This document shows, one piece after another, positions 1 to 64,000 of a stretch of DNA of 64,000 nt. Position 1 is the first letter of the stretch. Each line of letters begins with the position of its first letter. The stretch comes from a virus. Where the stretch lies: the IMG/VR virus record IMGVR_UViG_3300020183_000020, positions 1 through 64,000 of that record; one strand, 5' to 3'. The translations under genes and the position numbers were made by a program. The notes beneath the pieces were generated by a model. That model was not told the origin of the DNA. It saw only the letters and a list, made by a program, of their open reading frames with translations, and made no database searches.

Positions 1-35
1 TCAGACATAACCCGCATATGTCTCAGACATAACCC
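1..35. repeat. 13-bp direct repeat at left edge
   Basis: The 13-mer tcagacataaccc occurs at 1-13 and again at 23-35, just upstream of the first gene. It may belong to a longer repeat or promoter region cut by the window edge. No function can be assigned. Confidence 0.5.
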
Positions 36-50
36 AAGATGGAGAAAAAA

Positions 51-614
51 ATGACAAACATACTCAGAGAACTGATGGTGAGAGTAGCCCACCTAGAGAA
101 AAAGGCAGGACTCTCCGCCCCCATCGACCTAAGTGAAAAATATCTCGCAGGTATCGACCTGAAAGGGGCTAACCTCTCGGATATGAACCTATCAGGTAAA
201 AATCTATATGGGGCTGATTGCTCGGGTGCGAACCTAAAGCACGCAGAACTCATTGATTCTATTCTCGTTCAAGCTAACTTTGAGAAGGCGAACCTCGGCG
301 GTGCTGATCTCAGAAAGGCTAAGATCATGAATACTAACCTCAAGGGGGCTAGCCTACCTATCGCTGACCTCGAAAGGGCGGACCTATCGGGGGCTAACCT
401 CACGGGGGCTAACCTACATGGGGCGATCCTCGAAGGTGCTCGCCTTGAGAAAACCATTCTCGTGAAGGCTGATCTCTCATCTGCTATCCTAGATGGAGCG
501 AATCTGAAGGGGGCGATCCTCAAGGGGGCAAACCTCAAGCGGGCTACCTATAACGACTCAACCAGACTCCCCGCCCTCGACGCGGACCAGCTCGCCGTCA
601 TGATAAAAGTGTAA
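51..614 (+). CDS. Pentapeptide-repeat protein with N-terminal coil tag
   Basis: The 187-residue product consists mostly of A(D/N)LxG-type pentapeptide repeats from about residue 35, for example GANLSG and GADLRK. Such repeats fold into a right-handed quadrilateral beta-helix; relatives include DNA-gyrase-protecting mimics, but the repeat alone does not fix a function. The N-terminus LRELMVRVAHLEKKAG resembles the recurrent RTASEVL/RIARLE module found elsewhere in the window. The ATG at 51 is chosen because GGAG lies 6 nt before it; an in-frame ATG at 39 lacks a spaced SD. A decayed copy follows directly downstream. Confidence 0.85.
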   Translation: MTNILRELMVRVAHLEKKAGLSAPIDLSEKYLAGIDLKGANLSDMNLSGKNLYGADCSGANLKHAELIDSILVQANFEKANLGGADLRKAKIMNTNLKGASLPIADLERADLSGANLTGANLHGAILEGARLEKTILVKADLSSAILDGANLKGAILKGANLKRATYNDSTRLPALDADQLAVMIKV

Positions 615-623
615 GACACCTAC

Positions 624-890
624 ACTCAGAGAACTGATGGTGAGAGTAGCCCACCTAGAGAGAAGGGCTGCCCTAGTAGGGGAACCTGACAGGGGCAGAC
701 CTCTCGGGTCGAGATTTGAAGGGGCGAATCTCTCCTACGCGAACCTAAAGGGGGGCTGATCTTAGGGGGCTAACCTCAAGGGGCTCGACCTGAGCAGGGG
801 CTAACCTATTGGGGGCGGTCCTAGAGATGGCTGACCTAGAGGATCATGGGGGCGAACCTCAGAGCGGGCTGGTCTCAAGGATTTCAAATA
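624..890 (+). pseudogene. Decayed duplicate of the pentapeptide-repeat gene
   Basis: Bases 624-661 repeat bases 62-99 of the preceding gene almost exactly, coding the LRELMVRVAHLE segment. Further GGGGCxAACCTx-type pentapeptide codons follow to about 890, but in shifting frames, and no frame stays open. This looks like a tandem duplication broken by several small indels. It fills most of the gene-free interval 615-972; the rest holds a promoter-like element. Confidence 0.75.
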
Positions 891-904
891 GGGGGGTTAG
901 ATTA

Positions 905-939
905 AGTATCCCAAGTGGGATTATCCGATATTAGTTAGG
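905..939 (+). promoter_or_regulatory. Conserved bipartite promoter-like element (copy A)
   Basis: AGTATCCC, with GTATCCC at 906-912, is followed after exactly 16 nt by TATTAGT at 929-935 and then TAGG. The same two boxes with the same spacing occur at six other sites. The start codon at 973 is 68 nt downstream. Confidence 0.7.
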
Positions 940-972
940 TGTGAGAGATAACCCCAACTAAGGAAAGAGAAG

Positions 973-1572
973 ATGGATAATCTAACATTCAACGCCCACA
1001 GCACCATCGTCAAGTTCACGACCACCAAGAAGGGGACCCCCGATCTCAAGGTCGAGGGGGGGCAGGTTCGTGGTAAGCATAAGGTGGTGGTCACCTTGAT
1101 GGTGGGTGTGGATCACAAGGTGGTGGCGGCACTTGATCTATTGAGGGTCAAGGGGGCAGACCTCTCCGCCCTGCGGAGGGATATAGAGAGTGAGATGGGG
1201 GAGTTAACGGATTCAGATTGGGGGGATGCCCTTCATGGCACCCTGCCGAGGAAGAAAGGGCTTCTGATTGCACTTCAACAATCAGCTTGTGGTGAGAACG
1301 AGTCGGTGGGGCATTTAAATGCGTATGAGGCACACCCGATTGGGGTTTCGGGAGTCGTAAGGCACAAGGCGACAGGGGAGACCCATGTGAGAGGGTTGGT
1401 AGTGTCTGAGACAATCCTTGAGGCAGACCCACTTGGCGACTCTCGGCAGGTTGAGAGTGGGGTTCATGTAAACATAAAGAATCGGATTGTGAAGAACCTA
1501 GGGTTGGCTACGGGGAAGTGGAGGCAGTACACGCTTCCCGCAGATGTGACGCTCACCAAAGCTGGCTTCTAA
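973..1572 (+). CDS. Hypothetical protein, 199 aa
   Basis: I do not recognise the family. The product has no signal peptide or membrane segment; its N-terminal half is lysine-rich and beta-prone (TIVKF, KVVVTLMV). An SD (AGGAAAGAGAAG) directly precedes the ATG. Codons are richer in G/C at third positions than in most neighbours, a feature shared with the gene at 34885, which is driven by the same promoter-like element and has a similar start (MDNLTFN versus MQNISFN). That suggests strong expression, by inference only. Confidence 0.8.
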   Translation: MDNLTFNAHSTIVKFTTTKKGTPDLKVEGGQVRGKHKVVVTLMVGVDHKVVAALDLLRVKGADLSALRRDIESEMGELTDSDWGDALHGTLPRKKGLLIALQQSACGENESVGHLNAYEAHPIGVSGVVRHKATGETHVRGLVVSETILEADPLGDSRQVESGVHVNIKNRIVKNLGLATGKWRQYTLPADVTLTKAGF

Positions 1573-1612
1573 AGGGTGGCGGGGTGGCGGAGAATCGTTA
1601 GACTTTTTATTT

Positions 1613-1647
1613 ATTGGATAGTGTGAATTCACACGGGGTTATCCAAT
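1613..1647 (+). promoter_or_regulatory. Palindrome/hairpin overlapping a start codon
   Basis: ATTGGATA (1613-1620) pairs with TATCCAAT (640-647 of the same kilobase, i.e. 1640-1647), enclosing the perfect palindrome GTGTGAATTCACAC (1621-1634). The ATG at 1646 sits in the right arm. It could be an operator or a leader hairpin. Confidence 0.5.
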
Positions 1648-1945
1648 GAGCAATCAGCACCAAACTATCTTAGAGTGGGTCTTTAAGGGGCTATCGGCTG
1701 TAGTTTTGCCGATAGCCATTTATGTGTTGAATATGTCAACGACCCTAGCTCTGCAAGACCAAGAGATAAAGGCTTTGCAAGAACAGGTATCCGAACACAA
1801 GAATGAGTTGAAGAAAGTTCAAGAGGGGATGGTGGCGGTGCAGTTATTGAGCCAAGAGCTAAAGCAGATAAAAGATGACCTTCAACGCAACAATCAGATG
1901 ATGAAAGAAGTCTACGACCATATTTTAAGAACAGGTGGTCGCTAA
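1646..1945 (+). CDS. Small membrane-anchored coiled-coil protein
   Basis: The 99-residue product has one hydrophobic segment (about residues 15-35, LSAVVLPIAIYVLNMSTT) followed by a heptad-rich helix from about residue 37 to 92. Phage spanin (Rz) or holin-associated proteins can look like this, as can any small membrane coiled-coil protein. The start is preceded by GGGG at 7 nt and lies inside a hairpin arm. The next gene starts right after its stop, so the two probably form an operon. Confidence 0.7.
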   Translation: MSNQHQTILEWVFKGLSAVVLPIAIYVLNMSTTLALQDQEIKALQEQVSEHKNELKKVQEGMVAVQLLSQELKQIKDDLQRNNQMMKEVYDHILRTGGR

Positions 1946-1946
1946 G

Positions 1947-2315
1947 ATGAAGTCGTTATTATTTTACTGCACAATAGGGTTTTTTGGATTTGTGTTGGTG
2001 AGTGTTGTACCTAGCCCGATAGGGAAGCCCAAAGGTGATCAGAAAACACCGAAAGAGCAAAAAACGGATAAACCATTAATGGGGCAGAGACTAAATAGAC
2101 AATTGCATGGTATTAAGAAAGAGCGAGAGGAGTGGAACACTCGAACTCGCTGTTTACGCCAAGCGATTTTAGGAGATATGAACCATGAGCGAACAGACCA
2201 AACCCGCCCCACAAGAGATGGGACAACTGACGGAACAAGAGCTTCAGACGATTGCCCAACTACGGACAGCCGCGAATCAGCTATTGGGAACACTTGGACA
2301 GTTGGAAATCCGTAA
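1947..2315 (+). CDS. Small protein with N-terminal membrane segment
   Basis: The product starts with a signal-like or membrane segment (MKSLLFYCTIGFFGFVLVSV) and continues as a charged Lys/Glu-rich chain. The ATG at 1947 is 1 nt after the preceding stop and has AGGTGG upstream; an in-frame GTG at 1935 is less likely. The last 130 nt overlap the next gene in another frame, so the low-complexity C-terminus may be poorly conserved. The nested order with a membrane coiled-coil gene upstream recalls Rz/Rz1 spanin pairs, but I see no lipobox cysteine. Confidence 0.5.
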   Translation: MKSLLFYCTIGFFGFVLVSVVPSPIGKPKGDQKTPKEQKTDKPLMGQRLNRQLHGIKKEREEWNTRTRCLRQAILGDMNHERTDQTRPTRDGTTDGTRASDDCPTTDSRESAIGNTWTVGNP

Positions 2316-2472
2316 GTCTCGTGTAGTTGCTCTATTAGAACGCAATGAGGTACAGGCACAACAGATTCTATCTGAGGCTCGTAAGCGTAGTGGTGTATCT
2401 GATGATATGCCGTGGCAGATTCAAGAGGATGGGAAAATCCTAGCTATCCCAACCAATACGCCTGAGGGGTAA
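2185..2472 (+). CDS. Small coiled-coil phage protein
   Basis: The 95-residue product has an early helical segment (LTEQELQTIAQLRTAANQLL, then GQLEIRKSRVVALLERNEV) and a compact C-terminus ending near IQEDGKILAI. Similar short helical proteins are common in structural regions of large phages and have no assigned role. AGGAG lies 9 nt before the chosen ATG. It starts inside the 3' end of the preceding gene. Confidence 0.75.
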   Translation: MSEQTKPAPQEMGQLTEQELQTIAQLRTAANQLLGTLGQLEIRKSRVVALLERNEVQAQQILSEARKRSGVSDDMPWQIQEDGKILAIPTNTPEG

Positions 2473-2502
2473 TATCTTCCCCTCTAGAGAGGGAGAAGTC
2501 GA

Positions 2503-3894
2503 ATGTCACATGGGTGGTACGAAGCTAGATCAGCTTATCCAATACCACCAACGAATACATCAGCGACTTCTCCTTTTCTAAAGGGAGAGATGGATGTGCG
2601 TTGGGACAATCCCGCTCTGTTACATGGGAACGAGGGTTGGATTATCCGTGGTGCAAATATTTATCGTTCGGGGGACTCGGATAGAGGACCTTATCGAAGG
2701 GTAAATATGACACCTGTAGGTGGGACTTTCTATCGTGATCGGGTTGATTCATGGCTTGTCTATGAGGAACCCATTACGGCTGAAAAATGGATAAGTAAGG
2801 GTGACCAAGAAGAAGACCCATATCGCTTCAGGACTGAATATCCGATAGCGAGGATAGGGGAGACTTCGGAAGCCTCTTTTTCAGGTAGGGATGTCATAGT
2901 GACGATAGATGGTGAAATAGTCCCTGTGGCAAGAACTATGGGTCAAATCAAAGAAGTAGTCTTATTGTACACGGGAGTGAAACTTGCTCAACCCCTTGAA
3001 CAAAGGGGCATCAGCTATCCTCCTGCCATAACGGAGGACTCTGAGGTGAAGGTTACTTATGTGGCTTATGATCCCACTTTTAGGTTGAGAGTGGGGACGG
3101 ATAAGAGGGACTTCTACAGGGTAACTACTGTGGCGGAAGACCCTAAGACGGGGGAGCTGCATGAGACCCCCTTAGATTATTGCCAGCCGTTTTCGGATAG
3201 AGAGATAGAACGGGTGGACTATATGTGGCGAGAGGGCATGAGAAGAAATAATTGGATACTTGATCAGGGAGGGGAGCGGGTTAAGTTATTTACGAGGAGG
3301 GTAGTTGGGATACCTTGTATTTGTGGAGCGTTTAATAGAGAAACCCTTATTTATGCCAAACAACCTGATTCTTTGTGCATGATTTGTTTTGGAACGGGAG
3401 TGAGAGGAGGATATGATGGTCCATATGACATAATCATTGGACCTGATGAGGGGGATAAGAGGGTAAGCCAAGATGTGAGAGGTAGGCGTAAAGAACACTC
3501 ATATGAGGTATGGATTGGACCTAGCCCGATTGTTTCTCAGCGTGACTTCATTGTAAAAATGAACAACGACAGGTATTCAATAGGTGGCGTGAGATATCCC
3601 TCAAACAGAGGGAATGTACTTCAACAACACTTTCAAATAGCGTATTTGGATAGTGGGGACATCAGATATAAAGTGCCGATTGATGGAGTTCCCGTTTCTT
3701 GGCCAAAGACTAACTTTGGATACTTGCCTTATAGAGACACCTATACGGCAAGGGGGGACTCTAACTTCCCAATCACGCCTGACACGGGGTATCCGATGGA
3801 TTCGGATAGACCTGATATTCCGACAGCTTTAGAACAAAGGGGTCGGACGGCAACATGGGAAAATCATCATGGACGAGGCGGCAAGAACTCCTAG
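2503..3894 (+). CDS. Putative virion structural protein with Cys cluster
   Basis: The 463-residue product has a central cysteine cluster (PCICG ... CMICFGTG, about residues 270-300) that could bind zinc. The sequence is rich in beta-prone and aromatic segments and ends in a low-complexity tail. It starts a same-strand block of likely virion genes (3912, 4433). The SD GGAG is 7 nt before the ATG and part of a short inverted repeat (TCCCCTCT/AGAGAGGGA). I infer a head, neck or tail structural role from context; the family is not recognised. Confidence 0.65.
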   Translation: MSHGWYEARSAYPIPPTNTSATSPFLKGEMDVRWDNPALLHGNEGWIIRGANIYRSGDSDRGPYRRVNMTPVGGTFYRDRVDSWLVYEEPITAEKWISKGDQEEDPYRFRTEYPIARIGETSEASFSGRDVIVTIDGEIVPVARTMGQIKEVVLLYTGVKLAQPLEQRGISYPPAITEDSEVKVTYVAYDPTFRLRVGTDKRDFYRVTTVAEDPKTGELHETPLDYCQPFSDREIERVDYMWREGMRRNNWILDQGGERVKLFTRRVVGIPCICGAFNRETLIYAKQPDSLCMICFGTGVRGGYDGPYDIIIGPDEGDKRVSQDVRGRRKEHSYEVWIGPSPIVSQRDFIVKMNNDRYSIGGVRYPSNRGNVLQQHFQIAYLDSGDIRYKVPIDGVPVSWPKTNFGYLPYRDTYTARGDSNFPITPDTGYPMDSDRPDIPTALEQRGRTATWENHHGRGGKNS

Positions 3895-3911
3895 TCTTAG
3901 GTGGATGACTC

Positions 3912-4436
3912 ATGAATGAACGAAATCCCAAGAAGAAATGGAACCTTCTCAAGTACAAGGTTCAAAAGACTTCTTTTCAGTCTCCCCTGATGAGACAGGC
4001 TAAAATAACACGCAGGATGCTAGAGATCATCGGTGAAGAAATGGTCAAGGGTGTCCGATATGAAGCCATGAGAGCCGCAGGCTTAGGTACAGGTATGCCT
4101 TCTACCTCTGACTTCTTGGATAGTTTTGGTTATGAAATAGTCGGAGATGATTCAATACGGATAACATCGGATTGGAAGTGGGTAGCCAAGTATCTAAAGG
4201 CTAAAGAACCCTACAAGATGGATTGGCTCACTCAACAAAAAGGGGCTCCCAAAATCATTCCAATGAAAGACAAATATGGTGAGATTGTATTTCGTACAGC
4301 ACCTTTATTGGTGCGGGATTCTTGGATACATCCTGCCATACACAAATACAACTTCATAGATCGAGGCGTAGAACGGGGAATACGAAGCTCCACAAGCAGA
4401 ATCCTATTTGAACTCAAAGAGGAGTTTCTACAATGA
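3912..4436 (+). CDS. Putative neck/tail-completion protein (HK97 gp10-like)
   Basis: The 174-residue basic protein carries a C-terminal segment (WIHPAIHKYNFIDRGVERG) resembling the HPG...RxFLxRAL signature of HK97 gp10-like head-tail connector proteins, followed by a terminal helix. Its position between a structural gene and the next, which overlaps it by ATGA, supports a virion assembly role. Similarity is by eye only. Confidence 0.5.
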   Translation: MNERNPKKKWNLLKYKVQKTSFQSPLMRQAKITRRMLEIIGEEMVKGVRYEAMRAAGLGTGMPSTSDFLDSFGYEIVGDDSIRITSDWKWVAKYLKAKEPYKMDWLTQQKGAPKIIPMKDKYGEIVFRTAPLLVRDSWIHPAIHKYNFIDRGVERGIRSSTSRILFELKEEFLQ

Positions 4437-4996
4437 CCTATCGTCTCACATCCACTAGTGCAATACGGATAAACACGCTCAACTTGGGCTTAGGGGTAGG
4501 GCAGGTTTACGAGTGCAGTAAGAACTCATACGACACCAATACTGAACTACAGGCTCTCGTGAAACAAGGATTACTCAAGTTATCCATTAAGAGCGAAGGA
4601 TTGGTAGCACGGACAGGTATCCCCAAATCTGTTCCCCGTAGCTCACAGCCTACTCAAGAGGTTCATCATCATCATCACCAAGAGCTAGATATGGAGGCGT
4701 TGGCATCTTTACTCATTAATCGTCTCAGCGGCATCTTGACCAATCCCATATCCTCCAACCCCATATCCTCCAATCCCATATCCTCCAATCCCATATCCTC
4801 CAATCCTGCCACCCAATCCACAACAAAAATGGATAGTGGATTAGAGGAGCCCTTGGTATTTATCCCATCTAGGATACTATCCAATACGGACAAAGTATCG
4901 GAGACTCCTTTGGCATCACAATCGGAGTCTTTGGATAGTGAGCTTGCGGATGCCTTGTCCGCATTGAAAGCCCTAAGAAGAGCCAATAAACCCTAA
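4433..4996 (+). CDS. Virion-region protein with PISSN and poly-His repeats
   Basis: The 187-residue product has a compact N-terminal domain (about residues 1-55), then a linker with five consecutive histidines and four tandem NPISS units, and a helical C-terminus (ELADALSALKALRRANK). ATG overlaps the preceding stop (ATGA), and GAGGAG lies 8 nt upstream, so the genes are translationally coupled. The repeats look like a flexible tether. Function unknown; context suggests the virion. Confidence 0.7.
   Translation: MTYRLTSTSAIRINTLNLGLGVGQVYECSKNSYDTNTELQALVKQGLLKLSIKSEGLVARTGIPKSVPRSSQPTQEVHHHHHQELDMEALASLLINRLSGILTNPISSNPISSNPISSNPISSNPATQSTTKMDSGLEEPLVFIPSRILSNTDKVSETPLASQSESLDSELADALSALKALRRANKP
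4745..4804. repeat. Four tandem 15-bp units coding (NPISS)4
   Basis: The unit cccatatcctccaat is repeated four times, with one substitution at the end of the first unit. The array is in frame and encodes a pentapeptide repeat. It is a coding microsatellite that can gain or lose units without a frameshift. Confidence 0.9.
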
Positions 4997-5022
4997 CCCC
5001 CCCAGCATAAAGGATAATGCTC

Positions 5023-6015
5023 ATGCGTAAAGGAATCGGATTAGACATAGGAACAATGAACTTGGTTTCCGCTCGTAAAGCGGAAAAGAACAACATCACA
5101 CTCAGACAGATGAGAGATTTGTTCATAGACCTCCCGACCACGGCAAAGAAGATGTTGAAGTTGGGATCAGTCTCTTACATTGAGTCTGGAGATCATCTTT
5201 TGGTCTTAGGTGATGAGGCGATGGAAGTGGCTAATATGTTCGGCAGGGAAGGTAGAAGACCCCTGAAGGCAGGTCTTATTTCCGCAGAGGAAGTGGACTC
5301 TTTGACGGTTCTTGGTCACATGATTAAGGATGTGTTGGGTGAGCCGACACATGAGGGGGAACATTGCTATTTTTCTATCCCTGCCGCCCCTGTAGATGTG
5401 AATATGGATGTGGTCTATCACAAGGGTGTGTTTACACGGATAGTTCAAGAGTGTGGTTTCACACCTCATGCTGCGAATGAGGCGATGGCTATCATTTTTG
5501 CTGAAACCGCTAAGGAAGGTTTCTCAGGTATTGGCATCTCTTTTGGTAGCGGGATGACAAATATCGCACTATCCATTTCCACTATTGAAGGACTTAGCTT
5601 TTCAGTTGCGAGAGGAGGGGATTGGATAGATCAGGGAGCAGCCAAGTCCGTAGGTGGTACTGCATCTAAGATGTGTGCCATCAAAGAAAAGGGTATCGAC
5701 TTAAATAACCCCAAAAGCCGAGAAGAAGAAGCGATCAGCTTTTACTACAAAGCCCTGATTGAACACGCATTGGATAACATTACACAGCAGTTCATGATGA
5801 AGGGAGGACACCTTGTCTTGAACAAGCCCATCCCAATCGTGGTTGGGGGCGGGACTTCCTTAGCGGGCGGCTTTATGGACTTCTTTAAACAAGTCTTTGA
5901 GTCGAAGCGTAAGAGGTTCCCCATTCAAATCTCTGAAGTCCGTCATGCAGGTGATCCATTTTATGCGGTGAGCAAGGGTATGTTGGTCTTGGCACAGCAA
6001 GAGTACGATGACTAG
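5023..6015 (+). CDS. Actin-like ATPase (ParM/MreB/Hsp70 fold)
   Basis: The product carries actin-superfamily signatures: phosphate-1 loop GLDIGTMN near the N-terminus, a NEAMAIIFAE connect segment, phosphate-2 loop GISFGSGMTNIA, and an adenosine loop VGGGTSLAGG near residue 280. Filament-forming actin homologues in phages and plasmids move or position DNA or virions, so a cytoskeletal or DNA-segregation role is plausible. The ATG at 5023 is preferred over 5017 because AGGA lies 8 nt upstream; that SD sits in the loop of a small hairpin (AGCAT ... ATGCT). Length (330 aa) suits the family. Confidence 0.8.
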   Translation: MRKGIGLDIGTMNLVSARKAEKNNITLRQMRDLFIDLPTTAKKMLKLGSVSYIESGDHLLVLGDEAMEVANMFGREGRRPLKAGLISAEEVDSLTVLGHMIKDVLGEPTHEGEHCYFSIPAAPVDVNMDVVYHKGVFTRIVQECGFTPHAANEAMAIIFAETAKEGFSGIGISFGSGMTNIALSISTIEGLSFSVARGGDWIDQGAAKSVGGTASKMCAIKEKGIDLNNPKSREEEAISFYYKALIEHALDNITQQFMMKGGHLVLNKPIPIVVGGGTSLAGGFMDFFKQVFESKRKRFPIQISEVRHAGDPFYAVSKGMLVLAQQEYDD

Positions 6016-6141
6016 TGATCAACGCTGATGTGTCATCATATTACAACTTTGATGTCGAATAAATAGCCCACACTTGACAATCCCATTTTATCCACTTAGC
6101 CTGTGGTTGTGTTTAACTTTTGACTAAATGGATAAGTTGGA

Positions 6142-6360
6142 ATGAAAGATAATGTATCTGTAGATGAACTCGTAGAGGTTTTCCTCCGTCCGAAGTCTGA
6201 GGATGAATCCCCTGCCTCAGAACAATGGGAAGATTTCTCACTTGTGTGTCTAGATGTTAATGGCGTGAACATTGTGGACTTGAAGGGTAAGGCTTTTAAG
6301 TTCCCAGGCAGTTATTCGCTCTCTTTGATCGGTGATAGCGTATACCTGAGGGCTAAGTAA
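6142..6360 (+). CDS. Hypothetical small acidic protein
   Basis: The 72-residue product is acidic in its first half and beta-prone in its second (VCLDVNGVNIVDLKGKAF). Its upstream SD is weak (GGA within gataagttgga). I do not recognise a family. It lies alone between the actin-like gene and a tagged protein. Confidence 0.55.
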   Translation: MKDNVSVDELVEVFLRPKSEDESPASEQWEDFSLVCLDVNGVNIVDLKGKAFKFPGSYSLSLIGDSVYLRAK

Positions 6361-6371
6361 AACCTATTTTG

Positions 6372-6431
6372 TAATCCTTTTATCAGCTCCAAAGGATTAA
6401 TGGATAAATCCTATCTATTAATCCTTTGGAG
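6372..6431 (+). promoter_or_regulatory. 20-bp SD-sequestering hairpin with competing stem
   Basis: Bases 6387-6406 pair with 6412-6431 over 20 bp (one G-U), leaving loop aatcc. The right arm ends in the GGAG that serves the ATG at 6440. A second stem, TAATCCTTT (6372-6380) with AAAGGATTA (6391-6399), would use the same left arm, so the two folds exclude each other. This resembles a translational switch. Confidence 0.7.
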
Positions 6432-6439
6432 TGAAAATC

Positions 6440-6766
6440 ATGATCAGAAGAACAGCATCGGAAGTTTTACAGAGCCTCGAAGCCCGTATAGCCCGTCTCG
6501 AAGGTCGTACTGCATCGACAAGAAGAGCGGCTATGGATTTAAGTGCGTATGACGATAATATCGACCCTGAAACCCTCCCTGAGAGCGTTCAGGACAAGCT
6601 CCTCTCTGTCGGAGCGATTGAGTACAAATCCTATTATGGCACAAAGCACAATCTATCTCAGTTCTCCCCCTATGAGGATGACGAGGTTGATGTAATAGTG
6701 TGGACAGCTAAAGCCTATGCGTTAGGTCTAAGAAAAGGTCGCCGCAGGAACACGGGTTGGAATTGA
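6440..6766 (+). CDS. RTASEVL-tagged hypothetical protein
   Basis: The 108-residue product starts with the recurrent module MIRRTASEVL, then an amphipathic helix with RIARLEG, then a Thr/Arg/Ala-rich linker. The remainder is a small unrecognised domain ending in basic residues. The ATG at 6440 follows GGAG by 8 nt. The near-identical N-terminus on the unrelated products at 28043 and 56082 suggests a shared address tag rather than a shared activity. Function unknown. Confidence 0.8.
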   Translation: MIRRTASEVLQSLEARIARLEGRTASTRRAAMDLSAYDDNIDPETLPESVQDKLLSVGAIEYKSYYGTKHNLSQFSPYEDDEVDVIVWTAKAYALGLRKGRRRNTGWN

Positions 6767-6808
6767 TTAGGTCTTGACTTAAACTATCCTATCCGCTATC
6801 GTGCGGAT

Positions 6809-7126
6809 ATGTGGATTGTGTATGTCATACAGAGTCAGATGCCCCGAAAGACCGCGAGCGGTAAGCCCGCTGAGGGGTTTTATTATGTGGGGTCAACCAC
6901 GGATGTTAATAGAAGGCTCCGCCAACACAATGGGGAGATTGTGGGAGGTGGGAAGTACACATCTCAATATCGACCTTGGGTCTTGAGGTGTACTTATGGG
7001 CCTTATGCAAACAGGTCTGAAGCCCTTAAAGCGGAGCTAGCCCTTAAGAAGAAGCGGGGTAAGGCTAGGCTGAATTGGACGACTGATGACTCCCCTTGGT
7101 GTAGGGGTCGTCAAATATTATCGTGA
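6809..7126 (+). CDS. GIY-YIG endonuclease-domain protein
   Basis: The N-terminal domain shows the GIY-YIG pattern: VYVIQS, then GFYYVGSTTDVNRRLRQHN with conserved arginines, and a glutamate in the later helix (SEALKAELALKK). The single-domain 105-residue form resembles YhbQ/SLX1-like or freestanding phage nucleases. A hairpin (ATCCGC ... GCGGAT, 6791-6808) abuts the ATG. The 3' end overlaps the convergent metalloprotease gene by 9 nt. It probably cuts or processes DNA, either as a homing-type or repair nuclease. Confidence 0.85.
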   Translation: MWIVYVIQSQMPRKTASGKPAEGFYYVGSTTDVNRRLRQHNGEIVGGGKYTSQYRPWVLRCTYGPYANRSEALKAELALKKKRGKARLNWTTDDSPWCRGRQILS

Positions 7127-8311
7127 AGATTCAAGTCGGGAGATTCTCATCTCAAGGCTTCTTAAGGCTTGAGATGCTGATGCCAATCTAGGGGTAGAGT
7201 TAAATATAATCTTATATGCCTCTGCAACTGCCTTCTTCCATTTGTCGGGTGCATTCTCTTTCAGAGATTGGAAGAATCTGTAGAGATAATCAGAGTTAAT
7301 TCTTCTTATCTCTGAAGAAACTTCACGCATATCTTCTTTGCTGATGGGGAGACCCACAAATTGCTTAAAAATAAGATTCCTCTTATCAGCAGTTATCCCC
7401 CGCCTATCGAATTCCCCCACTAAATAAGCGATTGCATCTCTTAGTAAAGTGTGAAACTCCCTGTCGTCCAAGAAGTAATCATCATTATCCTCTCCTCTTT
7501 GAGAGTATTGTGGGGTTCTAATCTTTCTTGAGAGTAAATCTCTATCCGAAACATCCTCTTCCGTTATCATCATCCTGCTCCGTGTAATCATAGACTGAGC
7601 GACATGACCCATTTCATGAACTAGTATCTTCCATACTTCTCTCTCCAAATCTTGGGGGCTCATGTAATTTCGGTAAATTACGGTCAGCACCCGACGATAG
7701 CCCCCCCAAGACCCCCCGGACTCCCCCTCAGTCTTTTCCACATTCACATCAAAGGTATAGGGGGGGACACCACTTGGAACCCTTCCGATGAGGTCGGGGT
7801 ACCAATCTTCATCCTTAAATTCAAATGTTTTGCTTGCCACTACCCCACTAGAGGAACCACCCCTTAGTGATACTTTTTGGGTGATTAATGTTTTGAATCT
7901 TGCTGTTTTGGGGTCTTCTACCCCAACTAATTCTTCCGTACAGAACTTAATCACTCTTTCAAAAAGCGGCACAAATTGAGCTTTAATCTCCGCTCTCCGA
8001 GCTGGATTAGCGACTCCGCTAAACAAGGATTGTTTGGCTTGTGGCAGAGTTATGGGAGCAACCTGCGTTAGGAGGCGTTCTAAGGGCTCGTACTCGTTGT
8101 ACAATTCCCTTGTTCCCTTTGTGTCGAGGCTCTTAAGAAAAGTCTGAGAAACCTCGATTGCTTTTCTTAGCCATTTATCCACACCCTCGTCACTCTCCTT
8201 GGGTTTTTGGAGTGACGCTACAATATCTGTAGCAATTACGGAGACGACAAACTCATATATCTCTCGGGTCAAGTTCGGTGGGACTTTAATGATCCCCGCG
8301 TTTCTTCTCAT
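7118..8311 (-). CDS. Zinc metalloprotease (HEMGH) with C-terminal tag-like motif
   Basis: The 397-residue product has a zincin motif HEMGH at residues 232-236, preceded by a hydrophobic helix (VWKILV), as in gluzincin-type metallopeptidases; a third ligand could lie in the REFHTLLRDAI segment. Its extreme C-terminus (SASQALRSLEMRISRLESSR) matches the module found at the N-terminus of other proteins here. Upstream, TAATCCT can pair with AGGATTA, which contains the SD. The substrate is unknown; a virion-carried or host-directed protease is possible. Three other HExxH proteins occur in the window. Confidence 0.75.
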   Translation of the reverse strand: MRRNAGIIKVPPNLTREIYEFVVSVIATDIVASLQKPKESDEGVDKWLRKAIEVSQTFLKSLDTKGTRELYNEYEPLERLLTQVAPITLPQAKQSLFSGVANPARRAEIKAQFVPLFERVIKFCTEELVGVEDPKTARFKTLITQKVSLRGGSSSGVVASKTFEFKDEDWYPDLIGRVPSGVPPYTFDVNVEKTEGESGGSWGGYRRVLTVIYRNYMSPQDLEREVWKILVHEMGHVAQSMITRSRMMITEEDVSDRDLLSRKIRTPQYSQRGEDNDDYFLDDREFHTLLRDAIAYLVGEFDRRGITADKRNLIFKQFVGLPISKEDMREVSSEIRRINSDYLYRFFQSLKENAPDKWKKAVAEAYKIIFNSTPRLASASQALRSLEMRISRLESSR

Positions 8312-8419
8312 TTTCTCTAATCCTTTGGGTGGGATGTCTATCTGAGAGGATTAATAAAGTATCTATTTATAAAGAGGGGGTTATGTCTATCCAAAAACCG
8401 ACCCTATGGAGTCACAATC

Positions 8420-8746
8420 ATAATAAGAAGAACCGCTAGTGAAGTTTTAAGAAGCCTTGAGATGAGGATCGCTCGCCTTGAAAAGGCGGCAGGGTATCCT
8501 CCTGCAAGAGAAGCCGATATCGAAAAAGCTAAAAAGCTCCTGCAAGAGTATTTGATATCAAAGGGTGATCGAAACGAGTGGTGGGACGGAGAACTAAACT
8601 TTAAAACACCTAATTTTAAGAGCATCAAGGGCAGTAATGTGGTCTTTTCGGTCGAGTGGTTTGGTACCCTTGTTTATAACTCAGCGGGAAGGGAAGTTGC
8701 GGAGTACGAGGTGGATGTAGAAAAAGAGACCGTAAAATTACTCTAG
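8420..8746 (+). CDS. RTASEVL-tagged protein with apparent ATA start
   Basis: The leader and first codons nearly repeat those at 56063-56130, but the base that makes ATG there makes ATA here (8420-8422). GGAG is kept 8 nt upstream, so an ATA start would give the full tag IRRTASEVLRSLE. The first in-frame ATG is at 8462 and would drop the first half of the tag. The body (about 80 aa) ends with a beta-prone segment (VVFSVEWFGTLVYN). Function unknown. Confidence 0.6.
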   Translation: MIRRTASEVLRSLEMRIARLEKAAGYPPAREADIEKAKKLLQEYLISKGDRNEWWDGELNFKTPNFKSIKGSNVVFSVEWFGTLVYNSAGREVAEYEVDVEKETVKLL

Positions 8747-8756
8747 CAATCAGCCT

Positions 8757-8816
8757 TAAGGTGTTAAGTTTTGACCTCTAGGGGGGGTCAAAACGCAGCA
8801 AAAGGGACACCTAAGA
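8757..8816. terminator. Nested hairpin between convergent genes
   Basis: GTTTTGACC (8768-8776) pairs perfectly with GGTCAAAAC (8786-8794). An outer pairing of cttaaggtgt with acacctaag extends it with a bulge. There is no long U tract, but the place between convergent genes fits a bidirectional terminator. Confidence 0.5.
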
Positions 8817-8896
8817 TCGGGTGTATGCCTGAGCCACACACAATGGGTCTAGACTACTAACTCGGATTCGAGTGTCTTGATTCGGATTAAAATCCA

Positions 8897-9988
8897 TCAT
8901 GACTTCGGGTTTAATTTCTCAAAAAGTTTAAGAGCTTTCTGTTTGAACCCAATCTGAGGTTCAATCCTGATTACATAGTTATGATATCTCGTCCCATCTG
9001 TATCCTCATCGTGCCATAGTTTCTTAAATACCCCTATAGGGAGCCTCACCAACTTTCTCCTAGAGGGATCGGACAAAATAATATGTCCATCTTTTATGTC
9101 TTTTACTATGCAGTAGTGACCCTCAGACCAAGTTTCTTCCCAATTTCTTTTGGCTTCCCGATCCCACATTTGCATAGAAACTATAGAATAGACCCCATCC
9201 GAAATCGCATCCTTTAAGTCTGATATGCCCTGCTCAGACATATCTACCTCACACCCAAGTCTCTTGAAGAAATACATTATATTCGGGAGCGGAGTACCCT
9301 CCTCAGGGTTTGTGCCAATAGCCTGTCGGACTTCCTTCTCAGAAACCCAAACCCCTTCAGTATTTAAGATTGCTGTTACACAAGCAGCCCCACACGAATA
9401 TTTGGTCTCCTGTATCCGATGTTGGATACTCATACCTGCCCCGTTAAGCCGTCTTAAAACTTCAGAGGCTGATCTGTTCATAGACCTAAACTCCTCTTCA
9501 GAACACTCAGCCGTGGAATAGTTATCAGGTACAGCGTGGGGGATACCAACGCCTCCATTCATTTCTATGTGCTGCATAAAGGAAGAAAGGTGGTGGTGTC
9601 TGTCTTCCCACATATGAACAATAGCGTTCGGGAATTTAGACATGAGATCATCTATAACTCTTTTCTTAAAAGACTCCGTTCCACCCATGTCTTTCAAGAT
9701 GACATCATCGAACTTCAAACCTTTTTTGCGTAAGAGTCCTTCGACAACCTTTTGGAGGTGCTTTCTTCGACCCGTACAGACAACGGCATATACATCCTTA
9801 GATGCTATGCTTTTCCTAGCCTCCTCTACAACAGACTTTACCCATTGCTCCCCTTTAGGTAGACAAATCTCACCGAGGCTTAATGGGTTTTGGTGCCATT
9901 CACCATCTCTATCATTGTCATACCACGCGGGTGCTTTGGGTGATCTAAACAAGGTAGCATCAAAGTCATATATGTGAATTTGATTCAC
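8897..9988 (-). CDS. HAD phosphatase-like domain in frame with C39-like peptidase
   Basis: The first half has HAD motifs: IYDFDATLF (motif I), VVCTGRR (motif II) and MWEDRHHHLSSF (motif IV), closest to the HAD domain of Swiss-Army-Knife RNA-repair-like proteins. The second half has C39-like motifs: QETKYSCGAAC (nucleophile), EGHYCIVKDI (His) and LSDPS (Asp). Between them stands a tag-like MNRSASEVLRRL with its own SD, so the C-terminal peptidase may also be made alone from 9481. GTG at 9988 is preferred because it follows the upstream stop by 1 nt with AAGG upstream; an ATG at 10051 would overlap that gene by 62 nt. Confidence 0.75.
   Translation of the reverse strand: MNQIHIYDFDATLFRSPKAPAWYDNDRDGEWHQNPLSLGEICLPKGEQWVKSVVEEARKSIASKDVYAVVCTGRRKHLQKVVEGLLRKKGLKFDDVILKDMGGTESFKKRVIDDLMSKFPNAIVHMWEDRHHHLSSFMQHIEMNGGVGIPHAVPDNYSTAECSEEEFRSMNRSASEVLRRLNGAGMSIQHRIQETKYSCGAACVTAILNTEGVWVSEKEVRQAIGTNPEEGTPLPNIMYFFKRLGCEVDMSEQGISDLKDAISDGVYSIVSMQMWDREAKRNWEETWSEGHYCIVKDIKDGHIILSDPSRRKLVRLPIGVFKKLWHDEDTDGTRYHNYVIRIEPQIGFKQKALKLFEKLNPKS
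9479..9496 (-). promoter_or_regulatory. Internal SD and ATG for separate C39-like product
   Basis: GAGGAG (9491-9496) lies 9 nt before an in-frame ATG (9481-9479) that begins MNRSASEVL. Initiation here would release a 194-residue tagged peptidase without the HAD domain. Confidence 0.6.
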
Positions 9989-9989
9989 T

Positions 9990-10556
9990 TCACAGACCTT
10001 CCCGATTAAGGTGAGTAGATGCGATACGGCTCGCCATGATTTGTCTTCCATCAGGGGAAACCTCTCGCTCTATTTTGAGGGCGGGTCTACGCACGAGGTA
10101 GTTTGGCCATTTTTCAAACCACTTTGAGTAGAAGTCATCTTCGTTAACTTCTCGGGTGGTTTTGTCGGGGTTGGGGATATTAGGGTCTGCCACATGGACG
10201 ACATAATTTCCCTTTTCGCCCGTCACATCGAATATGAGGCTTGCATGGCTCCATTCGCGACCTTCAGGGTTCCATGCGATTAAAACGGGAAACCCTGCGT
10301 CCGTCCATTCCTTAACCTGAGTAAGGGTAGAGGGAGTGGTGAGTGTAGCCCTACACCCGAAGTATTGAGCACAAGCCAATACTTCTTCCCAACGAGCCCC
10401 TTGCATAGGCTTCGCCCCGATGACTTCATTTACTTCATCTTCTGTGCATTTAACACCAACGGCATTGAGAGCCATACAGGTGCTAGTAGCGACACAAGAG
10501 AATTGTGTTCTCTGCCTTATAGCGGAGATATTTGCCTTAGCTTGAATGCGTCTCAC
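9990..10556 (-). CDS. C39-like cysteine peptidase domain protein
   Basis: The 188-residue product has a papain-like/C39 layout: QRTQFSCVATS with candidate nucleophile Cys21, HASLIFDV with His104, and VADPN with Asp124. C39 peptidases usually cleave leader peptides at Gly-Gly sites, but stand-alone homologues have unknown substrates. GTG at 10556 has GGGG 8 nt upstream. It precedes the HAD/C39 gene by 1 nt, so the two peptidases are probably co-translated. The proteins share the fold but not close sequence. Confidence 0.75.
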   Translation of the reverse strand: MRRIQAKANISAIRQRTQFSCVATSTCMALNAVGVKCTEDEVNEVIGAKPMQGARWEEVLACAQYFGCRATLTTPSTLTQVKEWTDAGFPVLIAWNPEGREWSHASLIFDVTGEKGNYVVHVADPNIPNPDKTTREVNEDDFYSKWFEKWPNYLVRRPALKIEREVSPDGRQIMASRIASTHLNREGL

Positions 10557-10607
10557 TTTATGTTCCCCAAGGTAGCAGACTGACTACCTAGGAATATAAA
10601 GGATATA

Positions 10608-11066
10608 TTAGTGCGTCTCTAAAGGGACAACGAAGGGGTCAAAAGAGTGTTCGGGGAACAGCTTGCTCGCAGGGATCATCTTAGGGTTGTGGTTAAATTC
10701 TAGTGTGGTGTAGAGGCACACTATGGGTTCTCCCCTCTGATACACTACAACGAGAGCGTGTGGGTTAGGTGTATCGGTCTGAATGGGGAGATCAACAACT
10801 CCCCAAAAGACACCACCTTCAGCCCGAGGCATTTTATCCAATGCCATATTAGCCCAAGACCCCCAATATTCAGTCTCCAAACTATCCAATAAGGTAGGCT
10901 TTTCAATTTTAAGGGAAAGGGTATCTTCATCTTTATTGGTTGTAGAATAAAGGGAGAAGTGTGGGGGCATTTTATTGATAGGCAAGTTGCCCGTCATAGC
11001 CTCTGCGAAGTATTGCTTCACAAACAGGTACAAAGCGGCAACAGCATCACTATTGAGGTTTTCCAT
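10608..11066 (-). CDS. Hypothetical protein, 152 aa
   Basis: No family recognised. The product starts with a helical segment (ALYLFVKQYFAEAM) and has a beta-rich C-terminal half (HALVVVYQRGEPIVCLYTTL). The frame stays open upstream, but the start at 11066 is chosen because the divergent gene begins at 11065: both start codons share one CATG. Confidence 0.6.
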   Translation of the reverse strand: MENLNSDAVAALYLFVKQYFAEAMTGNLPINKMPPHFSLYSTTNKDEDTLSLKIEKPTLLDSLETEYWGSWANMALDKMPRAEGGVFWGVVDLPIQTDTPNPHALVVVYQRGEPIVCLYTTLEFNHNPKMIPASKLFPEHSFDPFVVPLETH

Positions 11067-11280
11067 GTCTGATGACCCCATAAAAGAGAGTAGAAGAAAC
11101 AAAGAGGATTTAATCTTCGCCCTTAGGGGCATTAATTCCATCCTCTCTAGGTCTAGATATAAGAACCCCATATTGGATATGCTTCTATTGCGTAGAATAA
11201 GACGCGATCTAGAGGGTTTGCTCGCCTTACAGGATAAAGCACTAAGGGATAACCCCCCAACCAAGACAAAGGATAAGTAA
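11065..11280 (+). CDS. Small basic helical protein
   Basis: The 71-residue product is helical and Arg/Lys/Leu-rich (ILDMLLLRRIRRDLEGLLAL). GAGG lies 6 nt before the ATG, inside the 5' end of the divergent gene. The stop is followed at once by the ATG of the FmdB-like gene. Function unknown. Confidence 0.6.
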   Translation: MSDDPIKESRRNKEDLIFALRGINSILSRSRYKNPILDMLLLRRIRRDLEGLLALQDKALRDNPPTKTKDK

Positions 11281-11460
11281 ATGCCCATGTATGTCTTTAG
11301 ATGCAAAGACACGGAGTGTCAGCACACACAGAACAAACTTCAAAAGTTTGAAGACCCACCACCACCCTGCGAAAAGTGCAAAAAAGAAACGGAACGGATA
11401 CTCGGACAGAGTTCTTTTATCCTAAAGGGTAGCGGTTGGTTCAAGTCCGGCGGGTACTAG
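11281..11460 (+). CDS. FmdB-like zinc-ribbon protein, 59 aa
   Basis: The short product has the FmdB-family pattern: MYVFRC near the start, then PPPPCEKC forming a CxxC knuckle, and the family's C-terminal FILKGSGWFKSGGY. The first pair of zinc ligands would be in RCKDTEC. FmdB-type proteins are small putative regulators common in bacteria. AAGGA is 7 nt upstream and the ATG touches the preceding stop, so the genes form an operon. Confidence 0.75.
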   Translation: MPMYVFRCKDTECQHTQNKLQKFEDPPPPCEKCKKETERILGQSSFILKGSGWFKSGGY

Positions 11461-11461
11461 A

Positions 11462-11785
11462 TTGAAAATCTATTTCGTCCCGATTTTATCCATCACTTTG
11501 TGCTGCCTCTTATATTGGTTTAAGGCTAATAGTCGAGATGTTTGTGACTTTGAGTGGGGGCCGTTCAAGTGGTGGCTCTACACAGGATTGTTAACTAACT
11601 ATCTTAGCCTGTGGGCGTGGTGGAAGTTGGTCGATGTCTCTGATGTATGGAGAGCAGGAGTTATTTGGCTAATCACAAGCCTTTGTGTCGATCTCTGCCT
11701 CAATAGCTTTTATTTCGGATACAACCCGAAAGGGATTGTGGCTTTGATGTTATGTGCCTTAGCCGCCTATGTGGTTCACCACTAG
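11462..11785 (+). CDS. Small polytopic membrane protein
   Basis: The 107-residue product has about four hydrophobic segments: VPILSITLCCLLYWF, WLYTGLLTNYLSLWAWW, AGVIWLITSLCVDLCL and GIVALMLCALAAYVV. The start is TTG, 1 nt after the preceding stop, with GGCGGG upstream. The size and layout fit small phage membrane proteins of unknown role. It overlaps the convergent next gene by 4 nt. Confidence 0.65.
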   Translation: MKIYFVPILSITLCCLLYWFKANSRDVCDFEWGPFKWWLYTGLLTNYLSLWAWWKLVDVSDVWRAGVIWLITSLCVDLCLNSFYFGYNPKGIVALMLCALAAYVVHH

Positions 11786-12978
11786 ACCAAGAACAAGTCC
11801 ACTTCTTTGGTTCTCTTGGATACCTGTAAGCTCGCGGGAAACCTAAGCGTCTCTTTCCCTGTGATAATGAGTATATTGAAATCAATCTCCCAACTTGTCG
11901 CCGTCTCGGACGGAGAGTGGTTGCTAAAAGATATTTCAGAAGCGGGGTAGCTAAAAGATGTTCTTGATACCTTGGGCAGGATGCTTGTCGTAATCAAATG
12001 CTCTAACTCCCCTTTGATGCGAGCGGGTGTAACAGCATTACTTGGAGCCTCAAACAAATTGTAGAAGAGCCTCGAAAAACGGAGTGGTACTTCTCTACTT
12101 GCCCCTCCCATCAGGGCTAGGTTGATCTCCTCATAACCTAACCCTAAGTTCTCTAGACGGGCGATACGCACTTCTAGCTCTCTTAGAGTATCGCTCGCCG
12201 TCCTCCCTGAATCACCACCAAAGATACTGCGGATAACTTCTTTGTCGGGAATACCACTTAAGCGTCTCCCCTGAGAATAAAGGATATGACGGATACGCTT
12301 GAGACCTTCCTCAGGTGCTCCTTTGACTCCCCAAGCGAGGAGCTTCTTAATAAAGTCTCTTTCATCAGCCGAAAGAACAGCGTTATTAAGCATCTCTTGG
12401 AGAATGATCTTCTCCTGACTAAGTTCTTCCGTAGGGAAACGATCCAATGCGGCAATCTGTTTAGGGCTTAGTAAACGACCGCTTTGCGTTTGCTCTAGCA
12501 GGCTCTTTAGGAAGCTGTTATTGGGACTGACTTTCAGAGCGGATTGTATCCGCTCAAACAAAGGATTCCCTTCGGAAGAGCGTTCCTCGATCTCCTTTAT
12601 TACTTCTAGCTGCCTCTCGGATAAGTCATACCCTCCCATGACTTGTTCTAACAAGCTAGACAAGAACTCGCTTCTCGGAGACTTCTTTAAAAGAGCCTCT
12701 ATTCTTGCCTTTAGTTCTTCATCTACAGGGGGCGATAGGTATTTGTAAATGCGGCTGTTCACATAAGCCAAACCATCTGATATGTCATCATCCCCCTTAG
12801 ACCTAGGGTCATCTAGGGTAATGGTGACACCGCCACCTCCACCTTTCAACTCAAGGGTGAAAGGTGAGACAATATCCCAATCATCCTCGGAAGTAAAGGT
12901 GTATGGGTTTTTAGGCATCCCCAATAGTTTCTTCAGTTGTGGGACGCTGATTGCGTATGCTTTGTACTTGTATCTCAT
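11782..12978 (-). CDS. Hypothetical protein with internal RTAS tag and helical repeats
   Basis: The 398-residue protein has a small N-terminal domain, then three copies of a helical repeat of about 40 aa: SEFLSSLLEQ...LSERQ, NSFLKSLLEQ...LSPKQ and a diverged RDFIKKLLAW. Similar FLxSLLxQ...LSxKQ units occur in phage replication and repair proteins. Near residue 260 it carries RTASDTLRELEVRIARLENLG, the module that is N-terminal elsewhere, with no methionine before it. The C-terminal part is beta-prone. Function unknown. Confidence 0.7.
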   Translation of the reverse strand: MRYKYKAYAISVPQLKKLLGMPKNPYTFTSEDDWDIVSPFTLELKGGGGGVTITLDDPRSKGDDDISDGLAYVNSRIYKYLSPPVDEELKARIEALLKKSPRSEFLSSLLEQVMGGYDLSERQLEVIKEIEERSSEGNPLFERIQSALKVSPNNSFLKSLLEQTQSGRLLSPKQIAALDRFPTEELSQEKIILQEMLNNAVLSADERDFIKKLLAWGVKGAPEEGLKRIRHILYSQGRRLSGIPDKEVIRSIFGGDSGRTASDTLRELEVRIARLENLGLGYEEINLALMGGASREVPLRFSRLFYNLFEAPSNAVTPARIKGELEHLITTSILPKVSRTSFSYPASEISFSNHSPSETATSWEIDFNILIITGKETLRFPASLQVSKRTKEVDLFLV

Positions 12979-13036
12979 GTTTATTCCCCCTAGTTTGATT
13001 CATCACTAGGTGAGGGAACATAAAAGAATAAAAATA

Positions 13037-13480
13037 TTATTTAGCAGCCCCCGATCTCTCGTCCCATCTTGCACCCTGCTTGTGTCCCGTAGGCTCACCA
13101 CGGACATCATAGTGGCAGAAGTCATCATAGACCCCTAGCCCCCCATTATAGAGCTTGCCGTCTTTGATGAGCTTTGAGATAAGGGTGTGAACCTGTGTGG
13201 AAGTCATACCCTTAATCTTAATATCAGCCGCCGCCGCCTGTATGTGGAGGGATTTATCCTTTCCACCTACAGCAGCATTCCTTGCCTCTGACCTGTATCC
13301 GCTGATGATGGTGATAGGGGCATTCGCCGCATCTCGGATAACTTGCAGGTTCTCCAAAAGTAAGGTCGCGTTCGCCATATACTTAGGAGGAATCACATCA
13401 TAGAACTCAAGTTCCGAAAACTTGAAGTTCTTGGTGGCTTGGATATTCGTTTTTTCGGTCTGATTGAGAGGTGTCGTCAT
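13037..13480 (-). CDS. Peptidase M15-type peptidoglycan hydrolase
   Basis: The product matches the M15A/YcbK-like fold: ISGYRSEARNAAVGG, SLHIQAAAADIKI with the HxxxxxAxD zinc ligands, GGLGVYDDFCHYDVR with the third His, and a closing RW. Such enzymes cleave peptide cross-links in peptidoglycan and serve phages as endolysins or virion lysins. There is no signal peptide. The SD lies in the arm of a hairpin at 13485-13511. Confidence 0.85.
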   Translation of the reverse strand: MTTPLNQTEKTNIQATKNFKFSELEFYDVIPPKYMANATLLLENLQVIRDAANAPITIISGYRSEARNAAVGGKDKSLHIQAAAADIKIKGMTSTQVHTLISKLIKDGKLYNGGLGVYDDFCHYDVRGEPTGHKQGARWDERSGAAK

Positions 13481-13484
13481 GGTT

Positions 13485-13511
13485 TATCCTTTTTCATGGT
13501 CGCAAAGGATA
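13485..13511 (-). promoter_or_regulatory. SD-sequestering hairpin before the M15 peptidase
   Basis: On the minus strand TATCCTTT (13511-13504) pairs with AAAGGATA (13492-13485), whose AGGA is the SD for the ATG at 13480. Confidence 0.5.
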
Positions 13512-13524
13512 GGCCATAAACTAT

Positions 13525-13950
13525 TTAGTGATACTGAACACCAAATGTCGGACACACATCTCTAATATCGAAACCCAAATCTTTTGGGTTTTCGTTCTTT
13601 TTAAAGTCTTTTAGGTCGTACCTGTACGATTCTACAGTTCCCTCGCCTATATTCTTATGTATAACTATAATAATGTTCTCAGACCATTCTTTTCCGTCTT
13701 CCGTGACTACTGCAACTAGTAAAAACCCTGCTCCTTTATTGAGATGGGGTCTAACAACATCCCCCCATTCAGGCAGTTGAACCTTTATTTCTTCGGGTGA
13801 GTTGAACATAAACCCCTTCTCCCCCCCCTCTTCTATACGGACGCTTTGAAGTAGAAACAAGAACGGAGGCATATCCTCAATTGGAGGGGCATCAGGCCCT
13901 AGAACTATTTCTCTCAAACACTCAAGTATTTCTTTATTGGTTGGGTTCAT
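13525..13950 (-). CDS. Hypothetical acidic protein, 141 aa
   Basis: I do not recognise the family. The N-terminal part is Pro/Glu-rich (DAPPIEDMPPF) and the middle is beta-prone (GFLLVAVVTEDGKEW, IIIVIHKNIG). GGAG lies 8 nt upstream; the segment gacatttaat occurs twice just upstream of the gene. It stands between the M15 peptidase and the tRNA cluster. Confidence 0.6.
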   Translation of the reverse strand: MNPTNKEILECLREIVLGPDAPPIEDMPPFLFLLQSVRIEEGGEKGFMFNSPEEIKVQLPEWGDVVRPHLNKGAGFLLVAVVTEDGKEWSENIIIVIHKNIGEGTVESYRYDLKDFKKNENPKDLGFDIRDVCPTFGVQYH

Positions 13951-13991
13951 TAAATGTCTCCTTTATTACTTTTATTAAATGTCCCCTCTAG

Positions 13992-14075
13992 TACCTAGAG
14001 CGGGACTCGAACCCGCAAGACTTTTAGGTCGGGGGATTTTAAGTCCCCTGTGTCTACCTATTCCACCATCTAGGC
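13992..14075 (-). tRNA. tRNA-Leu(UAA)
   Basis: The cloverleaf has acceptor GCCTAGA/TCTAGGT, anticodon loop CTTAAAA on a GGGGA/TCCCC stem, a long variable arm (class II) and T arm GCGGGTTCGAGTCCCGC. CCA is not encoded. Confidence 0.95.
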
Positions 14076-14168
14076 TTATGTTCCCCCCCACTATACCGAA
14101 GTCCCATCAACTCTTAAAACTAAGGGGAAGTAAATCAGCCTACTCGGCTGACCACATCCCCATCTAAG

Positions 14169-14240
14169 TGGGTCCTCTGGGGCTCGAACCCAGGACCTAC
14201 GGATTAAAAGTCCGCTGCTCTACCGACTGAGCTAAGAACC
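14169..14240 (-). tRNA. tRNA-Lys(UUU)
   Basis: The anticodon loop is CTTTTAA. The T arm CTGGGTTCGAGCCCCAG and the D arm are regular. The acceptor has one mismatch (position 3:70). Confidence 0.93.
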
Positions 14241-14299
14241 CTTAGTGATCCTTCTTATACCGACTGACTTTGGAGGAAGCAAGAAAAAAACGCCTTCTA

Positions 14300-14644
14300 A
14301 GTAATAAAGTGACCCCCACTAATCGACCGAAGAGGATCGGTGGGGGTCACTTGAGGGTGAAGCTATGCCCTCGGTCTATCTGAGTCAACATGGAGCCTCG
14401 TGGTCAACTATAACATATTGCCTTATCGTCTAACCTACAGAGATTGAGGGTTCAGACTTCCCACAGTCTGTAGGACTATCTATCCTTGGTTGACCTTCCA
14501 CAATATATTTCAGGGCTAGTTAAAGCGGTGAGCTTTTGTGGGATAGATAGTATCGAAAAGACTCACGCCTGAGCTAGTAGCCCTCAGGCGAGGTACAAAC
14601 CTGCTACTAGGTTTAAGAAGCCTCCGTGCGGAGGACATTCTTAA
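14300..14644 (-). ncRNA. Ornate structured RNA candidate inside the tRNA operon
   Basis: The roughly 345-nt interval between tRNA-Lys and tRNA-Thr has no gene but many exact pairings. These are 13 bp at 14307-14319/14340-14352; 8 bp at 14566-14573/14583-14590, with its loop 14574-14581 pairing 8 bp with 14603-14610 (an H-type pseudoknot); 11 bp at 14475-14485/14541-14551; 8 bp at 14434-14441/14467-14474; 7 bp at 14402-14408/14489-14495; and 7+5 bp at 14613-14644. The strand is inferred from the flanking tRNAs. The setting recalls phage GOLLD and ROOL RNAs, but it is shorter and I cannot match it to a known class. Confidence 0.65.
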
Positions 14645-14717
<73 letters not shown>

Positions 14718-14729
14718 TTATGTGTTAAG

Positions 14730-14803
14730 TACGCCCGACAGGATTTGAACCTGTGACCCCCTCTTTAGGAAAGAGGTGCTCTATCCAACTGAGCTACGAG
14801 CGT
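14730..14803 (-). tRNA. tRNA-Arg(CCU)
   Basis: The acceptor ACGCTCG/CGGGCGT has seven pairs, one a G-U wobble. The anticodon loop is TTCCTAA and the T arm ACAGGTTCAAATCCTGT. Confidence 0.94.
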
Positions 14804-14855
14804 TCATGTCTTTCTATATATAGGAGGACGGCATAAAACGCAAGGGGAAAATTTA

Positions 14856-15323
14856 ATGGCGTATGTACGGAGACCTTGGACTGATGAAGACATCAAGCTA
14901 CTAAGAGCTATGGCTCAGTATTTACCTGCAACACTCATAGCGGAAAGACTAAATCGAGGGCTAAGTTCCATAAAGTTTAAACTATCCAATTTGGGTATCC
15001 GTTTGAGAGATCGCGGTTGGGTCTGCCAAGGTAGCCCACGACATTGGACACCTAAAGAAATATCCATTTTGAAGAGGCACGCAGGTAAGTTAACTTCTTT
15101 GGAGTTACAGAAGCACTTGCCCCAAAGATCAAGTAAGTCCATCAAGATTAAAGCTAGTGCTTTAGGGCTTACGCTTTTCAAGACCCCTTGGTCTTCCGAA
15201 GATTTGGATAATCTTCTCTCCCTTAGAGAACAGGGTAAGTCTTTTGTCGAAATAGCTAAGGTCTTCAAGAGAAGTCCAGAGGCTTGCAGGGCGAAGTACT
15301 CATACTTGACCAAGTTTGACTAA
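14856..15323 (+). CDS. Protein with three Myb/SANT-like helical repeats
   Basis: The 155-residue product has three similar units, each starting with W(T/S)xED or WTPKE and holding three helices: about residues 7-50 (PWTDEDIKLLRAM ... NLGIRL), 63-105 (HWTPKEISILKRH ... ALGLTL) and 111-153 (PWSSEDLDNLLSL). The spacing is typical of Myb-like DNA-binding HTH domains, so DNA binding is likely. The target and role are unknown. An SD (AAGGGG) lies upstream; the end overlaps the convergent protease gene by 4 nt. Confidence 0.75.
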   Translation: MAYVRRPWTDEDIKLLRAMAQYLPATLIAERLNRGLSSIKFKLSNLGIRLRDRGWVCQGSPRHWTPKEISILKRHAGKLTSLELQKHLPQRSSKSIKIKASALGLTLFKTPWSSEDLDNLLSLREQGKSFVEIAKVFKRSPEACRAKYSYLTKFD

Positions 15324-15952
15324 TGGATAACTAGGATGGCATCCATCTTTAGTCGGAGTTGTTCATAGTCGATGCGATAAACTCCCCTGAATGGATCAAG
15401 TATCGTCACATCCCAAGTGGAGCCATACTCAGTTCGGTGTTCTTGCATGGCTCCCGCCACTACGAAATGTCCTCCTCCTTCTATAGTGTGTATCCCTATC
15501 GGACCACCCCTCAACTTCCGAAAAAATCTTTTCGGAGTGGGTGGTGCCTCCACATTGGATAACCTGATACCAAAGCGAGCCACAAGGGCTTGTATTTCTA
15601 CTATGTGTCCAACACGGGAACACATATGAGGTGCGATACAACAGGGAGCATTGTACTGAAGAGCCAGCATTTCACATTGAGTAGGTGCAGGTTGTTTTGT
15701 GTGTCCCTCTATCAACATCTTTGCCGTTGCTACCCAACACCACACCATCGTTTGTTGGGGGGAAAACACCAAATTGTGATCTACGCTGTCACCTAGTCTA
15801 GACCTCGGTCTTTGTAATGGCGGGGTAGGTGGTGGCTGTACATATATTGGAGAGTAGGCAAAAGGCGGTGGAGGTGGCGGGTAAAAAAAAGGTTGTGCCT
15901 GTGCTGCATTACTTAGTAGCACACACAAGACTATCCAATAGGGTGTCTTCAT
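15320..15952 (-). CDS. Secreted papain-like cysteine protease (AvrRpt2/C70-like)
   Basis: The 210-residue product starts with a clear signal peptide (residues 1-20, cleavage after AQA), then a proline-rich linker. Its core has QQTMVWCWVAT with candidate nucleophile Cys72, GGGHFVVAGA with the catalytic His, and LDPF with the Asp. QQxxxWCWVA is typical of papain-like proteases of the AvrRpt2/C70 type. Export to the periplasm is implied. This is the third papain/C39-fold protease in the window. Role in infection unknown. Confidence 0.8.
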   Translation of the reverse strand: MKTPYWIVLCVLLSNAAQAQPFFYPPPPPPFAYSPIYVQPPPTPPLQRPRSRLGDSVDHNLVFSPQQTMVWCWVATAKMLIEGHTKQPAPTQCEMLALQYNAPCCIAPHMCSRVGHIVEIQALVARFGIRLSNVEAPPTPKRFFRKLRGGPIGIHTIEGGGHFVVAGAMQEHRTEYGSTWDVTILDPFRGVYRIDYEQLRLKMDAILVIH

Positions 15953-16025
15953 GGTTGAGTTATCCCTTAATAAAGGTTAAATACACGCAGGTACATGGAT
16001 AAATAATACCCTATGGAGAATGAAC

Positions 16026-17594
16026 ATGGCAGACATATTCGATCAGATCACAAATAGATATCTAAACGAGAAAACCGCCGCCCAAAATAAGTCGGCGGCA
16101 TCCGTGGCATCAAAATATGCTTCCCTCACCCAACCTCTCATGACCCGCAGAGACTATGGGAGTGTCCATGCGGAGAAGGCGGCGGCAGACTTCTTGGGAA
16201 CAACCGAACCCGCACTATCCGATTTTGACATGATGGCGGATGACATGATGGCGGATGACTTAGAGGCTGACAACGCGGTTCAGGTCAATACAGGTTATGA
16301 TAATGGTCTTGACTTCACAGGGCCTGGAAATGCCGAGGAGGAACTTGTTGCTTGTGGTGAGAATTGGTCGGACGAGGATATCCTTTCCATGGGTCTAGAT
16401 GATGGGACACTCATGGCTGACGATCTTGAGGCTGATGACCTTGAGGCTGATGACCTTGAGGCTGATGATATGTTCGCGGATGACCTTGAAGCTGACGATC
16501 TTGAGGCTGACGATCTTGAGGCTGACGATATGTGGGGGGAGATGGTGGCTGACGACCTAGAAGCTGACGACCTAGAAGCTGATTTCATCAAGCACTCTCG
16601 CTTCAAGGAAGGTCCTGAGGGTTCTAAGGCTTACGAACAAGCTAAGAAGGATGGGGATATCCCTGAAGAGTTCTTGGAGTATGAGGGTGCCTATGATCCA
16701 TCAAGTGGGGAAATGAACACACAAAGGATTAAGGAGAACAGGGAGTCTCTTGGGAAGACTGCGAGGAGGCTCGCCTCTTACGGAGATTTTGGCGGGATTG
16801 TCGATGATATGGGTTTTGACGATGATATGGGTCTTGAGATGGTGGGTGGAGGGGATGAGCATAAAGATGGTTCTTACATGAGCCTTCAGAACCTCCATGA
16901 GATGGAAGATCAGCTAGAGATGTTAACGGATAGTTTAGATGAGGGAGATGAGTTAGAAGATTGGGTTGAGGATAAGATTTCCCATGCTCACTCTGCTTTA
17001 TCCGATGTATCCCGTTATGTTGGATATGGGGAGCATGGTGCTCTCAAGGATAAGGAAGAAGATGAAGATGAGATCATTGACGACTTGGGTCTGCCTACAA
17101 AGGGAGGATACGATGAGACAAGCCATTTCAGGTTTGCCTCAGCTAGAAATATTAGGACGGGAAAGGAGGCGGGGGGTCTGTTTGGCTACCCAAAAGGCAT
17201 ACAAAATGCGGTCGAATCCGCAATTAGAAAGATCGAGAATAGGCGGGAATTACTGACAAGAGCGGTAGAGGATAAGTACCCCGAAGCGGGTACTTATTTT
17301 GCCAAAAGGTTTGAAACTAGTGGGTGTAATGCCGCAGGTGCATTATCCAAAACCTGTGTCTTCAATAAGGTTCCCGCAAGGACTCTTGGAGGGGGTTTGG
17401 GGTTTAAGCCCTCTTGTGTGAAGGCTTGCCAAAAATCCATTACGGACTTGATCCTTTATAGCGGCGAAGTATCTCATGGGTTATTTCTAAAGAATAAAGA
17501 TTACAGACCATTCTTGGTCACTTACGCCAAGAAGAAGAGATGCCCTGTAGCAAGGCTATTGCTTGAGACTATGCCTTTCACCATAGAGGGCTAA
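16026..17594 (+). CDS. Highly acidic protein with LEADD repeats
   Basis: The 522-residue protein begins with a basic/Ala-rich segment (IFDQITNRYLNEKTAAQNK), followed by an acidic region with many LEADD units (about residues 75-190). After another Asp/Glu-rich part comes a basic, cysteine-containing C-terminal domain from about residue 365 (SARNIRTG onward). GGAG 7 nt upstream selects the ATG at 16026. The size, charge pattern and helical head could suit a scaffold, internal head protein or DNA mimic. I see no family match. Confidence 0.65.
   Translation: MADIFDQITNRYLNEKTAAQNKSAASVASKYASLTQPLMTRRDYGSVHAEKAAADFLGTTEPALSDFDMMADDMMADDLEADNAVQVNTGYDNGLDFTGPGNAEEELVACGENWSDEDILSMGLDDGTLMADDLEADDLEADDLEADDMFADDLEADDLEADDLEADDMWGEMVADDLEADDLEADFIKHSRFKEGPEGSKAYEQAKKDGDIPEEFLEYEGAYDPSSGEMNTQRIKENRESLGKTARRLASYGDFGGIVDDMGFDDDMGLEMVGGGDEHKDGSYMSLQNLHEMEDQLEMLTDSLDEGDELEDWVEDKISHAHSALSDVSRYVGYGEHGALKDKEEDEDEIIDDLGLPTKGGYDETSHFRFASARNIRTGKEAGGLFGYPKGIQNAVESAIRKIENRRELLTRAVEDKYPEAGTYFAKRFETSGCNAAGALSKTCVFNKVPARTLGGGLGFKPSCVKACQKSITDLILYSGEVSHGLFLKNKDYRPFLVTYAKKKRCPVARLLLETMPFTIEG
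16408..16585. repeat. In-frame tandem repeats coding LEADD
   Basis: The 15-bp unit cttgaggctgatgac, with small variants (gaagctgacgac and similar), recurs about ten times in two main blocks broken by short insertions such as MFADD and MWGEMVADD. Confidence 0.85.
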
Positions 17595-17642
17595 CTCCTA
17601 GCTTATATATTTATATGTTGTGTTTGGGATAAGGAGGCTTCA

Positions 17643-18713
17643 ATGCTAACACCCAAACACTTCATGTATGCAATCTACGCCTTAGCAGGATTAACTCTTG
17701 TAAGTGTAGGTGCTAACGCATATCAAACTTATCGGATAAATACGCTTTCGGATACTATCCAAAAACAGCTAAGGGGAGAACTATCCGAAGCTGCGATGGG
17801 GATATCCCAAACAAGACAAGATATAAAGACCCTTGAGTCTCAAATGGTAACAGGGCGGGAGTTATCCTCAAGGATAGAAAATATCCTTGAGGGATTGGAT
17901 AAGTCCACGCGGGATAGCATAGAGAGATTTCAAGCCGAGACGGGTGCGAAGATAGATTCCATATCAGTCCGTATGACTTCTATTGAGGCAAAACTAAAGG
18001 GCAAAGCAAAAGTGGGGACAGAGCCCACAACACCGATCCAACCTCCTCCTGCAAGTTGGCAGGGCATCACTAATGAAGATGCTGCGAGGTGTGTATCGTT
18101 CCCCTCGTTTTGTGACCCCTTAGAGTTCACATGGTCTACGCCATATGGGAAACCTCTTGCCTCTTTCTTTACGGATAACTTTTGGGGTGGCGATTACACC
18201 TTAGAGTTAAAACTAGAGTTCAAAGCCATAGTGATTGAATATGCTGAGGATCAGTCTTCAATAGGTTCAGGTGCTGTTAGAAACCAAGGACTTCATATCC
18301 TAGCGGGCTACACCAATGAGAAGGGCGACTTTATCCCTATTGCTGAAGATAAACTTATGCAGGGAAACCCTAATTTGGATAGTCGATTTTTCTACACGCC
18401 CAAAGTAGACCCACAGAACATCAAGCTGAAGAAACTCCGATTATTTGAGCCAAGTTTATTGGTGGGGATATCCTATTTGGATAAGTTATCCGCCTTTTCA
18501 GCAGGTGCGAGCTTGTTGAACCTTCAAGGTGGGGATTATCGACTAGGTGTTCAAATGGCTCTGACAAACAAACAACCCTATTTGGCAGGTGTTGTATCTT
18601 ATCACCCTTATGTACTAGGGAAACATCTAAACATATCTCCCGCTGTCGGTTGGGCAGTAGGTATGGATGGGTCTAATACATGGGTGGCAGGTTTATACTT
18701 TCAGGTTTGGTAG
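17643..18713 (+). CDS. Membrane-anchored coiled-coil protein with C-terminal beta domain
   Basis: The 356-residue product has an N-terminal membrane anchor (about residues 8-28, MYAIYALAGLTLVSVGANAY), a helical coiled-coil stalk to about residue 125 and a Pro/Thr linker. A C-terminal domain of repeating beta segments follows (SLLVGISYLDKL, YRLGVQMALTNKQPYLAG, NTWVAGLYFQVW), recalling small beta-barrels or lectin-like folds. AGGAGG lies 5 nt upstream. Function unknown; it probably projects into the periplasm. The gene is unusually dense in GGATA/TATCC words. Confidence 0.65.
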   Translation: MLTPKHFMYAIYALAGLTLVSVGANAYQTYRINTLSDTIQKQLRGELSEAAMGISQTRQDIKTLESQMVTGRELSSRIENILEGLDKSTRDSIERFQAETGAKIDSISVRMTSIEAKLKGKAKVGTEPTTPIQPPPASWQGITNEDAARCVSFPSFCDPLEFTWSTPYGKPLASFFTDNFWGGDYTLELKLEFKAIVIEYAEDQSSIGSGAVRNQGLHILAGYTNEKGDFIPIAEDKLMQGNPNLDSRFFYTPKVDPQNIKLKKLRLFEPSLLVGISYLDKLSAFSAGASLLNLQGGDYRLGVQMALTNKQPYLAGVVSYHPYVLGKHLNISPAVGWAVGMDGSNTWVAGLYFQVW

Positions 18714-18759
18714 TTCTTTTATAGACCTGCACCCAACGACACTTAATGGAGTAAACATC

Positions 18760-19347
18760 ATGCTCACCGCAGCCGATAGAATCCAAGACTACCTAGACGA
18801 ATATCCTATCATTAAGGGATACTATTCCGTCACTTCTTATTCCACATCTGGCGGAACCATCGAGTTGCGTTCGGATAGCCCGAAAAGGTTAATTCCGATC
18901 TTGGAGAGGGAGTTCCCAAGTATTAACTTTAAGGCAACGCCTAGTTCCATCTTCTTCGATCTTGATCGTTCAGGGTGGGATAGATATGCCTCTCAGCCAA
19001 AGAGAGCAGGGAACCCCCCCTTGTTCTATGATGCAGAGAAATTCAGGGATTGGTTGATCCTTGGTGAGAGGATTGCGGAGGATTGGTCTAGACACATACT
19101 TAAAAACAGACAAGCTATCATCTTCGTTTTGGATGAAAATAAGCGTATCCGTCCACATGAGATTCAATATGGGATATTGAGAGCGGCTGAGAAGTCTAGC
19201 AAGGAGGTCGCTGCTGGCGATGAATCAAACTATCATCGCGGAATAAGTTTAGCTGAAGGTATTTGGCGTAGAGCCAATTTTGTGGTTGAGGGAGTAACCT
19301 CACCGACTACGGGTAAATTTGGATACCGCATCACCGTAACGAGATAA
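18760..19347 (+). CDS. Hypothetical protein, 195 aa
   Basis: No family recognised. The start at 18760 is supported by GGAG 8 nt upstream. The product has a mixed alpha/beta N-terminal part and a helical C-terminal half (IRPHEIQYGILRAAEKS). Its stop abuts the stop of the convergent gene at 19348. Confidence 0.65.
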   Translation: MLTAADRIQDYLDEYPIIKGYYSVTSYSTSGGTIELRSDSPKRLIPILEREFPSINFKATPSSIFFDLDRSGWDRYASQPKRAGNPPLFYDAEKFRDWLILGERIAEDWSRHILKNRQAIIFVLDENKRIRPHEIQYGILRAAEKSSKEVAAGDESNYHRGISLAEGIWRRANFVVEGVTSPTTGKFGYRITVTR

Positions 19348-19812
19348 TCAGGTGGGTTGATGCTCCACGGAGATAACAACACCTCGCACAATAGGCTGAT
19401 GCGAGATGGATAGATTGGGGATTGGGGGGGTGGGGATACACACTTTTCCATTGTTGAGAGGGTTATCCATTTCAGCGTATGTAACCTGTATGCTTCCATC
19501 AGGAGTATAGGTTACATCTTGCACGGGTTGTGGGAGCGTCAAAACCCATTCAGCTTTGGAGGGGCTTTTTACCCTAAACTCCTGAATAAAGGGTTCGTGA
19601 TGCCTTCTCAAAAGTTCATGACATTGAACAAGAGATAGATACAGAATTGGATACTTCGAGAAGTCCACATTATGATTGATTACTTCCTCAGCGACATCTT
19701 CGAGGAGTTGTTCTCTTGTGGCTTCGTCTGTTTCTTCCGATTTAAGAAACAGACAAACCTCAACGCAGAGCCCAAAGTAGTAAAGAATGGGTAGTGGATG
19801 TTGGTGGGGCAT
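19348..19812 (-). CDS. Hypothetical protein, 154 aa
   Basis: The N-terminal half is helical and acidic; the C-terminal half is beta-prone (VRGVVISVEHQ). No family recognised. The leader is CATGGT-aaaggagactg-ACCATG, so the SD lies in the loop and the start codon in the stem of a small hairpin. Confidence 0.55.
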   Translation of the reverse strand: MPHQHPLPILYYFGLCVEVCLFLKSEETDEATREQLLEDVAEEVINHNVDFSKYPILYLSLVQCHELLRRHHEPFIQEFRVKSPSKAEWVLTLPQPVQDVTYTPDGSIQVTYAEMDNPLNNGKVCIPTPPIPNLSISHQPIVRGVVISVEHQPT

Positions 19813-19914
19813 GGTCAGTCTCCTTTACCATGTGTGGTGGGTGGTGCTGATCTTATATATGAAGAGCACCATCCACCAAAGTGGTAGGTGGCATACAGAA
19901 AGGGAGGGTTGATT

Positions 19915-22557
19915 ATGTTAATGGATATGTTGGAGGCGTTGCGTAGACCACAAATCTCGCAGAAGCTGTGGATGAAGGATTGTGAACTGATCCTCGGCAC
20001 ACGCGATAATCTAGATAGGGCAATAGATGAGTGCATAAATGCCCCTAGTGGCACATACGGATTGGATACGGAGACCACAGGGTTAGACCTGAGGGTTTTT
20101 AATGGACGCACAAGAGAATCAATTGTGGGGGTGTGTCTTGCCCCTACTAAGAATAAGGGATATTATTTTCCCATCGCTCATCAAGAAGGACAAGAACACA
20201 ATGTACCTTGGCGGTTGATTGGACCTGCCCTTGAGAGGTTATTTGATTTATCTGTAGAAGCACAGCCTGTATTTCACAATGCTGGCTTTGACCAAGAGGT
20301 TTTGGAGTTTAATGGATACCACAAGGGTTTGGGGGAAGCCCGTTGGGATAGTGGCAAGTGGCATGACACCTACATTTTGAAGTATCTTCTTGATCCTCGC
20401 ACCAAGGGAGGACGCGGCTTAAAGCATTTGAGTAAGGAGTTACTTGAGCGTGAGATGATAGAGTTGGATGATCTCATGCCTGATAGTCCGAATAAGAACT
20501 ACTCCAAGATAGACCCAAGTTGGGAACCTTGTAAGTGGTATGGGGCTGCGGATGCCATGTGTACGCTTGCTTTGTATGAGGTGCTGAATAAGCAATACAC
20601 AAACAGCGGTTATCACACTAACACAATCTACGCACTAGAGAAGTCAACTCTTGTCTCTGTTAGATGGGTTCATCGTAACAGGGTTTATGTCGATCAAAAG
20701 ACGGCGTTGAGGTTTTGCCAAGATGGACAGAAGGAGTGGTTTGATTCTCTGTTAGATGTGTACAAGGGAGCTTCTGATCTTGTGGGCAGAGATATACTGC
20801 CCAACTATATACGGATACTTAAGGGCGACATTAAAGGTCTAAATCGCTTCGACCACACGGAAGTGGGAAATGGATACAACTACAAAATCCGTGTAGACGA
20901 AGCCCGCAAGGAAGCGGATAGAATGTATCCTGATATAAAGGGAACAATCACCAAATCCGTTCGCGTACTAAGCACGGCTAGTTTTCAAACCGATGAAGAA
21001 GGAGAGCTAGAGATAGATGGAGATATTCAGGGAGGGGCAGGTATGGAGGATGTGGACTTCCCGATTGTTTACGATCTACTCAGTCCACAGCAACTCGGAT
21101 TGTTATTTAGAGAACTGCAAGTCCCGAATCTCATCGCAACAGAGAAGTCGGGTCAGGTAGCCACCTCAGGCGATGTTCTTGATGAAGTTATTAAAAAGGC
21201 GAGCGAGAGCTTTCCCTTTATGGATAAGGTGAAGCGTTATCGTATGCTTGGGAAGTCCCTTGGGCAATATCTTATTCCCTTTGTGGAAGATATTGCAGAA
21301 GATGGGACGCTCATGCCTAAGTTTGATCAGTTTGCCGCTGATACAGGTCGTTTCTCGTGTAAAACTACTAGTGACCCCAAAAAGACAAAAGATGGTGGTT
21401 GCCGTGTACCCTTTCAAGGCATCCCTGCCACCTATGATCCTACGAAACCTGAGTGCATCTCAAACCTCCGTAAGTGCATAGCGGTGAGACACCCTGATTG
21501 GTATCTCGCCGCTATCGACTACTCAGGTGTTGAGCTACGACTTGTCACCAATCTCTCAGGCGAGCCAAAATGGATAAAAGCATTTTTTGAGTGTTCAGAG
21601 TGCGGGAATCAGTTTCCAAGAGAAATGGACGACCAAGGCTTTAGAGCCGCACCACCTCCTGTTTGTATTTGTGGTTCGGATAAGATTGGTGATTTGCACA
21701 CCATTACTGCCGTAGCCTTCTATGGGGAAGCCTCTAAATCTCGCCCCGATTGGAAAGCCCTTCGTGGTAACGGCAAAGCCTGTAACTTCGCTCTCTCATA
21801 TGGCGGTACAGGCAAAGCAGTTCAACGCTCCATCGGCTGTAATGAAGAGGAAGGGAATGAAAAGTACAAGGTCTTCACCAAGACCTATGATGTACTAACT
21901 GCCTGGTGGGATCATCAGCATCAGTTCGGTCGTAAAAACGGATATGTCAAAACCGCTATGGGGCGTGTACAACCCCTGCCCTCCATCAAGGATAAAAACT
22001 TCCGTCATCGCTCTAAAGATGAACGCAAGGCGGTGAATGGACCCGTTCAGGGAACCTCCGCAGATGTCACTAAACTCGCTATGAGCCTCATCTACAAGAC
22101 GGTTAAAAAGAACGGATGGCTCGACCGATTTAAAATGATCCTCACCGTCCACGATGAAATAGTCTTTGAAATCCACAAAGACCTTCTGACTGAGGCAATC
22201 CCCGTGGTCTGCGAAATCATGACCCGCAATAAAATCATCCAACGCATGAATTGGGATGTCCCCCTACTTGTCGATGTTGAGCTAGGTAAGGATTGGACAG
22301 TCCCTGATAACCTACGCGACATTCAACAAGGTGAAGGTGACCCCGAACTTATCCGTATCTTCGGTGGGAAAAAGCCTGAGCCAAAACCCAAAGCCCCTCC
22401 CAAGCCCGCTGAACCTCCAAAACCCACCTATGAGTTAACTGAACTATCCGAAAAGTCTGCTCAAGATGTGGCTTATTGGATAAAGTCGCAGGCGGGATTA
22501 TCTTTTGTCGTTAAATATCAGGGCAGGGATATATCCGCCCTTTTCAGGCCTAGCTAA
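19915..22557 (+). CDS. Family-A DNA polymerase with zinc-ribbon insertion
   Basis: The protein has a DnaQ-like 3'-5' exonuclease (DTETTGLD near residue 51, HNAGFD, and YGAADAMCTL) and a full Pol A polymerase domain. Motif A is DYSGVELR (Asp535), motif B RGNGKACNFALSYGG (Arg617) and motif C VHDE (His746). Between motif A and the LHTITA segment sits a cysteine cluster (C560xxC563 ... C584xC586), unusual for Pol A. A Pro/Lys linker and a C-terminal segment of about 40 aa extend the usual end. AGGG 6 nt upstream favours ATG 19915 over 19888. It is the likely replicative polymerase. Confidence 0.95.
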   Translation: MLMDMLEALRRPQISQKLWMKDCELILGTRDNLDRAIDECINAPSGTYGLDTETTGLDLRVFNGRTRESIVGVCLAPTKNKGYYFPIAHQEGQEHNVPWRLIGPALERLFDLSVEAQPVFHNAGFDQEVLEFNGYHKGLGEARWDSGKWHDTYILKYLLDPRTKGGRGLKHLSKELLEREMIELDDLMPDSPNKNYSKIDPSWEPCKWYGAADAMCTLALYEVLNKQYTNSGYHTNTIYALEKSTLVSVRWVHRNRVYVDQKTALRFCQDGQKEWFDSLLDVYKGASDLVGRDILPNYIRILKGDIKGLNRFDHTEVGNGYNYKIRVDEARKEADRMYPDIKGTITKSVRVLSTASFQTDEEGELEIDGDIQGGAGMEDVDFPIVYDLLSPQQLGLLFRELQVPNLIATEKSGQVATSGDVLDEVIKKASESFPFMDKVKRYRMLGKSLGQYLIPFVEDIAEDGTLMPKFDQFAADTGRFSCKTTSDPKKTKDGGCRVPFQGIPATYDPTKPECISNLRKCIAVRHPDWYLAAIDYSGVELRLVTNLSGEPKWIKAFFECSECGNQFPREMDDQGFRAAPPPVCICGSDKIGDLHTITAVAFYGEASKSRPDWKALRGNGKACNFALSYGGTGKAVQRSIGCNEEEGNEKYKVFTKTYDVLTAWWDHQHQFGRKNGYVKTAMGRVQPLPSIKDKNFRHRSKDERKAVNGPVQGTSADVTKLAMSLIYKTVKKNGWLDRFKMILTVHDEIVFEIHKDLLTEAIPVVCEIMTRNKIIQRMNWDVPLLVDVELGKDWTVPDNLRDIQQGEGDPELIRIFGGKKPEPKPKAPPKPAEPPKPTYELTELSEKSAQDVAYWIKSQAGLSFVVKYQGRDISALFRPS

Positions 22558-22596
22558 ACCTTCTCCCCAAAGGGGGGAAAGGATAATCCCCCCTCT

Positions 22597-23103
22597 ATGA
22601 AAAAAGACCTCTTCTCCGCTTGTTTTGAAGACGCTAAAAAAGCTGATCCCTCTGTCACCAACACTCAGGTACAGGAAATCTTCTGCCGTGTGTGCAAAAA
22701 TAGAGAGTGCGGTCGGGCATCTTGGGCTACTTCAACTTGGGATACACGCATCTCCACTCAGGTAGACCGACTTATCCTAAACCCTAATATCACTTCAGCC
22801 ACGGATAGCTCTCGATGGCAAGGACTATCCAATTTCGAGAACTTCGTAGAGCCCAATAAGATAGAAGTGTGGGGGAACACGCCCAAAGAAACACCCCCCT
22901 TAATTATAATAGACCCTAGCCCAATTCCTCCTCAGGTCCAACCGAATACTTCGCAGGTACAATCGCCTAAGGCGAGTGCTTTTAATACGCCACCACCTAA
23001 TGGAAGCCTTCTGCTAGGTGGAAACACACAACCTAAACCCGATCCTTGGGCTGCCCCTACACCTAAACTAAAGGTGGGGGGGACTTTCAAGATGGGAGGA
23101 TAA
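22597..23103 (+). CDS. Cys-containing protein downstream of DNA polymerase
   Basis: The N-terminal region has FCRVCKNRECGRASW, a CxxC...C arrangement followed by conserved-looking Trp and Arg residues. Similar short Cys/Trp modules appear in phage proteins of unknown role. The C-terminal half is Pro/Gly/Asn-rich and disordered. Upstream, G6 (22573-22578) can pair with C6 (22588-22593), placing AAAGG in the loop. A replication-associated role is inferred only from position. Confidence 0.65.
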   Translation: MKKDLFSACFEDAKKADPSVTNTQVQEIFCRVCKNRECGRASWATSTWDTRISTQVDRLILNPNITSATDSSRWQGLSNFENFVEPNKIEVWGNTPKETPPLIIIDPSPIPPQVQPNTSQVQSPKASAFNTPPPNGSLLLGGNTQPKPDPWAAPTPKLKVGGTFKMGG

Positions 23104-23104
23104 T

Positions 23105-23320
23105 ATGATAGAACTAGTTATTACTCAGATGTATCGAGACGGATATAAAGTAGTAGTCCCAACCCAACTGAAGCCTAAACTACGCTTACTGCCTTATGTA
23201 GATAAGTGCGTCTACACAGACCCCGAAGAAATTAAAACAGGTGATCGCTTGGTCTTTGTTGATTGGGTCAACTCGACCGATACCGACAAGGCGAAGTGGA
23301 TGAAGCACTTTGTATCTTGA
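23105..23320 (+). CDS. Hypothetical small protein, 71 aa
   Basis: The product is beta-prone at the start (MIELVITQMYRDGYKVVV) and ends with a charged segment. GGAGG lies 5 nt before the ATG. It follows the previous gene almost directly. Family unknown. Confidence 0.6.
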   Translation: MIELVITQMYRDGYKVVVPTQLKPKLRLLPYVDKCVYTDPEEIKTGDRLVFVDWVNSTDTDKAKWMKHFVS

Positions 23321-23651
23321 GTGGAAAGTGTCCCCGCAGGGCTTGATACCCACCGACATACTCTTAGACTTCTTAGCTAAGAAACCCGAAGCTATCCAAG
23401 AAGCCAAAGATTGGGTCAACAGGAACGGACGGATTATCCTATTTACCAAGAGCAAAATAAATGGGGATGAGGATATTTGGGTCACAGATCAGGGTGAGAT
23501 AATCCTGCGTACCAAGAACCATTGTAAAATCCCTCAACTCAGAATCCTCGCCTTTCATACCAACATGGATGTCTACCGACAAGTCTTAGCTCTCGGACAA
23601 GACCTGAACGAAGTCATAAATTTGTTAAAAAAACATGAACCCTTGTTTTAA
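23310..23651 (+). CDS. Hypothetical protein, 113 aa
   Basis: A TTG start at 23310 overlaps the preceding stop. The product has a beta-prone middle (GRIILFTKSKINGDEDIWV) and a helical C-terminus. The frame is open and codon use matches neighbours, but the start is uncertain. Family unknown. Confidence 0.5.
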   Translation: MYLEWKVSPQGLIPTDILLDFLAKKPEAIQEAKDWVNRNGRIILFTKSKINGDEDIWVTDQGEIILRTKNHCKIPQLRILAFHTNMDVYRQVLALGQDLNEVINLLKKHEPLF

Positions 23652-23709
23652 GGGTATTATAAGGGTACTTGAGGGGTTATCAACCCACCCCCCCTCTTTG
23701 GAGTTAGTC

Positions 23710-23901
23710 ATGAGTGCAACCATGTCTCAGCGTATCGCGTCCCTTAAGAACCTAATCATCGAGATCGAGAGCGATGCTCAGAAGTCCGACAACGGCAACA
23801 AGGCAGCAGGTGTCCGTGTCCGTAAGGCTCTTCTTGAGGCTGTTAATCAGATCAAGGATGCTCGCAAGGCTTCTCTTGAGGGTCGTACAGAGAACGAGTA
23901 A
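23710..23901 (+). CDS. Histone H1-like (Hc1-family) protein
   Basis: The 63-residue product matches the N-terminal domain of the chlamydial/bacterial Hc1 histone family: a helix (RIASLKNLIIEIESDAQKS), the signature GNKAAGVRVRKAL, and a second helix with lysines. It lacks the long Lys-rich tail. GGAG is 6 nt upstream of ATG 23710. Hc1 proteins condense DNA, so this could shape phage or host DNA. A strong terminator follows. Confidence 0.75.
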   Translation: MSATMSQRIASLKNLIIEIESDAQKSDNGNKAAGVRVRKALLEAVNQIKDARKASLEGRTENE

Positions 23902-23923
23902 TACCCAACAAGATTAAGTGCCG

Positions 23924-23969
23924 AGACAAACCCCCCTTGAGGTTATAAGTCCTCAAGGGGGGTTTGTCT
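23924..23969. terminator. Strong 19-bp hairpin terminator
   Basis: GACAAACCCCCC-TTGAGG (23925-23942) pairs perfectly with 23951-23968, with loop ttataagt; A924:T969 extends it. It is followed by TTTAT and separates convergent genes, so it probably terminates both strands. Confidence 0.85.
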
Positions 23970-24335
23970 TTATAAGACACCCCAAGAGCCATCCCATAAG
24001 GTGTACTTCACTCGACTAAGCTGGCTAGCCCTTATGTGTTTAAGACAATGAACACAAGGTCTAGCCATCGTTGTGGAACCATCCTTTAAAAACCTCAAGA
24101 CCTCAAGGGTATCCCCAGGTTGGGAGAACCTCAAAGCGGACATCTCAGCATGAAGTGTACAAACTACCGTACCATCAGCCGCTATTCTCCTGAACCTAGG
24201 GTGTGTCTTATCTGTGTTCACTCCAATATAGACAGGCTTACCCCTTCTGTATAGCACACAGGCTACATGATACTTCCCCCCATTCGACAGGGCTAATTCC
24301 ATAGCTTGTTTATGTATGGGTTTCATCTGTCTCAC
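23970..24335 (-). CDS. Cytidine/dCMP-type zinc deaminase
   Basis: The product has the deaminase zinc signature: LHAEMSAL with zinc ligand His62 and catalytic Glu64, then RPCVHC with Cys94 and Cys97. The N-terminal half is the typical alpha/beta core. Such enzymes in phages usually deaminate (d)CMP or cytidine for nucleotide supply; nucleic-acid targets are also possible. The start is GTG 24335 or ATG 24326. It is divergent from 24350 with 14 nt between. Confidence 0.85.
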   Translation of the reverse strand: MRQMKPIHKQAMELALSNGGKYHVACVLYRRGKPVYIGVNTDKTHPRFRRIAADGTVVCTLHAEMSALRFSQPGDTLEVLRFLKDGSTTMARPCVHCLKHIRASQLSRVKYTLWDGSWGVL

Positions 24336-24349
24336 ACTAAGGTTGCCAT

Positions 24350-24766
24350 ATGGATATCTCTCGGGTCATCCAAGATTGTCTTGACCTCACTTGGACTCCA
24401 CAACAAGCCCGCGTTAGAGTTATAGAGTACAACCCCGCAAAGGAATCCCTGTCCTTATCTTTTGAAGCACAACTCACAATCATCCACACCCACCACACAA
24501 TATCCATTTCAGCCCACAACGCATACTACACCTACATCTATACCTTCTTCCCCAAAGGTAAACCAAGAAATATAAAAGGTAACGGACTAGTCCACCACCA
24601 ACACGACTTGGACACACAACTAGACGCTTTATTGTTGGAAGTTATCCGTGAGGCAGCGGAACACGCTACAAACTCTACGAATATCAAAATCCTAAAAGCA
24701 CTTATCCAAGCTCAACCCAACAAGTCCTTCCTGCGGAGGATATATGATAGGCTCTGTCACCGATAG
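24350..24766 (+). CDS. Hypothetical protein, 138 aa
   Basis: The N-terminal half is beta-prone with many His/Tyr residues (ISAHNAYYTYIYTFFPK); the C-terminal half is helical. No family recognised. No clear SD is seen, consistent with the short divergent leader. Confidence 0.5.
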   Translation: MDISRVIQDCLDLTWTPQQARVRVIEYNPAKESLSLSFEAQLTIIHTHHTISISAHNAYYTYIYTFFPKGKPRNIKGNGLVHHQHDLDTQLDALLLEVIREAAEHATNSTNIKILKALIQAQPNKSFLRRIYDRLCHR

Positions 24767-24815
24767 TCTGATCTCCCTTTTTCCCCTCATCTATCAGAAA
24801 GTATCGAGGTTTAAA

Positions 24816-24890
24816 ATGTGGGACTGTTTCTATAGTGAAGAACTGCTAATGTGTGTCTGCATTTTGATTGATACACTCACTCTCGCTTAG
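24816..24890 (+). CDS. Possible 24-residue hydrophobic micro-protein
   Basis: A short frame begins at an ATG with GAGG 6 nt upstream and ends at TAG 24888-24890. Its second half is hydrophobic (LLMCVCILIDTLTLA), like a tiny membrane peptide. It lies in an otherwise empty 136-nt gap. Confidence 0.3.
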   Translation: MWDCFYSEELLMCVCILIDTLTLA

Positions 24891-24902
24891 AATTCAAAGA
24901 AC

Positions 24903-25349
24903 ATGAAAACATACGCTTTCTTATCCAATAAGTCGCAGCTCTCCGAAAAAGATGTTAGACGGATACCCAAACTAGCCCTATTTTTATCCAATAAGGGTTT
25001 CACGCTGTGTACTCGAAATGAGCATCCCGCTGAAATGCTCATACAGGAAGCAACACCTAACAAGGTCATCCTAGAGCACGGCGTAAACTACTGCGGATAC
25101 TTTTCCGATAAAACACTTAAACTAGGCTCCGAGATTTGTCCTATTACCCTCAATACGCCTAGTATTGAGATATCCAACAAGCTCAAGAACATCCTTCTCC
25201 TTGAGGGGCGAGACTTCTTTGTTTATCTAGCAGACACTCCCGATGAACATCTAGCAGTCTCACTTAGTGCCGCTTCCTCCTTCGGCATCCCCACCTATTC
25301 CATGTCTACTCAGGAAACGGAGTTGGCTCTGTTTCTCAACAGCCTATAA
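24903..25349 (+). CDS. Putative SLOG/Rossmann-like protein
   Basis: The 148-residue protein has alternating helices and strands that could form a SLOG (DprA/LOG-like) fold: an N-terminal YAFLSNKSQL strand-loop, LALFLSNKGFTL, and NEHPAEMLIQEATPNKVI. SLOG proteins bind nucleotides or nucleic acids. The match is by overall pattern only. A 16-bp terminator follows. Confidence 0.45.
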   Translation: MKTYAFLSNKSQLSEKDVRRIPKLALFLSNKGFTLCTRNEHPAEMLIQEATPNKVILEHGVNYCGYFSDKTLKLGSEICPITLNTPSIEISNKLKNILLLEGRDFFVYLADTPDEHLAVSLSAASSFGIPTYSMSTQETELALFLNSL

Positions 25350-25354
25350 AATCG

Positions 25355-25400
25355 TAAGGGATTTGACCCTTGGTTTTACCCTTGGGTCAAATCCCTTACA
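25355..25400. terminator. Perfect 16-bp hairpin terminator
   Basis: GTAAGGGATTTGACCC (25355-25370) pairs perfectly with 25385-25400, leaving a 14-nt loop. It lies between a plus-strand gene and the minus-strand tRNA-Val, so it may stop both transcripts. Confidence 0.75.
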
Positions 25401-25461
25401 ACACCACGCACACCAACCTAGGGCTGGTGGCTCTGCCCACACGGAATTATGCAGGTCAGAG

Positions 25462-25534
25462 TACGACCAACAGGACTTGAACCTGTGACATTCACGGTGT
25501 AAGCGTGACGCTCTACCAACTGAGCTATAGTCGC
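25462..25534 (-). tRNA. tRNA-Val(UAC)
   Basis: The acceptor is GCGACTA/TGGTCGT, the anticodon loop CTTACAC on a TCACG/CGTGA stem, and the T arm ACAGGTTCAAGTCCTGT. It is an isolated tRNA, away from both clusters. Confidence 0.94.
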
Positions 25535-25605
25535 ATCTCCACACTTATACCAAATTTAAATTCTCTTTCAATCTTTTTCAGGTTATCCGAACTACAAATC
25601 CGAAT

Positions 25606-25647
25606 CCTTTGGGGGTTTTATTGACTTGGAGAATAAAACCCCAAGGG
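25606..25647 (+). promoter_or_regulatory. Leader hairpin overlapping an SD
   Basis: CCTTT-GGGG-TTTTATT (25606-25622, one bulged G) pairs with AATAAAACCCCAAGGG (25632-25647), with a 9-nt loop. The right arm ends inside the AGGGAG SD used by GTG 25657. Confidence 0.6.
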
Positions 25648-25656
25648 AGAGTGCAG

Positions 25657-26592
25657 GTGAACGATCTATTTTGGGTTTGGTGGTGCGATAGACTTTGGGA
25701 TAACCTAATCGTTTCGGACGAGGCTCGGTTTAAAGAAGCCCTTAATAAAGGCATTCTGCCGCTTATTGAAGACAAAGTATTTAAGATACTAAGCGAGTGT
25801 AGCGGAAACCACACTTGGAGAGCCGAGAGAGTCCTACAGAGGGCATCAGCTATTCATAATGATCCATATAGAGCCTGTGATCTGCTGTCTGCGATCTTAG
25901 ACCTCTCTTGTGATAGGGCGTTTATAGCTGAATTCCACAATGATATATATCGAGAGGATCAAATCATGAGTTGCACCATATCGCCCGCCTCCGTTATTAC
26001 AAGAGAAGGCAACCTTTGGGTGATTGACGGAAAGACAAAGGTCTCGGATTTAGACCAATGCAAAACACTCAAGTCTATCCCTAAATCGGATGTCGAAGCC
26101 GCTCCCTCAGAACCTTTGAGCCCTGTAGTCATTCAGCCTCCACCACAACCTATTGTTCAAACCCAACCTATTGTTCAAACCCAACCGATTGTTCAGCAAC
26201 CAAGCCAAGACCCGCTAGAGCTAGACCTTGTACAAGTTATCCGCTTGGCAGGAGACAATGTATGGCTCGCCGCTTTACTTGTCATGGCTGTCCTAGCTAA
26301 GAAATACATCGACAAGCTAGAACTATCCAAAGCCACACAAGAACAGTTAAACTCTCAATGTCACGAAAGACACCAAGAAGCACTTAATCAGGTTGGCACC
26401 ATCAACCAAGGCTTATCCAATGTCACTAGAGAAGCCAAGGAATTGGATAGTAAGGTACGGGGCGAATTGGGGAAGCAAATGTCCGACCTAGAGAAAAGAC
26501 TTCTCGCTGTAGAGATGGAGCTAAGATATCAGAAACCCGCTGCATCTCCCGTAGGTCGTCCGAAGAAAAATCCAACCGAGGATAACACCTAA
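25657..26592 (+). CDS. Membrane/coiled-coil protein, paralogue of 61803 product
   Basis: The GTG start at 25657 has AGGGAG 7 nt upstream. The product has a helical N-terminal domain, a small domain (EGNLWVIDGKTKV ... LDQCKTL), a Pro/Gln PIVQTQ repeat linker and a membrane helix (WLAALLVMAVLAKKYI). A C-terminal coiled coil follows, containing CHERHQ. The small domain, membrane helix and C...RHQ coil recur in the 61803 product, so they are paralogues. The architecture suggests a membrane-tethered scaffold; no enzyme motif is seen. Confidence 0.7.
   Translation: MNDLFWVWWCDRLWDNLIVSDEARFKEALNKGILPLIEDKVFKILSECSGNHTWRAERVLQRASAIHNDPYRACDLLSAILDLSCDRAFIAEFHNDIYREDQIMSCTISPASVITREGNLWVIDGKTKVSDLDQCKTLKSIPKSDVEAAPSEPLSPVVIQPPPQPIVQTQPIVQTQPIVQQPSQDPLELDLVQVIRLAGDNVWLAALLVMAVLAKKYIDKLELSKATQEQLNSQCHERHQEALNQVGTINQGLSNVTREAKELDSKVRGELGKQMSDLEKRLLAVEMELRYQKPAASPVGRPKKNPTEDNT
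26149..26199. repeat. 18-bp tandem repeat coding PIVQTQ
   Basis: The unit cctattgttcaaacccaa occurs twice, followed by a third diverged unit, in frame within a Pro/Gln-rich linker. Confidence 0.8.
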
Positions 26593-26593
26593 A

Positions 26594-27490
26594 TCACAGG
26601 AAGTTTCGGGGCGAAAGAACGCCGCGTCCCGTGTGAGGTCCAAAGGCAGACCTGATGCCCACACCGTATTTGGGTTGTTGCAGTCCACGCATGAATTTTG
26701 TTGTGCGTGTTTTTGCTTCAACGGAAGATTGCCACATAGATTCGGCGGATGATTTTAGTCCTTCATATTTGGAGGATTTGTCAATACTGAGAGAGATGCC
26801 TCCTATGGAGTAATCAAACTCATCTACTATCCAATTCGCTTGTAAAGCCATAGCCGCGAATTGGATAGCTCCTTGTAAGATGGGAGTTCTCCAAGCGGGT
26901 TTTTGTAGGATGAGTTGATCGAGATTGGAAATATCTTCAGTTTCAGGGGGCTGCATATTCCACCAATCGAGCGATCTTTCTAGGTACTCTAGAAGTTCTT
27001 CATCTTCCCAAACTTGCCCGAAGACTCTGTTGTAGTTGTTGATGTGGGATTCGTTTTCAGGGGGTCTAAAGTGATAAAACTTATCGGGATTAGAATCTCT
27101 TAAAAGCATACGGAGCTTATAGACCATGGTCTTTTGACCTTCGGTCATGGAAACACCAAGAACAACAGCATCGGATACCACTTCAAACTCTTGAACTACG
27201 GTTTGAGGTGGGGAATTAACTAGTTCTTTAAGCGTCCATCTTATCCTATATCGTCCAAAAGTCGCGGTTGTGGGGATACGGACGGAGGCATAGTATTCAC
27301 CTACTGACGGGTTTTCGGGTATCCGTGCGGGGTCACCTATCAACACATCTGTTTCAGGTGGTCCAATATCCACAAAGTAAAGTGCGTAAGTAATCTCTGC
27401 CGCATTGGATACATTCCCTGCGGAGTTGGTTAAAAATATATCCAAATCTCCCCGACCAAGAATTTGATCCCTTTTGAATACAACAGCCAT
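26594..27490 (-). CDS. Putative virion structural protein
   Basis: The 298-residue product has an Ig-like, beta-rich N-terminal part (DLDIFLTNSAGNVSNA ... YALYFV) and a helical C-terminal part with AIQFAAMALQANW and YEGLKSSAESMWQSS. This two-part layout is seen in conserved structural proteins of large phages, though I cannot name the homologue. GGAGG is 6 nt upstream. It stands apart from the structural block at 2.5-5 kb. Confidence 0.55.
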   Translation of the reverse strand: MAVVFKRDQILGRGDLDIFLTNSAGNVSNAAEITYALYFVDIGPPETDVLIGDPARIPENPSVGEYYASVRIPTTATFGRYRIRWTLKELVNSPPQTVVQEFEVVSDAVVLGVSMTEGQKTMVYKLRMLLRDSNPDKFYHFRPPENESHINNYNRVFGQVWEDEELLEYLERSLDWWNMQPPETEDISNLDQLILQKPAWRTPILQGAIQFAAMALQANWIVDEFDYSIGGISLSIDKSSKYEGLKSSAESMWQSSVEAKTRTTKFMRGLQQPKYGVGIRSAFGPHTGRGVLSPRNFL

Positions 27491-27584
27491 TATTTACCTC
27501 CTGTAATTCCTAACAAAGGAGGTTTAATAAATGCTTTAACGCTCAACCCCGACCGCCAGCACTTAAAACTTAGTCATAGAGGGA

Positions 27585-28043
27585 TCAGTAGCTCATATCT
27601 AACCCAAATTTGGCATTACCGTTCTTGTCAGTCTCCATTCTAAGGGATAAGCGGCGTGTAGTTGCACCGGCCAAGGAGTTGGTAAAAGTGACCTCAACAG
27701 CGATGGTCGGTTCCTCTTGGGACCAGCCATCATAGCTATGTCCAGGGTGGGTGGAGATACCCGTCACCGCAGCATAGATGCTATTGAGATCGCTCCAATC
27801 CTCAATCTCTAGCTCGGAGTCAAGCTTCCCATATACGAAATTCTCAAGACTCTCACCTACGGATTTCCAATAGACGGTCTTGCCGTGGCTCCTGCGGAAC
27901 GCGGCTATGTACTTTTCACCCATTAACTGAGCCAGTTCTTGGAGGGTCTTGGCACCACGAGCTGAGGTCTTGGTACGACCTTCGAGGCGAGCAACGCGAG
28001 CCTCAAGGCTCTGTAAAACTTCCGATGCGGTTCTTCTGATCAT
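27585..28043 (-). CDS. RTASEVL-tagged hypothetical protein
   Basis: The 152-residue product begins with the module MIRRTASEVL and RVARLEG, then a basic Thr/Ala/Gly linker. Its body has a helical part (LQELAQLMGEKYIAAF) and a beta-rich C-terminus (AVEVTFTNSL, RRLSLRMET). GGAG lies 8 nt before ATG 28043; the leader shares ATTAATCCTTTGGAG with the gene at 6440 and has its own 7-bp stem (ATGGATA/TATCCAT). Body function unknown. Confidence 0.8.
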   Translation of the reverse strand: MIRRTASEVLQSLEARVARLEGRTKTSARGAKTLQELAQLMGEKYIAAFRRSHGKTVYWKSVGESLENFVYGKLDSELEIEDWSDLNSIYAAVTGISTHPGHSYDGWSQEEPTIAVEVTFTNSLAGATTRRLSLRMETDKNGNAKFGLDMSY

Positions 28044-28178
28044 GATCAAATCTCCAAAGGATTAATGGATAGGGGATTATCCATTTACGCCCTTGGCGGG
28101 TACTATAAATAAACTATAAGTTTTCCGACTATGTGTCGGTAATCTGAGACGGCAACCATTGACTGAGTGAGGTATCTT

Positions 28179-28391
28179 ATGGTGATTGACTTGGCGGAGG
28201 GTTCATTTAACGCGAGGAAGGTAGCGTTGCAGATAGCGTTAGAATTTGTAACGAGAACAAGACCAGCGGGTAAAATGACAGAGGTGGAAGAACTTGTAAG
28301 AGTAGCGGCTGTGATAGAGGATTATCTACAGCCTATGAGCGAGGATTGTTCAGGTGATGTGGATGGATATGAGGATGGCATCACAGACTAG
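28179..28391 (+). CDS. Hypothetical small acidic protein
   Basis: The 70-residue product is helical (ARKVALQIALEFV, EELVRVAAVIEDYL) with an acidic tail. GAGG lies 6 nt before ATG 28179. Its stop touches that of the convergent gene. Family unknown. Confidence 0.6.
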   Translation: MVIDLAEGSFNARKVALQIALEFVTRTRPAGKMTEVEELVRVAAVIEDYLQPMSEDCSGDVDGYEDGITD

Positions 28392-28904
28392 TTAGTCCTT
28401 GGGCTCTTCTGTTTTGGGTATCCATTCATTAACGATGTTGGGAAGGACAACATCTTGTTCTTTCTTTGTCCTGATCGGGGGCTGTCCATTTGCGAAAATG
28501 GACAATCTTTCAATAACGGCATTTTGTAGTTCAAAGACTTGTTCCCTTAAGAGTTGCATTTGGATTTGGGCATCTCTTAGGCGAGCGATGAGAGCGGCAC
28601 GATCAGCATTAGCTGTGGAGAGTTTATCTTTAAGGTCTTCGACTTCGCTTGGGTCTCTTCCGCTAGCGATGGCGAGCATACTAGAAATAGACCCTGTAAG
28701 CATTCCGATGATGCCGATCAAAATATCCCTGTTTTGTTCTACTATCTGAACATAGGATAAAAAGATGATAAGGGCGACAATAAGGAACATGAAAACTACA
28801 CTTGCCCACCAGCCCCGTTTCGCCTTTTCTGTTTGTGTGAATTGCTTATTGTTCATGGTGGGTTTGTTTATTGGTGGAGCGGGGGTCTTTTGCGGCGTGT
28901 TCAT
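28392..28904 (-). CDS. Two-helix membrane protein with coiled coil, coupled to cyclase
   Basis: The 170-residue product has a Pro-rich cytosolic start, two likely membrane helices (WWASVVFMFLIVALIIFLSY and ILIGIIGMLTGSISSMLAI), then a coiled coil (EVEDLKDKLSTANADRAAL and onward). ATG overlaps the cyclase stop (ATGA), implying translational coupling. It could be a cyclase partner or a membrane effector of its product; equally, it could be an unrelated membrane scaffold like other coiled-coil proteins here. Confidence 0.65.
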   Translation of the reverse strand: MNTPQKTPAPPINKPTMNNKQFTQTEKAKRGWWASVVFMFLIVALIIFLSYVQIVEQNRDILIGIIGMLTGSISSMLAIASGRDPSEVEDLKDKLSTANADRAALIARLRDAQIQMQLLREQVFELQNAVIERLSIFANGQPPIRTKKEQDVVLPNIVNEWIPKTEEPKD

Positions 28905-29770
28905 TTGATACTCTTCCTGAGTAGATTGAGGACTTGTGTATACACGGCTTTGACGAAGTTGTTGACATCATCAATCCAATCGAATGACTGAAGTCCCGAA
29001 ACTTCTCGAAGGAAAGGGCTTGAGAGCAGGAAGTAGATAAGACATATCCATAGAAATCCGCATATCCACAAGAGTTTGTAATAGAGAAACCAAAGTCGTT
29101 CTTTTCGTGTAAGGTTAACCCAACGGATTTTTGATTTTTTGAGCCCTTTTATTCTCTTTGCCTTTTCCGTATCGGGGGGAGGATCAAGGCTTTCAAGTGT
29201 TTCCCCTACGGCATAAATCTCTTGGGCTTGTCGAACACCCTTAAACTTGTACCTGCCTACACAAACATATCGGGTATTGGGTGGAGTGTCTTTATTGGTG
29301 CGGAAACGGATAACATTCATGGCTTCTCTTGTCAGGAGAACCTGTCCCGATACGCATAAGGACATGGTACGAGCAGCGATGTTTTTAGCCAATCCCTCTA
29401 GCTCTATCCGTTTTGCATTTGCAGCTACCCACACATCATCCTGATGGACTTCGATGATTTTATCCCAATGGATACCTACCCTAGCCCCAATCCCTGTGAC
29501 AGGCGGGATTGTCTTTTGGTAGACGAGAGCGAAGTTGACTGCATCTATGACATTTTCAAAGGAGCATAAGAAACCATCGGAGCGGTCTATTTCTCTACCC
29601 CTGAAGCGATATAACAATGACCTAGTTGCTCTATCATGCTTTTGAAAGTGAAGTGCTGCGGCTTTTGCTCCATACTTTTGGACAAATGCTGTTGAACCTA
29701 TTAGGTCTAGCAACAAAATCGCTAGCTTACGCTCCTCCATCCACACACCACTTTTCGGTGGTTCTACCAT
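28901..29770 (-). CDS. Class III nucleotide cyclase with C-terminal membrane anchor
   Basis: Residues about 12-190 form a class III cyclase domain: LLLDLIGST with metal Asp22, GREIDRSDGF with metal Asp65, ARVGIHWDK, and NIAARTMSL with Asn130 and Arg134 (transition-state pair). The Lys that fixes purine choice is not obvious, so the base specificity is open. KGVRQAQEIYAVGE closes the domain. Residues 226-250 form a membrane helix. GGAGG 7 nt upstream favours ATG 29770 over 29803. It may make cAMP, cGMP or a pyrimidine cyclic nucleotide. Phage-borne class III cyclases are uncommon. Confidence 0.85.
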   Translation of the reverse strand: MVEPPKSGVWMEERKLAILLLDLIGSTAFVQKYGAKAAALHFQKHDRATRSLLYRFRGREIDRSDGFLCSFENVIDAVNFALVYQKTIPPVTGIGARVGIHWDKIIEVHQDDVWVAANAKRIELEGLAKNIAARTMSLCVSGQVLLTREAMNVIRFRTNKDTPPNTRYVCVGRYKFKGVRQAQEIYAVGETLESLDPPPDTEKAKRIKGLKKSKIRWVNLTRKERLWFLYYKLLWICGFLWICLIYFLLSSPFLREVSGLQSFDWIDDVNNFVKAVYTQVLNLLRKSIK

Positions 29771-29861
29771 TTTTACACCTCCACCGCTATTAGATAAAAC
29801 CATCCAATAATAGAAGCTCTATCGGGGTTGTGCGTATGTGATCATAGGGGGGCAAGAACAG

Positions 29862-30272
29862 ATGAACCAACCTGCCTTGATAGACTTCTTAGCCGACTTG
29901 AAGACTCAAATAAGTCCTCACAATGGTCGGCTTGTTCAGACACAAGAAGAAGTGTCGCTTAAAGGAATATCTGTATCCAAAATGGATAAGTCTGCATATG
30001 GGCTTACATTATCCATAAAACTCTTGAACCCACCTCGCTTATCCATTACACATAAGAATAAGGTCTTAGTTGAGACGGATAATTGGAGGGACATAACTGA
30101 TCCCACGAGAGACCCTAGATTTAAGCATCTTATAACGAGCTATCTACACAAAGCCTTTGATAAAGTATCCGATAAGGATAAATACATGGGATTGAGTTCA
30201 ATAGAAGGGGAAGGAACGATGAAGAGGGCGGAAAGTATCCGCAGGGTAGTTAAGGCTTACTTAGGAGACTGA
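29862..30272 (+). CDS. Hypothetical protein, 136 aa
   Basis: The product has a helical start (LIDFLADLKTQI), a beta-rich middle (YGLTLSIKLLNPPRLSITH) and a basic helical C-terminus. A G-run lies 9 nt before ATG 29862. It is divergent from the cyclase gene. Family unknown. Confidence 0.6.
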   Translation: MNQPALIDFLADLKTQISPHNGRLVQTQEEVSLKGISVSKMDKSAYGLTLSIKLLNPPRLSITHKNKVLVETDNWRDITDPTRDPRFKHLITSYLHKAFDKVSDKDKYMGLSSIEGEGTMKRAESIRRVVKAYLGD

Positions 30273-30756
30273 TCCTTAACTCTTGGGAGGGGATGTCCCA
30301 AGATACATCTTCAACCAACTCAGGGAAGTTATCGTAGAGCTTCTTAAAATCACCAAAACTTGGTGTTACCTCCAACAAGGGAGCAAAGACAAGATATCGG
30401 TCTTGTTTATCCAAGACCTGCCACGCCTGCACCAAGTATCCATTCTGATCTGTCCAAAGCCCTCCAAACTCGTACTGCGTATATTGGATAAGTTCCTCGA
30501 TATTGGCAGGTTGTGTACTCGATTGGGAGAACACTTCCCATCCCCAAGGTTTGTTATCACCTGAGACAATCAGATGAAACAAGCGGTCAAAAGATTGAGC
30601 ACAGAAATCTTTTAGTTGTTCCCGCTCCTTTTCACATCCATCGAGTGCAGTTATTTGATTGGACACTATGTACTGCCCAAGACACTTCAGCACAAGATCA
30701 AGAACCTGATCCTGTTGCTCTGCGGTTAGCTTAGTCCTATGAAACATATTATCCAT
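30250..30756 (-). CDS. Hypothetical protein, 168 aa
   Basis: The N-terminal part is helical (EQQDQVLDLVLKCLGQYI); the rest is mixed with many Trp/Phe residues. GGAGAAGGA lies directly upstream of ATG 30756. The 3' end overlaps the convergent gene by 23 nt. Family unknown. Confidence 0.6.
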   Translation of the reverse strand: MDNMFHRTKLTAEQQDQVLDLVLKCLGQYIVSNQITALDGCEKEREQLKDFCAQSFDRLFHLIVSGDNKPWGWEVFSQSSTQPANIEELIQYTQYEFGGLWTDQNGYLVQAWQVLDKQDRYLVFAPLLEVTPSFGDFKKLYDNFPELVEDVSWDIPSQELRISLLSKP

Positions 30757-30831
30757 TCCTTCTCCATCCTTATGCGTGTGGTATGATGTGTAGTCCCCCT
30801 GTCCCCCACCCACATCTCAAAGGTTATGTTT

Positions 30832-31017
30832 ATGTCCGAGACTGCACTTTATATTTATGCGATTCTTCTACCTAGCGGTGACATAGCTTCAACACCAAGC
30901 GGCTCTTTTTTTACTAGCAGGGAAACGGCTCGTCAAGCCAAGAAACTTCTCTCCTTCGAGAACGCTCAGGTTGTTCGAGTTCCTGTGAAGAGTTCGTCTT
31001 GGGAGCGTGTTCGATAG
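30832..31017 (+). CDS. Small protein with beta-alpha-beta layout
   Basis: The 61-residue product reads strand (ALYIYAILLPSG), helix (SRETARQAKKLL), strand (QVVRVPVKS). AAAGG is 8 nt upstream. The product at 41611 has the same order (helix SEAEQVAKSL, strand IDVVELSK), so the two may be paralogues. Function unknown. Confidence 0.6.
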   Translation: MSETALYIYAILLPSGDIASTPSGSFFTSRETARQAKKLLSFENAQVVRVPVKSSSWERVR

Positions 31018-31032
31018 TATTTTTATTATTTC

Positions 31033-31061
31033 TCTCTCTAGGAAATCATCACTAGGAGAGA
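31033..31061 (+). promoter_or_regulatory. SD-sequestering hairpin before a TTG start
   Basis: TCTCTCTAG (31033-31041) pairs with CTAGGAGAGA (31052-31061) with one bulged G. The GGAG at 31055-31058 is the SD for TTG 31066. Confidence 0.55.
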
Positions 31062-31065
31062 TAAA

Positions 31066-33123
31066 TTGCACGGATATTTCCGCAGGATCGCAAGTCATAC
31101 GCACTTACAAGGTGTTAAAGTTAAGTATACTGATTTTGGGATAAGATACCCCGGTACATTCGATATGGGGGAAACCGTAGAGAGAGCAAAAAAGGTCTTA
31201 AATGGAGCCTCAATATCCGTTTTCAATAGCGATATTGAGGCAGTTCATAGGCTGTTCCTCTTTGTCTATACTAGAGTAGCTTTTCCATCAAATAAACTCA
31301 GCTTCATGAAGAAGTTTAGTAAGACTGAGGGTTTCGGTAAGAGGTTCAAAAAAATTACAACTGCGAAGGCTGCCGATTTTCTGGATAATCCGGACAAGAG
31401 GGAAGCGTTGAAGGCTCTATTAGAGTTGGCAACCTATCCTTTGGTAACGGATCACGAAATAACGGCAGGTCCGTTTAAAATCCAAAACCCAACGAATCTT
31501 CCTAGACAGGATGTCGAAACTGCCCAAAAGGTTATTGCCAAACTAGCCAAATACGCAACCAACGATGTTATCCCAAACTTCACAAAAGTCTTGTACGGAG
31601 ATGTAATTATTACACATCCGCTAGCAGCCTCAGGGGTTCTTGCCACCTATGACCCTTCTTTGGATTTCATCACTTTTTACACGCATAAAACATTATTTGG
31701 AGGGAAGATAGGTCTAAGGACCCTTTTACATGAGCTAGGACATCGCTACTATAGAACAATGGAAGCCCCAAAAAAAATGGAGTGGGCTCAATGGCACATA
31801 CAGGCTTTAAAAGGTGGTTCGGGTGCCGCTAATTTTGAGGCGAACAAAACCGCCATGCTAGGCGTTCAGGTGAAGGCTTCTTTTGTTGTTAACGACGACC
31901 CTCGTCCCTCCGCCCCCCCGAGTTTTATACAGGCTCTTTCCTTTGTAGGAAAGGGAAAACTATATTATATAGTCTCTGCTTCGACAGCGGAACAAACTAA
32001 CCCTGGGTGTACTCGGAGGATACTTTCATCTAGAGATTACGAAGGAAAAGGGATGGATAATACCTATGGGATAGTACAAAACAATAAGTTGGGGGGCTTT
32101 TTTCATCCCATATCCACTCGTGAGTTAGACAGGTTAACCCGCATGGCAATAGAACTAACTTTGATAGAGGGTGCAATAGACCGTGGTCTCTTGCCCACCC
32201 GATACGCGAGAACTAACTCGGAAGAACACTTTTGTGAGGCTTTGTCTTTTAGAGCAGTTGGTGACCTGCCTGAGATTATGTCTGAGAAGTTTGAGATGAT
32301 ATTCTTTGGTTCTCGGAAACATTTGGTTGTTCCGTCTGAAACAGAGTTAACCGTTGACATTCCAACCCCCACAGCCCCAATAGCTCCCACAGCCCCCACA
32401 GAAGTATCCGCTGCTGTAGGCTCAAAGAGCGAAATGGATAAGAAAGGGAATGGACTTGCCCAAGGGCTTGGGTTATCCTATGTGAGTGGGCGTAAGTACG
32501 GAACCTTCGTGTACACGAACAATGAGACACTAAGCACTCATGCCTATATGTTCTTGGACTATGCTTCAGGCAACCTGTTTGTACCCAAGACAAAAGCCTT
32601 CCCCAACCTTGATGTGAATATCGCTAACCTATTGGATAAGGATGTGGCAGACGCTACTTCATTTACCCGTATGAGTAAACTCCGCCCCAAGTGGAGAACA
32701 CAAGCGACCATAGAAGAAGGCATCGCTCCTGCTCACGACCCTCAGACTCCTGTAGTCCCTGATCTGACACCTCAAGTCTCAGATCAGGAGATGGAGCCTG
32801 ATCTACCACAACCCCCTGAGCAAGTATCCGTTGATGTGGTAACGGCTTCAACTAATGCGGCTAAGTTGTTGGGGATGTCTGCCGAAGTGTTGCGTAAATA
32901 TGTACGCATCAGATATCTGAACGAACAACTAGGTGACCCTCATGCTTATTTGTTTGTAGCCAAATCCGATGGTGCCATCTATACGCCCAAAGCGGGACAC
33001 CAAGCCTCTACTGAGATGATTGGGAATATCTTTGAACCCAACATCATCAGCAAGATATTGCCCACTTCTTTGTACAAAAACGATAAGTGGAAAACCAAGT
33101 TCACCATAGTGGAGACCGTCTAA
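31066..33123 (+). CDS. Gluzincin-type metalloprotease with C-terminal tandem domains
   Basis: The 685-residue protein has HELGH at residues 222-226 and a later NSEEHFCEALSF segment (about 384-395) that fits the third zinc ligand of gluzincins. After a Pro/Thr linker the C-terminus holds two similar domains of about 90 aa, with STHAYMFLDYASGNLFVPK and DPHAYLFVAKSDGAIYTPK aligned. The TTG start is supported by GGAG 7 nt upstream. The repeated domains may bind a target or the virion. The relation to the 42123 protein is seen in the HExGH and EDFAE-like pair. Confidence 0.75.
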   Translation: MHGYFRRIASHTHLQGVKVKYTDFGIRYPGTFDMGETVERAKKVLNGASISVFNSDIEAVHRLFLFVYTRVAFPSNKLSFMKKFSKTEGFGKRFKKITTAKAADFLDNPDKREALKALLELATYPLVTDHEITAGPFKIQNPTNLPRQDVETAQKVIAKLAKYATNDVIPNFTKVLYGDVIITHPLAASGVLATYDPSLDFITFYTHKTLFGGKIGLRTLLHELGHRYYRTMEAPKKMEWAQWHIQALKGGSGAANFEANKTAMLGVQVKASFVVNDDPRPSAPPSFIQALSFVGKGKLYYIVSASTAEQTNPGCTRRILSSRDYEGKGMDNTYGIVQNNKLGGFFHPISTRELDRLTRMAIELTLIEGAIDRGLLPTRYARTNSEEHFCEALSFRAVGDLPEIMSEKFEMIFFGSRKHLVVPSETELTVDIPTPTAPIAPTAPTEVSAAVGSKSEMDKKGNGLAQGLGLSYVSGRKYGTFVYTNNETLSTHAYMFLDYASGNLFVPKTKAFPNLDVNIANLLDKDVADATSFTRMSKLRPKWRTQATIEEGIAPAHDPQTPVVPDLTPQVSDQEMEPDLPQPPEQVSVDVVTASTNAAKLLGMSAEVLRKYVRIRYLNEQLGDPHAYLFVAKSDGAIYTPKAGHQASTEMIGNIFEPNIISKILPTSLYKNDKWKTKFTIVETV

Positions 33124-33593
33124 TGGATACCGATTTAGTCACTAAAATATCTAGTCTAGTAGCGGAAGTGAACGACCCCGAGTCTCTGCTTGAGTGGTGG
33201 GACTCTGTTCCCAACACGCCTGCTATTCCAACTTATTGGAAACGCAAAGGTGAAAGGGCTGTTCTTCTGTCCTTTGGCTCAAGGGGTTCTATTATTGACC
33301 TTCGGCAATACACCACAATATTGGGCAGGGAGAAAACGCTCATCATAAATGGATGGATCAGTACCCCCACCTTTATCGCTCTCACCATAGACCCAAATGG
33401 GCTCCCTTCACAGGCTCTCTATCCGTTTCTCATCGTAGCCACATCAAGTGATTTCTTTGACCCTGAACGGATGGACTATGATGTTAAGACTCTCAAGCGT
33501 AATCCTATAAATCACTCCGTCCAAGCCACTATTGGATATGCTGATAGGATGCGTAAGAAAGTCCGCTTTGATGTGCCTCAAGACTTGTTCTAA
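33123..33593 (+). CDS. Hypothetical protein, 156 aa
   Basis: The ATG overlaps the stop of the metalloprotease (TAATG) and GGAG is 8 nt upstream, so translation is coupled. The product has a helical start and a beta-rich core (YPFLIVATSSDFF). It may assist or regulate the protease. Family unknown. Confidence 0.65.
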   Translation: MDTDLVTKISSLVAEVNDPESLLEWWDSVPNTPAIPTYWKRKGERAVLLSFGSRGSIIDLRQYTTILGREKTLIINGWISTPTFIALTIDPNGLPSQALYPFLIVATSSDFFDPERMDYDVKTLKRNPINHSVQATIGYADRMRKKVRFDVPQDLF

Positions 33594-33601
33594 GGACAAG
33601 C

Positions 33602-33637
33602 GAGTATCCCAAACATCACTATCCAATATTAGTGAGG
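33602..33637 (+). promoter_or_regulatory. Conserved bipartite promoter-like element (copy D)
   Basis: GAGTATCCC (33602-33610), then 16 nt, then TATTAGT (33627-33633) and GAGG. The start codon at 33668 is 66 nt downstream of the element's first base. Confidence 0.7.
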
Positions 33638-33667
33638 TGAACGACCCATCTTAACAAGGATTTTCCC

Positions 33668-34108
33668 ATGTTGGTCAATTGCCCCCATTGTCAGTTGCCT
33701 TATGTCAAAGAGCAGTCTTATCAGCGTTCCTGCATCTATTGTTGGAGAGAAGAACAAGGACACAAGCTCGGAACCGTGGATGCGGCTTTCCGCCGCCTTC
33801 AAGAAGAAGCTAAGAAGAAGATCAATACTCCCCCTCTCCAACAGGTTGATATAAGGTCTCCTGACGCTTCGTTACAAATGAAGCTCCAAGCCACACAATT
33901 GCTGGTCAATTCTCTCGAAAAGGAGGTCAGCGAGTTAAAGCGGAAACTCGCTGAACGACCCGTTCCTCCGCCTCCTCCACCCTCTGCTGGTTCTCTCACA
34001 CAAGATTCTATCCGTGAGTTAATCACACTTTGTCACCCCGATAAACACTCGAACTCTCCTCTAGCCACCAAGATAACGCAATGGTTAGTTTCTCTTAGGA
34101 GAAGATAG
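33668..34108 (+). CDS. Zinc-ribbon protein with C-terminal J-domain-like motif
   Basis: The N-terminus has NCPHC ... SCIYC, a two-knuckle zinc ribbon. A coiled coil (LLVNSLEKEVSELKRKL) and a Pro-rich linker follow. The C-terminus has SIRELITLCHPDKHSNSPLA, carrying the HPD motif of DnaJ J-domains in a truncated domain. It might recruit host DnaK to a phage process. It is the first gene after promoter-like copy D. Confidence 0.75.
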   Translation: MLVNCPHCQLPYVKEQSYQRSCIYCWREEQGHKLGTVDAAFRRLQEEAKKKINTPPLQQVDIRSPDASLQMKLQATQLLVNSLEKEVSELKRKLAERPVPPPPPPSAGSLTQDSIRELITLCHPDKHSNSPLATKITQWLVSLRRR

Positions 34109-34116
34109 GATAAGAA

Positions 34117-34338
34117 ATGATAACCTGTGATCTCTGCCAAAAGACCTGTAACGAGTACTATGTACACGAGCTAGCTCCTGATATTATGCTTTGTCCCGTC
34201 TGTAGACGGATGAGTGCGGCAGAAGTCGTGAGACACTATCTTAGTGCCTCATGGTCGAAGTGTCATAAGACAGGATTAGCCTGTAGGACGGGAACCTGTG
34301 AAACCTGTAAGGACATTGAGGTTAGCCAAGAGAAATGA
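34117..34338 (+). CDS. Small protein with several CxxC motifs
   Basis: The 73-residue product has CDLCQKTC, LCPVC and CETCK, likely binding one or two zinc ions. AGGATAAGAA precedes the ATG. It sits in an operon with the zinc-ribbon/J protein and the next gene, which overlaps it by ATGA. Role unknown; nucleic-acid binding is possible. Confidence 0.7.
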   Translation: MITCDLCQKTCNEYYVHELAPDIMLCPVCRRMSAAEVVRHYLSASWSKCHKTGLACRTGTCETCKDIEVSQEK

Positions 34339-34793
34339 GTTCTCTCAAAGCGTCGGATACTTCACGCCACTCTGCCGTAGCGGCAGAGAAGGCAATAGAA
34401 TTCGTGGAGGCTCGCCTTCCTGAGATACATGACCTGTTCTCCATAGAGAAGGCTAATAATGCCATCAAGGAAGCCCGCGATGCTATCTTATCCGTAGATA
34501 GAGCAATCGCGAATGTGGTAAGGGCATCTCAAGCCTTGGACGAAGCCCGAGCCTCTTTACAAGATGCCGTTCGATCTTGTAGGATCGCGAGCGAAAGAGC
34601 TTTCAGTTCCACCCCTGTTATCCTATCTGACACAACACCTTCAGAAGACCTTGTTGTCGGGCAGAAGGTGATTGTTCAAAATAGGTACAGAACCACCATA
34701 TCTGAAGGTTTTGTAACTGATGTAAATGACGACTTTGTTTGGGTAAGGGGCGAGATTTTTAGCACGGAAGATCATATCTTCGTAGCCGTGTAA
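34335..34793 (+). CDS. Hypothetical helical protein with beta C-terminus
   Basis: The N-terminal two thirds are helical and Ala/Glu-rich, resembling a coiled coil; the last 50 residues look like a small beta-barrel (VGQKVIVQNRYR ... VTDVNDDFVWVRGE). ATGA overlap with the preceding gene implies coupling. Family unknown. Confidence 0.65.
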   Translation: MSSLKASDTSRHSAVAAEKAIEFVEARLPEIHDLFSIEKANNAIKEARDAILSVDRAIANVVRASQALDEARASLQDAVRSCRIASERAFSSTPVILSDTTPSEDLVVGQKVIVQNRYRTTISEGFVTDVNDDFVWVRGEIFSTEDHIFVAV

Positions 34794-34796
34794 ATA

Positions 34797-34832
34797 GAGT
34801 ATCCCAAGGGGGGTTATCCATTATTAGTTAGG
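34797..34832 (+). promoter_or_regulatory. Conserved bipartite promoter-like element (copy B)
   Basis: GAGTATCCC (34797-34805), then 16 nt, then TATTAGT (34822-34828) and TAGG. The following segment GTGTGAGAGATA matches copy A. The start at 34885 lies 88 nt downstream. Confidence 0.7.
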
Positions 34833-34884
34833 TGTGAGAGATAGATACCTAACCCCCCCCCAACAAAGAGAGAGATAAGACATC

Positions 34885-35127
34885 ATGCAGAACATCAGCT
34901 TCAACATCCGTCGCCCCTTCGGCCCCGTCAGCCTGACCCTCAACACCACCACGGGCGAGGTGACCCGCCAGGGTGATGGGTGGGTTCCCACCACCACCCG
35001 CACCCTGCCCCTTGAGGGGCTGGCGGAGGGGCTGAAGATGTGGGAGGGCGGCAACCTGATCCAGACCTCCCTGCCCCGCCTCCCTGCGGAGGATCGGGAG
35101 TGGCTGATGACGGGTCTGACGGACTGA
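34885..35127 (+). CDS. Small GC-rich gene product under promoter-like copy B
   Basis: The 80-residue product has a beta-prone start (ISFNIRRPFGPVSLTLNTT) and a helical end. Third codon positions are strongly G/C-rich compared with neighbours, and G/C-ending codons such as CTG and CCC dominate. This suggests selection for strong expression or recent transfer. A G9/C7 hairpin follows the stop. Function unknown. Confidence 0.75.
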   Translation: MQNISFNIRRPFGPVSLTLNTTTGEVTRQGDGWVPTTTRTLPLEGLAEGLKMWEGGNLIQTSLPRLPAEDREWLMTGLTD

Positions 35128-35131
35128 GAAA

Positions 35132-35150
35132 GGGGGGGGGCAACCCCCCC
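35132..35150 (+). terminator. G9-CAA-C7 hairpin
   Basis: Nine G (35132-35140) face seven C (35144-35150) across a 3-nt loop, directly after the stop at 35127. It has no U tract and could slow polymerase or protect the 3' end. Confidence 0.4.
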
Positions 35151-35178
35151 ACCAACCAACCCTAAGAAAGGAATACAG

Positions 35179-35397
35179 ATGAAGGTTTATCCCCCCAAGG
35201 TGATTAAGGCGGCTGTAGCCGCCCATGAGGAGACTCTTCTCGGCAAGATTGTCACGCTGATGGGGCGTGAGTTAACCGAAGAGGAGTTGGACACGATCAA
35301 GGACTCGATCTACATGATCAAGATGGATTCACGCGAGTGGGGAGAGGCTCGCGTGTATAAGCGTCATAATCTTGTGACCGAGTATCACGAGGACTGA
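35179..35397 (+). CDS. Hypothetical small protein, 72 aa
   Basis: The product is helical with alternating charge (VIKAAVAAHEETLLGKIVTL, LTEEELDTIKDSI). AAGGAA precedes the ATG. Codon use is moderately G/C-rich, like the preceding gene, with which it may be cotranscribed. The stop touches that of the convergent gene. Confidence 0.65.
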   Translation: MKVYPPKVIKAAVAAHEETLLGKIVTLMGRELTEEELDTIKDSIYMIKMDSREWGEARVYKRHNLVTEYHED

Positions 35398-36447
35398 TCA
35401 GCCCTCAAGGTTGGCGAGATCGGCAAGTCTAGCTCTCAAGTCCTCGCCCCAAGTAGAGGGAAGCTCGGATAAGGGAGCTATGAAGTAAACCTTGCCCTTA
35501 GAAGGCGAGAAGAAAGTGTCCGTTCCTGCGGATAGTTTTGTATCCATTGCGAAGTAGAGACTTCCGTCTTTACCCGTCATGCCATATTTGATTGGACCGA
35601 TGTAGTAACGGCTAGAGAATGCCTCTACATGGTCAATAATGTCGGCAAACTCGCCCAACATCTGAGTTTTCCTTGTTCTAGCCCCAACGGAAGTACTAAC
35701 AAAGTCTTTACGGATAGCGGGAGTAGGTGCAGAGCCTCCTCTCTCATATACGACCACAAATTGGGTCTGTCCCTCAAACATGGCGAGATACTTCTGATAG
35801 GAGGCAAGGTTTTTGAACCCTGATCTATAAATGCCGAGTCCGTCATGGGGAGTAAGGCTCTTTTCACGCAGTTCTCTTTTTACCTCCAAGACCTTATCCA
35901 AATCGCCCTTCTTTGTAGCCCTCTCTAAATCCTTAAGAAGTCCTGCGATGCGGGTAGGCAACGCGGCTTCAAAGTTAAAAGTCCTAGAACCAACCTTACC
36001 ATCAAGTAGCGGGGAAATGACGACTGTGCATTTCTCATCCATATCCTCAGGGCAGATCACATCTTTTACAATGAAGTAAACGGGATTAGCTGGATTGAAT
36101 CCAAGTGCTTCGCAGTTCTTCTTATTGGTGGGGTTCACGCACTTAGAAGCATCAACAAGCACAATCTCTCCCACACTTAAAGGACCTCTGACCGCAGAAG
36201 GAATATCTGCGGCAGGTTCCTTAATGGATACTCCGTTACTCACAAGAGCACTCTTCACATTGTTTTCTGTCATGCCGATTGGATTGGATAAAATCGCCCA
36301 ACAAGCAAAAGCACCCGTGTCGGCAGGTGAAGCCGACTTATCTACAGATGCTGTGTGTCCCTCTCCCTTCAGGATGGGGATTAGAAAGGGACGGATATCA
36401 GGGTTCTCGTTCGCGAGACGGATAACGGCTTTTCTTAGGTCGTTCAT
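35398..36447 (-). CDS. Hypothetical protein with LRKAVIRLA N-terminal segment
   Basis: The product starts with a second kind of amphipathic leader, NDLRKAVIRLANENP then RPFLIPILK, followed by a Gly/Thr/Ser linker. Similar LRKAxIRLAxENP leaders recur on unrelated phage proteins as I recall, so it may be another targeting segment. The body (about 300 aa) is alpha/beta with Cys pairs (KCVNP, NCEAL). GGAG 6 nt upstream favours ATG 36447. The body is not recognised. Confidence 0.6.
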   Translation of the reverse strand: MNDLRKAVIRLANENPDIRPFLIPILKGEGHTASVDKSASPADTGAFACWAILSNPIGMTENNVKSALVSNGVSIKEPAADIPSAVRGPLSVGEIVLVDASKCVNPTNKKNCEALGFNPANPVYFIVKDVICPEDMDEKCTVVISPLLDGKVGSRTFNFEAALPTRIAGLLKDLERATKKGDLDKVLEVKRELREKSLTPHDGLGIYRSGFKNLASYQKYLAMFEGQTQFVVVYERGGSAPTPAIRKDFVSTSVGARTRKTQMLGEFADIIDHVEAFSSRYYIGPIKYGMTGKDGSLYFAMDTKLSAGTDTFFSPSKGKVYFIAPLSELPSTWGEDLRARLADLANLEG

Positions 36448-36498
36448 CATCTACTCCAAAGTTGGGTTCAGACATATTCTGTCCCCATAAAAAAAGTA

Positions 36499-36906
36499 TT
36501 AAACCGAGGTTATCCGTTCTAGCTCTGCCTGTAGGTGATATTCGGTATTGGATAGTTGGTTGAGTAGAAGTGCCACGAGTGCATTGTTTAGGTGTGTGGA
36601 TAGGGGGAAGGCTTTTTGTACTTCCACTAGAGAGAGGGAGGGGGTTGTTGTGATTGATGTATGGGCTTGCATTTGAATTTGGCGTTGCGTGTACCAAAGG
36701 GCTTTCCTCAGGTCTTCTAGTGTGTTCTCGCCAGGTTTCTTACCTGCACGGAGGATGTATTTGACGGCTGAACCCAAAGAGAAGTTCAGCCCATACGCCT
36801 CAATCACATCAATCGCTTTTAATCCATTCCCATCGTAGTGATTAGGATTGTTTATCTTTTCATAACTCATTAGTAGGCTCTTTATCATTTGTAGTGGTGT
36901 GGACAT
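36499..36906 (-). CDS. DUF3310 protein
   Basis: The N-terminal 60 residues match DUF3310, found in T7-like and many other phages: NNPNHYDGNGLKAIDVIEAY, SAVKYILRAGKK, and LEDLRKALWYTQRQI. The family is sometimes called nucleotide-kinase-like, but its role is unclear. The C-terminal half is a helical extension. The start at 36906 lacks a strong SD; ATG 36870 is an alternative. Confidence 0.8.
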   Translation of the reverse strand: MSTPLQMIKSLLMSYEKINNPNHYDGNGLKAIDVIEAYGLNFSLGSAVKYILRAGKKPGENTLEDLRKALWYTQRQIQMQAHTSITTTPSLSLVEVQKAFPLSTHLNNALVALLLNQLSNTEYHLQAELERITSV

Positions 36907-36925
36907 TTCTATTACCGAGGTCAAC

Positions 36926-39070
36926 ATGGCAAATCTATCCTCATTTTATCAGCTTTTCGGTGAACTGCCCACTAGAACTCTAAAGGGACTAGACCCCACA
37001 TCTTCGTCTTCGCTTTTCGCTAATGCCCGAGGACAAGATATCTCTCTCCTTGCCTCTAGCGGGATTGAACAAAGAGGTGGTGTCGTCCTCATCAGCGGAG
37101 GTCGCGGTGGTTCCACTTCAGGTAGTAATGGAGGCGGTGTTTCCCTCTATGGCGGAGACTCGATTGCTGCTTCTTCTCAAGGAGGGGGTATCCAAATTTA
37201 TGGCGGTGATTCAGATGTCCAAACAGGATATGTGACAATAAGTGCTTATTATGCACAGGGAGCACCTGATGTCGCTCCCACTATCACACTCGGCAGTTTT
37301 AGTGGCACCACAGGGGGGGTGGTATCCATTACAAGCGGGAAACCTGCAAGCGGTTCTACTTCGGGCGACATATCCATAACATCTGCAAATGGTGTTGGTT
37401 CTAATAGCGGTAGTGGAGACATCTCATTCAGTACAGGGAACGCCCAAACTAATGCCTCTAGTGGAGAGATTTCTGTCTCAACAGGCACCTCAACAGGAAA
37501 CCAACCCACAGGTCGGATAGTTACCAAAACGGGTAGCTCATCAGGTTCTGCCGACTCAGGCTATGTCGAGTTCTCTACAGGTCTTACCTATGGAACGGGA
37601 AACTCAGGTTTTGTTCTCCTCTCTTCGGGTGATAGCAACCAATCTTCGGGCTATATTTCACTTAACTCAGGTTATGGCAGTACTGAAAGCGGATATATAC
37701 TTATCCAATCAGGCTTTTCGGACACCATAAGCGGAGAAGTATCCATTATTAGTGGAGATGGTGGCTCGAATAGTGGTGATGTGTCTATTTCTACAGGGTC
37801 GGCAGAGAGCACAGGGGATTGGATAGCTACAACAGGTCAAGCTACTAGTGGTTCTTCGGGAAGCATATATCTAAATACAGGCACGGCAACGACCCAATCG
37901 GGATCGCTTGATGTATTTACGGAAGACGCTCCTATTACGGGAGACTTGACTATCCAAACAGGTACTGCTTCCTCAGGTAATGCGGGCGATATTTATCTCA
38001 TAGCTGGCTCAGGTACTACCCATGCAAAAAGCGGTAGTTTGGACCTAACGGCTAAGAGTGTTATTTGGGGAACAAACAGTCCGACTAACTCTGATGTTCT
38101 ACTACAGGTATCCGATGGTGGACTAAATATCTCTTCTTCCGCTACCATTAACATGACTTCTCTCAATGGACAGCTCAAGATTGAATCCTCAGATTCTATC
38201 CTATTTCAGGCTCCATACTACACTTTTGACACTCCCGAATCGACACATGACCCTGTAGAGATTGGCATAGGTGGAAATAACCAACTACTTCTCCCCGATC
38301 TCACCTCTCTCACTACTGAGAACTTATCCAATATCAACCTCACATTCACCAATGTGGACATAGACCTAGAGACAGGATTCTACCTCGGTGTCTCTGCTGA
38401 TCAAACTATCCTAAATACGGATAACGCTACTATCCGTAGTAGAACACCCGACCAAGCCGTTCAACTCACAATAGGTGATGGTGTTTATACAGGGCTCGCT
38501 TTGAACGCCATTTCAAAAGGGTCACTCTCGGGGGTGGCGGAGGGGGATGTCTCGATTACATCTACTACGGGTGAAGTATCTCTTATCGCACCACAAGGTG
38601 TTAACCTTATTTCCACCTTGGGCGAAATAGATATTGCTGGGGCAAATATCAACCTGACCGGTTTCCACCCCACCAATCCCACATACATTAATGTCTCTAG
38701 CACCAATATACCCACCACAGGTCCTACCGCTGTGGATAATAGACTTCTCCAAGTAGGTGCTAGCGGCATCTTGTCCGCTCTCGGATTTAAGTTTCAAATT
38801 TTGGAAGTCGGGGTTTCAGCTACAGTAGCCTTAGGCAATATCACGGACCTCTATTTCAACATAGGTGCCGCGTACACAACACCCAAAGACAGGCTAATCT
38901 ATAGTCTTGAGATAAACGGAGATGTCGCTTTAGATCATCAGTTCTACTTTAGGGGATACACCACAAATCCCGTTGGATCATCCCCTTGTATCCAGCTTCA
39001 TTCAGGTACTAACAACTTTGGCAGCCTCGGCAAAGTTGTTAGGATTTATTATCTCATCTTCAACTCATAA
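36926..39070 (+). CDS. Ser/Gly/Thr-rich repetitive fibre-like protein
   Basis: The 714-residue product has many short repeats of SGDISISTG, SGYISLNSG and SGSLDVFT type, with a period of about 12-16 residues, which suggests a beta-helix or fibre shaft. The last 180 residues are less repetitive and may be a receptor-binding tip (LEVGVSATVALGNITDLYF and beyond). GAGG is 5 nt upstream of ATG 36926. It is probably a tail fibre or head fibre. Confidence 0.75.
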   Translation: MANLSSFYQLFGELPTRTLKGLDPTSSSSLFANARGQDISLLASSGIEQRGGVVLISGGRGGSTSGSNGGGVSLYGGDSIAASSQGGGIQIYGGDSDVQTGYVTISAYYAQGAPDVAPTITLGSFSGTTGGVVSITSGKPASGSTSGDISITSANGVGSNSGSGDISFSTGNAQTNASSGEISVSTGTSTGNQPTGRIVTKTGSSSGSADSGYVEFSTGLTYGTGNSGFVLLSSGDSNQSSGYISLNSGYGSTESGYILIQSGFSDTISGEVSIISGDGGSNSGDVSISTGSAESTGDWIATTGQATSGSSGSIYLNTGTATTQSGSLDVFTEDAPITGDLTIQTGTASSGNAGDIYLIAGSGTTHAKSGSLDLTAKSVIWGTNSPTNSDVLLQVSDGGLNISSSATINMTSLNGQLKIESSDSILFQAPYYTFDTPESTHDPVEIGIGGNNQLLLPDLTSLTTENLSNINLTFTNVDIDLETGFYLGVSADQTILNTDNATIRSRTPDQAVQLTIGDGVYTGLALNAISKGSLSGVAEGDVSITSTTGEVSLIAPQGVNLISTLGEIDIAGANINLTGFHPTNPTYINVSSTNIPTTGPTAVDNRLLQVGASGILSALGFKFQILEVGVSATVALGNITDLYFNIGAAYTTPKDRLIYSLEINGDVALDHQFYFRGYTTNPVGSSPCIQLHSGTNNFGSLGKVVRIYYLIFNS

Positions 39071-39123
39071 CTTTTATTCATTTATAATGCTCAATGAATG
39101 GATACAACACAAAGGATAGTGCA

Positions 39124-39435
39124 ATGAGAAATGAGATAATCCGCCTCCACAGAAGAATAGCCCGTCTAGAGCGTATTGCAGGTACAACCAAGTCCGCAGG
39201 GGGAGTGAAAGAACTCCTTATGGATTCGGTGGCAAAGAACAAGAATAAGCTGATTAAGGCGTGGGGGGGCAATCCCAACGATATAGACCTTGAGTTATGG
39301 TTTCAAAGTCTAGACGGTGGTGATGTCTATGGAGCCCTTAGGGATGCTCCCAACAGGGAGGTTGCCAAGATCATCAAGAACGACATCATCAAACCCATCG
39401 AGGATGACTCGATGGATGAGGATGTTCCCTTTTAA
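39124..39435 (+). CDS. Tag-like hypothetical protein, 103 aa
   Basis: The start EIIRLHRRIARLERIAG is a variant of the recurrent module (RIARLE) without RTASEV. A short Thr/Ser/Ala linker and a helical, acidic-ended domain follow. AGGA is 7 nt before ATG 39124. Function unknown. It overlaps the convergent gene by 4 nt. Confidence 0.65.
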   Translation: MRNEIIRLHRRIARLERIAGTTKSAGGVKELLMDSVAKNKNKLIKAWGGNPNDIDLELWFQSLDGGDVYGALRDAPNREVAKIIKNDIIKPIEDDSMDEDVPF

Positions 39436-40205
39436 GCCCCTGCGATAATCACATCGAACAACTTACCATTCCCCACCTTCCCGACACTCAAGAGTACGCC
39501 ACCTGAGGCGGAGAGGTCGTTACACTCAATCTCTCCGATACAGATTTTAGCCCTTGGGTCGGAGACCTTGAAGGTCAAGCCCCCAATCGAGACGGAGCTA
39601 TCCAATTTCGGGGTTTCGGTAGTAACCTGCGGGGGAGGGCTGATGGACTCCACTCGATAGGGGGTAAGAATAACAGGTTCATCGTTGACGATAGGTTCGA
39701 CAGGTTCATCGTTGACCACAGGGGTAACCTTTGGGGAGATCACCCTACGACTCTTACCATCGATTTTGGTCAAATTAGAAGTTAAATTGCGAAAGTGGTC
39801 GGGAACCCGAGTGCCGAACACGCAGACAAAATGGCGATTAAAATCCGCCGCGTTTAGGAACTTGTGTGCGTTGGCTTCGATGTAGGATAAGTACAACGAA
39901 TCAAAAGATTCTTTATCCTTAGTCTTAAGGGATGCCTTTAACCGCAGTTCTTTCCAAGCCTCAACATAATCCTTTAAAGGGATAGACTTATCCGTGTACT
40001 GATACATGAGGGAAGGGGGGATCGGCAACTCGGTGATCTGAGGTTTCAGATTGGGGTTTGCAGACGATAAATTTCCACGATAATCCACCCGAAAGTCAAT
40101 AAAAGGGACTTGAGTGTTGGGGTTGTCGAGGAAGTGTTGGATAAACTTCGACCTAATACGCATCGGGGGGACTAACCTTATTGAAGAGAGTAAGGGAGGG
40201 TTCAT
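39432..40205 (-). CDS. Hypothetical protein sharing C-terminal domain with next gene
   Basis: The 257-residue product has a mixed N-terminal domain, a Pro/Glu/Val linker and a beta-rich C-terminus ending in GGVLLSVGKVGNGKLFDVIIAG. The upstream neighbour ends in HGSVELSIGKVDSLGLHNVTI, so the two share a C-terminal domain. GGAG lies 5 nt upstream. A shared assembly or binding domain on two different bodies is inferred. Confidence 0.6.
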   Translation of the reverse strand: MNPPLLSSIRLVPPMRIRSKFIQHFLDNPNTQVPFIDFRVDYRGNLSSANPNLKPQITELPIPPSLMYQYTDKSIPLKDYVEAWKELRLKASLKTKDKESFDSLYLSYIEANAHKFLNAADFNRHFVCVFGTRVPDHFRNLTSNLTKIDGKSRRVISPKVTPVVNDEPVEPIVNDEPVILTPYRVESISPPPQVTTETPKLDSSVSIGGLTFKVSDPRAKICIGEIECNDLSASGGVLLSVGKVGNGKLFDVIIAGA

Positions 40206-40234
40206 TTTATCTCCAAGGTGGGAATTGTGGGTGG

Positions 40235-41491
40235 TTACTTACGGATAGTCACATTGTGCAAGCCGAGAGAGTCTACCTTGCCAATAGACAACTCGACTGA
40301 CCCGTGAACGGATACCTCTGAAAAGTCCACCTGAACGAGTGTGAGGTGTATGGGAGCTGTAGCTGGCGTGATCTTGAATGAGCCGAGGAGTACATAATCC
40401 TTGGGGGTTGTGGTCTCCACCTTCGGGATCAAGGGCATATCTTCCACTAGGGTTTCCTTCTCAATCACAGCAGGGGTGGCAGGGAGATCATGCTCAATCT
40501 CAGCAGGGGTATCTTCCTCAGTCTTAGGGGCATCTTCCTCAGTCTTAGGGGCATCTTCCTCAACCGCAGGGGCATCCACATCAATCTCAGCAGGGGCATC
40601 CTGCTCAGTCTTAGGGAGATCATGCTCAGTCTCAGGGGTGTCCCCTTGGGTGTTTGAAACTCTACGAGATTCGAGAGCCGCGATAGAAGGGAGGTCGGAG
40701 GATTTAAGCCCAAAGATGGTATCGAGGGCAAAGTCCAAAGCCTTCTTCTTTAAGTGAACGCCGCTCGTGAATGTCCAAGACTCTGCGAGAGAGACAAGAT
40801 TCTCATAGGCAAGAGAAGTGGGGTCTTTGGATACTTTCTGAAAGAGAGCGAGCATGGTGTAGTATCCGCTTCTGCCCGCATTAGAAGCCCACTCCCTTTC
40901 GAGAAAGCTAGATACAGACACAGATGGGAGCGATCCATGGTCACGATTAGGATCGTGCTTTAGGATGACCTTCTTGACGAGAGAGAAGTAAATCTTATCC
41001 CATTTAGCGACAAGTGACCTCTTTGAGCCGAGAACATATGGCAGGGACTCGGAGAGTTTGATCCCGATGCCCCACTTATGGGGGAGAGGTAAATGCCACC
41101 CGTGCTGTTGGGTGATTTCGTCCCACATCTCTTCGAGGGACTTATCATCTTCTTCGTGATTTACTTGAGAGATGGGAAGAGAGAGCATCTTACGGATGTC
41201 TTTTTCCGCCACAGCCACCTTGTGTACACACTCAATCCACAGGGTGTCTGATGTGGTGGCGTAATGGATAGCGGCATCGCGTAGGCGGTGGCTGATGTTA
41301 GACTTGAGAATAAGGATAAGATCGGTCTTGACCGATGGCAGTCCCCCCTTGTTGGGGTTAGTGTCCCAACAATGGTGTCCGACGAGGTTCATTTGAACCT
41401 CATCGCCTGCGAGTCGGGCATTCAGTTTGTTGATGAACGCTTCAGCGAACTTCAACTCTGAGCCGAATATGAATGTATTGAGTTCAAGCAC
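40235..41491 (-). CDS. Hypothetical protein with acidic repeat linker
   Basis: The GTG at 41491 has AAGGAG 9 nt upstream and is preferred to ATG 41530, which lacks an SD and overlaps the promoter-like copy G. The 418-residue product has a helical N-terminal body of about 280 aa, a linker of Glu/Asp/Pro/Thr repeats (EEDAPKTEEDAPKTEED) and a beta-rich C-terminal domain shared with the next gene. G/C-ending codons are common. Function unknown. Confidence 0.65.
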   Translation of the reverse strand: MLELNTFIFGSELKFAEAFINKLNARLAGDEVQMNLVGHHCWDTNPNKGGLPSVKTDLILILKSNISHRLRDAAIHYATTSDTLWIECVHKVAVAEKDIRKMLSLPISQVNHEEDDKSLEEMWDEITQQHGWHLPLPHKWGIGIKLSESLPYVLGSKRSLVAKWDKIYFSLVKKVILKHDPNRDHGSLPSVSVSSFLEREWASNAGRSGYYTMLALFQKVSKDPTSLAYENLVSLAESWTFTSGVHLKKKALDFALDTIFGLKSSDLPSIAALESRRVSNTQGDTPETEHDLPKTEQDAPAEIDVDAPAVEEDAPKTEEDAPKTEEDTPAEIEHDLPATPAVIEKETLVEDMPLIPKVETTTPKDYVLLGSFKITPATAPIHLTLVQVDFSEVSVHGSVELSIGKVDSLGLHNVTIRK

Positions 41492-41528
41492 GGATGATAA
41501 CTCCTTGTTTAAGTGTGTCCGTCTCACC

Positions 41529-41560
41529 ATTTATATGGAGTGGCGGCGGTTGGGATACTC
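41529..41560 (-). promoter_or_regulatory. Conserved bipartite promoter-like element (copy G)
   Basis: On the minus strand GAGTATCCC (41560-41552) is followed after 16 nt by TATAAAT (41535-41529). The GTG start at 41491 lies 69 nt downstream of the element's first base. Confidence 0.65.
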
Positions 41561-41610
41561 TTTTTAAACCTTAAATAAGTGGGGGGGTTTTACGATAGGA
41601 GGGACGCTCT

Positions 41611-41814
41611 ATGTATGTCCTAGAGAACACACTTACAGGCAGACTTCTTTACCCTGCGTTAATCGGAAGGGTAAAGAAGGCATATCTGTTCAAATCCGAA
41701 GCGGAGCAGGTCGCTAAGAGCCTAGCCCCCATCGTCCATCCAAAACGGATAGATGTGGTCGAGTTATCCAAGTCTGCCCAACTATGGATGGAGAACCAAA
41801 AGAGAAATGGATAA
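41611..41814 (+). CDS. Small protein, possible paralogue of 30832 product
   Basis: The 67-residue product has strand, helix (SEAEQVAKSLAPI) and strand (IDVVELSK) in the same order as the 30832 protein. AGGAGGG precedes the ATG. The next gene starts 8 nt before its stop. Function unknown. Confidence 0.6.
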   Translation: MYVLENTLTGRLLYPALIGRVKKAYLFKSEAEQVAKSLAPIVHPKRIDVVELSKSAQLWMENQKRNG

Positions 41815-42118
41815 CATGACGAAGGCGGATCGGATAGTATCCGAAATCCAAGCTGGAAGAAAGATGGGTTTGGATTTATTCTTGCCGATAGATACTTATC
41901 AAGGTAGGGGGGATGAAACTTCTGTGTATGAGTTATGGGTAGCCAATCCCTGTAAAGAAGTAATCATCATAACAGCAGGGTTCGTTGAACCATATTATGG
42001 GATAAGGCTATCCGAAGAATTGATGTGGAACAAAACAGAAAAGTGTTATGGGACGAATGACTTTTTTAAGGTTCTTGAAGGTGTGTCAGAGCTATTAGAT
42101 TTATTTAGGTCTAGGTAA
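41807..42118 (+). CDS. Hypothetical protein, 103 aa
   Basis: The product has a helical start, a beta middle (VYELWVANPCKEVIIITAGF) and a helical end. The ATG at 41807 overlaps the preceding stop; 41816 is an alternative. Family unknown. Confidence 0.6.
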   Translation: MDNMTKADRIVSEIQAGRKMGLDLFLPIDTYQGRGDETSVYELWVANPCKEVIIITAGFVEPYYGIRLSEELMWNKTEKCYGTNDFFKVLEGVSELLDLFRSR

Positions 42119-42122
42119 GGTT

Positions 42123-44855
42123 CTATTTCTTAGCTAGGGAAGCAACCCTGAGAGCGGAGGCTTTAAGAGAAGCGATTCTAGCGGGGTTCCAATTGAAAGG
42201 AGCCTGTTCAAACTTGCCCTTTTCATCGAACTCAGAATATTGGATAACCTCTAGTTTACAGATGGGTTCTTCATCGGATTCAAAGCGTTTCTCATAACCC
42301 AAGAAGTCCACATCATTAGGGATAAGGTAAACCACCATTTTCTTTTGCTGTGGGTCGAACATGATTTGAGATGTGGAGTATAGACCATTAGGGACTTTCC
42401 TAACAGGGATAAAGGGGTCGTCCATTTTATCCCAGCGGTATCCGTAAAGTGCAGGGGCTGCATCTTTAATATCGGTCACATTGGATAGTATTTCTGTGGC
42501 GAGTTCTCTTCTTCTTAGGGAGGATTGGCGATCATCTCCGCTTTGATAACCTGCATCAGGATGGTTGATGCCGTGATTTGTGCGTACATGGAGTTTGTGT
42601 CTTTGTAGAGTTTTAACAACAGGTTGGTGGATGGAAGTTTGTTCTATGATTTTTGCCCGCGTCCCATCTGATATGATGGTATGTCCATGTACGGGTACAT
42701 GGAACGAGTTACCTGCGATGCACTTTAGGGCTTCTTCAATCGTTTTGCACTTGAGTGCATTTAGCAGGTAGAAGCCATCTTGAGAAATCATGGGTTCTTT
42801 CTTTTGATTACGGCTTGAACCTTCTTCTTCATCTTCGCGTACATTGAGAGCGGAGTTGACAATGGATATTCCATAGCTGTTTACGCCTTCTAGCCAACCT
42901 GTCACATTGTCGATGTAATAAAGAACCTCAACTCCGTCATACAGGTCGTGATAGATTTTGATTTCGGGGTTGTAGTTTCTATCCCTTATTTTCAGTAGGT
43001 AACGCTTGTCGTCTAGATCGAGGCAGGATATGACACAGGCGGATTTATTCATGGACGATTTCCTTTTGGATAGTTTCATTACTCTAGCTCCTGTTGAGTC
43101 GGATAGCCCTAAAGTTCTGCCCATTCTCCACCTCGCAGTTTGAGACAGCTTGCTTGGGTCTAAGACAAACTGCACAAATGTTTCGGCAAAATCTTCTTTC
43201 TCATTTGTCTTCCCGTAATCCGTGGGTATCCCCAAAGCCTGTTTCATTTCTTCGATAGTTCTCAGGTGTAGTTCTCTATCGGCTAGGGCGAACTCTTTTG
43301 TTTTATCCGATTCGAGTTGTAGTCCAACATCTTCCCACAATCCACTAAGCATAAAGATTCTGTTAATGTTTTCTGTAGCTCTTTCTAGAGCATCTTGTTC
43401 ATTCCAATCTTCACGGGAGTGTCCTCTAACTTCGTAGAAGTAGTGGAGAGGGTCTTTAAAGAACTCCATGACCACCTTGCCCTCGGCGGTGAGTCTAAAG
43501 TTAGAGGGTGTCATGAGTGGTTTACGCCCTGACAACTGAGTAAACAGTCCGTGTATTTTCAGAATATCTAAGGGCGAAGCATTGCTCTTGACGATTTTGG
43601 GGTCGCCCTTGGCTTCTTGAAACATAGTGAAGTATCGAGACCTGTCCTCAGGAGTGATTGTGAACTTTTTGAGGTTCTTTTCAAAGAAGTCTTCTTTCTC
43701 TCTGTTGATATATTCCCAACCGCTATCCCAAAACTCTCTTGCCTCTCTTGTGATGTAGTTTAGATGCACCCAATGTCCTATTTCATGGAGCAGTACTTCA
43801 TGGACAAAGTTAGCTAAGACTCGACCTTTTACGCCGAAGCTGTTTGTAAACATCTTTAAGGTTCGAGTAGTAGATATCCATTCACCTGCCGTACTTGAGC
43901 CCTGCTCTTGGCGGAGCAATTGGATAGAAGTAATCGAATCACGCATGATGGGGGTCATGTCGCGTTCTTTGAAGATTGCTTCTATGAAGTCGATCCCATC
44001 AAGGAAACTACGGACTTCATTATCCGAAAGGTCAAAGCTCTCAACATTGAAGCCTTTGTATTTGAATTTCTGATAGTCGATTTTCACGCTGTGTCTCTCT
44101 ATGTCTAGAGAAGCCAGCTTCATTTTGTCAATGGCGGTGTTGAGGCGTGCGATGTTAGGTAAACTTACTGCATCGGGCAGTTCAAGGATTTGTGAAATAA
44201 GTTGGCGATACTTCCCAACGGCTCTATTTAGCCCAAGATACTCTATTCTAGCTTCCGTACCTACGATGTTTTGTAGTACAGAGTCTCTTAGCCGACTAGT
44301 GAATTCCATGTATAGCTCTTGGAGAGCTTGTGCATTCCTAGTTGTCCGCAGGATTTTCCAAACATCGGTTTTAAAGTTTTCGATGATGATGTGAGGGAGT
44401 TCTATGGTTGCAGAAGACTTCTTAGATGGGGTGTGTTTAATCTTCCATGCTTTCCATTTAGCGTGTTGGGGGCTAGACTTCAAAGACGGATCGTGACCCC
44501 AATTTCTGAGACTTATTTCCCACTTGGACATTCCGCTTTCGCCCACAGGATCACCAGGCTTGCCACCGAGCATCCTAGAGTTAAATCCATTTTCTTGGGC
44601 TGCATTATCGAAGTCATCATTTGTCCAATCCTTAAAGGGTTTCTCTTTCCGTCTTTTGATTCGATGAAAAGAGTCATAACCTGATTGGATATCTCCTGAT
44701 TCTTTGGCCTCTTCTCTATTTATGGAAGCCAATAATCTATTGTCGTTTTCAGCCCAATCATCGAGGGCTTTTTGACTCATGTTAATAAGATCGTGCCACT
44801 TGTTGTATACTTCTTTTTTCTCTTCTTCAGACCTAGTTTTTGCGTATTTCATCAT
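42123..44855 (-). CDS. Metalloprotease in frame with Ntn-hydrolase-like domain
   Basis: The 910-residue frame has three parts. The N-terminal region (1-150) holds a Gly/Trp segment (NGFNSRMLGGKPGDP, SLRNWGHDPSLKSSP). The middle has HEIGH near residue 357 and a later NEKEDFAETF segment, as in gluzincins. The C-terminal 309 residues start at MNKSACVISC and contain LKIRDRNY, WLEGVNSYGISIVNSAL and RTNHG, the pattern of C45/acyltransferase Ntn-hydrolases that use an N-terminal Cys. An SD before that internal Met suggests separate synthesis. The start is held in a 14-bp hairpin. Confidence 0.75.
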   Translation of the reverse strand: MMKYAKTRSEEEKKEVYNKWHDLINMSQKALDDWAENDNRLLASINREEAKESGDIQSGYDSFHRIKRRKEKPFKDWTNDDFDNAAQENGFNSRMLGGKPGDPVGESGMSKWEISLRNWGHDPSLKSSPQHAKWKAWKIKHTPSKKSSATIELPHIIIENFKTDVWKILRTTRNAQALQELYMEFTSRLRDSVLQNIVGTEARIEYLGLNRAVGKYRQLISQILELPDAVSLPNIARLNTAIDKMKLASLDIERHSVKIDYQKFKYKGFNVESFDLSDNEVRSFLDGIDFIEAIFKERDMTPIMRDSITSIQLLRQEQGSSTAGEWISTTRTLKMFTNSFGVKGRVLANFVHEVLLHEIGHWVHLNYITREAREFWDSGWEYINREKEDFFEKNLKKFTITPEDRSRYFTMFQEAKGDPKIVKSNASPLDILKIHGLFTQLSGRKPLMTPSNFRLTAEGKVVMEFFKDPLHYFYEVRGHSREDWNEQDALERATENINRIFMLSGLWEDVGLQLESDKTKEFALADRELHLRTIEEMKQALGIPTDYGKTNEKEDFAETFVQFVLDPSKLSQTARWRMGRTLGLSDSTGARVMKLSKRKSSMNKSACVISCLDLDDKRYLLKIRDRNYNPEIKIYHDLYDGVEVLYYIDNVTGWLEGVNSYGISIVNSALNVREDEEEGSSRNQKKEPMISQDGFYLLNALKCKTIEEALKCIAGNSFHVPVHGHTIISDGTRAKIIEQTSIHQPVVKTLQRHKLHVRTNHGINHPDAGYQSGDDRQSSLRRRELATEILSNVTDIKDAAPALYGYRWDKMDDPFIPVRKVPNGLYSTSQIMFDPQQKKMVVYLIPNDVDFLGYEKRFESDEEPICKLEVIQYSEFDEKGKFEQAPFNWNPARIASLKASALRVASLAKK
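43050..43065 (-). promoter_or_regulatory. Internal SD and ATG for Ntn-hydrolase domain
   Basis: AAGGA (43065-43061) lies 8 nt before an in-frame ATG (43052-43050) that begins MNKSAC. Initiation here would give a 309-residue Ntn-hydrolase-like protein. Confidence 0.55.
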
Positions 44856-44894
44856 CAACCTACCTAGCGTATATTAGATACTAGGTAGGTTGAT
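44854..44894 (-). promoter_or_regulatory. Perfect 14-bp hairpin burying SD and start codon
   Basis: ATCAACCTACCTAG (44854-44867, plus strand) is the exact reverse complement of 44881-44894, with a 13-nt loop. In the minus-strand mRNA the 3' arm holds AGGTAGG and the first bases of the ATG at 44855. Confidence 0.75.
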
Positions 44895-44908
44895 ATAAAT
44901 AGATTACT

Positions 44909-45280
44909 TCATCTCCAAGATGTATTGGTGCTGAACCTTGTAAAGCGTGGGATAACTAAGTCAACACCTGTGGTGATGGGGGCATCAGGATCGACCCCCA
45001 CACCAATTTTGAGTGGATTATTTCCGTCACCAATCACTTTGGATATTTTCGCACCAAAAGATAATGTCGGGGGAGTGATCGTGTCATCGGCGGATTTCAC
45101 CCCCTTGTTCAAAATGGATAACACCACAAATCCAGCGGGGACAGAACCTCCACCCATATCAACGGATTTTCCGAGAGTCGCGGGTAGGAAGAGTTGGTCG
45201 CCTGTAGAGCCTTCAAAACGCACTCTAGCTTCAATAGCCGTGGTGTAGACCTTGATGAAAGGCGGGATGATATCCGACAT
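44909..45280 (-). CDS. Hypothetical beta-rich virion-region protein
   Basis: The 123-residue product is Gly/Pro/Val-rich and beta-prone (AGFVVLSILNKGV, TGVDLVIPRFTRF). AGGAG is 6 nt upstream. It follows the large fibre-like gene on the same strand and may be a decoration or fibre-associated protein. Confidence 0.6.
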   Translation of the reverse strand: MSDIIPPFIKVYTTAIEARVRFEGSTGDQLFLPATLGKSVDMGGGSVPAGFVVLSILNKGVKSADDTITPPTLSFGAKISKVIGDGNNPLKIGVGVDPDAPITTGVDLVIPRFTRFSTNTSWR

Positions 45281-45292
45281 CGTGGTCTCCTT

Positions 45293-47353
45293 TTAGATTT
45301 GGAACGAGGCGGAAATGTTAATGAAGCCCGCACCTGAGATAGTAACGGGGATGAGGGTATCACCTGCGGCAGAAGTTGTGGTGGTGAGTGTAGTTGTTCC
45401 GTTGGATGTGAACACAGCATGGGTAGCTGTAATCTCTAGACGGACGCTCTTGGCAACTCTATCCCCATCTGAGTCATAAGTATTGACCACAAGGTTTTTC
45501 GACAAGTTAGCCCCTGTGAACACAAAGTCTCCTGAGTCTTGCCACACGCAGGAAACTAGATTGGGTAAAGAGGAAGAAATGACATGGGTATTCACTTCAA
45601 AGGTTTTGAAAGACCCTGAGGCGAAGTTACCATCCGCAGACTGAGCAGGGATATCGGTACTGCTAACGGATACTGCCCAATATCTACCTTGATCATCAAA
45701 AGTCATACCTGTGAAGTATCCCGCTTCGTATGCAGTCTTTGTCCATCCACCTGCTGTCCAATCATAAATGGATGCTTCGTTCTCAAAGAGACACATAAGA
45801 CGGGTGTTGTTTATGTTCTGAGGAGCCCAACCCAAAACAGGGAAGGTATCTGAACTATGATAGGTCAAGGAGCTAAAGTCGGAGGAGTCGATGGCAAAAG
45901 TGGTGATCTTCTTCCATGTGGCGGTTGTGTTAAGTGCCAACATGGCAGGGGAAGTGTGTGAATAAAAGACACTTAGATAATAATCCGCTCCGCTTTTGGT
46001 CAAAACGCAGTTTAAACGCATCTGTTGATTTGTGGTGTCGTTGTATTGCTTATAGGTCACATAGTCAGAAATCGTATCAATCCCTGCCATTGTCACAGAG
46101 CAAATTTCCATTGTCAGCGTATCGTTGGCTTTGTTCCAAACCAAGAGCAAGAAACTAAGGGTTGGAGTATCTGCCTTTGGTCCAAAGCAAGGCACATAGG
46201 CATAATAGATATCCGTTTCACCACCTATGGGAGAAGCCTCGAAATGAGTAGGTGTGTATGTATTTAATTGGGCATCAGCGATGTTTGTAGTTAACGCCAC
46301 ATTTCCAACGAAACCTTGATTGCCCCTGCGGTCAGCTAAAAGAGTTAAGATATTTGTGCCAGCGTTATACTTGTAGAACAAGTATTGTCCCAAGTTGGTC
46401 TTGGTGTAGTTGGATGCGTTATATACGGTGGTGTGACCAAATCCATTTCCATCTAAGTTGATTTGTCCATTATTCTCGATGGACATTAAGAAACAATATT
46501 CCCCTGCATTGTTTGTCCCTGCATAGAAAATCGGATTGGAGTCCATGTACCAAGCCGATCCTCCGTAAGAAAGAGAGAGTTTTGTAGGTGTACCTATGGT
46601 GATAGACCCATTGTCTCCGCTAGTGGTGTAGGTAGCCTTCCACAGACTAGTCTTTCTGAAGTTTTGGAGCGTTCTTTGAGAAGAGCCGTATGTGGCGTAA
46701 TCCCTGTTGGCAAAATAGGTCTGTCTACCCGCACCTCTTAATAAAAGAGTCTTGTTTGTCGTATCCACGGCAAGGACTGCAAACTGAGAAATCCAACTTG
46801 GACTTGAGGCGTTGTATGCAGCTAGCGTAGCTCCTGATTCGGATTGAAAGTTGTACGCTCCCACATCTTCAAAGTCTGTATCGGATACTTCATGTATTGT
46901 TCCGTCATACATGAACAGCCCATTGACGGTTTCTCCTGCATTGAAGTTCATTACATTGATGTTGGCTCCCGTATTATCCGTAAATGAAATGAGTGACCCA
47001 ATATCTATCCTATCCGACTTATCCATTACATGAAGTTGGCTAGCATTTATCCATTCCGACAAATTCTCGCCGTATGTAACTTCAGAGTCGGTGCCATTGG
47101 TGAAGGGGGAAAACACACTAGACTTGTTAGAGACTAGTGTTGCCCTTACAGGGTAAACCGTGCGTGTCCCCCCTATTGGATAAAAGGCTTCATTAGGTTT
47201 ATCAAAGACGGGAGATAGCGTGGTGTAGTCATATGCCTGATCTCCTATCCAAATGTAGTCTTGATCAGGGGAGATAACCAAACCACAAGTGGTTTTGGAG
47301 ATGTGGAAGTTAGTTCCATCATATAGACCGAATAGACTTTTGATCTTGGGCAT
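45293..47353 (-). CDS. Large beta-rich putative tail/fibre protein
   Basis: The 686-residue product is rich in Thr/Ser/Asn/Tyr and short beta motifs. It contains propeller-like segments (YIWIGDQA, AVLAVDTTNKTLLLRG, WAPQNINNTRLMCLFE, FDDQGRYWAVSVSS) suggesting a beta-propeller-like body, and a C-terminal domain (VPVTISGAGFINISASF type end). GGAG 7 nt upstream selects ATG 47353. Neighbours 44909 and 47358-48633 look like fibre or adsorption genes. Confidence 0.65.
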   Translation of the reverse strand: MPKIKSLFGLYDGTNFHISKTTCGLVISPDQDYIWIGDQAYDYTTLSPVFDKPNEAFYPIGGTRTVYPVRATLVSNKSSVFSPFTNGTDSEVTYGENLSEWINASQLHVMDKSDRIDIGSLISFTDNTGANINVMNFNAGETVNGLFMYDGTIHEVSDTDFEDVGAYNFQSESGATLAAYNASSPSWISQFAVLAVDTTNKTLLLRGAGRQTYFANRDYATYGSSQRTLQNFRKTSLWKATYTTSGDNGSITIGTPTKLSLSYGGSAWYMDSNPIFYAGTNNAGEYCFLMSIENNGQINLDGNGFGHTTVYNASNYTKTNLGQYLFYKYNAGTNILTLLADRRGNQGFVGNVALTTNIADAQLNTYTPTHFEASPIGGETDIYYAYVPCFGPKADTPTLSFLLLVWNKANDTLTMEICSVTMAGIDTISDYVTYKQYNDTTNQQMRLNCVLTKSGADYYLSVFYSHTSPAMLALNTTATWKKITTFAIDSSDFSSLTYHSSDTFPVLGWAPQNINNTRLMCLFENEASIYDWTAGGWTKTAYEAGYFTGMTFDDQGRYWAVSVSSTDIPAQSADGNFASGSFKTFEVNTHVISSSLPNLVSCVWQDSGDFVFTGANLSKNLVVNTYDSDGDRVAKSVRLEITATHAVFTSNGTTTLTTTTSAAGDTLIPVTISGAGFINISASFQI

Positions 47354-47357
47354 TTCT

Positions 47358-47567
47358 TTACTCCTCCCCACCTATGGGTTGGGCTTCTGTGGTTGTTTGG
47401 AAATAGGATAACGCCTCTTCTTCGGAAAGAAAGGGAGCGTTATTGGGACTCGTAGGATTCCCTTTGGTCTGATACAACACCTGTCCGTCTTTGGATACCT
47501 TCAAGTCCCCCTCTTCCAAAGCCAAGGTGAAGTTGCCCTTGCCAATTACACTTACGATCATGCTCAT
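47358..47567 (-). CDS. Small virion-region protein, 69 aa
   Basis: The product has a beta-prone N-terminus (IVSVIGKGNFTLALEEGDLK) and an acidic helical C-terminus. AGGAG is 6 nt upstream. It lies 4 nt before the fibre-like gene, implying an operon. Function unknown. Confidence 0.65.
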   Translation of the reverse strand: MSMIVSVIGKGNFTLALEEGDLKVSKDGQVLYQTKGNPTSPNNAPFLSEEEALSYFQTTTEAQPIGGEE

Positions 47568-47581
47568 CTCTAACTCCTAGT

Positions 47582-47932
47582 TCAGTTGTGGTAGTTCATA
47601 GAGAAGATCAAATCTGCACCCCCATAGTTGGCACAGACTGCACTCACTATCAGACTCATTGTATCTCCAGCTTCCAACAAGGCTTCCGTACTCGCCGTGA
47701 CCACATACTCTCCCGCCTCAAAAGACACCTGATAAATCACATCAGTAGGGTCAAAATTACGGATAAGTTTTATGGTCGTAAACCCTGCCCCCTCAGGGGC
47801 TTGATCCAACGATACTCTGTATCCCTTGAGGTACATATCTCTCAAGGGCTTGTATGGCGTAGATGAAGCTAAGGGGATTATTTCCCCCACTATGTAGGCA
47901 TGGACTTCTAGCTTAGTTGTCAGCCGACTCAT
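47582..47932 (-). CDS. Hypothetical beta-rich protein in fibre operon
   Basis: The 116-residue product is beta-prone (VHAYIVGEIIPLAS, YQVSFEAGEYVVTAS). GGAGG is 7 nt upstream and the ATG overlaps the preceding stop. It may be a fibre-assembly or minor tail protein. Confidence 0.6.
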   Translation of the reverse strand: MSRLTTKLEVHAYIVGEIIPLASSTPYKPLRDMYLKGYRVSLDQAPEGAGFTTIKLIRNFDPTDVIYQVSFEAGEYVVTASTEALLEAGDTMSLIVSAVCANYGGADLIFSMNYHN

Positions 47933-48633
47933 TACACAACCTCCCATGTGTTATCCGTAGTGTTCGCCACTAGTGTGATGGAGTCATATTGCACATCTAA
48001 GGTGAAACTCGTGGCTCCATTGATCAAATCCCCACCCGATCTTTGAACCACTAAGTTATTCCCTGCCGCTCGACCCCTTAGATAAAATCGGATAGTATCG
48101 CCATCATCGACACCTGACAATAAAGGCAAGGTAGCCGTGATTGTCCCTGCCGCACTATTGACAGAGTAGTGATATCCCACAGCCGCATTAAAACTCACAG
48201 CTTGTCTTGAGAACTCTAACCCACCTGCTGTCGATAATACGCTGTCGATTGCGGATAAATGTGTACTGATACTATCCGTATTTAGTGCCACATAGTTGGT
48301 CGGACTCACATTAGCCGTTATGTCGTCCGATGTGATGACCGAGTTTATCCAATTTGTCCCATCGAATGAGAGCAAGTCCCCTTCATTTATTCCGCCCCCA
48401 ATCACCACATCGGAAAGTGTGTTTATGCTCCCCAAGCTCGTGAGATTGACTCCACTTAGTGCGGGTAAAGTCTCCGCTACGGATAGTTGCAGTACTTCTC
48501 CCGCTCCCACCCCCGCATCAAGGGAGGCACTTGTTCCTGCATCCGTAATGTCGGCAAGACTAAGGGAAACACCCTCTAAGTATCCATTTGAAAACTTGAG
48601 GTGGTTCCCCCCATTTAGTTTTAGAACCCACAT
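47932..48633 (-). CDS. Putative tail-fibre protein
   Basis: The 233-residue product has segments common in phage fibres: LADITDAGTSASL, LTSLGSINTLSDVVIGGG, GDLLSFDGTNWIN, and a C-terminal LPLLSGVDDGDTIRFYLRG domain. GGGGGAAG precedes the ATG. It heads the operon of fibre-like genes reading to 44909. Confidence 0.75.
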   Translation of the reverse strand: MWVLKLNGGNHLKFSNGYLEGVSLSLADITDAGTSASLDAGVGAGEVLQLSVAETLPALSGVNLTSLGSINTLSDVVIGGGINEGDLLSFDGTNWINSVITSDDITANVSPTNYVALNTDSISTHLSAIDSVLSTAGGLEFSRQAVSFNAAVGYHYSVNSAAGTITATLPLLSGVDDGDTIRFYLRGRAAGNNLVVQRSGGDLINGATSFTLDVQYDSITLVANTTDNTWEVV

Positions 48634-48642
48634 TGTGCTTCC

Positions 48643-48672
48643 CCCTTAGTGTTTGTAAGCAAACACTAAGGG
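48643..48672 (-). terminator. Perfect 13-bp hairpin between genes
   Basis: CCCTTAGTGTTTG (48643-48655) pairs exactly with 48660-48672, with loop taag. It separates the 68-aa gene from the fibre operon and lies just before the fibre gene's SD. It may be a terminator or an mRNA-end protector. Confidence 0.65.
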
Positions 48673-48691
48673 AAACATAAAAGGTTTAGGG

Positions 48692-48898
48692 CTAGTCTTC
48701 CGTGGGCAAGTCGCCCACAAAGAAGTACCCCGTCCCACCACCCTTATTCAGCCACTCGTCAAGGAGGGCGTGGAGCATACCCCGCGTCTTGTCATCAGGG
48801 TTGACCGCCACGAACCCAAAATCCGAATGGACACCCTCGCCGTCCTCGCGGGTGTACTGAATCTCGCCGTGAACAATGGGGACTTCGATGTTCTTCAT
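48692..48898 (-). CDS. Small GC-rich gene product under promoter-like copy C
   Basis: The 68-residue product is acidic (VNPDDKTRGMLHALLDEWL) with a beta-prone start. Its third positions are strongly G/C-rich, as in other genes preceded by this element. A 13-bp hairpin follows. Function unknown. Confidence 0.7.
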   Translation of the reverse strand: MKNIEVPIVHGEIQYTREDGEGVHSDFGFVAVNPDDKTRGMLHALLDEWLNKGGGTGYFFVGDLPTED

Positions 48899-48931
48899 AA
48901 TGTAATCTCTCTTTCTGTTTCAGGGGTCTCG

Positions 48932-48967
48932 CCTAACTAATAATGGAGAACCCCCTTTGGGATACTC
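48932..48967 (-). promoter_or_regulatory. Conserved bipartite promoter-like element (copy C)
   Basis: On the minus strand GAGTATCCC (48967-48959) is followed after 16 nt by TATTAGT (48942-48936) and TAGG. The start at 48898 is 69 nt downstream. It overlaps the end of the FGE-like gene. Confidence 0.7.
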
Positions 48968-49551
48968 TAAAGATTCTTTACGATTCTAAATCCAACCATC
49001 GTAGATGGAACATGAGCATAGTGTGTCCGTCTATTGCAGGGTAAACGACACATCATGCTCGGATCGCTCCAACCCCCTCCCAAGATATACTTCTTTCCAT
49101 ATTCATCTCCATCCCACATCCACTCAGATACATTTCCGCACATATCATATAAACCCAAGGCGTTCGGCTTTTTGAAGCCGACTTCATGTGTTGTACCCCC
49201 CGAGTTATCCCAATACCATGCCAAGTTGCCCAAATCATTCCCGCCTGAAAAAGCGTACCTCTTGTTATTAAACCTAGCGGCATGAAGCCACTCCGCCCTT
49301 GTGGGGAGGCGATACCCTTTAGATTTGGAACAGCGTGTAATCCGACCCGTCTTATGAAAATTGTAATAAGGCGTTAGCCCTTCTTTAACGCTTTTGGCAT
49401 TACAGAACTCAAGAGCCTCTTTCCAAGTGACACTCTCTACAGGGAGATCATCTCCCCTGAACACGCTGTTATTGGACATGAACTCGCTGTACTCCTTCTG
49501 TGTCACCAAACAAGGCGACATGGAGATACGCTTCTTTGGCAGGTCAATCAT
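48967..49551 (-). CDS. Formylglycine-generating-enzyme (SUMF1) domain protein
   Basis: The 194-residue product has the FGE/SUMF1 pattern: PVESVTWKEALEFCN, GYRLPTRAEWLHAARF, KPNALGLYDMCGNVSEW and a closing VGFRIV. A C-terminal MCRLPC resembles the active cysteine pair of FGE but with three residues between instead of four, so the enzyme activity is uncertain; many FGE-fold proteins are structural or C-type-lectin-like. GAGG is 7 nt upstream. In this fibre context it may be a ligand-binding virion protein. Confidence 0.85.
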   Translation of the reverse strand: MIDLPKKRISMSPCLVTQKEYSEFMSNNSVFRGDDLPVESVTWKEALEFCNAKSVKEGLTPYYNFHKTGRITRCSKSKGYRLPTRAEWLHAARFNNKRYAFSGGNDLGNLAWYWDNSGGTTHEVGFKKPNALGLYDMCGNVSEWMWDGDEYGKKYILGGGWSDPSMMCRLPCNRRTHYAHVPSTMVGFRIVKNL

Positions 49552-49596
49552 TGAAAAACCTCGTTTCTCTAGATGGTGGGGGGGGGTTGCCCACTT

Positions 49597-50115
49597 CTAT
49601 CCTTTATAGAAGTGATGGGCTACATACTGCATGAGAATCCCGCTAGCGGTACCCACATTGACCGACCTAACGCTTCCATATTGTTGAATGTACACACAAG
49701 CGTCACAAATGGATAAAACATCTTGAGAGATGCCCATCATTTCCTCTCCAAAGATAAATATATCATTTGGCTCAGGCTTGAAGTCCATGAGATTTATGGC
49801 TGTAGAAATCCCGTTCTCTACTGCCACTAGCCTGTGTTTATCCTTAAGGGCTTTGATCTCTTCGATCCCATCCAAATGGATAAGCTGTGTGTAGTTGTGA
49901 GTACCCACAGCTCCTCTTCTGTCCCATTTACGCTTTCCGTAGTAGTAAACGCACTCCACTCCAAACGCATTACCATTACGGATAAAGGTGGAGATATTAA
50001 AATCTCCCTGTATGTGTTGCATCATCACCCGATAAGGGAACGCCTTTCGCTCCAAGTCCTCCCTGATTTTAATCAGTTCCCAATCTTTGTATGCGTCTAT
50101 AACATTTTTATCCAT
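49597..50115 (-). CDS. SPOUT (TrmH-like) RNA methyltransferase
   Basis: The product has the three SpoU/TrmH motifs: NISTFIRNGNAFGVE (motif 1), DIFIFGEEMMGIS (motif 2) and YIQQYGSVRSVNVGTASG (motif 3). These make the knotted SAM-binding site for 2'-O-methylation of RNA. It probably modifies a tRNA or rRNA. AAGG is 8 nt upstream. Length (172 aa) fits a minimal single-domain member. Confidence 0.85.
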   Translation of the reverse strand: MDKNVIDAYKDWELIKIREDLERKAFPYRVMMQHIQGDFNISTFIRNGNAFGVECVYYYGKRKWDRRGAVGTHNYTQLIHLDGIEEIKALKDKHRLVAVENGISTAINLMDFKPEPNDIFIFGEEMMGISQDVLSICDACVYIQQYGSVRSVNVGTASGILMQYVAHHFYKG

Positions 50116-50185
50116 TTGCGGTGCCTTTTTTTACTCTATTTATGGGGCGTACCTACTTGAACCTACTATAGAAAGGTAGAGAACG

Positions 50186-51286
50186 ATGTTTAAGACTTCT
50201 ATGATCCGCAGAGCCTTTTTGATGCGTCAGGCTGCCCACAAGCATCTCATGAAGAATGCAGGGCCTTTGACGGATGTGAGTCATCTCCGCCATCAGGCTG
50301 TGTTTTTGATGGGTGCTCCCGGTTCAGGTAAGGGATTCGTCAGCAAGAGGCTGTATCTCAAGTATATGCCCGGTGGCGGTGCTGGTGGCTCTTTAGACCC
50401 CCAAATGTTTCAGCGTGAGCTTTCGGAGCAAGAGAGAGGACTCACCAACCTAAACTTTGAGAGCGTCAGAGACCGTATTGAGACTTATGGTTTTAGGTTA
50501 GAGGTGAATGAGGGGGGGAATTCCGCGACTATCCCTTTCCGCATTTATGACAACAACGAAGTCCTTATTCCGAGAGACCAATGGGAGGAGAAGGCTCCTG
50601 ATATTGTCGATATGATTGAGGGACTAGAAGAAGTGGTTTTCGCAGCCCCCAAGCATGAGCTTCCCTCATATTGGAGAGTTGTAGACCCTGATATGTACAA
50701 GGAAGAGCTTGAAGGCTACTTAGAGACCAAGCCTGGTTATGTTCACGAAATGTCTTCTGAGATGTCCAAGGCGTACTTCGAGGCGGCTATTGCCACAGGT
50801 GACCCCGTTATCGTTGACGGCACGGGTGCAAAAGCTGCCAAGTATGTCGAACAAATTAAAGTCGCAAGAGATGCTGGCTACAGCATCACACTTGTTTGGA
50901 TTTATGTGCCTCTTGTCGCCAACATCATCCGTAACTGCACAAGAGCTAGAGTTGTGCATATCAGCCATGTGACTCGCCTCTTTAAGCAGATGGCGATTAC
51001 TTGGAAAGCCTTAAGCCCCTATCTCGATAAATCAAAGGTGATTAATACCTTTGACCCTAGCTCTTCGGGTGGTGATGCTAAGTCCTACCTCTCAAAGAAG
51101 AGCCTTGTGGACGGATATGTCCAAGAGCATATGGGATATCCTGATCTCTACACCTATATGACCCAATCGCCCGATGTCCCTCAGGATCAGAAAGACCTAG
51201 CGATGGGACTGAGATGGCTAAGTGGTGGAGCGATGAGCGATAAAGAAAGACGGATGCAGGAACTCCGCAATAAGTTTAACCGTTAA
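50186..51286 (+). CDS. Zeta-toxin-like P-loop kinase
   Basis: The 366-residue protein has a Walker A motif MGAPGSGKG (residues 42-50), a VDPDMYKEE segment, VHEMSSEMSKAYFEAAIATG and PVIVDGTG, the layout of zeta-toxin/AAA-type nucleoside or polynucleotide kinases. Zeta toxins phosphorylate UDP-activated sugars, while other members act on nucleic-acid ends; the substrate here is open. The N-terminus IRRAFLMRQAAHKHL is an amphipathic basic helix, possibly another targeting segment. Confidence 0.8.
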   Translation: MFKTSMIRRAFLMRQAAHKHLMKNAGPLTDVSHLRHQAVFLMGAPGSGKGFVSKRLYLKYMPGGGAGGSLDPQMFQRELSEQERGLTNLNFESVRDRIETYGFRLEVNEGGNSATIPFRIYDNNEVLIPRDQWEEKAPDIVDMIEGLEEVVFAAPKHELPSYWRVVDPDMYKEELEGYLETKPGYVHEMSSEMSKAYFEAAIATGDPVIVDGTGAKAAKYVEQIKVARDAGYSITLVWIYVPLVANIIRNCTRARVVHISHVTRLFKQMAITWKALSPYLDKSKVINTFDPSSSGGDAKSYLSKKSLVDGYVQEHMGYPDLYTYMTQSPDVPQDQKDLAMGLRWLSGGAMSDKERRMQELRNKFNR

Positions 51287-51308
51287 TAAATCAGCCCCCT
51301 CCTCCCCG

Positions 51309-51686
51309 CTAATAAATCAGTCCCCCTCCGTCCGTTGGACTGCCCTCATTAAAAAAGAACACAAGTTCCTTCGCAAGATAGCCGAGTAAGAACAAATCAA
51401 ACGAATCGGCAAAATGACGGTGTTCTATCTTTGAGTATGTCCTCTCATATATCCGATATATCCTAGGCATATCACCTCGATAGATACGCCTAAATTCCTC
51501 GTTGAATACTTTATAAAAGTAGTTCCCCCAAGTAGGACGGACAAGCATCTTAGATGCAAACTCCTCCTCCAACATCTCAAGAACTAGGTTCTCTGTCTCC
51601 CTATAGTACTGAAAACTCTCCATCTTCGCATAAACATCCTCCCTAGTAAGAAGCGGGGTCTGCTTTTTATTCGATCTCCTGTACAT
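51309..51686 (-). CDS. Hypothetical basic/aromatic protein
   Basis: The 125-residue product is helical with many Tyr/Phe/Arg residues (RRIYRGDMPRIYRIYERTY). AGGAG is 6 nt upstream. No family recognised. Confidence 0.6.
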   Translation of the reverse strand: MYRRSNKKQTPLLTREDVYAKMESFQYYRETENLVLEMLEEEFASKMLVRPTWGNYFYKVFNEEFRRIYRGDMPRIYRIYERTYSKIEHRHFADSFDLFLLGYLAKELVFFFNEGSPTDGGGLIY

Positions 51687-51724
51687 TCTAGGCTCCTCTT
51701 AGTCTCACTTATAGTGAATGATCA

Positions 51725-52141
51725 TTAAGAACCTAGCGACTTTTTATCCATTAAGAACTGCCCTAAAGATGCACGAACGGATAACCACACACTCACATCA
51801 CAAGGGTCACCTAGGTTTTCTTTACCCATCTGATCTATTTCGGAACAAATACGCTGAACAGTACTCACGGCAAATTGCTCTTTGTTTTTCATGATGTATC
51901 TAGCTACATCAGAAACTACATAAGTTCGCCTTCCTAATGCGTACCTAAAAGATAGGAACAACAACTGATCTAGTTCTTGTACAGATATCAGAGCCATTTG
52001 CTCTACACTTCTATTGTCCAAGACCGCAGCCTCCCCATCGGAGTTGACGGCATTAATCTTATTACTTAAAGGCACCTGATCTTCAGTAATAAGATATGTG
52101 TGTGAACCCGACATAACCACGGTTGCTTTTCTAAGCGTCAT
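51725..52141 (-). CDS. Hypothetical protein with EDQVP domain
   Basis: The N-terminal part has HTYLITEDQVPLSNKINAV and DGEAAVLDNR, a segment closely matched in the 52548 product. The C-terminal part is helical. This marks a paralogous pair within a locally duplicated area. The SD is weak. Function unknown. Confidence 0.6.
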   Translation of the reverse strand: MTLRKATVVMSGSHTYLITEDQVPLSNKINAVNSDGEAAVLDNRSVEQMALISVQELDQLLFLSFRYALGRRTYVVSDVARYIMKNKEQFAVSTVQRICSEIDQMGKENLGDPCDVSVWLSVRASLGQFLMDKKSLGS

Positions 52142-52267
52142 TACTCACTCTTTCTCTTTCAGGGTATTGGATAGTGCTTTACCGATCCTAGTGCAGAGAC
52201 ACAATCAAATCGTAGTCGCTGATTTCCTTTATAAGGATGATTCCCTCAAAAGGGGGTCAATGCCCGA

Positions 52268-52606
52268 TTATATAGAATCTGTTTTCGCCCATCCAACACT
52301 TAGTGCGAAAGCCTGTTCTTTCAGCTTGAAGGCTTCCCGCTCCATCTCCATTATTTCTCGCGTGTGGAAGCCATGCGGACCCGACTCAAACACGAGCAGA
52401 AATAGAGCTATGCTGTAGTTAGTTACTCTGTTTACCGCCCGAGTAGCCTTCTTGTTATCCCCACAAGCCACAGCTAGCTCGACATCTTTGAAAGCCCTTT
52501 TGGTCAGGGCGAGATAATGCTTTGCTTTTAGGTGTTCCTCGTTTGGGCTACTTAGGGAGGGCGTGGAGTTTGAGGTATCGAATGTCGAGGACACAGGATT
52601 CTCCAT
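52268..52606 (-). CDS. Hypothetical helical protein (source of a duplicated remnant)
   Basis: The 112-residue product is helical; its C-terminal half (REIMEMEREAFKLKEQAFAL) recurs as a truncated copy at 53721-53821. AGGA is 6 nt upstream. It overlaps the next gene upstream by 59 nt. Function unknown. Confidence 0.6.
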   Translation of the reverse strand: MENPVSSTFDTSNSTPSLSSPNEEHLKAKHYLALTKRAFKDVELAVACGDNKKATRAVNRVTNYSIALFLLVFESGPHGFHTREIMEMEREAFKLKEQAFALSVGWAKTDSI

Positions 52607-53006
52607 TTGCGTTCCTAGCGTGGATTTTATGCGACTGAGGTACTTGGTCTTCGCTTAGTGTGTAGAGATGTACATCCTCGGAGACAACCATGTCTTTCTT
52701 AAAGACAAAGTTTTTGCTGACGATGGGTAAGAGGCTCAGGAAATGATTTATGGGGAGATAAGGATATATCTCCCCATCCCATATGGGGAACCCAAAAGGC
52801 AGGTACGGAGGGCAGGTGTACTGCATATCCTTCAAACAAAAAAATAACTCAACTGAGAGATATCTCCCATCTTGGTCTTCTTCTGAGTATGATCCTTCTC
52901 CCGCATAAATAAAAAGATCATGGTCTTGATCTACTTCAATCTTATAGAGCTTGCTTATGGGTCTGATACATTCAAATCCATAATCGAGTAAAACTCGTAA
53001 TTCCAT
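52548..53006 (-). CDS. Hypothetical protein with EDQVP domain (paralogue)
   Basis: The 152-residue product has a beta-rich N-terminal domain and a C-terminal segment HLYTLSEDQVPQSHKIHAR followed by NGESCVLDIR, matching the 51725 product. AAAGG precedes the ATG. The shared EDQVP block probably forms a small domain whose role is unknown. Confidence 0.6.
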   Translation of the reverse strand: MELRVLLDYGFECIRPISKLYKIEVDQDHDLFIYAGEGSYSEEDQDGRYLSVELFFCLKDMQYTCPPYLPFGFPIWDGEIYPYLPINHFLSLLPIVSKNFVFKKDMVVSEDVHLYTLSEDQVPQSHKIHARNANGESCVLDIRYLKLHALPK

Positions 53007-53045
53007 TTGGAGTGCCTTTCAAGTTTATTCCCTGTTCTCAGGGAT

Positions 53046-53489
53046 TTAACAGGTTGCGTTATCTTCCAACAGCACCACATCCCCCCCCTTCACCACATGG
53101 AGCAACATCGCCATCACACCGATGTCGGGGATGTCGCAATCCTTAACGAACACGCGATACATCCCTATACGAGAGTATAGAGAAAAGACCTTCCCTTCAG
53201 TTGTCACAAAAGTCCACCCATGTGAGTCTCCCTCAACACGATGAGGGGTGCCAAACGCCTTGAGAAAGTTCCCCTCCTCGTCTGTGAGCAAGCCACCATA
53301 ACCCTGAGTCGTGGTCATAGTAGCCTTCCTCAGAAAAGGGGTCGAGGAAAAGTTTCCCATAGAGACTTCAGATAAAGCGAGCTTGAAGGCGGCGGAAGTC
53401 GCCTCGTTACGAACTGCAAGGTCAGCGTCGGAGACGACATGACCGGGCGGGATGGGGGAAACGCTTAATACAACAAACGGCTTACTCAT
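53046..53489 (-). CDS. Hypothetical GC-rich gene product, 147 aa
   Basis: The product is mixed alpha/beta with a C-terminal strand region (VKGGDVVLLEDNA). Codons are G/C-rich at third positions, unlike the AT-rich methyltransferase region upstream. AAGG is 10 nt before the ATG. The leader has the inverted repeat GACCC-ttgag-GGGTC. Family unknown. Confidence 0.6.
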   Translation of the reverse strand: MSKPFVVLSVSPIPPGHVVSDADLAVRNEATSAAFKLALSEVSMGNFSSTPFLRKATMTTTQGYGGLLTDEEGNFLKAFGTPHRVEGDSHGWTFVTTEGKVFSLYSRIGMYRVFVKDCDIPDIGVMAMLLHVVKGGDVVLLEDNATC

Positions 53490-53720
53490 ATCTGAACTAC
53501 CTTTTGACCCTTGAGGGGTCTAATGTGGTCTATTAGACGGAAGCCTTTTGAGTACAAAGGCTCGCATCATCGGGACACACGGACTAATGGAATATCTTCG
53601 CTCGTCATACACTTCATCAAAAGGGGAAAGTTCTGCAATCAGCACTTTCAGCACATTTTGGATAAGTTCACACGAACTCACAGATTGGACAATCTTCACG
53701 GATTGATCCTTATGCTGTGG

Positions 53721-53821
53721 GAATCTGTTTTTGCCCATCCAACACTTAGTTCGAAAGCCTGTTCTTTCAGCTTGAAGGCTCCCCGCTCCATCTCCATTAT
53801 TTCTCGGATATGGAAGCCATG
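53721..53821 (-). pseudogene. Truncated copy of the 52268 gene 3' half
   Basis: About 101 bp match 52276-52376 with few differences and encode HGFHIREIMEMERGAFKLKEQ in the minus frame. The upstream part of this copy is missing: homology stops exactly where the cytosine methyltransferase gene begins, and that gene's last eight codons and stop lie within the copy in another frame. A 72-codon minus-strand frame (53520-53738) crosses this area but looks unreliable. Confidence 0.75.
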
Positions 53822-54998
53822 TGTTCTTTCAAGGAGTGTTTGATATTCTTGGCAATTTCTTGAAAGATAACAGTAGGAACCGATTCACCAAGCGATTGCC
53901 TAATCTTAAGCTCTTCTTTTTTTAAGAATTTTGTTTTATCAGCCAATGAGAGATTGTTTAGATATTCTAAATCATGAACTGCCCATTTGAAAGATGATGG
54001 AACCGTCATCATGCACATCAACTCTCGGATACTAAATACGCGGTCATCCGCAGGATGTATCGTATTTTGACTAGCGAGTTGGTCATTTCGAGTGTGAATG
54101 CAAGGGCCAATTTTATCCCAATATTGACGCTTATATTTGTCACCATTTTTTTGTTGATTAATAACAATGCTTCCGTCTTTCACTTGGTGTGGTTTTTTAT
54201 GATTGTCCTTGTTTTCAAATGCAGATTGCCCCTCTTTTAAATCACAAATCCACTCCCTCATGTGTTTTGGATAGACTCTAAAAGCATGATAAATATCATT
54301 TGAGTCAATTTCTCCGAGGATTTTAAGTGGTCTTAGGTGACCGATTACCTCTCTTAAAGTATTCTCTTTTTTTAACGATGGATATAAGTCATATGGTGAT
54401 ATATCATCTGCTAACTCATTCAAAACGCCAATAACTAATGTTCTTTGCCTACTTGAGCACGCTCCATGATTTTTGAAATTTATTGTTTTGGATATGTAAG
54501 AGTATTGTCCACCCAAGGCGTTTTTAATTGCACTCTCAATCGTTTTGTCCACATAATCAATATCCGTACAAATGGTTTTCATAAAAGCTGGGACATTTTC
54601 AAATATAAAAATTCTCGGCTTAATTTTACTGATTAGTTTAATAGACTCTACCACCAAAGAATTTCTAATAATTTCATCACCTTTCTTATTATGATTGGCG
54701 ACCGACATCCCTTGGCAAGGTGGAGTTGCGATAACAACATCAATCTGATTAACTTTCTCTTTTTTTTCCCACAGATCAATTTCTGCGATCACTTGAGATT
54801 TGATTTCATCAGTAGATATGTCCCCATAGATATATCCACTTCCATACTTACACTTAGTATTAAATCTTTGAATATCCAATCGTCTTTGAATTAATTCATT
54901 AGTAGCTACGCATTCAAAACCCTCTGATTTAAAACCATAACATCCGATGCCCGCACCGCTGAAAAGACTAATATATGTTAGTTTGTTTTTTTTTTCAT
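53797..54998 (-). CDS. Cytosine-C5 DNA methyltransferase, start out of frame (A10)
   Basis: The main frame (to 54981) has the C5-MTase motifs: SLFSGAGIG (motif I), TPPCQGMS (motif IV with the catalytic Cys), FENV (motif VI), SSRQRT (motif VIII) and a late RELMCMM segment. No start codon precedes motif I in this frame; the only SD-backed ATG (54998) leads into A10 and shifts to a stop after six codons. Eleven or eight A would join them. The gene is therefore off, phase-variable or rescued by slippage. It is more AT-rich than its neighbours, a sign of transfer, and has overwritten a duplicated gene. Confidence 0.8.
54986..54995. repeat. A10 tract after methyltransferase ATG
   Basis: Ten A (minus strand) follow the ATG directly. 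Homopolymers of this length slip easily in replication and transcription. Confidence 0.85.
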
Positions 54999-55098
54999 TT
55001 GTCTGTTTCTCCGTCGTTCGGTTGTGGGGGCTTTAACAACTAGTCAGTATAGTCTGAACACTCATAGGTCTTTCGTTCGGGTTCTCATTTCTTATGAA

Positions 55099-55172
55099 TG
55101 GGCAATCTGGGGCTTGAACCCAGGACCGACCGTTTATGAGACGGGTGCTCTAACCAACTGAGCTAAATGCCC
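55099..55172 (-). tRNA. tRNA-Met/Ile2(CAU)
   Basis: The anticodon loop is CTCATAA. The acceptor GGGCATT/ATTGCCC has one mismatch. Whether it is elongator Met or Ile (with modified C34) cannot be told by eye. Confidence 0.92.
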
Positions 55173-55268
55173 TTAGATTCAATGTCCCATCTGACTGTGC
55201 CGCTTCTATACGGCTGCCACCAGATTGTACGATTTAAGCTGAGGTTCACGACCGTAGAGAACATTGAG

Positions 55269-55342
<74 letters not shown>

Positions 55343-55390
55343 TTATATGAACACTATACCACGCCGACGGGGGCGTTATAACATTTCAAA

Positions 55391-55472
55391 TGCCCAAGGT
55401 CGGACTTGAACCGACACTCCCGAAGGAAACGGATTTTGAATCCGCCGCGTCTACCAATTCCACCACTCGGGC
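55391..55472 (-). tRNA. tRNA-Leu(CAA)
   Basis: It is a class II tRNA with anticodon loop TTCAAAA on a CGGA/TCCG stem, a long variable arm and acceptor GCCCGAG/CTTGGGC. The stretch 55473-55569 downstream holds only a CCCCATC/GATGGGG hairpin and a T-arm-like fragment. Confidence 0.94.
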
Positions 55473-55569
55473 TAATGTCCCCATCCGTTGATGGGGAGGG
55501 GAGGTTTGAACCGCTGTTCTCCTACACTAGTATAGAAACCTGACTAGGACTTCAAGGAAAAAAGAAGCA

Positions 55570-55959
55570 TCAGCCCCATTTTAACAGAAAAGGTTTTTTA
55601 TCCTTGGGGTGTAGAGGATATCTCAGAACATCTGAGATAGGAACCCACTTCCAATCCATGTGTTCGTCATTGATGGTGGGCGTAAACTTTACATCTACTT
55701 CGGCTAGATAGAGCGTGTACCCACTACAGTAGATTTCGTCATAGATTTGATACGGCACCCCGCTGCCAATAAGTTGCCGTTCTTCATCTCCTCCTAGCTC
55801 TTCATATGTTTCTCTGAGAGCTGTGGTGTAGTGATCTTCGCCTTCTTCAGTCTTCCCCCCTGGGAAGTTCCATGTACCGCCCCACTTGTCGTGTGGAGAT
55901 AAGACCCTCTTTAGGATAAGCGTATCACTTCCACATATGAACATAACTCCTGCACCCAT
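55570..55959 (-). CDS. Nudix hydrolase
   Basis: The product has a full Nudix box, GGKTEEGEDHYTTAL then RETYEELG (residues 34-56), with the catalytic REXXEE. The N-terminal part is the usual strand with a Trp/Phe/Pro segment. Nudix enzymes hydrolyse nucleoside diphosphates linked to other groups. The substrate is unknown, possibly oxidised dNTPs or NAD-related compounds. AGGAG is 7 nt upstream. Confidence 0.9.
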   Translation of the reverse strand: MGAGVMFICGSDTLILKRVLSPHDKWGGTWNFPGGKTEEGEDHYTTALRETYEELGGDEERQLIGSGVPYQIYDEIYCSGYTLYLAEVDVKFTPTINDEHMDWKWVPISDVLRYPLHPKDKKPFLLKWG

Positions 55960-56081
55960 ACTAGTTCTCCTTCTTATGGTGTCGATTAGGTCTAGGTTTT
56001 ACCAAGTGGGCTGAGTTTTCTTATTTCTTTTATACTAGTTGCATATGTCGGTCAAAAAACCGACCCTATGGAGTCACAATC

Positions 56082-56474
56082 ATGATAAGAAGAACCGCTA
56101 GTGAAGTTTTAAGAAGCCTTGAGATGAGAGTCTCCCGCCTTGAGGGTAAGACAGCGACTCGCAGAACCGCTGCCAAGAAAATCCGTTTGGATAGAAATGT
56201 GGAGCAGAGGGTGATGAGAGAGATCGCTGATCGGTTTGACATAGAAATGGATGAAGACTCATATTATTGGCACAACCCTGTTTTTGAGGTTTTAGCTGAA
56301 GAAAAGGGTAGCCGCAATGTGTCCGAAGGTTCAATATTTCAGCTTCTAAAGCTAGCGAATGACGACTACTATGTGGTGCTACAGGTCATCCCTTTCGCAA
56401 ATGACTCGGACATCATAGGTGTTTACGACAGCATCTCTGATGCCCTGCGTGATTTCAAGCTAGCCAACCGCTAA
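56082..56474 (+). CDS. RTASEVL-tagged hypothetical protein
   Basis: The product begins with the module MIRRTASEVL and RVSRLEG, then a Thr/Arg/Ala/Lys linker. The body of about 95 aa is mixed alpha/beta (VMREIADRFDIEMDEDSYYW, YYVVLQVIPFAND). GGAG is 8 nt upstream. The leader and first codons are nearly identical to those at 8391-8466, including the CTATGGAGTCACAATCAT segment, so the 5' end was duplicated. Body function unknown. Confidence 0.8.
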   Translation: MIRRTASEVLRSLEMRVSRLEGKTATRRTAAKKIRLDRNVEQRVMREIADRFDIEMDEDSYYWHNPVFEVLAEEKGSRNVSEGSIFQLLKLANDDYYVVLQVIPFANDSDIIGVYDSISDALRDFKLANR

Positions 56475-56492
56475 TAAGCCTTCTATTATCTA

Positions 56493-56523
56493 ATGTAGCT
56501 CCATACCGACAATGGAGCTACAT
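56493..56523 (+). promoter_or_regulatory. Perfect 12-bp hairpin burying the SD of the SNase gene
   Basis: ATGTAGCTCCAT (56493-56504) pairs exactly with 56512-56523, with loop accgaca. The GGAG at 56514-56517 is the SD for ATG 56526. Confidence 0.7.
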
Positions 56524-56525
56524 AG

Positions 56526-56897
56526 ATGAAGTACCTGTATCACTACGAAGCTGAGGTTTTATCCGTATATGACGGAGATACCTGCACTCTTCAAATAGCC
56601 TGTGGGTTTGATATGTTCACGCGGGTGACATTTAGGCTGACGGGGATAGACACGCCTGAGATGAAGTCCAAAGACGCGACCAAGAAAGAGGCGGCAGTAT
56701 CTGCGAGAGACCACTTAAGAAGTCGTATCATGGGGAAGAAAGTAATAGTGAACACGAAGGAGAGAGAGAAGTACGGAAGGTGGCTCGGTTATTTGTGGGT
56801 GGATGAAAATGGGGATGAACTTGGGGAGTCTCTTAATGAGGAGATGATCCGTCTAGGTCACGCTTCTCCCTATGATGGTGGAAAGAAGACCCTATGA
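56526..56897 (+). CDS. Staphylococcal-nuclease-like (SNase) endonuclease
   Basis: The product has the SNase signature: VYDGDTC, FRLTGIDTPEM, YGRWLGYLWV and LIRLGHASPY-like end (MIRLGHASPYDGG). Conserved Asp, Arg and Glu active-site positions are present (Asp in YDGD and GIDTPE, Arg in FRLTG and the YGR segment). No signal peptide is seen, so it would act in the cytoplasm, perhaps on host or competitor nucleic acid. Translation may be controlled by the leader hairpin. Confidence 0.85.
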   Translation: MKYLYHYEAEVLSVYDGDTCTLQIACGFDMFTRVTFRLTGIDTPEMKSKDATKKEAAVSARDHLRSRIMGKKVIVNTKEREKYGRWLGYLWVDENGDELGESLNEEMIRLGHASPYDGGKKTL

Positions 56898-56914
56898 TGG
56901 GGGAAAGAAGAGCG

Positions 56915-57295
56915 TTATTCCTTTTCAGGTGCGGTTTGGATAACCAAACCATCTAAGTCCATGAGGTCAACAGGTTCATCAAAAGACGGCTCATCGGGTA
57001 CCTCAGGGATAAAGTCGAAAAGCCCCTGAGTTTCGTTCATCCAATCCTCGTACTTCTCTGCCTTGTCGGACTCGTGCCAAGAGTCGGACAACCCATCAAA
57101 GTAGTCTTGCTGTGCGTCTACCACATCTTGGATGGCGTTGATGAGGTCGTCACTCTTGGACGAGACCTGCAAGAGAAGGTTCTCCAACTTGTCCCGAGCC
57201 TCAGCGAGGGCTGTGTTGTATGCCTCGATAGAGGCGTTGAGGTCAGCGAATCCATTTTGGATATCCTTTTGCTGTGCCATATTGAACTTGATCAT
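56915..57295 (-). CDS. Acidic helical protein under promoter-like copy F
   Basis: The 126-residue product is a long helix or coiled coil (LNASIEAYNTALAEARDKLE and beyond) with an acidic C-terminus. GGGGAG is 6 nt upstream. G/C-ending codons are frequent. Function unknown; scaffold or DNA-mimic roles are possible by charge only. Confidence 0.65.
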   Translation of the reverse strand: MIKFNMAQQKDIQNGFADLNASIEAYNTALAEARDKLENLLLQVSSKSDDLINAIQDVVDAQQDYFDGLSDSWHESDKAEKYEDWMNETQGLFDFIPEVPDEPSFDEPVDLMDLDGLVIQTAPEKE

Positions 57296-57333
57296 GCTGA
57301 TCTCCCCGTTTGGTTGGGTGGTGGTTGCCCCTC

Positions 57334-57363
57334 TCTAATGCACCACTAGAGGGTTTGGGATAC
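57334..57363 (-). promoter_or_regulatory. Conserved bipartite promoter-like element (copy F)
   Basis: On the minus strand GTATCCC (57363-57357) is followed after 16 nt by CATTAGA (57340-57334) and GAGG. The start at 57295 is 68 nt downstream. Confidence 0.6.
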
Positions 57364-57391
57364 AAAATTTGTAGTCTTTAATTAGGAAGAG

Positions 57392-58276
57392 CTAGTTCTT
57401 TACTATAAGGATTTCGTGAGAAGCCTTCGGCGTATTTCCTATTTCCTGCTTATTTTTGCCGACGCGGGTTTCACCTTGTCCATATGAATATGCCCATTCA
57501 GGAAAGTAAAACTCGAACCCCTCATAGTAATTACGGATTTCTTCGCAGTCGTTGTATGAGAGAACGAACCGACCTTTATGGGAGTGGAGCAAGTCTCTCA
57601 GCTTCTCATGGTCGAAGGAGTTATGGTGAACCGCGAAGTTTCCATTGGGGTATAGCCCCTTGAACATCTTGTTGTCCTCAGACTCCTCTAAGAAATAAGG
57701 AGGGTCTAGGTAGAGGACATCATTTGGGTGAGCCTCGATGACTTTCTCGAAGCTGCTTTCTTCTACTATGAGGGAAGGGTTGCGGTAGTTTCTGAGCTTA
57801 TAACACATATCCTCCCATTTCTTGGGGGTATATATCGAGGAGAGCCAACCGAGATATTGAGGTCCGTAGGACAGGTTATGGTTGAAGAAATAATAGGCTG
57901 CTCCGATGATAGGGTCGAGTTCGATAGGGTTTCGAGCATAGTGGTTGGTATGCCAACCCACGAAGAGAGCTTGGCTTTTGTTCCAAGAGAGGAGCTGTTC
58001 TTTGATGGTGTCGTAGTCTGACAGGCTGAGTTTAGAGGCTTCCTCGTAGAGTTTCTGAGGTTCTGTGAGAAGAACTCGCCAAAAGTTTACGAGGATTGAG
58101 AATATGTCGAAGCCTAAAACTTGAACCATTTTCTCACTTGCCCACCGAGACTCAAGGCTCCCTCCACCGAGAAAGGGAGAAACGATAGTTTTGGGATAGC
58201 TCTTGGAGAATAAGTGTGGGGTGATTAGCTCATACGCTTTTGACTTACCACCAGGGTATCTTAAGGGAGTCTTCAC
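57392..58276 (-). CDS. D12-class adenine-N6 DNA methyltransferase
   Basis: The 294-residue protein has D12-class (Dam-like) motifs: RYPGGKSK near the N-terminus, SPFLGGGSLES (motif I, SAM binding) and LYLDPPYF (motif IV, DPPY). It should methylate adenine in a short DNA site. The GTG start has AAGGA 6 nt upstream. The next gene upstream on the same strand has nuclease-like features, so the two might form a restriction-modification pair; the methyltransferase could also serve self-protection alone. Confidence 0.9.
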   Translation of the reverse strand: MKTPLRYPGGKSKAYELITPHLFSKSYPKTIVSPFLGGGSLESRWASEKMVQVLGFDIFSILVNFWRVLLTEPQKLYEEASKLSLSDYDTIKEQLLSWNKSQALFVGWHTNHYARNPIELDPIIGAAYYFFNHNLSYGPQYLGWLSSIYTPKKWEDMCYKLRNYRNPSLIVEESSFEKVIEAHPNDVLYLDPPYFLEESEDNKMFKGLYPNGNFAVHHNSFDHEKLRDLLHSHKGRFVLSYNDCEEIRNYYEGFEFYFPEWAYSYGQGETRVGKNKQEIGNTPKASHEILIVKN

Positions 58277-58369
58277 GGAGGTTCCTTAACGCTTTAGACT
58301 TTTTATAGTGGTTTATACCACACCCATCCATTAGGGGTATGTCCCTAGTCCATCAGTTCTGAGTGTTTT

Positions 58370-59023
58370 TCAGAAGACTATCCGATACGGATAAATGGAT
58401 TGGATAGTTAGGGGCTGAAGTTTATCTATTGCGATAAATGCGGATTTTCCTTTGTCCCTTGCCGCGTGAGCTCGGACAAACTCACGCCTAAAGTTGTTGG
58501 GGTCTGTTAAGTCGTTTGGGCTAGAGAGACCTGCTATGTAGAACATCTCCCGATCATTAGAGGTTTCCCTGAAGACAATCACCTCAGGTGAAGAGCCTTG
58601 TCGGTTGGGGTACATTATGGGATAGTTCCCCCAGCAGACGCTCTTTACTCCGACCGCATATCCCGCTTGGCTAAGATCGGAAGAGAATTCTTGCGAGCAC
58701 CTAACGGATAAGTCCAACACTTCGGTGAAGTCCAAACCCAAGAACTTGCAGACCGCAGCTTCGCCGTACAGCCCCGTCCTCCATCTTTTTTCTTCCTCGT
58801 TGGGGTCTTTCTGATGGTCTGCTTCGGTCTTCTTCTTTTTTATGATTTTAAAAATACGCTCATCGAGGTAGTCCACCTCCCCTTTATCCAATTCGACTTT
58901 TGGATATGTGTTCTTGAGTGGTGCGACACAGATTTGAAAGTGCTGTTCGGCATCACCCCACTTCACAAGTTTTTCGGGTGTAACTGCGACATCTGCATCG
59001 TCAAAGTCTTTTATCCAATTCAT
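58370..59023 (-). CDS. Putative PD-(D/E)XK-like nuclease
   Basis: The middle holds RTGLYGEAAVCKFLG, then SSDLSQAGYAVGVKSV, then PEVIVFRE. The GExA helix followed by D...xVK strands is typical of restriction-endonuclease-like folds. The exact E/D-x-K is replaced by V-x-x-K-like GVK, so activity is uncertain. GGAGG is 6 nt upstream. It lies 93 nt upstream of the adenine methyltransferase, on the same strand. Confidence 0.55.
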   Translation of the reverse strand: MNWIKDFDDADVAVTPEKLVKWGDAEQHFQICVAPLKNTYPKVELDKGEVDYLDERIFKIIKKKKTEADHQKDPNEEEKRWRTGLYGEAAVCKFLGLDFTEVLDLSVRCSQEFSSDLSQAGYAVGVKSVCWGNYPIMYPNRQGSSPEVIVFRETSNDREMFYIAGLSSPNDLTDPNNFRREFVRAHAARDKGKSAFIAIDKLQPLTIQSIYPYRIVF

Positions 59024-59111
59024 GTTATTCCTCCGTTGTGTGTTCTCTTACATATAGGAATTGTAATGGTTCTATGAATCCTAAAAGGTATCTCGATATT
59101 AGGTGAGAAAT

Positions 59112-61028
59112 ATGAAATACGCATACAGAACACCCAAGTTATTTAGCCTACAGCCTCTTCTTAGGCTGTTTAGATCGAAAGGTATTGGATACTCCGTCGA
59201 CAGGTTCAAGGGTGAAAGGGAAGACCGTTTCTTTTCGGTTATTTCAGTTGCCTTAAACGCTGAGGATTGGATAGTTCGCCCGCAGGCTATAGGATTAAAG
59301 AGCGAAGAAGGCTTAGAGTTTATGGATATTAGATTTACTAAGGTGAACTACAAGAAGTTCCACGAGTACATGATGGAGACCAAGGCTGAGTTAGCTCTCC
59401 CCCGTTTGGAAGATAGCTACATGGAACAGCGAGTAGAACTATCCAAAGAAGTCTTGATTGTTGTAGTGCGTGAGGACAGATCAGGATATAGGGGTATTTC
59501 AAATCTAATGGAGGATTGGGGCATCCGCACGGATCGACTTCTAAAAACCAAAGCTCTTTTACTTAAAAAGGCTGAGGGTGAGTCTATTGAACAAGACTTA
59601 AGGGGAGTACCTGCCACGGATATTTCGGGTAATACTTCAGCTAAGGAAGATAAAGCCATCGACCAAAGGTTCATTCAACCGATGCTTGAAAAGCATCGGC
59701 TCTCTGCTGAGATAATGGAAAAGAAGGCAGGTATTTTCAAAACGCACAAATCGAGTTTTGGTCGTCGGATTATTGCCGCCACCCACTCTTATTCCAAAAC
59801 AACGGGGCGACCCCTGTATGTAGAGTTGGACAACATACTTGGAGATACCTCCATAAACTACGCGGGCTCTTTACTAGAGAGATATGCCTGTCAGCACCTA
59901 TCGGAAACTACGCTGCCCGATTTCCTTTTAAAGGCAGAGCTAGAACTGAAAGACGCTATCTATTTACCATCAGGGCGGAAAAGAAATGAGAGTGTCTATG
60001 ACGAGATGGCTAAGAAGATAAAGAAAGATACCGAGGAAAGTCTAAAGGCTTGGCTCGATCTCAATGGTGTACAACTTGGTCTCTCAATGGATACTTTTAT
60101 CGACAGGGGCTTCCGTTCAACTGCAACGGAATATCTCTCAAGATTGAGAGATAAGATATCCGTAGCAATCAAGCCCAAAAGGAAACTCGTAGATGGCATC
60201 CCTGATATGTACGAAACTAAGACTAAATCTGAGTACATATCAGGACTAATGGAGCTAAATGGATTACTTGGTGGACACACAGACATAGAAACAGAAATAG
60301 CAAGGGCGGAGGGACACCCACATTTAGTTTACGCCAGCCATGTACCCAAATCCATATTGGAACTGAACAAGACGGAAATGGTTAAGAGACAGGAAAAAGA
60401 TGAAACCATACTTCTCGACACACTTACTTCCCTTACACCTCAAACAATAGCCCCTCAAACAATAACAAGGGATGGACATAACCTTATCGTGTGTTCGGAG
60501 TATCCGGGTTTTGGAGTTATTTATGATGAGTTAGGTGTTACGCCTGAGAAGGTTCATTTGGAGGGGATTTTTTATGCTCTGAAAATCATGAGCCACTATA
60601 CGGATAAAAGGGTGATACAGCTCAAATATGAGAAGGGAGTTAGGGCAAACTATCTTGTGGCGGGATTGGGGGGGTTAGGTAGAATTGAAATGGATAGAAA
60701 AGATGACCTAAGAGTTGCTATCCATGAGGCGATGCACGCACTTGAATGGCACTCTCCGTCTATATGTTCCCTTGTGACAGCGTTTTGTGCTAGTCGCTTC
60801 AATCCTTTCGAGGAAAAGAACATAGGGAGAGGCGAAAAAGCCTTCTCAGGTCTTTGGGATATTTACGCAGGTAAAATGTATGATGGCGATACAATGAGTG
60901 AGTTTATTACAATGGGGGTTCAGGAGTTCAGAAGTGCAAAAACAATCGTAGGACTCGCTAAGAAAGACTACCCACACTTCCTCTTTACCCACGCTCTAGT
61001 CACAGGGAAGCTGAAGGAATATCTATGA
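59112..61028 (+). CDS. Fourth HExxH metalloprotease-like protein
   Basis: The 638-residue protein has HEAMHALEWH near residue 538, an HExxHxxxxH-like arrangement, and later acidic helices (SEFITMGVQEF) that could supply another ligand. The first 500 residues are helical and unrecognised, with a Lys-rich N-terminus (MKYAYRTPKLFSLQPLLRLF). AGG 8 nt upstream favours ATG 59112 over GTG 59103. The C-terminal place of the zinc site recalls some injected toxin proteases, but no family is assigned. Confidence 0.65.
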   Translation: MKYAYRTPKLFSLQPLLRLFRSKGIGYSVDRFKGEREDRFFSVISVALNAEDWIVRPQAIGLKSEEGLEFMDIRFTKVNYKKFHEYMMETKAELALPRLEDSYMEQRVELSKEVLIVVVREDRSGYRGISNLMEDWGIRTDRLLKTKALLLKKAEGESIEQDLRGVPATDISGNTSAKEDKAIDQRFIQPMLEKHRLSAEIMEKKAGIFKTHKSSFGRRIIAATHSYSKTTGRPLYVELDNILGDTSINYAGSLLERYACQHLSETTLPDFLLKAELELKDAIYLPSGRKRNESVYDEMAKKIKKDTEESLKAWLDLNGVQLGLSMDTFIDRGFRSTATEYLSRLRDKISVAIKPKRKLVDGIPDMYETKTKSEYISGLMELNGLLGGHTDIETEIARAEGHPHLVYASHVPKSILELNKTEMVKRQEKDETILLDTLTSLTPQTIAPQTITRDGHNLIVCSEYPGFGVIYDELGVTPEKVHLEGIFYALKIMSHYTDKRVIQLKYEKGVRANYLVAGLGGLGRIEMDRKDDLRVAIHEAMHALEWHSPSICSLVTAFCASRFNPFEEKNIGRGEKAFSGLWDIYAGKMYDGDTMSEFITMGVQEFRSAKTIVGLAKKDYPHFLFTHALVTGKLKEYL

Positions 61029-61333
61029 CCACCACCACTATCCATTTTCGGTACGGAAGTGTGAAAGCCCAAGTCTTAATCTTTTACAGCGATCCGTTTA
61101 TGATTGAGGGTTATGAGTTCTCAGGGGATGGGACAATCATAAACATCTACAAAAGCAAACTAGGGGGAGAACCTTCAGGTTACTTCATCGGTTCTGCCTC
61201 TGTAGATAACATAGAATACTTCATCAATGCGGCATATGATGCCAAAAGAGATTTCGAGCGGCTAGAGTATGCCATAGTCAACCCTCCCAACCTTAGCAGG
61301 AACAACTCAGACAACCCTGATGCCGTCTACTAA
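61025..61333 (+). CDS. Hypothetical protein coupled to metalloprotease
   Basis: ATGA overlaps the metalloprotease stop, so the two are coupled. The 102-residue product is beta-rich at the start (TIHFRYGSVKAQVLIFY) and helical after. It may be an inhibitor or partner of the protease, by position only. Confidence 0.6.
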   Translation: MTTTTIHFRYGSVKAQVLIFYSDPFMIEGYEFSGDGTIINIYKSKLGGEPSGYFIGSASVDNIEYFINAAYDAKRDFERLEYAIVNPPNLSRNNSDNPDAVY

Positions 61334-61412
61334 GGATAGCTGATTAATAGTTTGTTTATGGGGGTACTCAAACGGATACTAACCCTCCCGACCCTTTTGA
61401 GGTACACAGAGT

Positions 61413-61799
61413 ATGCCCCTAGTTCATCAGCACATTGTGATTCGTTCCCATGTCATGAAGCCTCCCATGAGCGAGGAACAGACGAAGAATTGGCTCAAAG
61501 AGCTTATTTCCAAGATTGACATGAAGATTCTTAATGGACCTCATGCGACATATTTGGATAAAGAGGGAAATAGGGGCGTAACAGGGGTCTGCATTATTGA
61601 GACTTCTCATATCGCCATCCATGTGTGGGACGAGGAGTCACCGGGGCTGATTCAGCTTGATGTGTACTCATGTAAGGACTTCGATAAGGAAGTGGTATTT
61701 GACCACTTCAAGTGTTTCGAGCCTGTGTCCACCGAGTGGTTCATGCTCGACCGCACGGACAAGCTGTCCATCACGGATGATATTCAGGCAAAGAAATAA
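61413..61799 (+). CDS. AdoMet-decarboxylase (SpeD)-family homologue
   Basis: The product matches the bacterial SpeD core: GVTGVCIIETSHIAIHVWDE (residues 55-74) and LDVYSCKDFD (83-91). SpeD cleaves itself before the Ser of its ESH site to form a pyruvoyl cofactor; here Ser65 and His66 are kept but the residue before Ser is Thr. Phage SpeD homologues have been reported with changed substrates such as ornithine or arginine, so AdoMet use is not certain. The SD GAGG lies in a hairpin arm (61364-61402). Confidence 0.8.
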   Translation: MPLVHQHIVIRSHVMKPPMSEEQTKNWLKELISKIDMKILNGPHATYLDKEGNRGVTGVCIIETSHIAIHVWDEESPGLIQLDVYSCKDFDKEVVFDHFKCFEPVSTEWFMLDRTDKLSITDDIQAKK

Positions 61800-61802
61800 G
61801 AA

Positions 61803-62402
61803 ATGGCAGACGGAGAGTGCATAATAGGGGGTGATGTATCTCTCGTCTTTTGGAAAGATGGCGGATGGTATGCTGATGGGGAGTATCTAACGGACGATAT
61901 AGGGAAGTGCAAAATCCTCCCATCGAGTGAAGACAGGAAGATTGTCTTATCGGTGGGAGAACCTCCCCGCATATTTGTCCCCAAGAAGTTACCTGAGCCT
62001 GAGCCTGTGAGGGCAATTGAGAAATCGTCCGTTCAAGAGGTTCAGCCCATAGCGGAAGTACTTCAGGTGGTAGAGGACACTATTTTAGAGAAAGTTTTGG
62101 ATAAACTAGGCGACAATCCATTAGCTGTTGTTGTCGCGATTGGATTTGTGGTCTTTAAGAAGATGATCGAGGGTAAACAGACCAAATCTGAAAGTGAAAT
62201 GGATAAAAGGTGTAGCGGTCGTCATCAGGGTTCAGATGTTCAGACCAAAGAGCTAGAGAAGCAGGTTGAAGATTTGAAACAGAGATTGGAAGAAGTGAGT
62301 TCTAACTACGAGCTAAGTAAATCTAGCTCTGTGTCCCGCAGGGATTACAACAAGCTACTTGATCGGATGGAAGCACTTGAAAATTTATTGGATAATAAAT
62401 AG
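61803..62402 (+). CDS. Membrane/coiled-coil protein, paralogue of 25657 product
   Basis: The 199-residue product has a small N-terminal domain (GGWYADGEYLTDDIGKCKIL), a linker, a hydrophobic helix (NPLAVVVAIGFVVFKK) and a C-terminal coiled coil beginning with RCSGRHQ. The domain order and the C..RHQ element match the larger 25657 protein. It follows the SpeD-like gene by 3 nt. Function unknown; a membrane-tethered scaffold is possible. Confidence 0.7.
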   Translation: MADGECIIGGDVSLVFWKDGGWYADGEYLTDDIGKCKILPSSEDRKIVLSVGEPPRIFVPKKLPEPEPVRAIEKSSVQEVQPIAEVLQVVEDTILEKVLDKLGDNPLAVVVAIGFVVFKKMIEGKQTKSESEMDKRCSGRHQGSDVQTKELEKQVEDLKQRLEEVSSNYELSKSSSVSRRDYNKLLDRMEALENLLDNK

Positions 62403-62407
62403 TCAGC

Positions 62408-63187
62408 TTATAGCGTATCTGTACTAAGGCTTAGGACTACAAAATCTTCGCTTTTGACCCCTATTTGACACTCGATGAGCCAATCAATAAACATCTTTCC
62501 ATCAACTAGGGCGATGGGTTTATTATCTTTACGGCTGGCTTCTTCAATTGCCTCTTTGGTGAAGCCCGAGGTGCAGATGATCATCCCGCTTTCATGCTTG
62601 AGGCTTCCTCTTAGCTCCCTAACTTCCTTTGATCCGACTTTGTTTTTCCCTGCGTATCTCTTAACCTGTATAGCAACCTCAGTATTGATTAAGCCTATAT
62701 AAATGGCTCTTATGTCTATACCCTTATCTTTAGTGGGTGGTGTGACTCGAACATCACGACAGCCCTTTCGAGACAAGACACCTGCCACAAAATGTTCAAA
62801 CTGAGTCCCATTATACTTACCCAATACATTATCCAAAAGTTGCTTTCTTACCTTGTCGTTGTGGGCTTTGATCTCAGATAAGAAGTTGTCTTGGTGAGGG
62901 TGAGCGGGGGACGGCTTTGGATTGGTCTTGGGAGTCTTGGTGGTGGGGGGGTGGGTAGCCTGAGCGGTTTTTATCCAATAAAGACCTGCCTTATCTAAGG
63001 TGAAGTCGCCATGCCTCTTCATGTGCTTATACAAAGCGGCTTGGATTGTAGCTTTGGGTCTCTTTCCGCCCAAGGGGGGAGACCCCTTCTTTTCTAGAAT
63101 CTTATCCGTGAGGTCATCGAGAGTCAGACCTTGAGATTGTTCTTGGAGAACCTTGATGGCGAGGGAAACATAGGAGTCTTGTTGCAT
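62408..63187 (-). CDS. Mrr-like endonuclease with HARE-HTH domain
   Basis: Residues about 1-70 (SLAIKVLQEQSQGLTLDDL ... GLYWI) resemble the HARE-HTH/ASXL winged helix found on restriction and chromatin proteins. After a Pro/Thr/Lys linker, residues 115-240 form an Mrr catalytic domain: NGTQFEHFVAGVL, KGIDIRA with the catalytic Asp, AIQVKRYAG with the QxK, and MIICTSGFTKEA. Mrr enzymes cut modified DNA, so a phage version could attack host or rival DNA. Promoter-like copy E lies upstream. Confidence 0.85.
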   Translation of the reverse strand: MQQDSYVSLAIKVLQEQSQGLTLDDLTDKILEKKGSPPLGGKRPKATIQAALYKHMKRHGDFTLDKAGLYWIKTAQATHPPTTKTPKTNPKPSPAHPHQDNFLSEIKAHNDKVRKQLLDNVLGKYNGTQFEHFVAGVLSRKGCRDVRVTPPTKDKGIDIRAIYIGLINTEVAIQVKRYAGKNKVGSKEVRELRGSLKHESGMIICTSGFTKEAIEEASRKDNKPIALVDGKMFIDWLIECQIGVKSEDFVVLSLSTDTL

Positions 63188-63237
63188 AATGGAGGTAACT
63201 TCTCTTTTGGATTTTGGGTTCTATCTCTCACTCGCCA

Positions 63238-63267
63238 TACAATAATTGTATAACCCGAATGGGATAC
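63238..63267 (-). promoter_or_regulatory. Conserved bipartite promoter-like element (copy E)
   Basis: On the minus strand GTATCCC (63267-63261) is followed after 16 nt by TATTGTA (63244-63238). The following GAGTGAGAGATA matches copies A and B. The start at 63187 is 80 nt downstream. Confidence 0.65.
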
Positions 63268-63318
63268 TAAATATAAGTGTTTTACTAGGGAAGTGTTCCC
63301 CCGTTGGGGATCGCTCTT

Positions 63319-64000
63319 TCAGTATCCGAAATCGGTGGGGTTTTGGGCGATGACCTTTTCGATCACTTCGATGTGTTTCTTTAGGTGTATGGTGGTGATG
63401 CCTTTAGCCTCAGCCCACTCTTGGTGGGTTTGATAGGTGCCTTCGACCTTATCACGATATATTCCATATCGGATAAGACCTGTCTCCTGACCGAACTTGG
63501 AGGTGAGGAGGTGTTTGACATGATTTGAGATGGAATCAGCTTCAGCTAGCTTTTCAGCTTCGGAGGTGTAGTCGTAAAAGTAGTCTACTTCGGTGTTTTC
63601 GGGGTTATCCTCGTCCACCTTTGTCACCACTTTAGCGGAGTCTTCGGACTGATAGTGATACCGAGAACCACGCTTACACTCTTGTTGAGTCTTACGCCCG
63701 CGTTGGCGTTGCAGGGCATCTTGTCCCTCGACCATACTTGCCCGCCACACGAACTGCTTAAAATGGTAGAAGATTGAGTTTTGTGTGGGTTCTTTGCCTT
63801 TATCCACCATAGCGGAAAGATTGTTCTTGTCGCAGATGAAGACGATAAAATCTTGAAAATAATCTTCCAAGTCGCCTAGAGCAAAGTTTATAGCTGTGTC
63901 CCTGCCCCCATGACGGAGGCAAAACTCTCTCAGCTTTTCGTAGTTGGCGGACTTTCCGTCATACAGCCACTTCTCTGTGGAGTTGTAAGTCCTCCTTGAG
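63319..64000 (-). CDS. Possible phage sigma-like factor (5' end cut by window)
   Basis: The frame stays open to the right edge, so the gene is partial. The product has a helical part (DLEDYFQDFIVFICDKNN), then FKQFVWRASMVEGQDALQRQ and RGRKTQQE, which resembles sigma region 2, and a C-terminal helix-turn-helix-like end (THQEWAEAKGITTIHLKKHI) in the place of region 4. The likeness is by eye and moderate. If correct, it could recognise the GTATCCC-N16-TATTAGT promoters. Confidence 0.4.
   Translation of the reverse strand, partial: SRRTYNSTEKWLYDGKSANYEKLREFCLRHGGRDTAINFALGDLEDYFQDFIVFICDKNNLSAMVDKGKEPTQNSIFYHFKQFVWRASMVEGQDALQRQRGRKTQQECKRGSRYHYQSEDSAKVVTKVDEDNPENTEVDYFYDYTSEAEKLAEADSISNHVKHLLTSKFGQETGLIRYGIYRDKVEGTYQTHQEWAEAKGITTIHLKKHIEVIEKVIAQNPTDFGY

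What the first reader, a model, noticed from the sequence alone, without database searches (positions are those of the whole stretch)
14300..14644. Ornate structured RNA inside the tRNA operon
The gene-free 345 nt between tRNA-Thr and tRNA-Lys contains at least seven exact stems of 5-13 bp, including an 8+8 bp H-type pseudoknot (14566-14590 with 14574-14581/14603-14610) and an 11-bp long-range stem (14475-14485/14541-14551). It is not an obvious tmRNA, RNase P RNA or group I intron. Large ornate RNAs (GOLLD, ROOL) occur next to phage tRNAs, but this one is smaller.
Basis: partly seen in the sequence, partly recalled or inferred. Interest (0 to 1): 0.85.

Follow-up and report, generated by a model that had tools for sequence, protein, structure and literature searches.

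The report
Structured RNA in phage tRNA operon
A large lake-type virus of bacteria carries, directly behind one of its tRNA genes, a roughly 340-letter RNA whose intricate fold is kept in a distant sister virus even though over 40% of the letters have changed, so it is a real and undescribed RNA gene whose job is not known.

Summary
The stems are at the stated coordinates and exceed chance (minus-strand fold z -5.3; 59 control windows reach at most -3.75). The RNA lies on the MINUS strand, the strand of the tRNAs. I found one diverged homologue, in a 290 kb IMG/VR phage contig at the same place: tRNA-Thr, RNA, tRNA-Lys. blastn barely sees it (E 0.03). A covariance model made from the window alone finds it at 45.6 bits, E 7e-10. 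In a structural alignment (57% identity) 63 of 72 window pairs also pair there, 16 by changes on both sides (random placement: mean 2.9, largest 10). The fold is a 5' hairpin, a pseudoknot, a three-way junction whose two arms are each tied to downstream sequence by a pseudoknot, and a terminator-like hairpin. A promoter-like motif precedes tRNA-Lys, so the RNA is probably the 3' half of the tRNA-Thr transcript, freed by tRNA 3' processing. No Rfam family matches; tmRNA, group I intron, GOLLD, ROOL and theta ribozyme are not supported. It is a real, narrowly distributed RNA family. A trans-acting scaffold role, as supposed for GOLLD/ROOL, is my best guess but is inferred. The family rests on two distinct sequences only.

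The parts
14300..14644 (-). structured RNA gene; 5' end directly after tRNA-Thr, 3' end at or just after hairpin H6 (exact ends inferred)
   Evidence: fold z -5.3; covariation with L017; CM hit E 7e-10
14613..14644 (-). H1: 5' hairpin, 14644-14638/14619-14613, first base after tRNA-Thr
   Evidence: 6 of 7 pairs kept in L017, 1 double change; L017 has a 7-bp hairpin 1 nt after its tRNA-Thr discriminator base
14574..14610 (-). PK1: 14610-14603 with 14581-14574, pairs the loop of H2 with sequence before it
   Evidence: 6 bp kept in L017 through an inserted A and a matching inserted U, no double substitution
14566..14590 (-). H2: 8-bp stem 14590-14583/14573-14566 whose 9-nt loop takes part in PK1
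   Evidence: 8 of 8 pairs kept, 5 double changes
14420..14562 (-). H8: 14562-14554/14428-14420, closes a three-way junction with H3 and H4
   Evidence: 8 of 9 pairs in window, 9 of 9 in L017; also in the window MFE fold
14475..14551 (-).
   Evidence: 9 of 11 pairs kept, 2 double changes, 1 change to G-U
14402..14495 (-). PK2: 14495-14489 (inside H3) with 14408-14402 (3' of H8)
   Evidence: 7 bp in window, 6 bp in L017; in register 3 pairs same, 1 double change, the helix ends slide
14434..14474 (-). H4: 14474-14467/14441-14434, with 3 more G-C pairs and an apical loop holding UCUGAA
   Evidence: 8 of 8 pairs kept, 2 double changes; 14 bp in L017
14379..14456 (-). PK3: H4 loop UCUGA 14456-14452 with UCAGA 14383-14379 in the H7 loop
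   Evidence: complementary but invariant in both sequences, so not tested by covariation
14359..14399 (-). H7: 14399-14394/14364-14359 enclosing the invariant GACUCAGAUAGAC (14386-14374)
   Evidence: 6 of 6 pairs kept, 2 double changes
14307..14352 (-). H6: 13-bp G+C-rich 3' hairpin, terminator-like; L017 has U8 shortly after it, the window has a weaker tail and U7 further on
   Evidence: 9 of 9 compared pairs kept, 3 double changes; the consensus terminator scan does not call it, since it allows loops of at most 8 nt
14645..14717 (-). tRNA-Thr (UGU), upstream partner in the transcript
   Evidence: same neighbour in L017
14729..14803 (-). tRNA-Arg (CCU)
14255..14261 (-). GGTATAA, extended -10-like promoter motif just upstream of tRNA-Lys; conserved in L017
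14168..14241 (-). tRNA-Lys (UUU), downstream neighbour
   Evidence: same neighbour in L017
13991..14075 (-). tRNA-Leu (UAA)

Best explanation
It is a stand-alone non-coding RNA gene of a large phage. It is transcribed behind tRNA-Thr (and tRNA-Arg), ends at hairpin H6, and is freed at its 5' end when the tRNA 3' end is matured. It folds into a compact, pseudoknotted, trans-acting structure. Shown here: a conserved fold on the minus strand, homology, and the Thr-RNA-Lys linkage. Inferred from sequence: the transcript plan (H6 as terminator, a fresh extended -10-like motif for tRNA-Lys, no CCA encoded after tRNA-Thr, H1 starting 0-1 nt after it). Guessed: that it works as an RNA scaffold or RNA-protein particle during infection, as is supposed for GOLLD and ROOL, with the invariant, partly unpaired segments around GACUCAGAUAGAC as the working surface.
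For: Homologue at the same site in a phage whose DNA polymerase is 87% identical but whose neighbouring protein is only 45% identical. 63 of 72 pairs kept with 16 double changes; random placement gives mean 2.9, largest 10. Co-located stem scan: 15 observed, largest of 150 nulls 6. Window-only CM hits the homologue at 45.6 bits, E 7e-10 in 290 kb. The comparative fold lies within 3.1 kcal/mol of the MFE in both sequences. No long open frame common to both. The GGTATAR motif lies within 30 nt upstream of 4 of 8 window tRNAs (0.014 expected), and all 4 such sites in L006 precede tRNAs. The homologue's tRNA-Lys is followed by an ordinary 26-nt terminator hairpin, so 340 nt is far more than termination needs.
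Against: Only two distinct sequences are known. The helix set was chosen with the homologue in view. PK3 shows no variation; PK1 has a paired insertion but no double substitution; PK2 has one double change. No expression data. H6 as terminator is weak in the window. Nothing directly supports a trans-acting role over a cis role.
Confidence: 0.6

Rival explanations
1. Cis-acting tRNA maturation element: an elaborate 3' trailer or undescribed self-cleaving ribozyme that makes or guards the 3' end of tRNA-Thr, in the manner of theta ribozymes next to gut-phage tRNAs.
For: In both phages H1 begins 0-1 nt after the tRNA-Thr discriminator base and no CCA is encoded. Theta ribozymes sit with their cleavage site at tRNA 3' ends (PMC10879173).
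Against: No Rfam ribozyme match at E up to 5 in the window or up to 3 in L017. The 5' end is U, not the G1 of HDV-like ribozymes, and the first stem is a simple hairpin rather than a nested double pseudoknot.
Confidence: 0.15
2. Decoy or inhibitor RNA: the phage RNA binds and blocks a host factor such as a tRNA-targeting or RNA-targeting defence protein or an RNase, which would explain its place among tRNAs.
For: Location in a tRNA cluster, narrow distribution, stable fold.
Against: No resemblance to a known target was found; purely inferential.
Confidence: 0.15
3. A chance run of hairpins, or DNA-level inverted repeats, with no RNA function.
For: Only two distinct sequences are known, both from metagenomic contigs.
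Against: Double changes keep the pairing; kept G-U pairs point to a single RNA strand; z-score beyond all controls; conserved position between the same two tRNAs.
Confidence: 0.03
4. A degenerate group I intron. The order H3 5' - hairpin - PK2 5' - H3 3' - H4 - PK2 3' has the same topology as P3/P7 with P8 between.
For: Topological match only.
Against: No Rfam group I hit; both flanking tRNAs are intact; the inner domain of L017 is a single hairpin with no P4-P6.
Confidence: 0.02

Closest known systems
GOLLD RNA
   Same: Phage or prophage RNA often near tRNAs, pseudoknots or loop-loop pairs, unknown function (PMC12286853)
   Different: Over 800 nt in many members; this RNA is ~340 nt and has no Rfam match
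ROOL RNA
   Same: Phage RNA often near tRNA islands with multiple pseudoknots and no known protein partner (PMC12286853)
   Different: No CM match; smaller; oligomerisation untested here
Theta (HDV-like) ribozymes of gut phages
   Same: Sits directly 3' of a phage tRNA (PMC10879173)
   Different: Far larger, different topology, no G at the putative cleavage position
tmRNA
   Same: Similar length, several pseudoknots, found in some phages near tRNAs
   Different: No tRNA-like domain, tag ORF or Rfam/ARAGORN hit
Group I intron core
   Same: H3 and PK2 are arranged like P3 and P7
   Different: No conserved core match, no P4-P6, does not interrupt a gene

Membership tests
GOLLD | match to the Rfam covariance model | tested here: not met
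   no hit at gathering score or at E up to 5; none in the homologue at E up to 3
GOLLD | length (many members exceed 800 nt) with a universally conserved 3' region | tested here: not met
   only 403 nt lie between the tRNAs; family size from PMC12286853
GOLLD / ROOL | phage-borne, near tRNA genes | tested here: met
ROOL | match to the Rfam covariance model | tested here: not met
GOLLD / ROOL | assembly into homo-oligomers through intermolecular contacts | not testable with these tools
   needs native gel, mass photometry or cryo-EM
tmRNA | tRNA-like domain and tag reading frame | tested here: not met
   ARAGORN and Rfam find none
HDV-like theta ribozyme | cleavage site at a tRNA 3' end | tested here: inconclusive
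   the RNA starts 0-1 nt after tRNA-Thr, but cleavage is untested
HDV-like theta ribozyme | nested double pseudoknot beginning with G1 | tested here: not met
   first base U, first element a simple hairpin; no Rfam HDV-type hit
Group I intron | conserved core by Rfam model | tested here: not met
Group I intron | interrupts a gene | tested here: not met
   tRNA-Thr and tRNA-Lys are complete on both sides

The most novel reading that the evidence does not exclude
A new class of compact phage RNA machine: a ~340-nt RNA with three pseudoknots, released from a tRNA transcript, that works by itself (as a self-assembling particle or an undescribed ribozyme) during infection by large freshwater phages.
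Probability: 0.25. Interest if true: 0.85.

Novelty: new variant of a known kind. Interest (0 to 1): 0.62.

Why it matters
Large structured RNAs next to phage tRNAs (GOLLD, ROOL) are widespread and their functions are open. This is an unrelated and smaller RNA in the same genomic niche, with a likely transcript plan and a compact fold that suits cryo-EM, probing and knockout. It suggests that phage tRNA clusters repeatedly host unrelated structured RNAs and gives a smaller model for asking why.

Tried and rejected
blastn against phages and plasmids gave no homologue. Exact-block scans of viral contigs gave only the two known alleles plus chance matches, none beside a tRNA. One scan of genome contigs gave two hits rejected by the CM and by lack of tRNAs. 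More distant polymerase relatives (L008-L013, L015, L052, L053, and the 485 kb record LR745208) have no significant CM match; L051 and L062 are weak chance hits. An AAGG...AUG start-like signal exists in both sequences, but the frame is two codons in the window (AUG UUA UAG) and much longer in L017, so coding was rejected (read from the sequences). My first compensatory count of 25 was inflated by aligning helices out of register; the in-register count is 16. Copies of the invariant blocks elsewhere in the window: no clear excess for AGACGATAAGG; for GACTCAGATAGAC 6 matches at two mismatches against 1.9 expected, not interpretable. Helix H5 of the MFE (GAGGG/CCCUC) was dropped in favour of H7, which covaries.

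Full report
What was checked. The 403 nt between tRNA-Thr (14645-14717) and tRNA-Lys (14168-14241), both on the minus strand, hold no gene. The structure is more than chance: interleaved 8+8 bp Watson-Crick stems within 60 nt occur in 6 of 5000 dinucleotide shuffles, there are four 11-mer complements against a mean of 0.01, and the minus-strand fold z is -5.29 against a minimum of -3.75 in 59 control windows.

Where it comes from. The window is part of a 110 kb IMG/VR record. A 44 kb IMG/VR record carries an identical copy of this region. A relative with 87% DNA polymerase identity is a 290 kb contig. Relatives at 68-69% identity reach 376 kb, and a 485 kb uncultured phage record, LR745208, has a polymerase 46% identical, so this is a large-phage lineage. 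The host is unknown. That the source is lake water is my recollection of the metagenome numbers, not a tool result.

The homologue. blastn of the region against the 290 kb record gave only E 0.03 over 36 nt, but the place lies between tRNA-Thr(UGU) and tRNA-Lys(UUU), as in the window, next to the same M15 peptidase and a shared unknown protein. A covariance model built from the window sequence alone finds it at 45.6 bits, E 7e-10 for that record (alignment). The same allele is in a second, 39.6 kb contig.

The conserved fold. A scan for stems that lie at matching places in both sequences ranks the terminator-like hairpin H6, H4, H2, PK2, H3 and PK1 at the top. Such co-located stems number 15, against at most 6 in 150 null shuffles that keep the conserved blocks. 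In an in-register structural alignment (57% identity, before one small adjustment) 63 of 72 window pairs also pair in the homologue, and 16 of these are changed on both sides. Placing the same number of substitutions at random gives a mean of 2.9 and a maximum of 10, and sliding the partners breaks the pairing (63 of 70 falls to 36 of 69 or less). By helix, double changes number H2 5, H6 3, H3 2, H4 2, H7 2, H1 1, PK2 1. PK1 is kept by a paired insertion. PK3 (UCUGA in the H4 loop with UCAGA in the H7 loop) is invariant and therefore only a proposal. A further helix, H8 (14562-14554/14428-14420), pairs two of the conserved blocks and closes a three-way junction with H3 and H4; shuffled segments match as well in 1-5% of trials, so it is moderately supported. 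The comparative fold lies 2.4 and 3.1 kcal/mol above the MFE in the two sequences. No long frame is shared.

Strand and transcript. G-U pairs kept in H7, and gained in H3 of the homologue, fix the minus strand. GGTATA(A/G), an extended -10-like motif, lies within 30 nt upstream of 4 of 8 window tRNAs (0.014 expected), including tRNA-Lys just after the RNA; all four such sites in 22.6 kb of the relative lie upstream of tRNAs. The homologue has the motif upstream of tRNA-Thr and again upstream of tRNA-Lys. The simplest plan is therefore promoter - (tRNA-Arg) - tRNA-Thr - RNA - H6 hairpin, then a new promoter for tRNA-Lys. The RNA begins 0-1 nt after the tRNA-Thr discriminator base and no CCA is encoded, so the tRNA 3' processing enzyme would also make the 5' end of the RNA. 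This part is inference.

What it is not. Rfam has no match in the window or the homologue, with permissive thresholds too; this covers GOLLD and ROOL, whose profiles are in Rfam (PMC12286853), as well as tmRNA, group I introns and HDV-type ribozymes. ARAGORN finds no tmRNA here. The resemblance of H3/PK2 to group I P3/P7 is topological only.

Function. No tool here can show it. I commit to a trans-acting scaffold or RNA-protein particle as most likely, because the fold is compact, has its own likely transcript end, exceeds what a terminator needs and shares its setting with GOLLD and ROOL, which form RNA-only cages (PMC12286853). A cis role in maturing tRNA-Thr, and a decoy role against host defence, are live rivals.

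Literature. Searches of the open library for structured RNAs in phage tRNA clusters returned GOLLD, ROOL and theta ribozymes but nothing that describes this RNA; subscription papers and preprints are mostly not held, so an earlier description cannot be excluded.

Limits. There are two distinct sequences only. The helices were partly chosen with the homologue in view.

Noticed in passing
window 14255-14261, 14091-14097, 25545-25551, 55354-55360 (minus strand); L006 5588, 15924, 17186, 18994; L017 1864, 1428: A TGGTATAAG-like motif (extended -10 type) sits just upstream of tRNAs in this phage lineage and is rare elsewhere; probable tRNA promoters.
   Followed up: partly
window 14645-14717 and L017 1773-1845: tRNA-Thr(UGU) has a C-C (window) or C-U (L017) mismatch in the middle of the acceptor stem (positions 4-69) in both phages (read).
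   Followed up: no
window 13528-13950 and L017 831-1229: An unknown protein without Pfam hit (45% identical between the two phages) was found only in this phage lineage.
   Followed up: no
window 16020-17594: A 524-aa protein with many tandem acidic 'DDLEADDLEAD' repeats and no Pfam match.
   Followed up: no
window 14856-15323: A phage protein with a Myb-like DNA-binding domain, divergently oriented next to the tRNA cluster.
   Followed up: no
L048 8978-9361: An unrelated IMG/VR phage contig encodes a tmRNA with tag ANKKSKVVSYDFTSREAVALAA.
   Followed up: no
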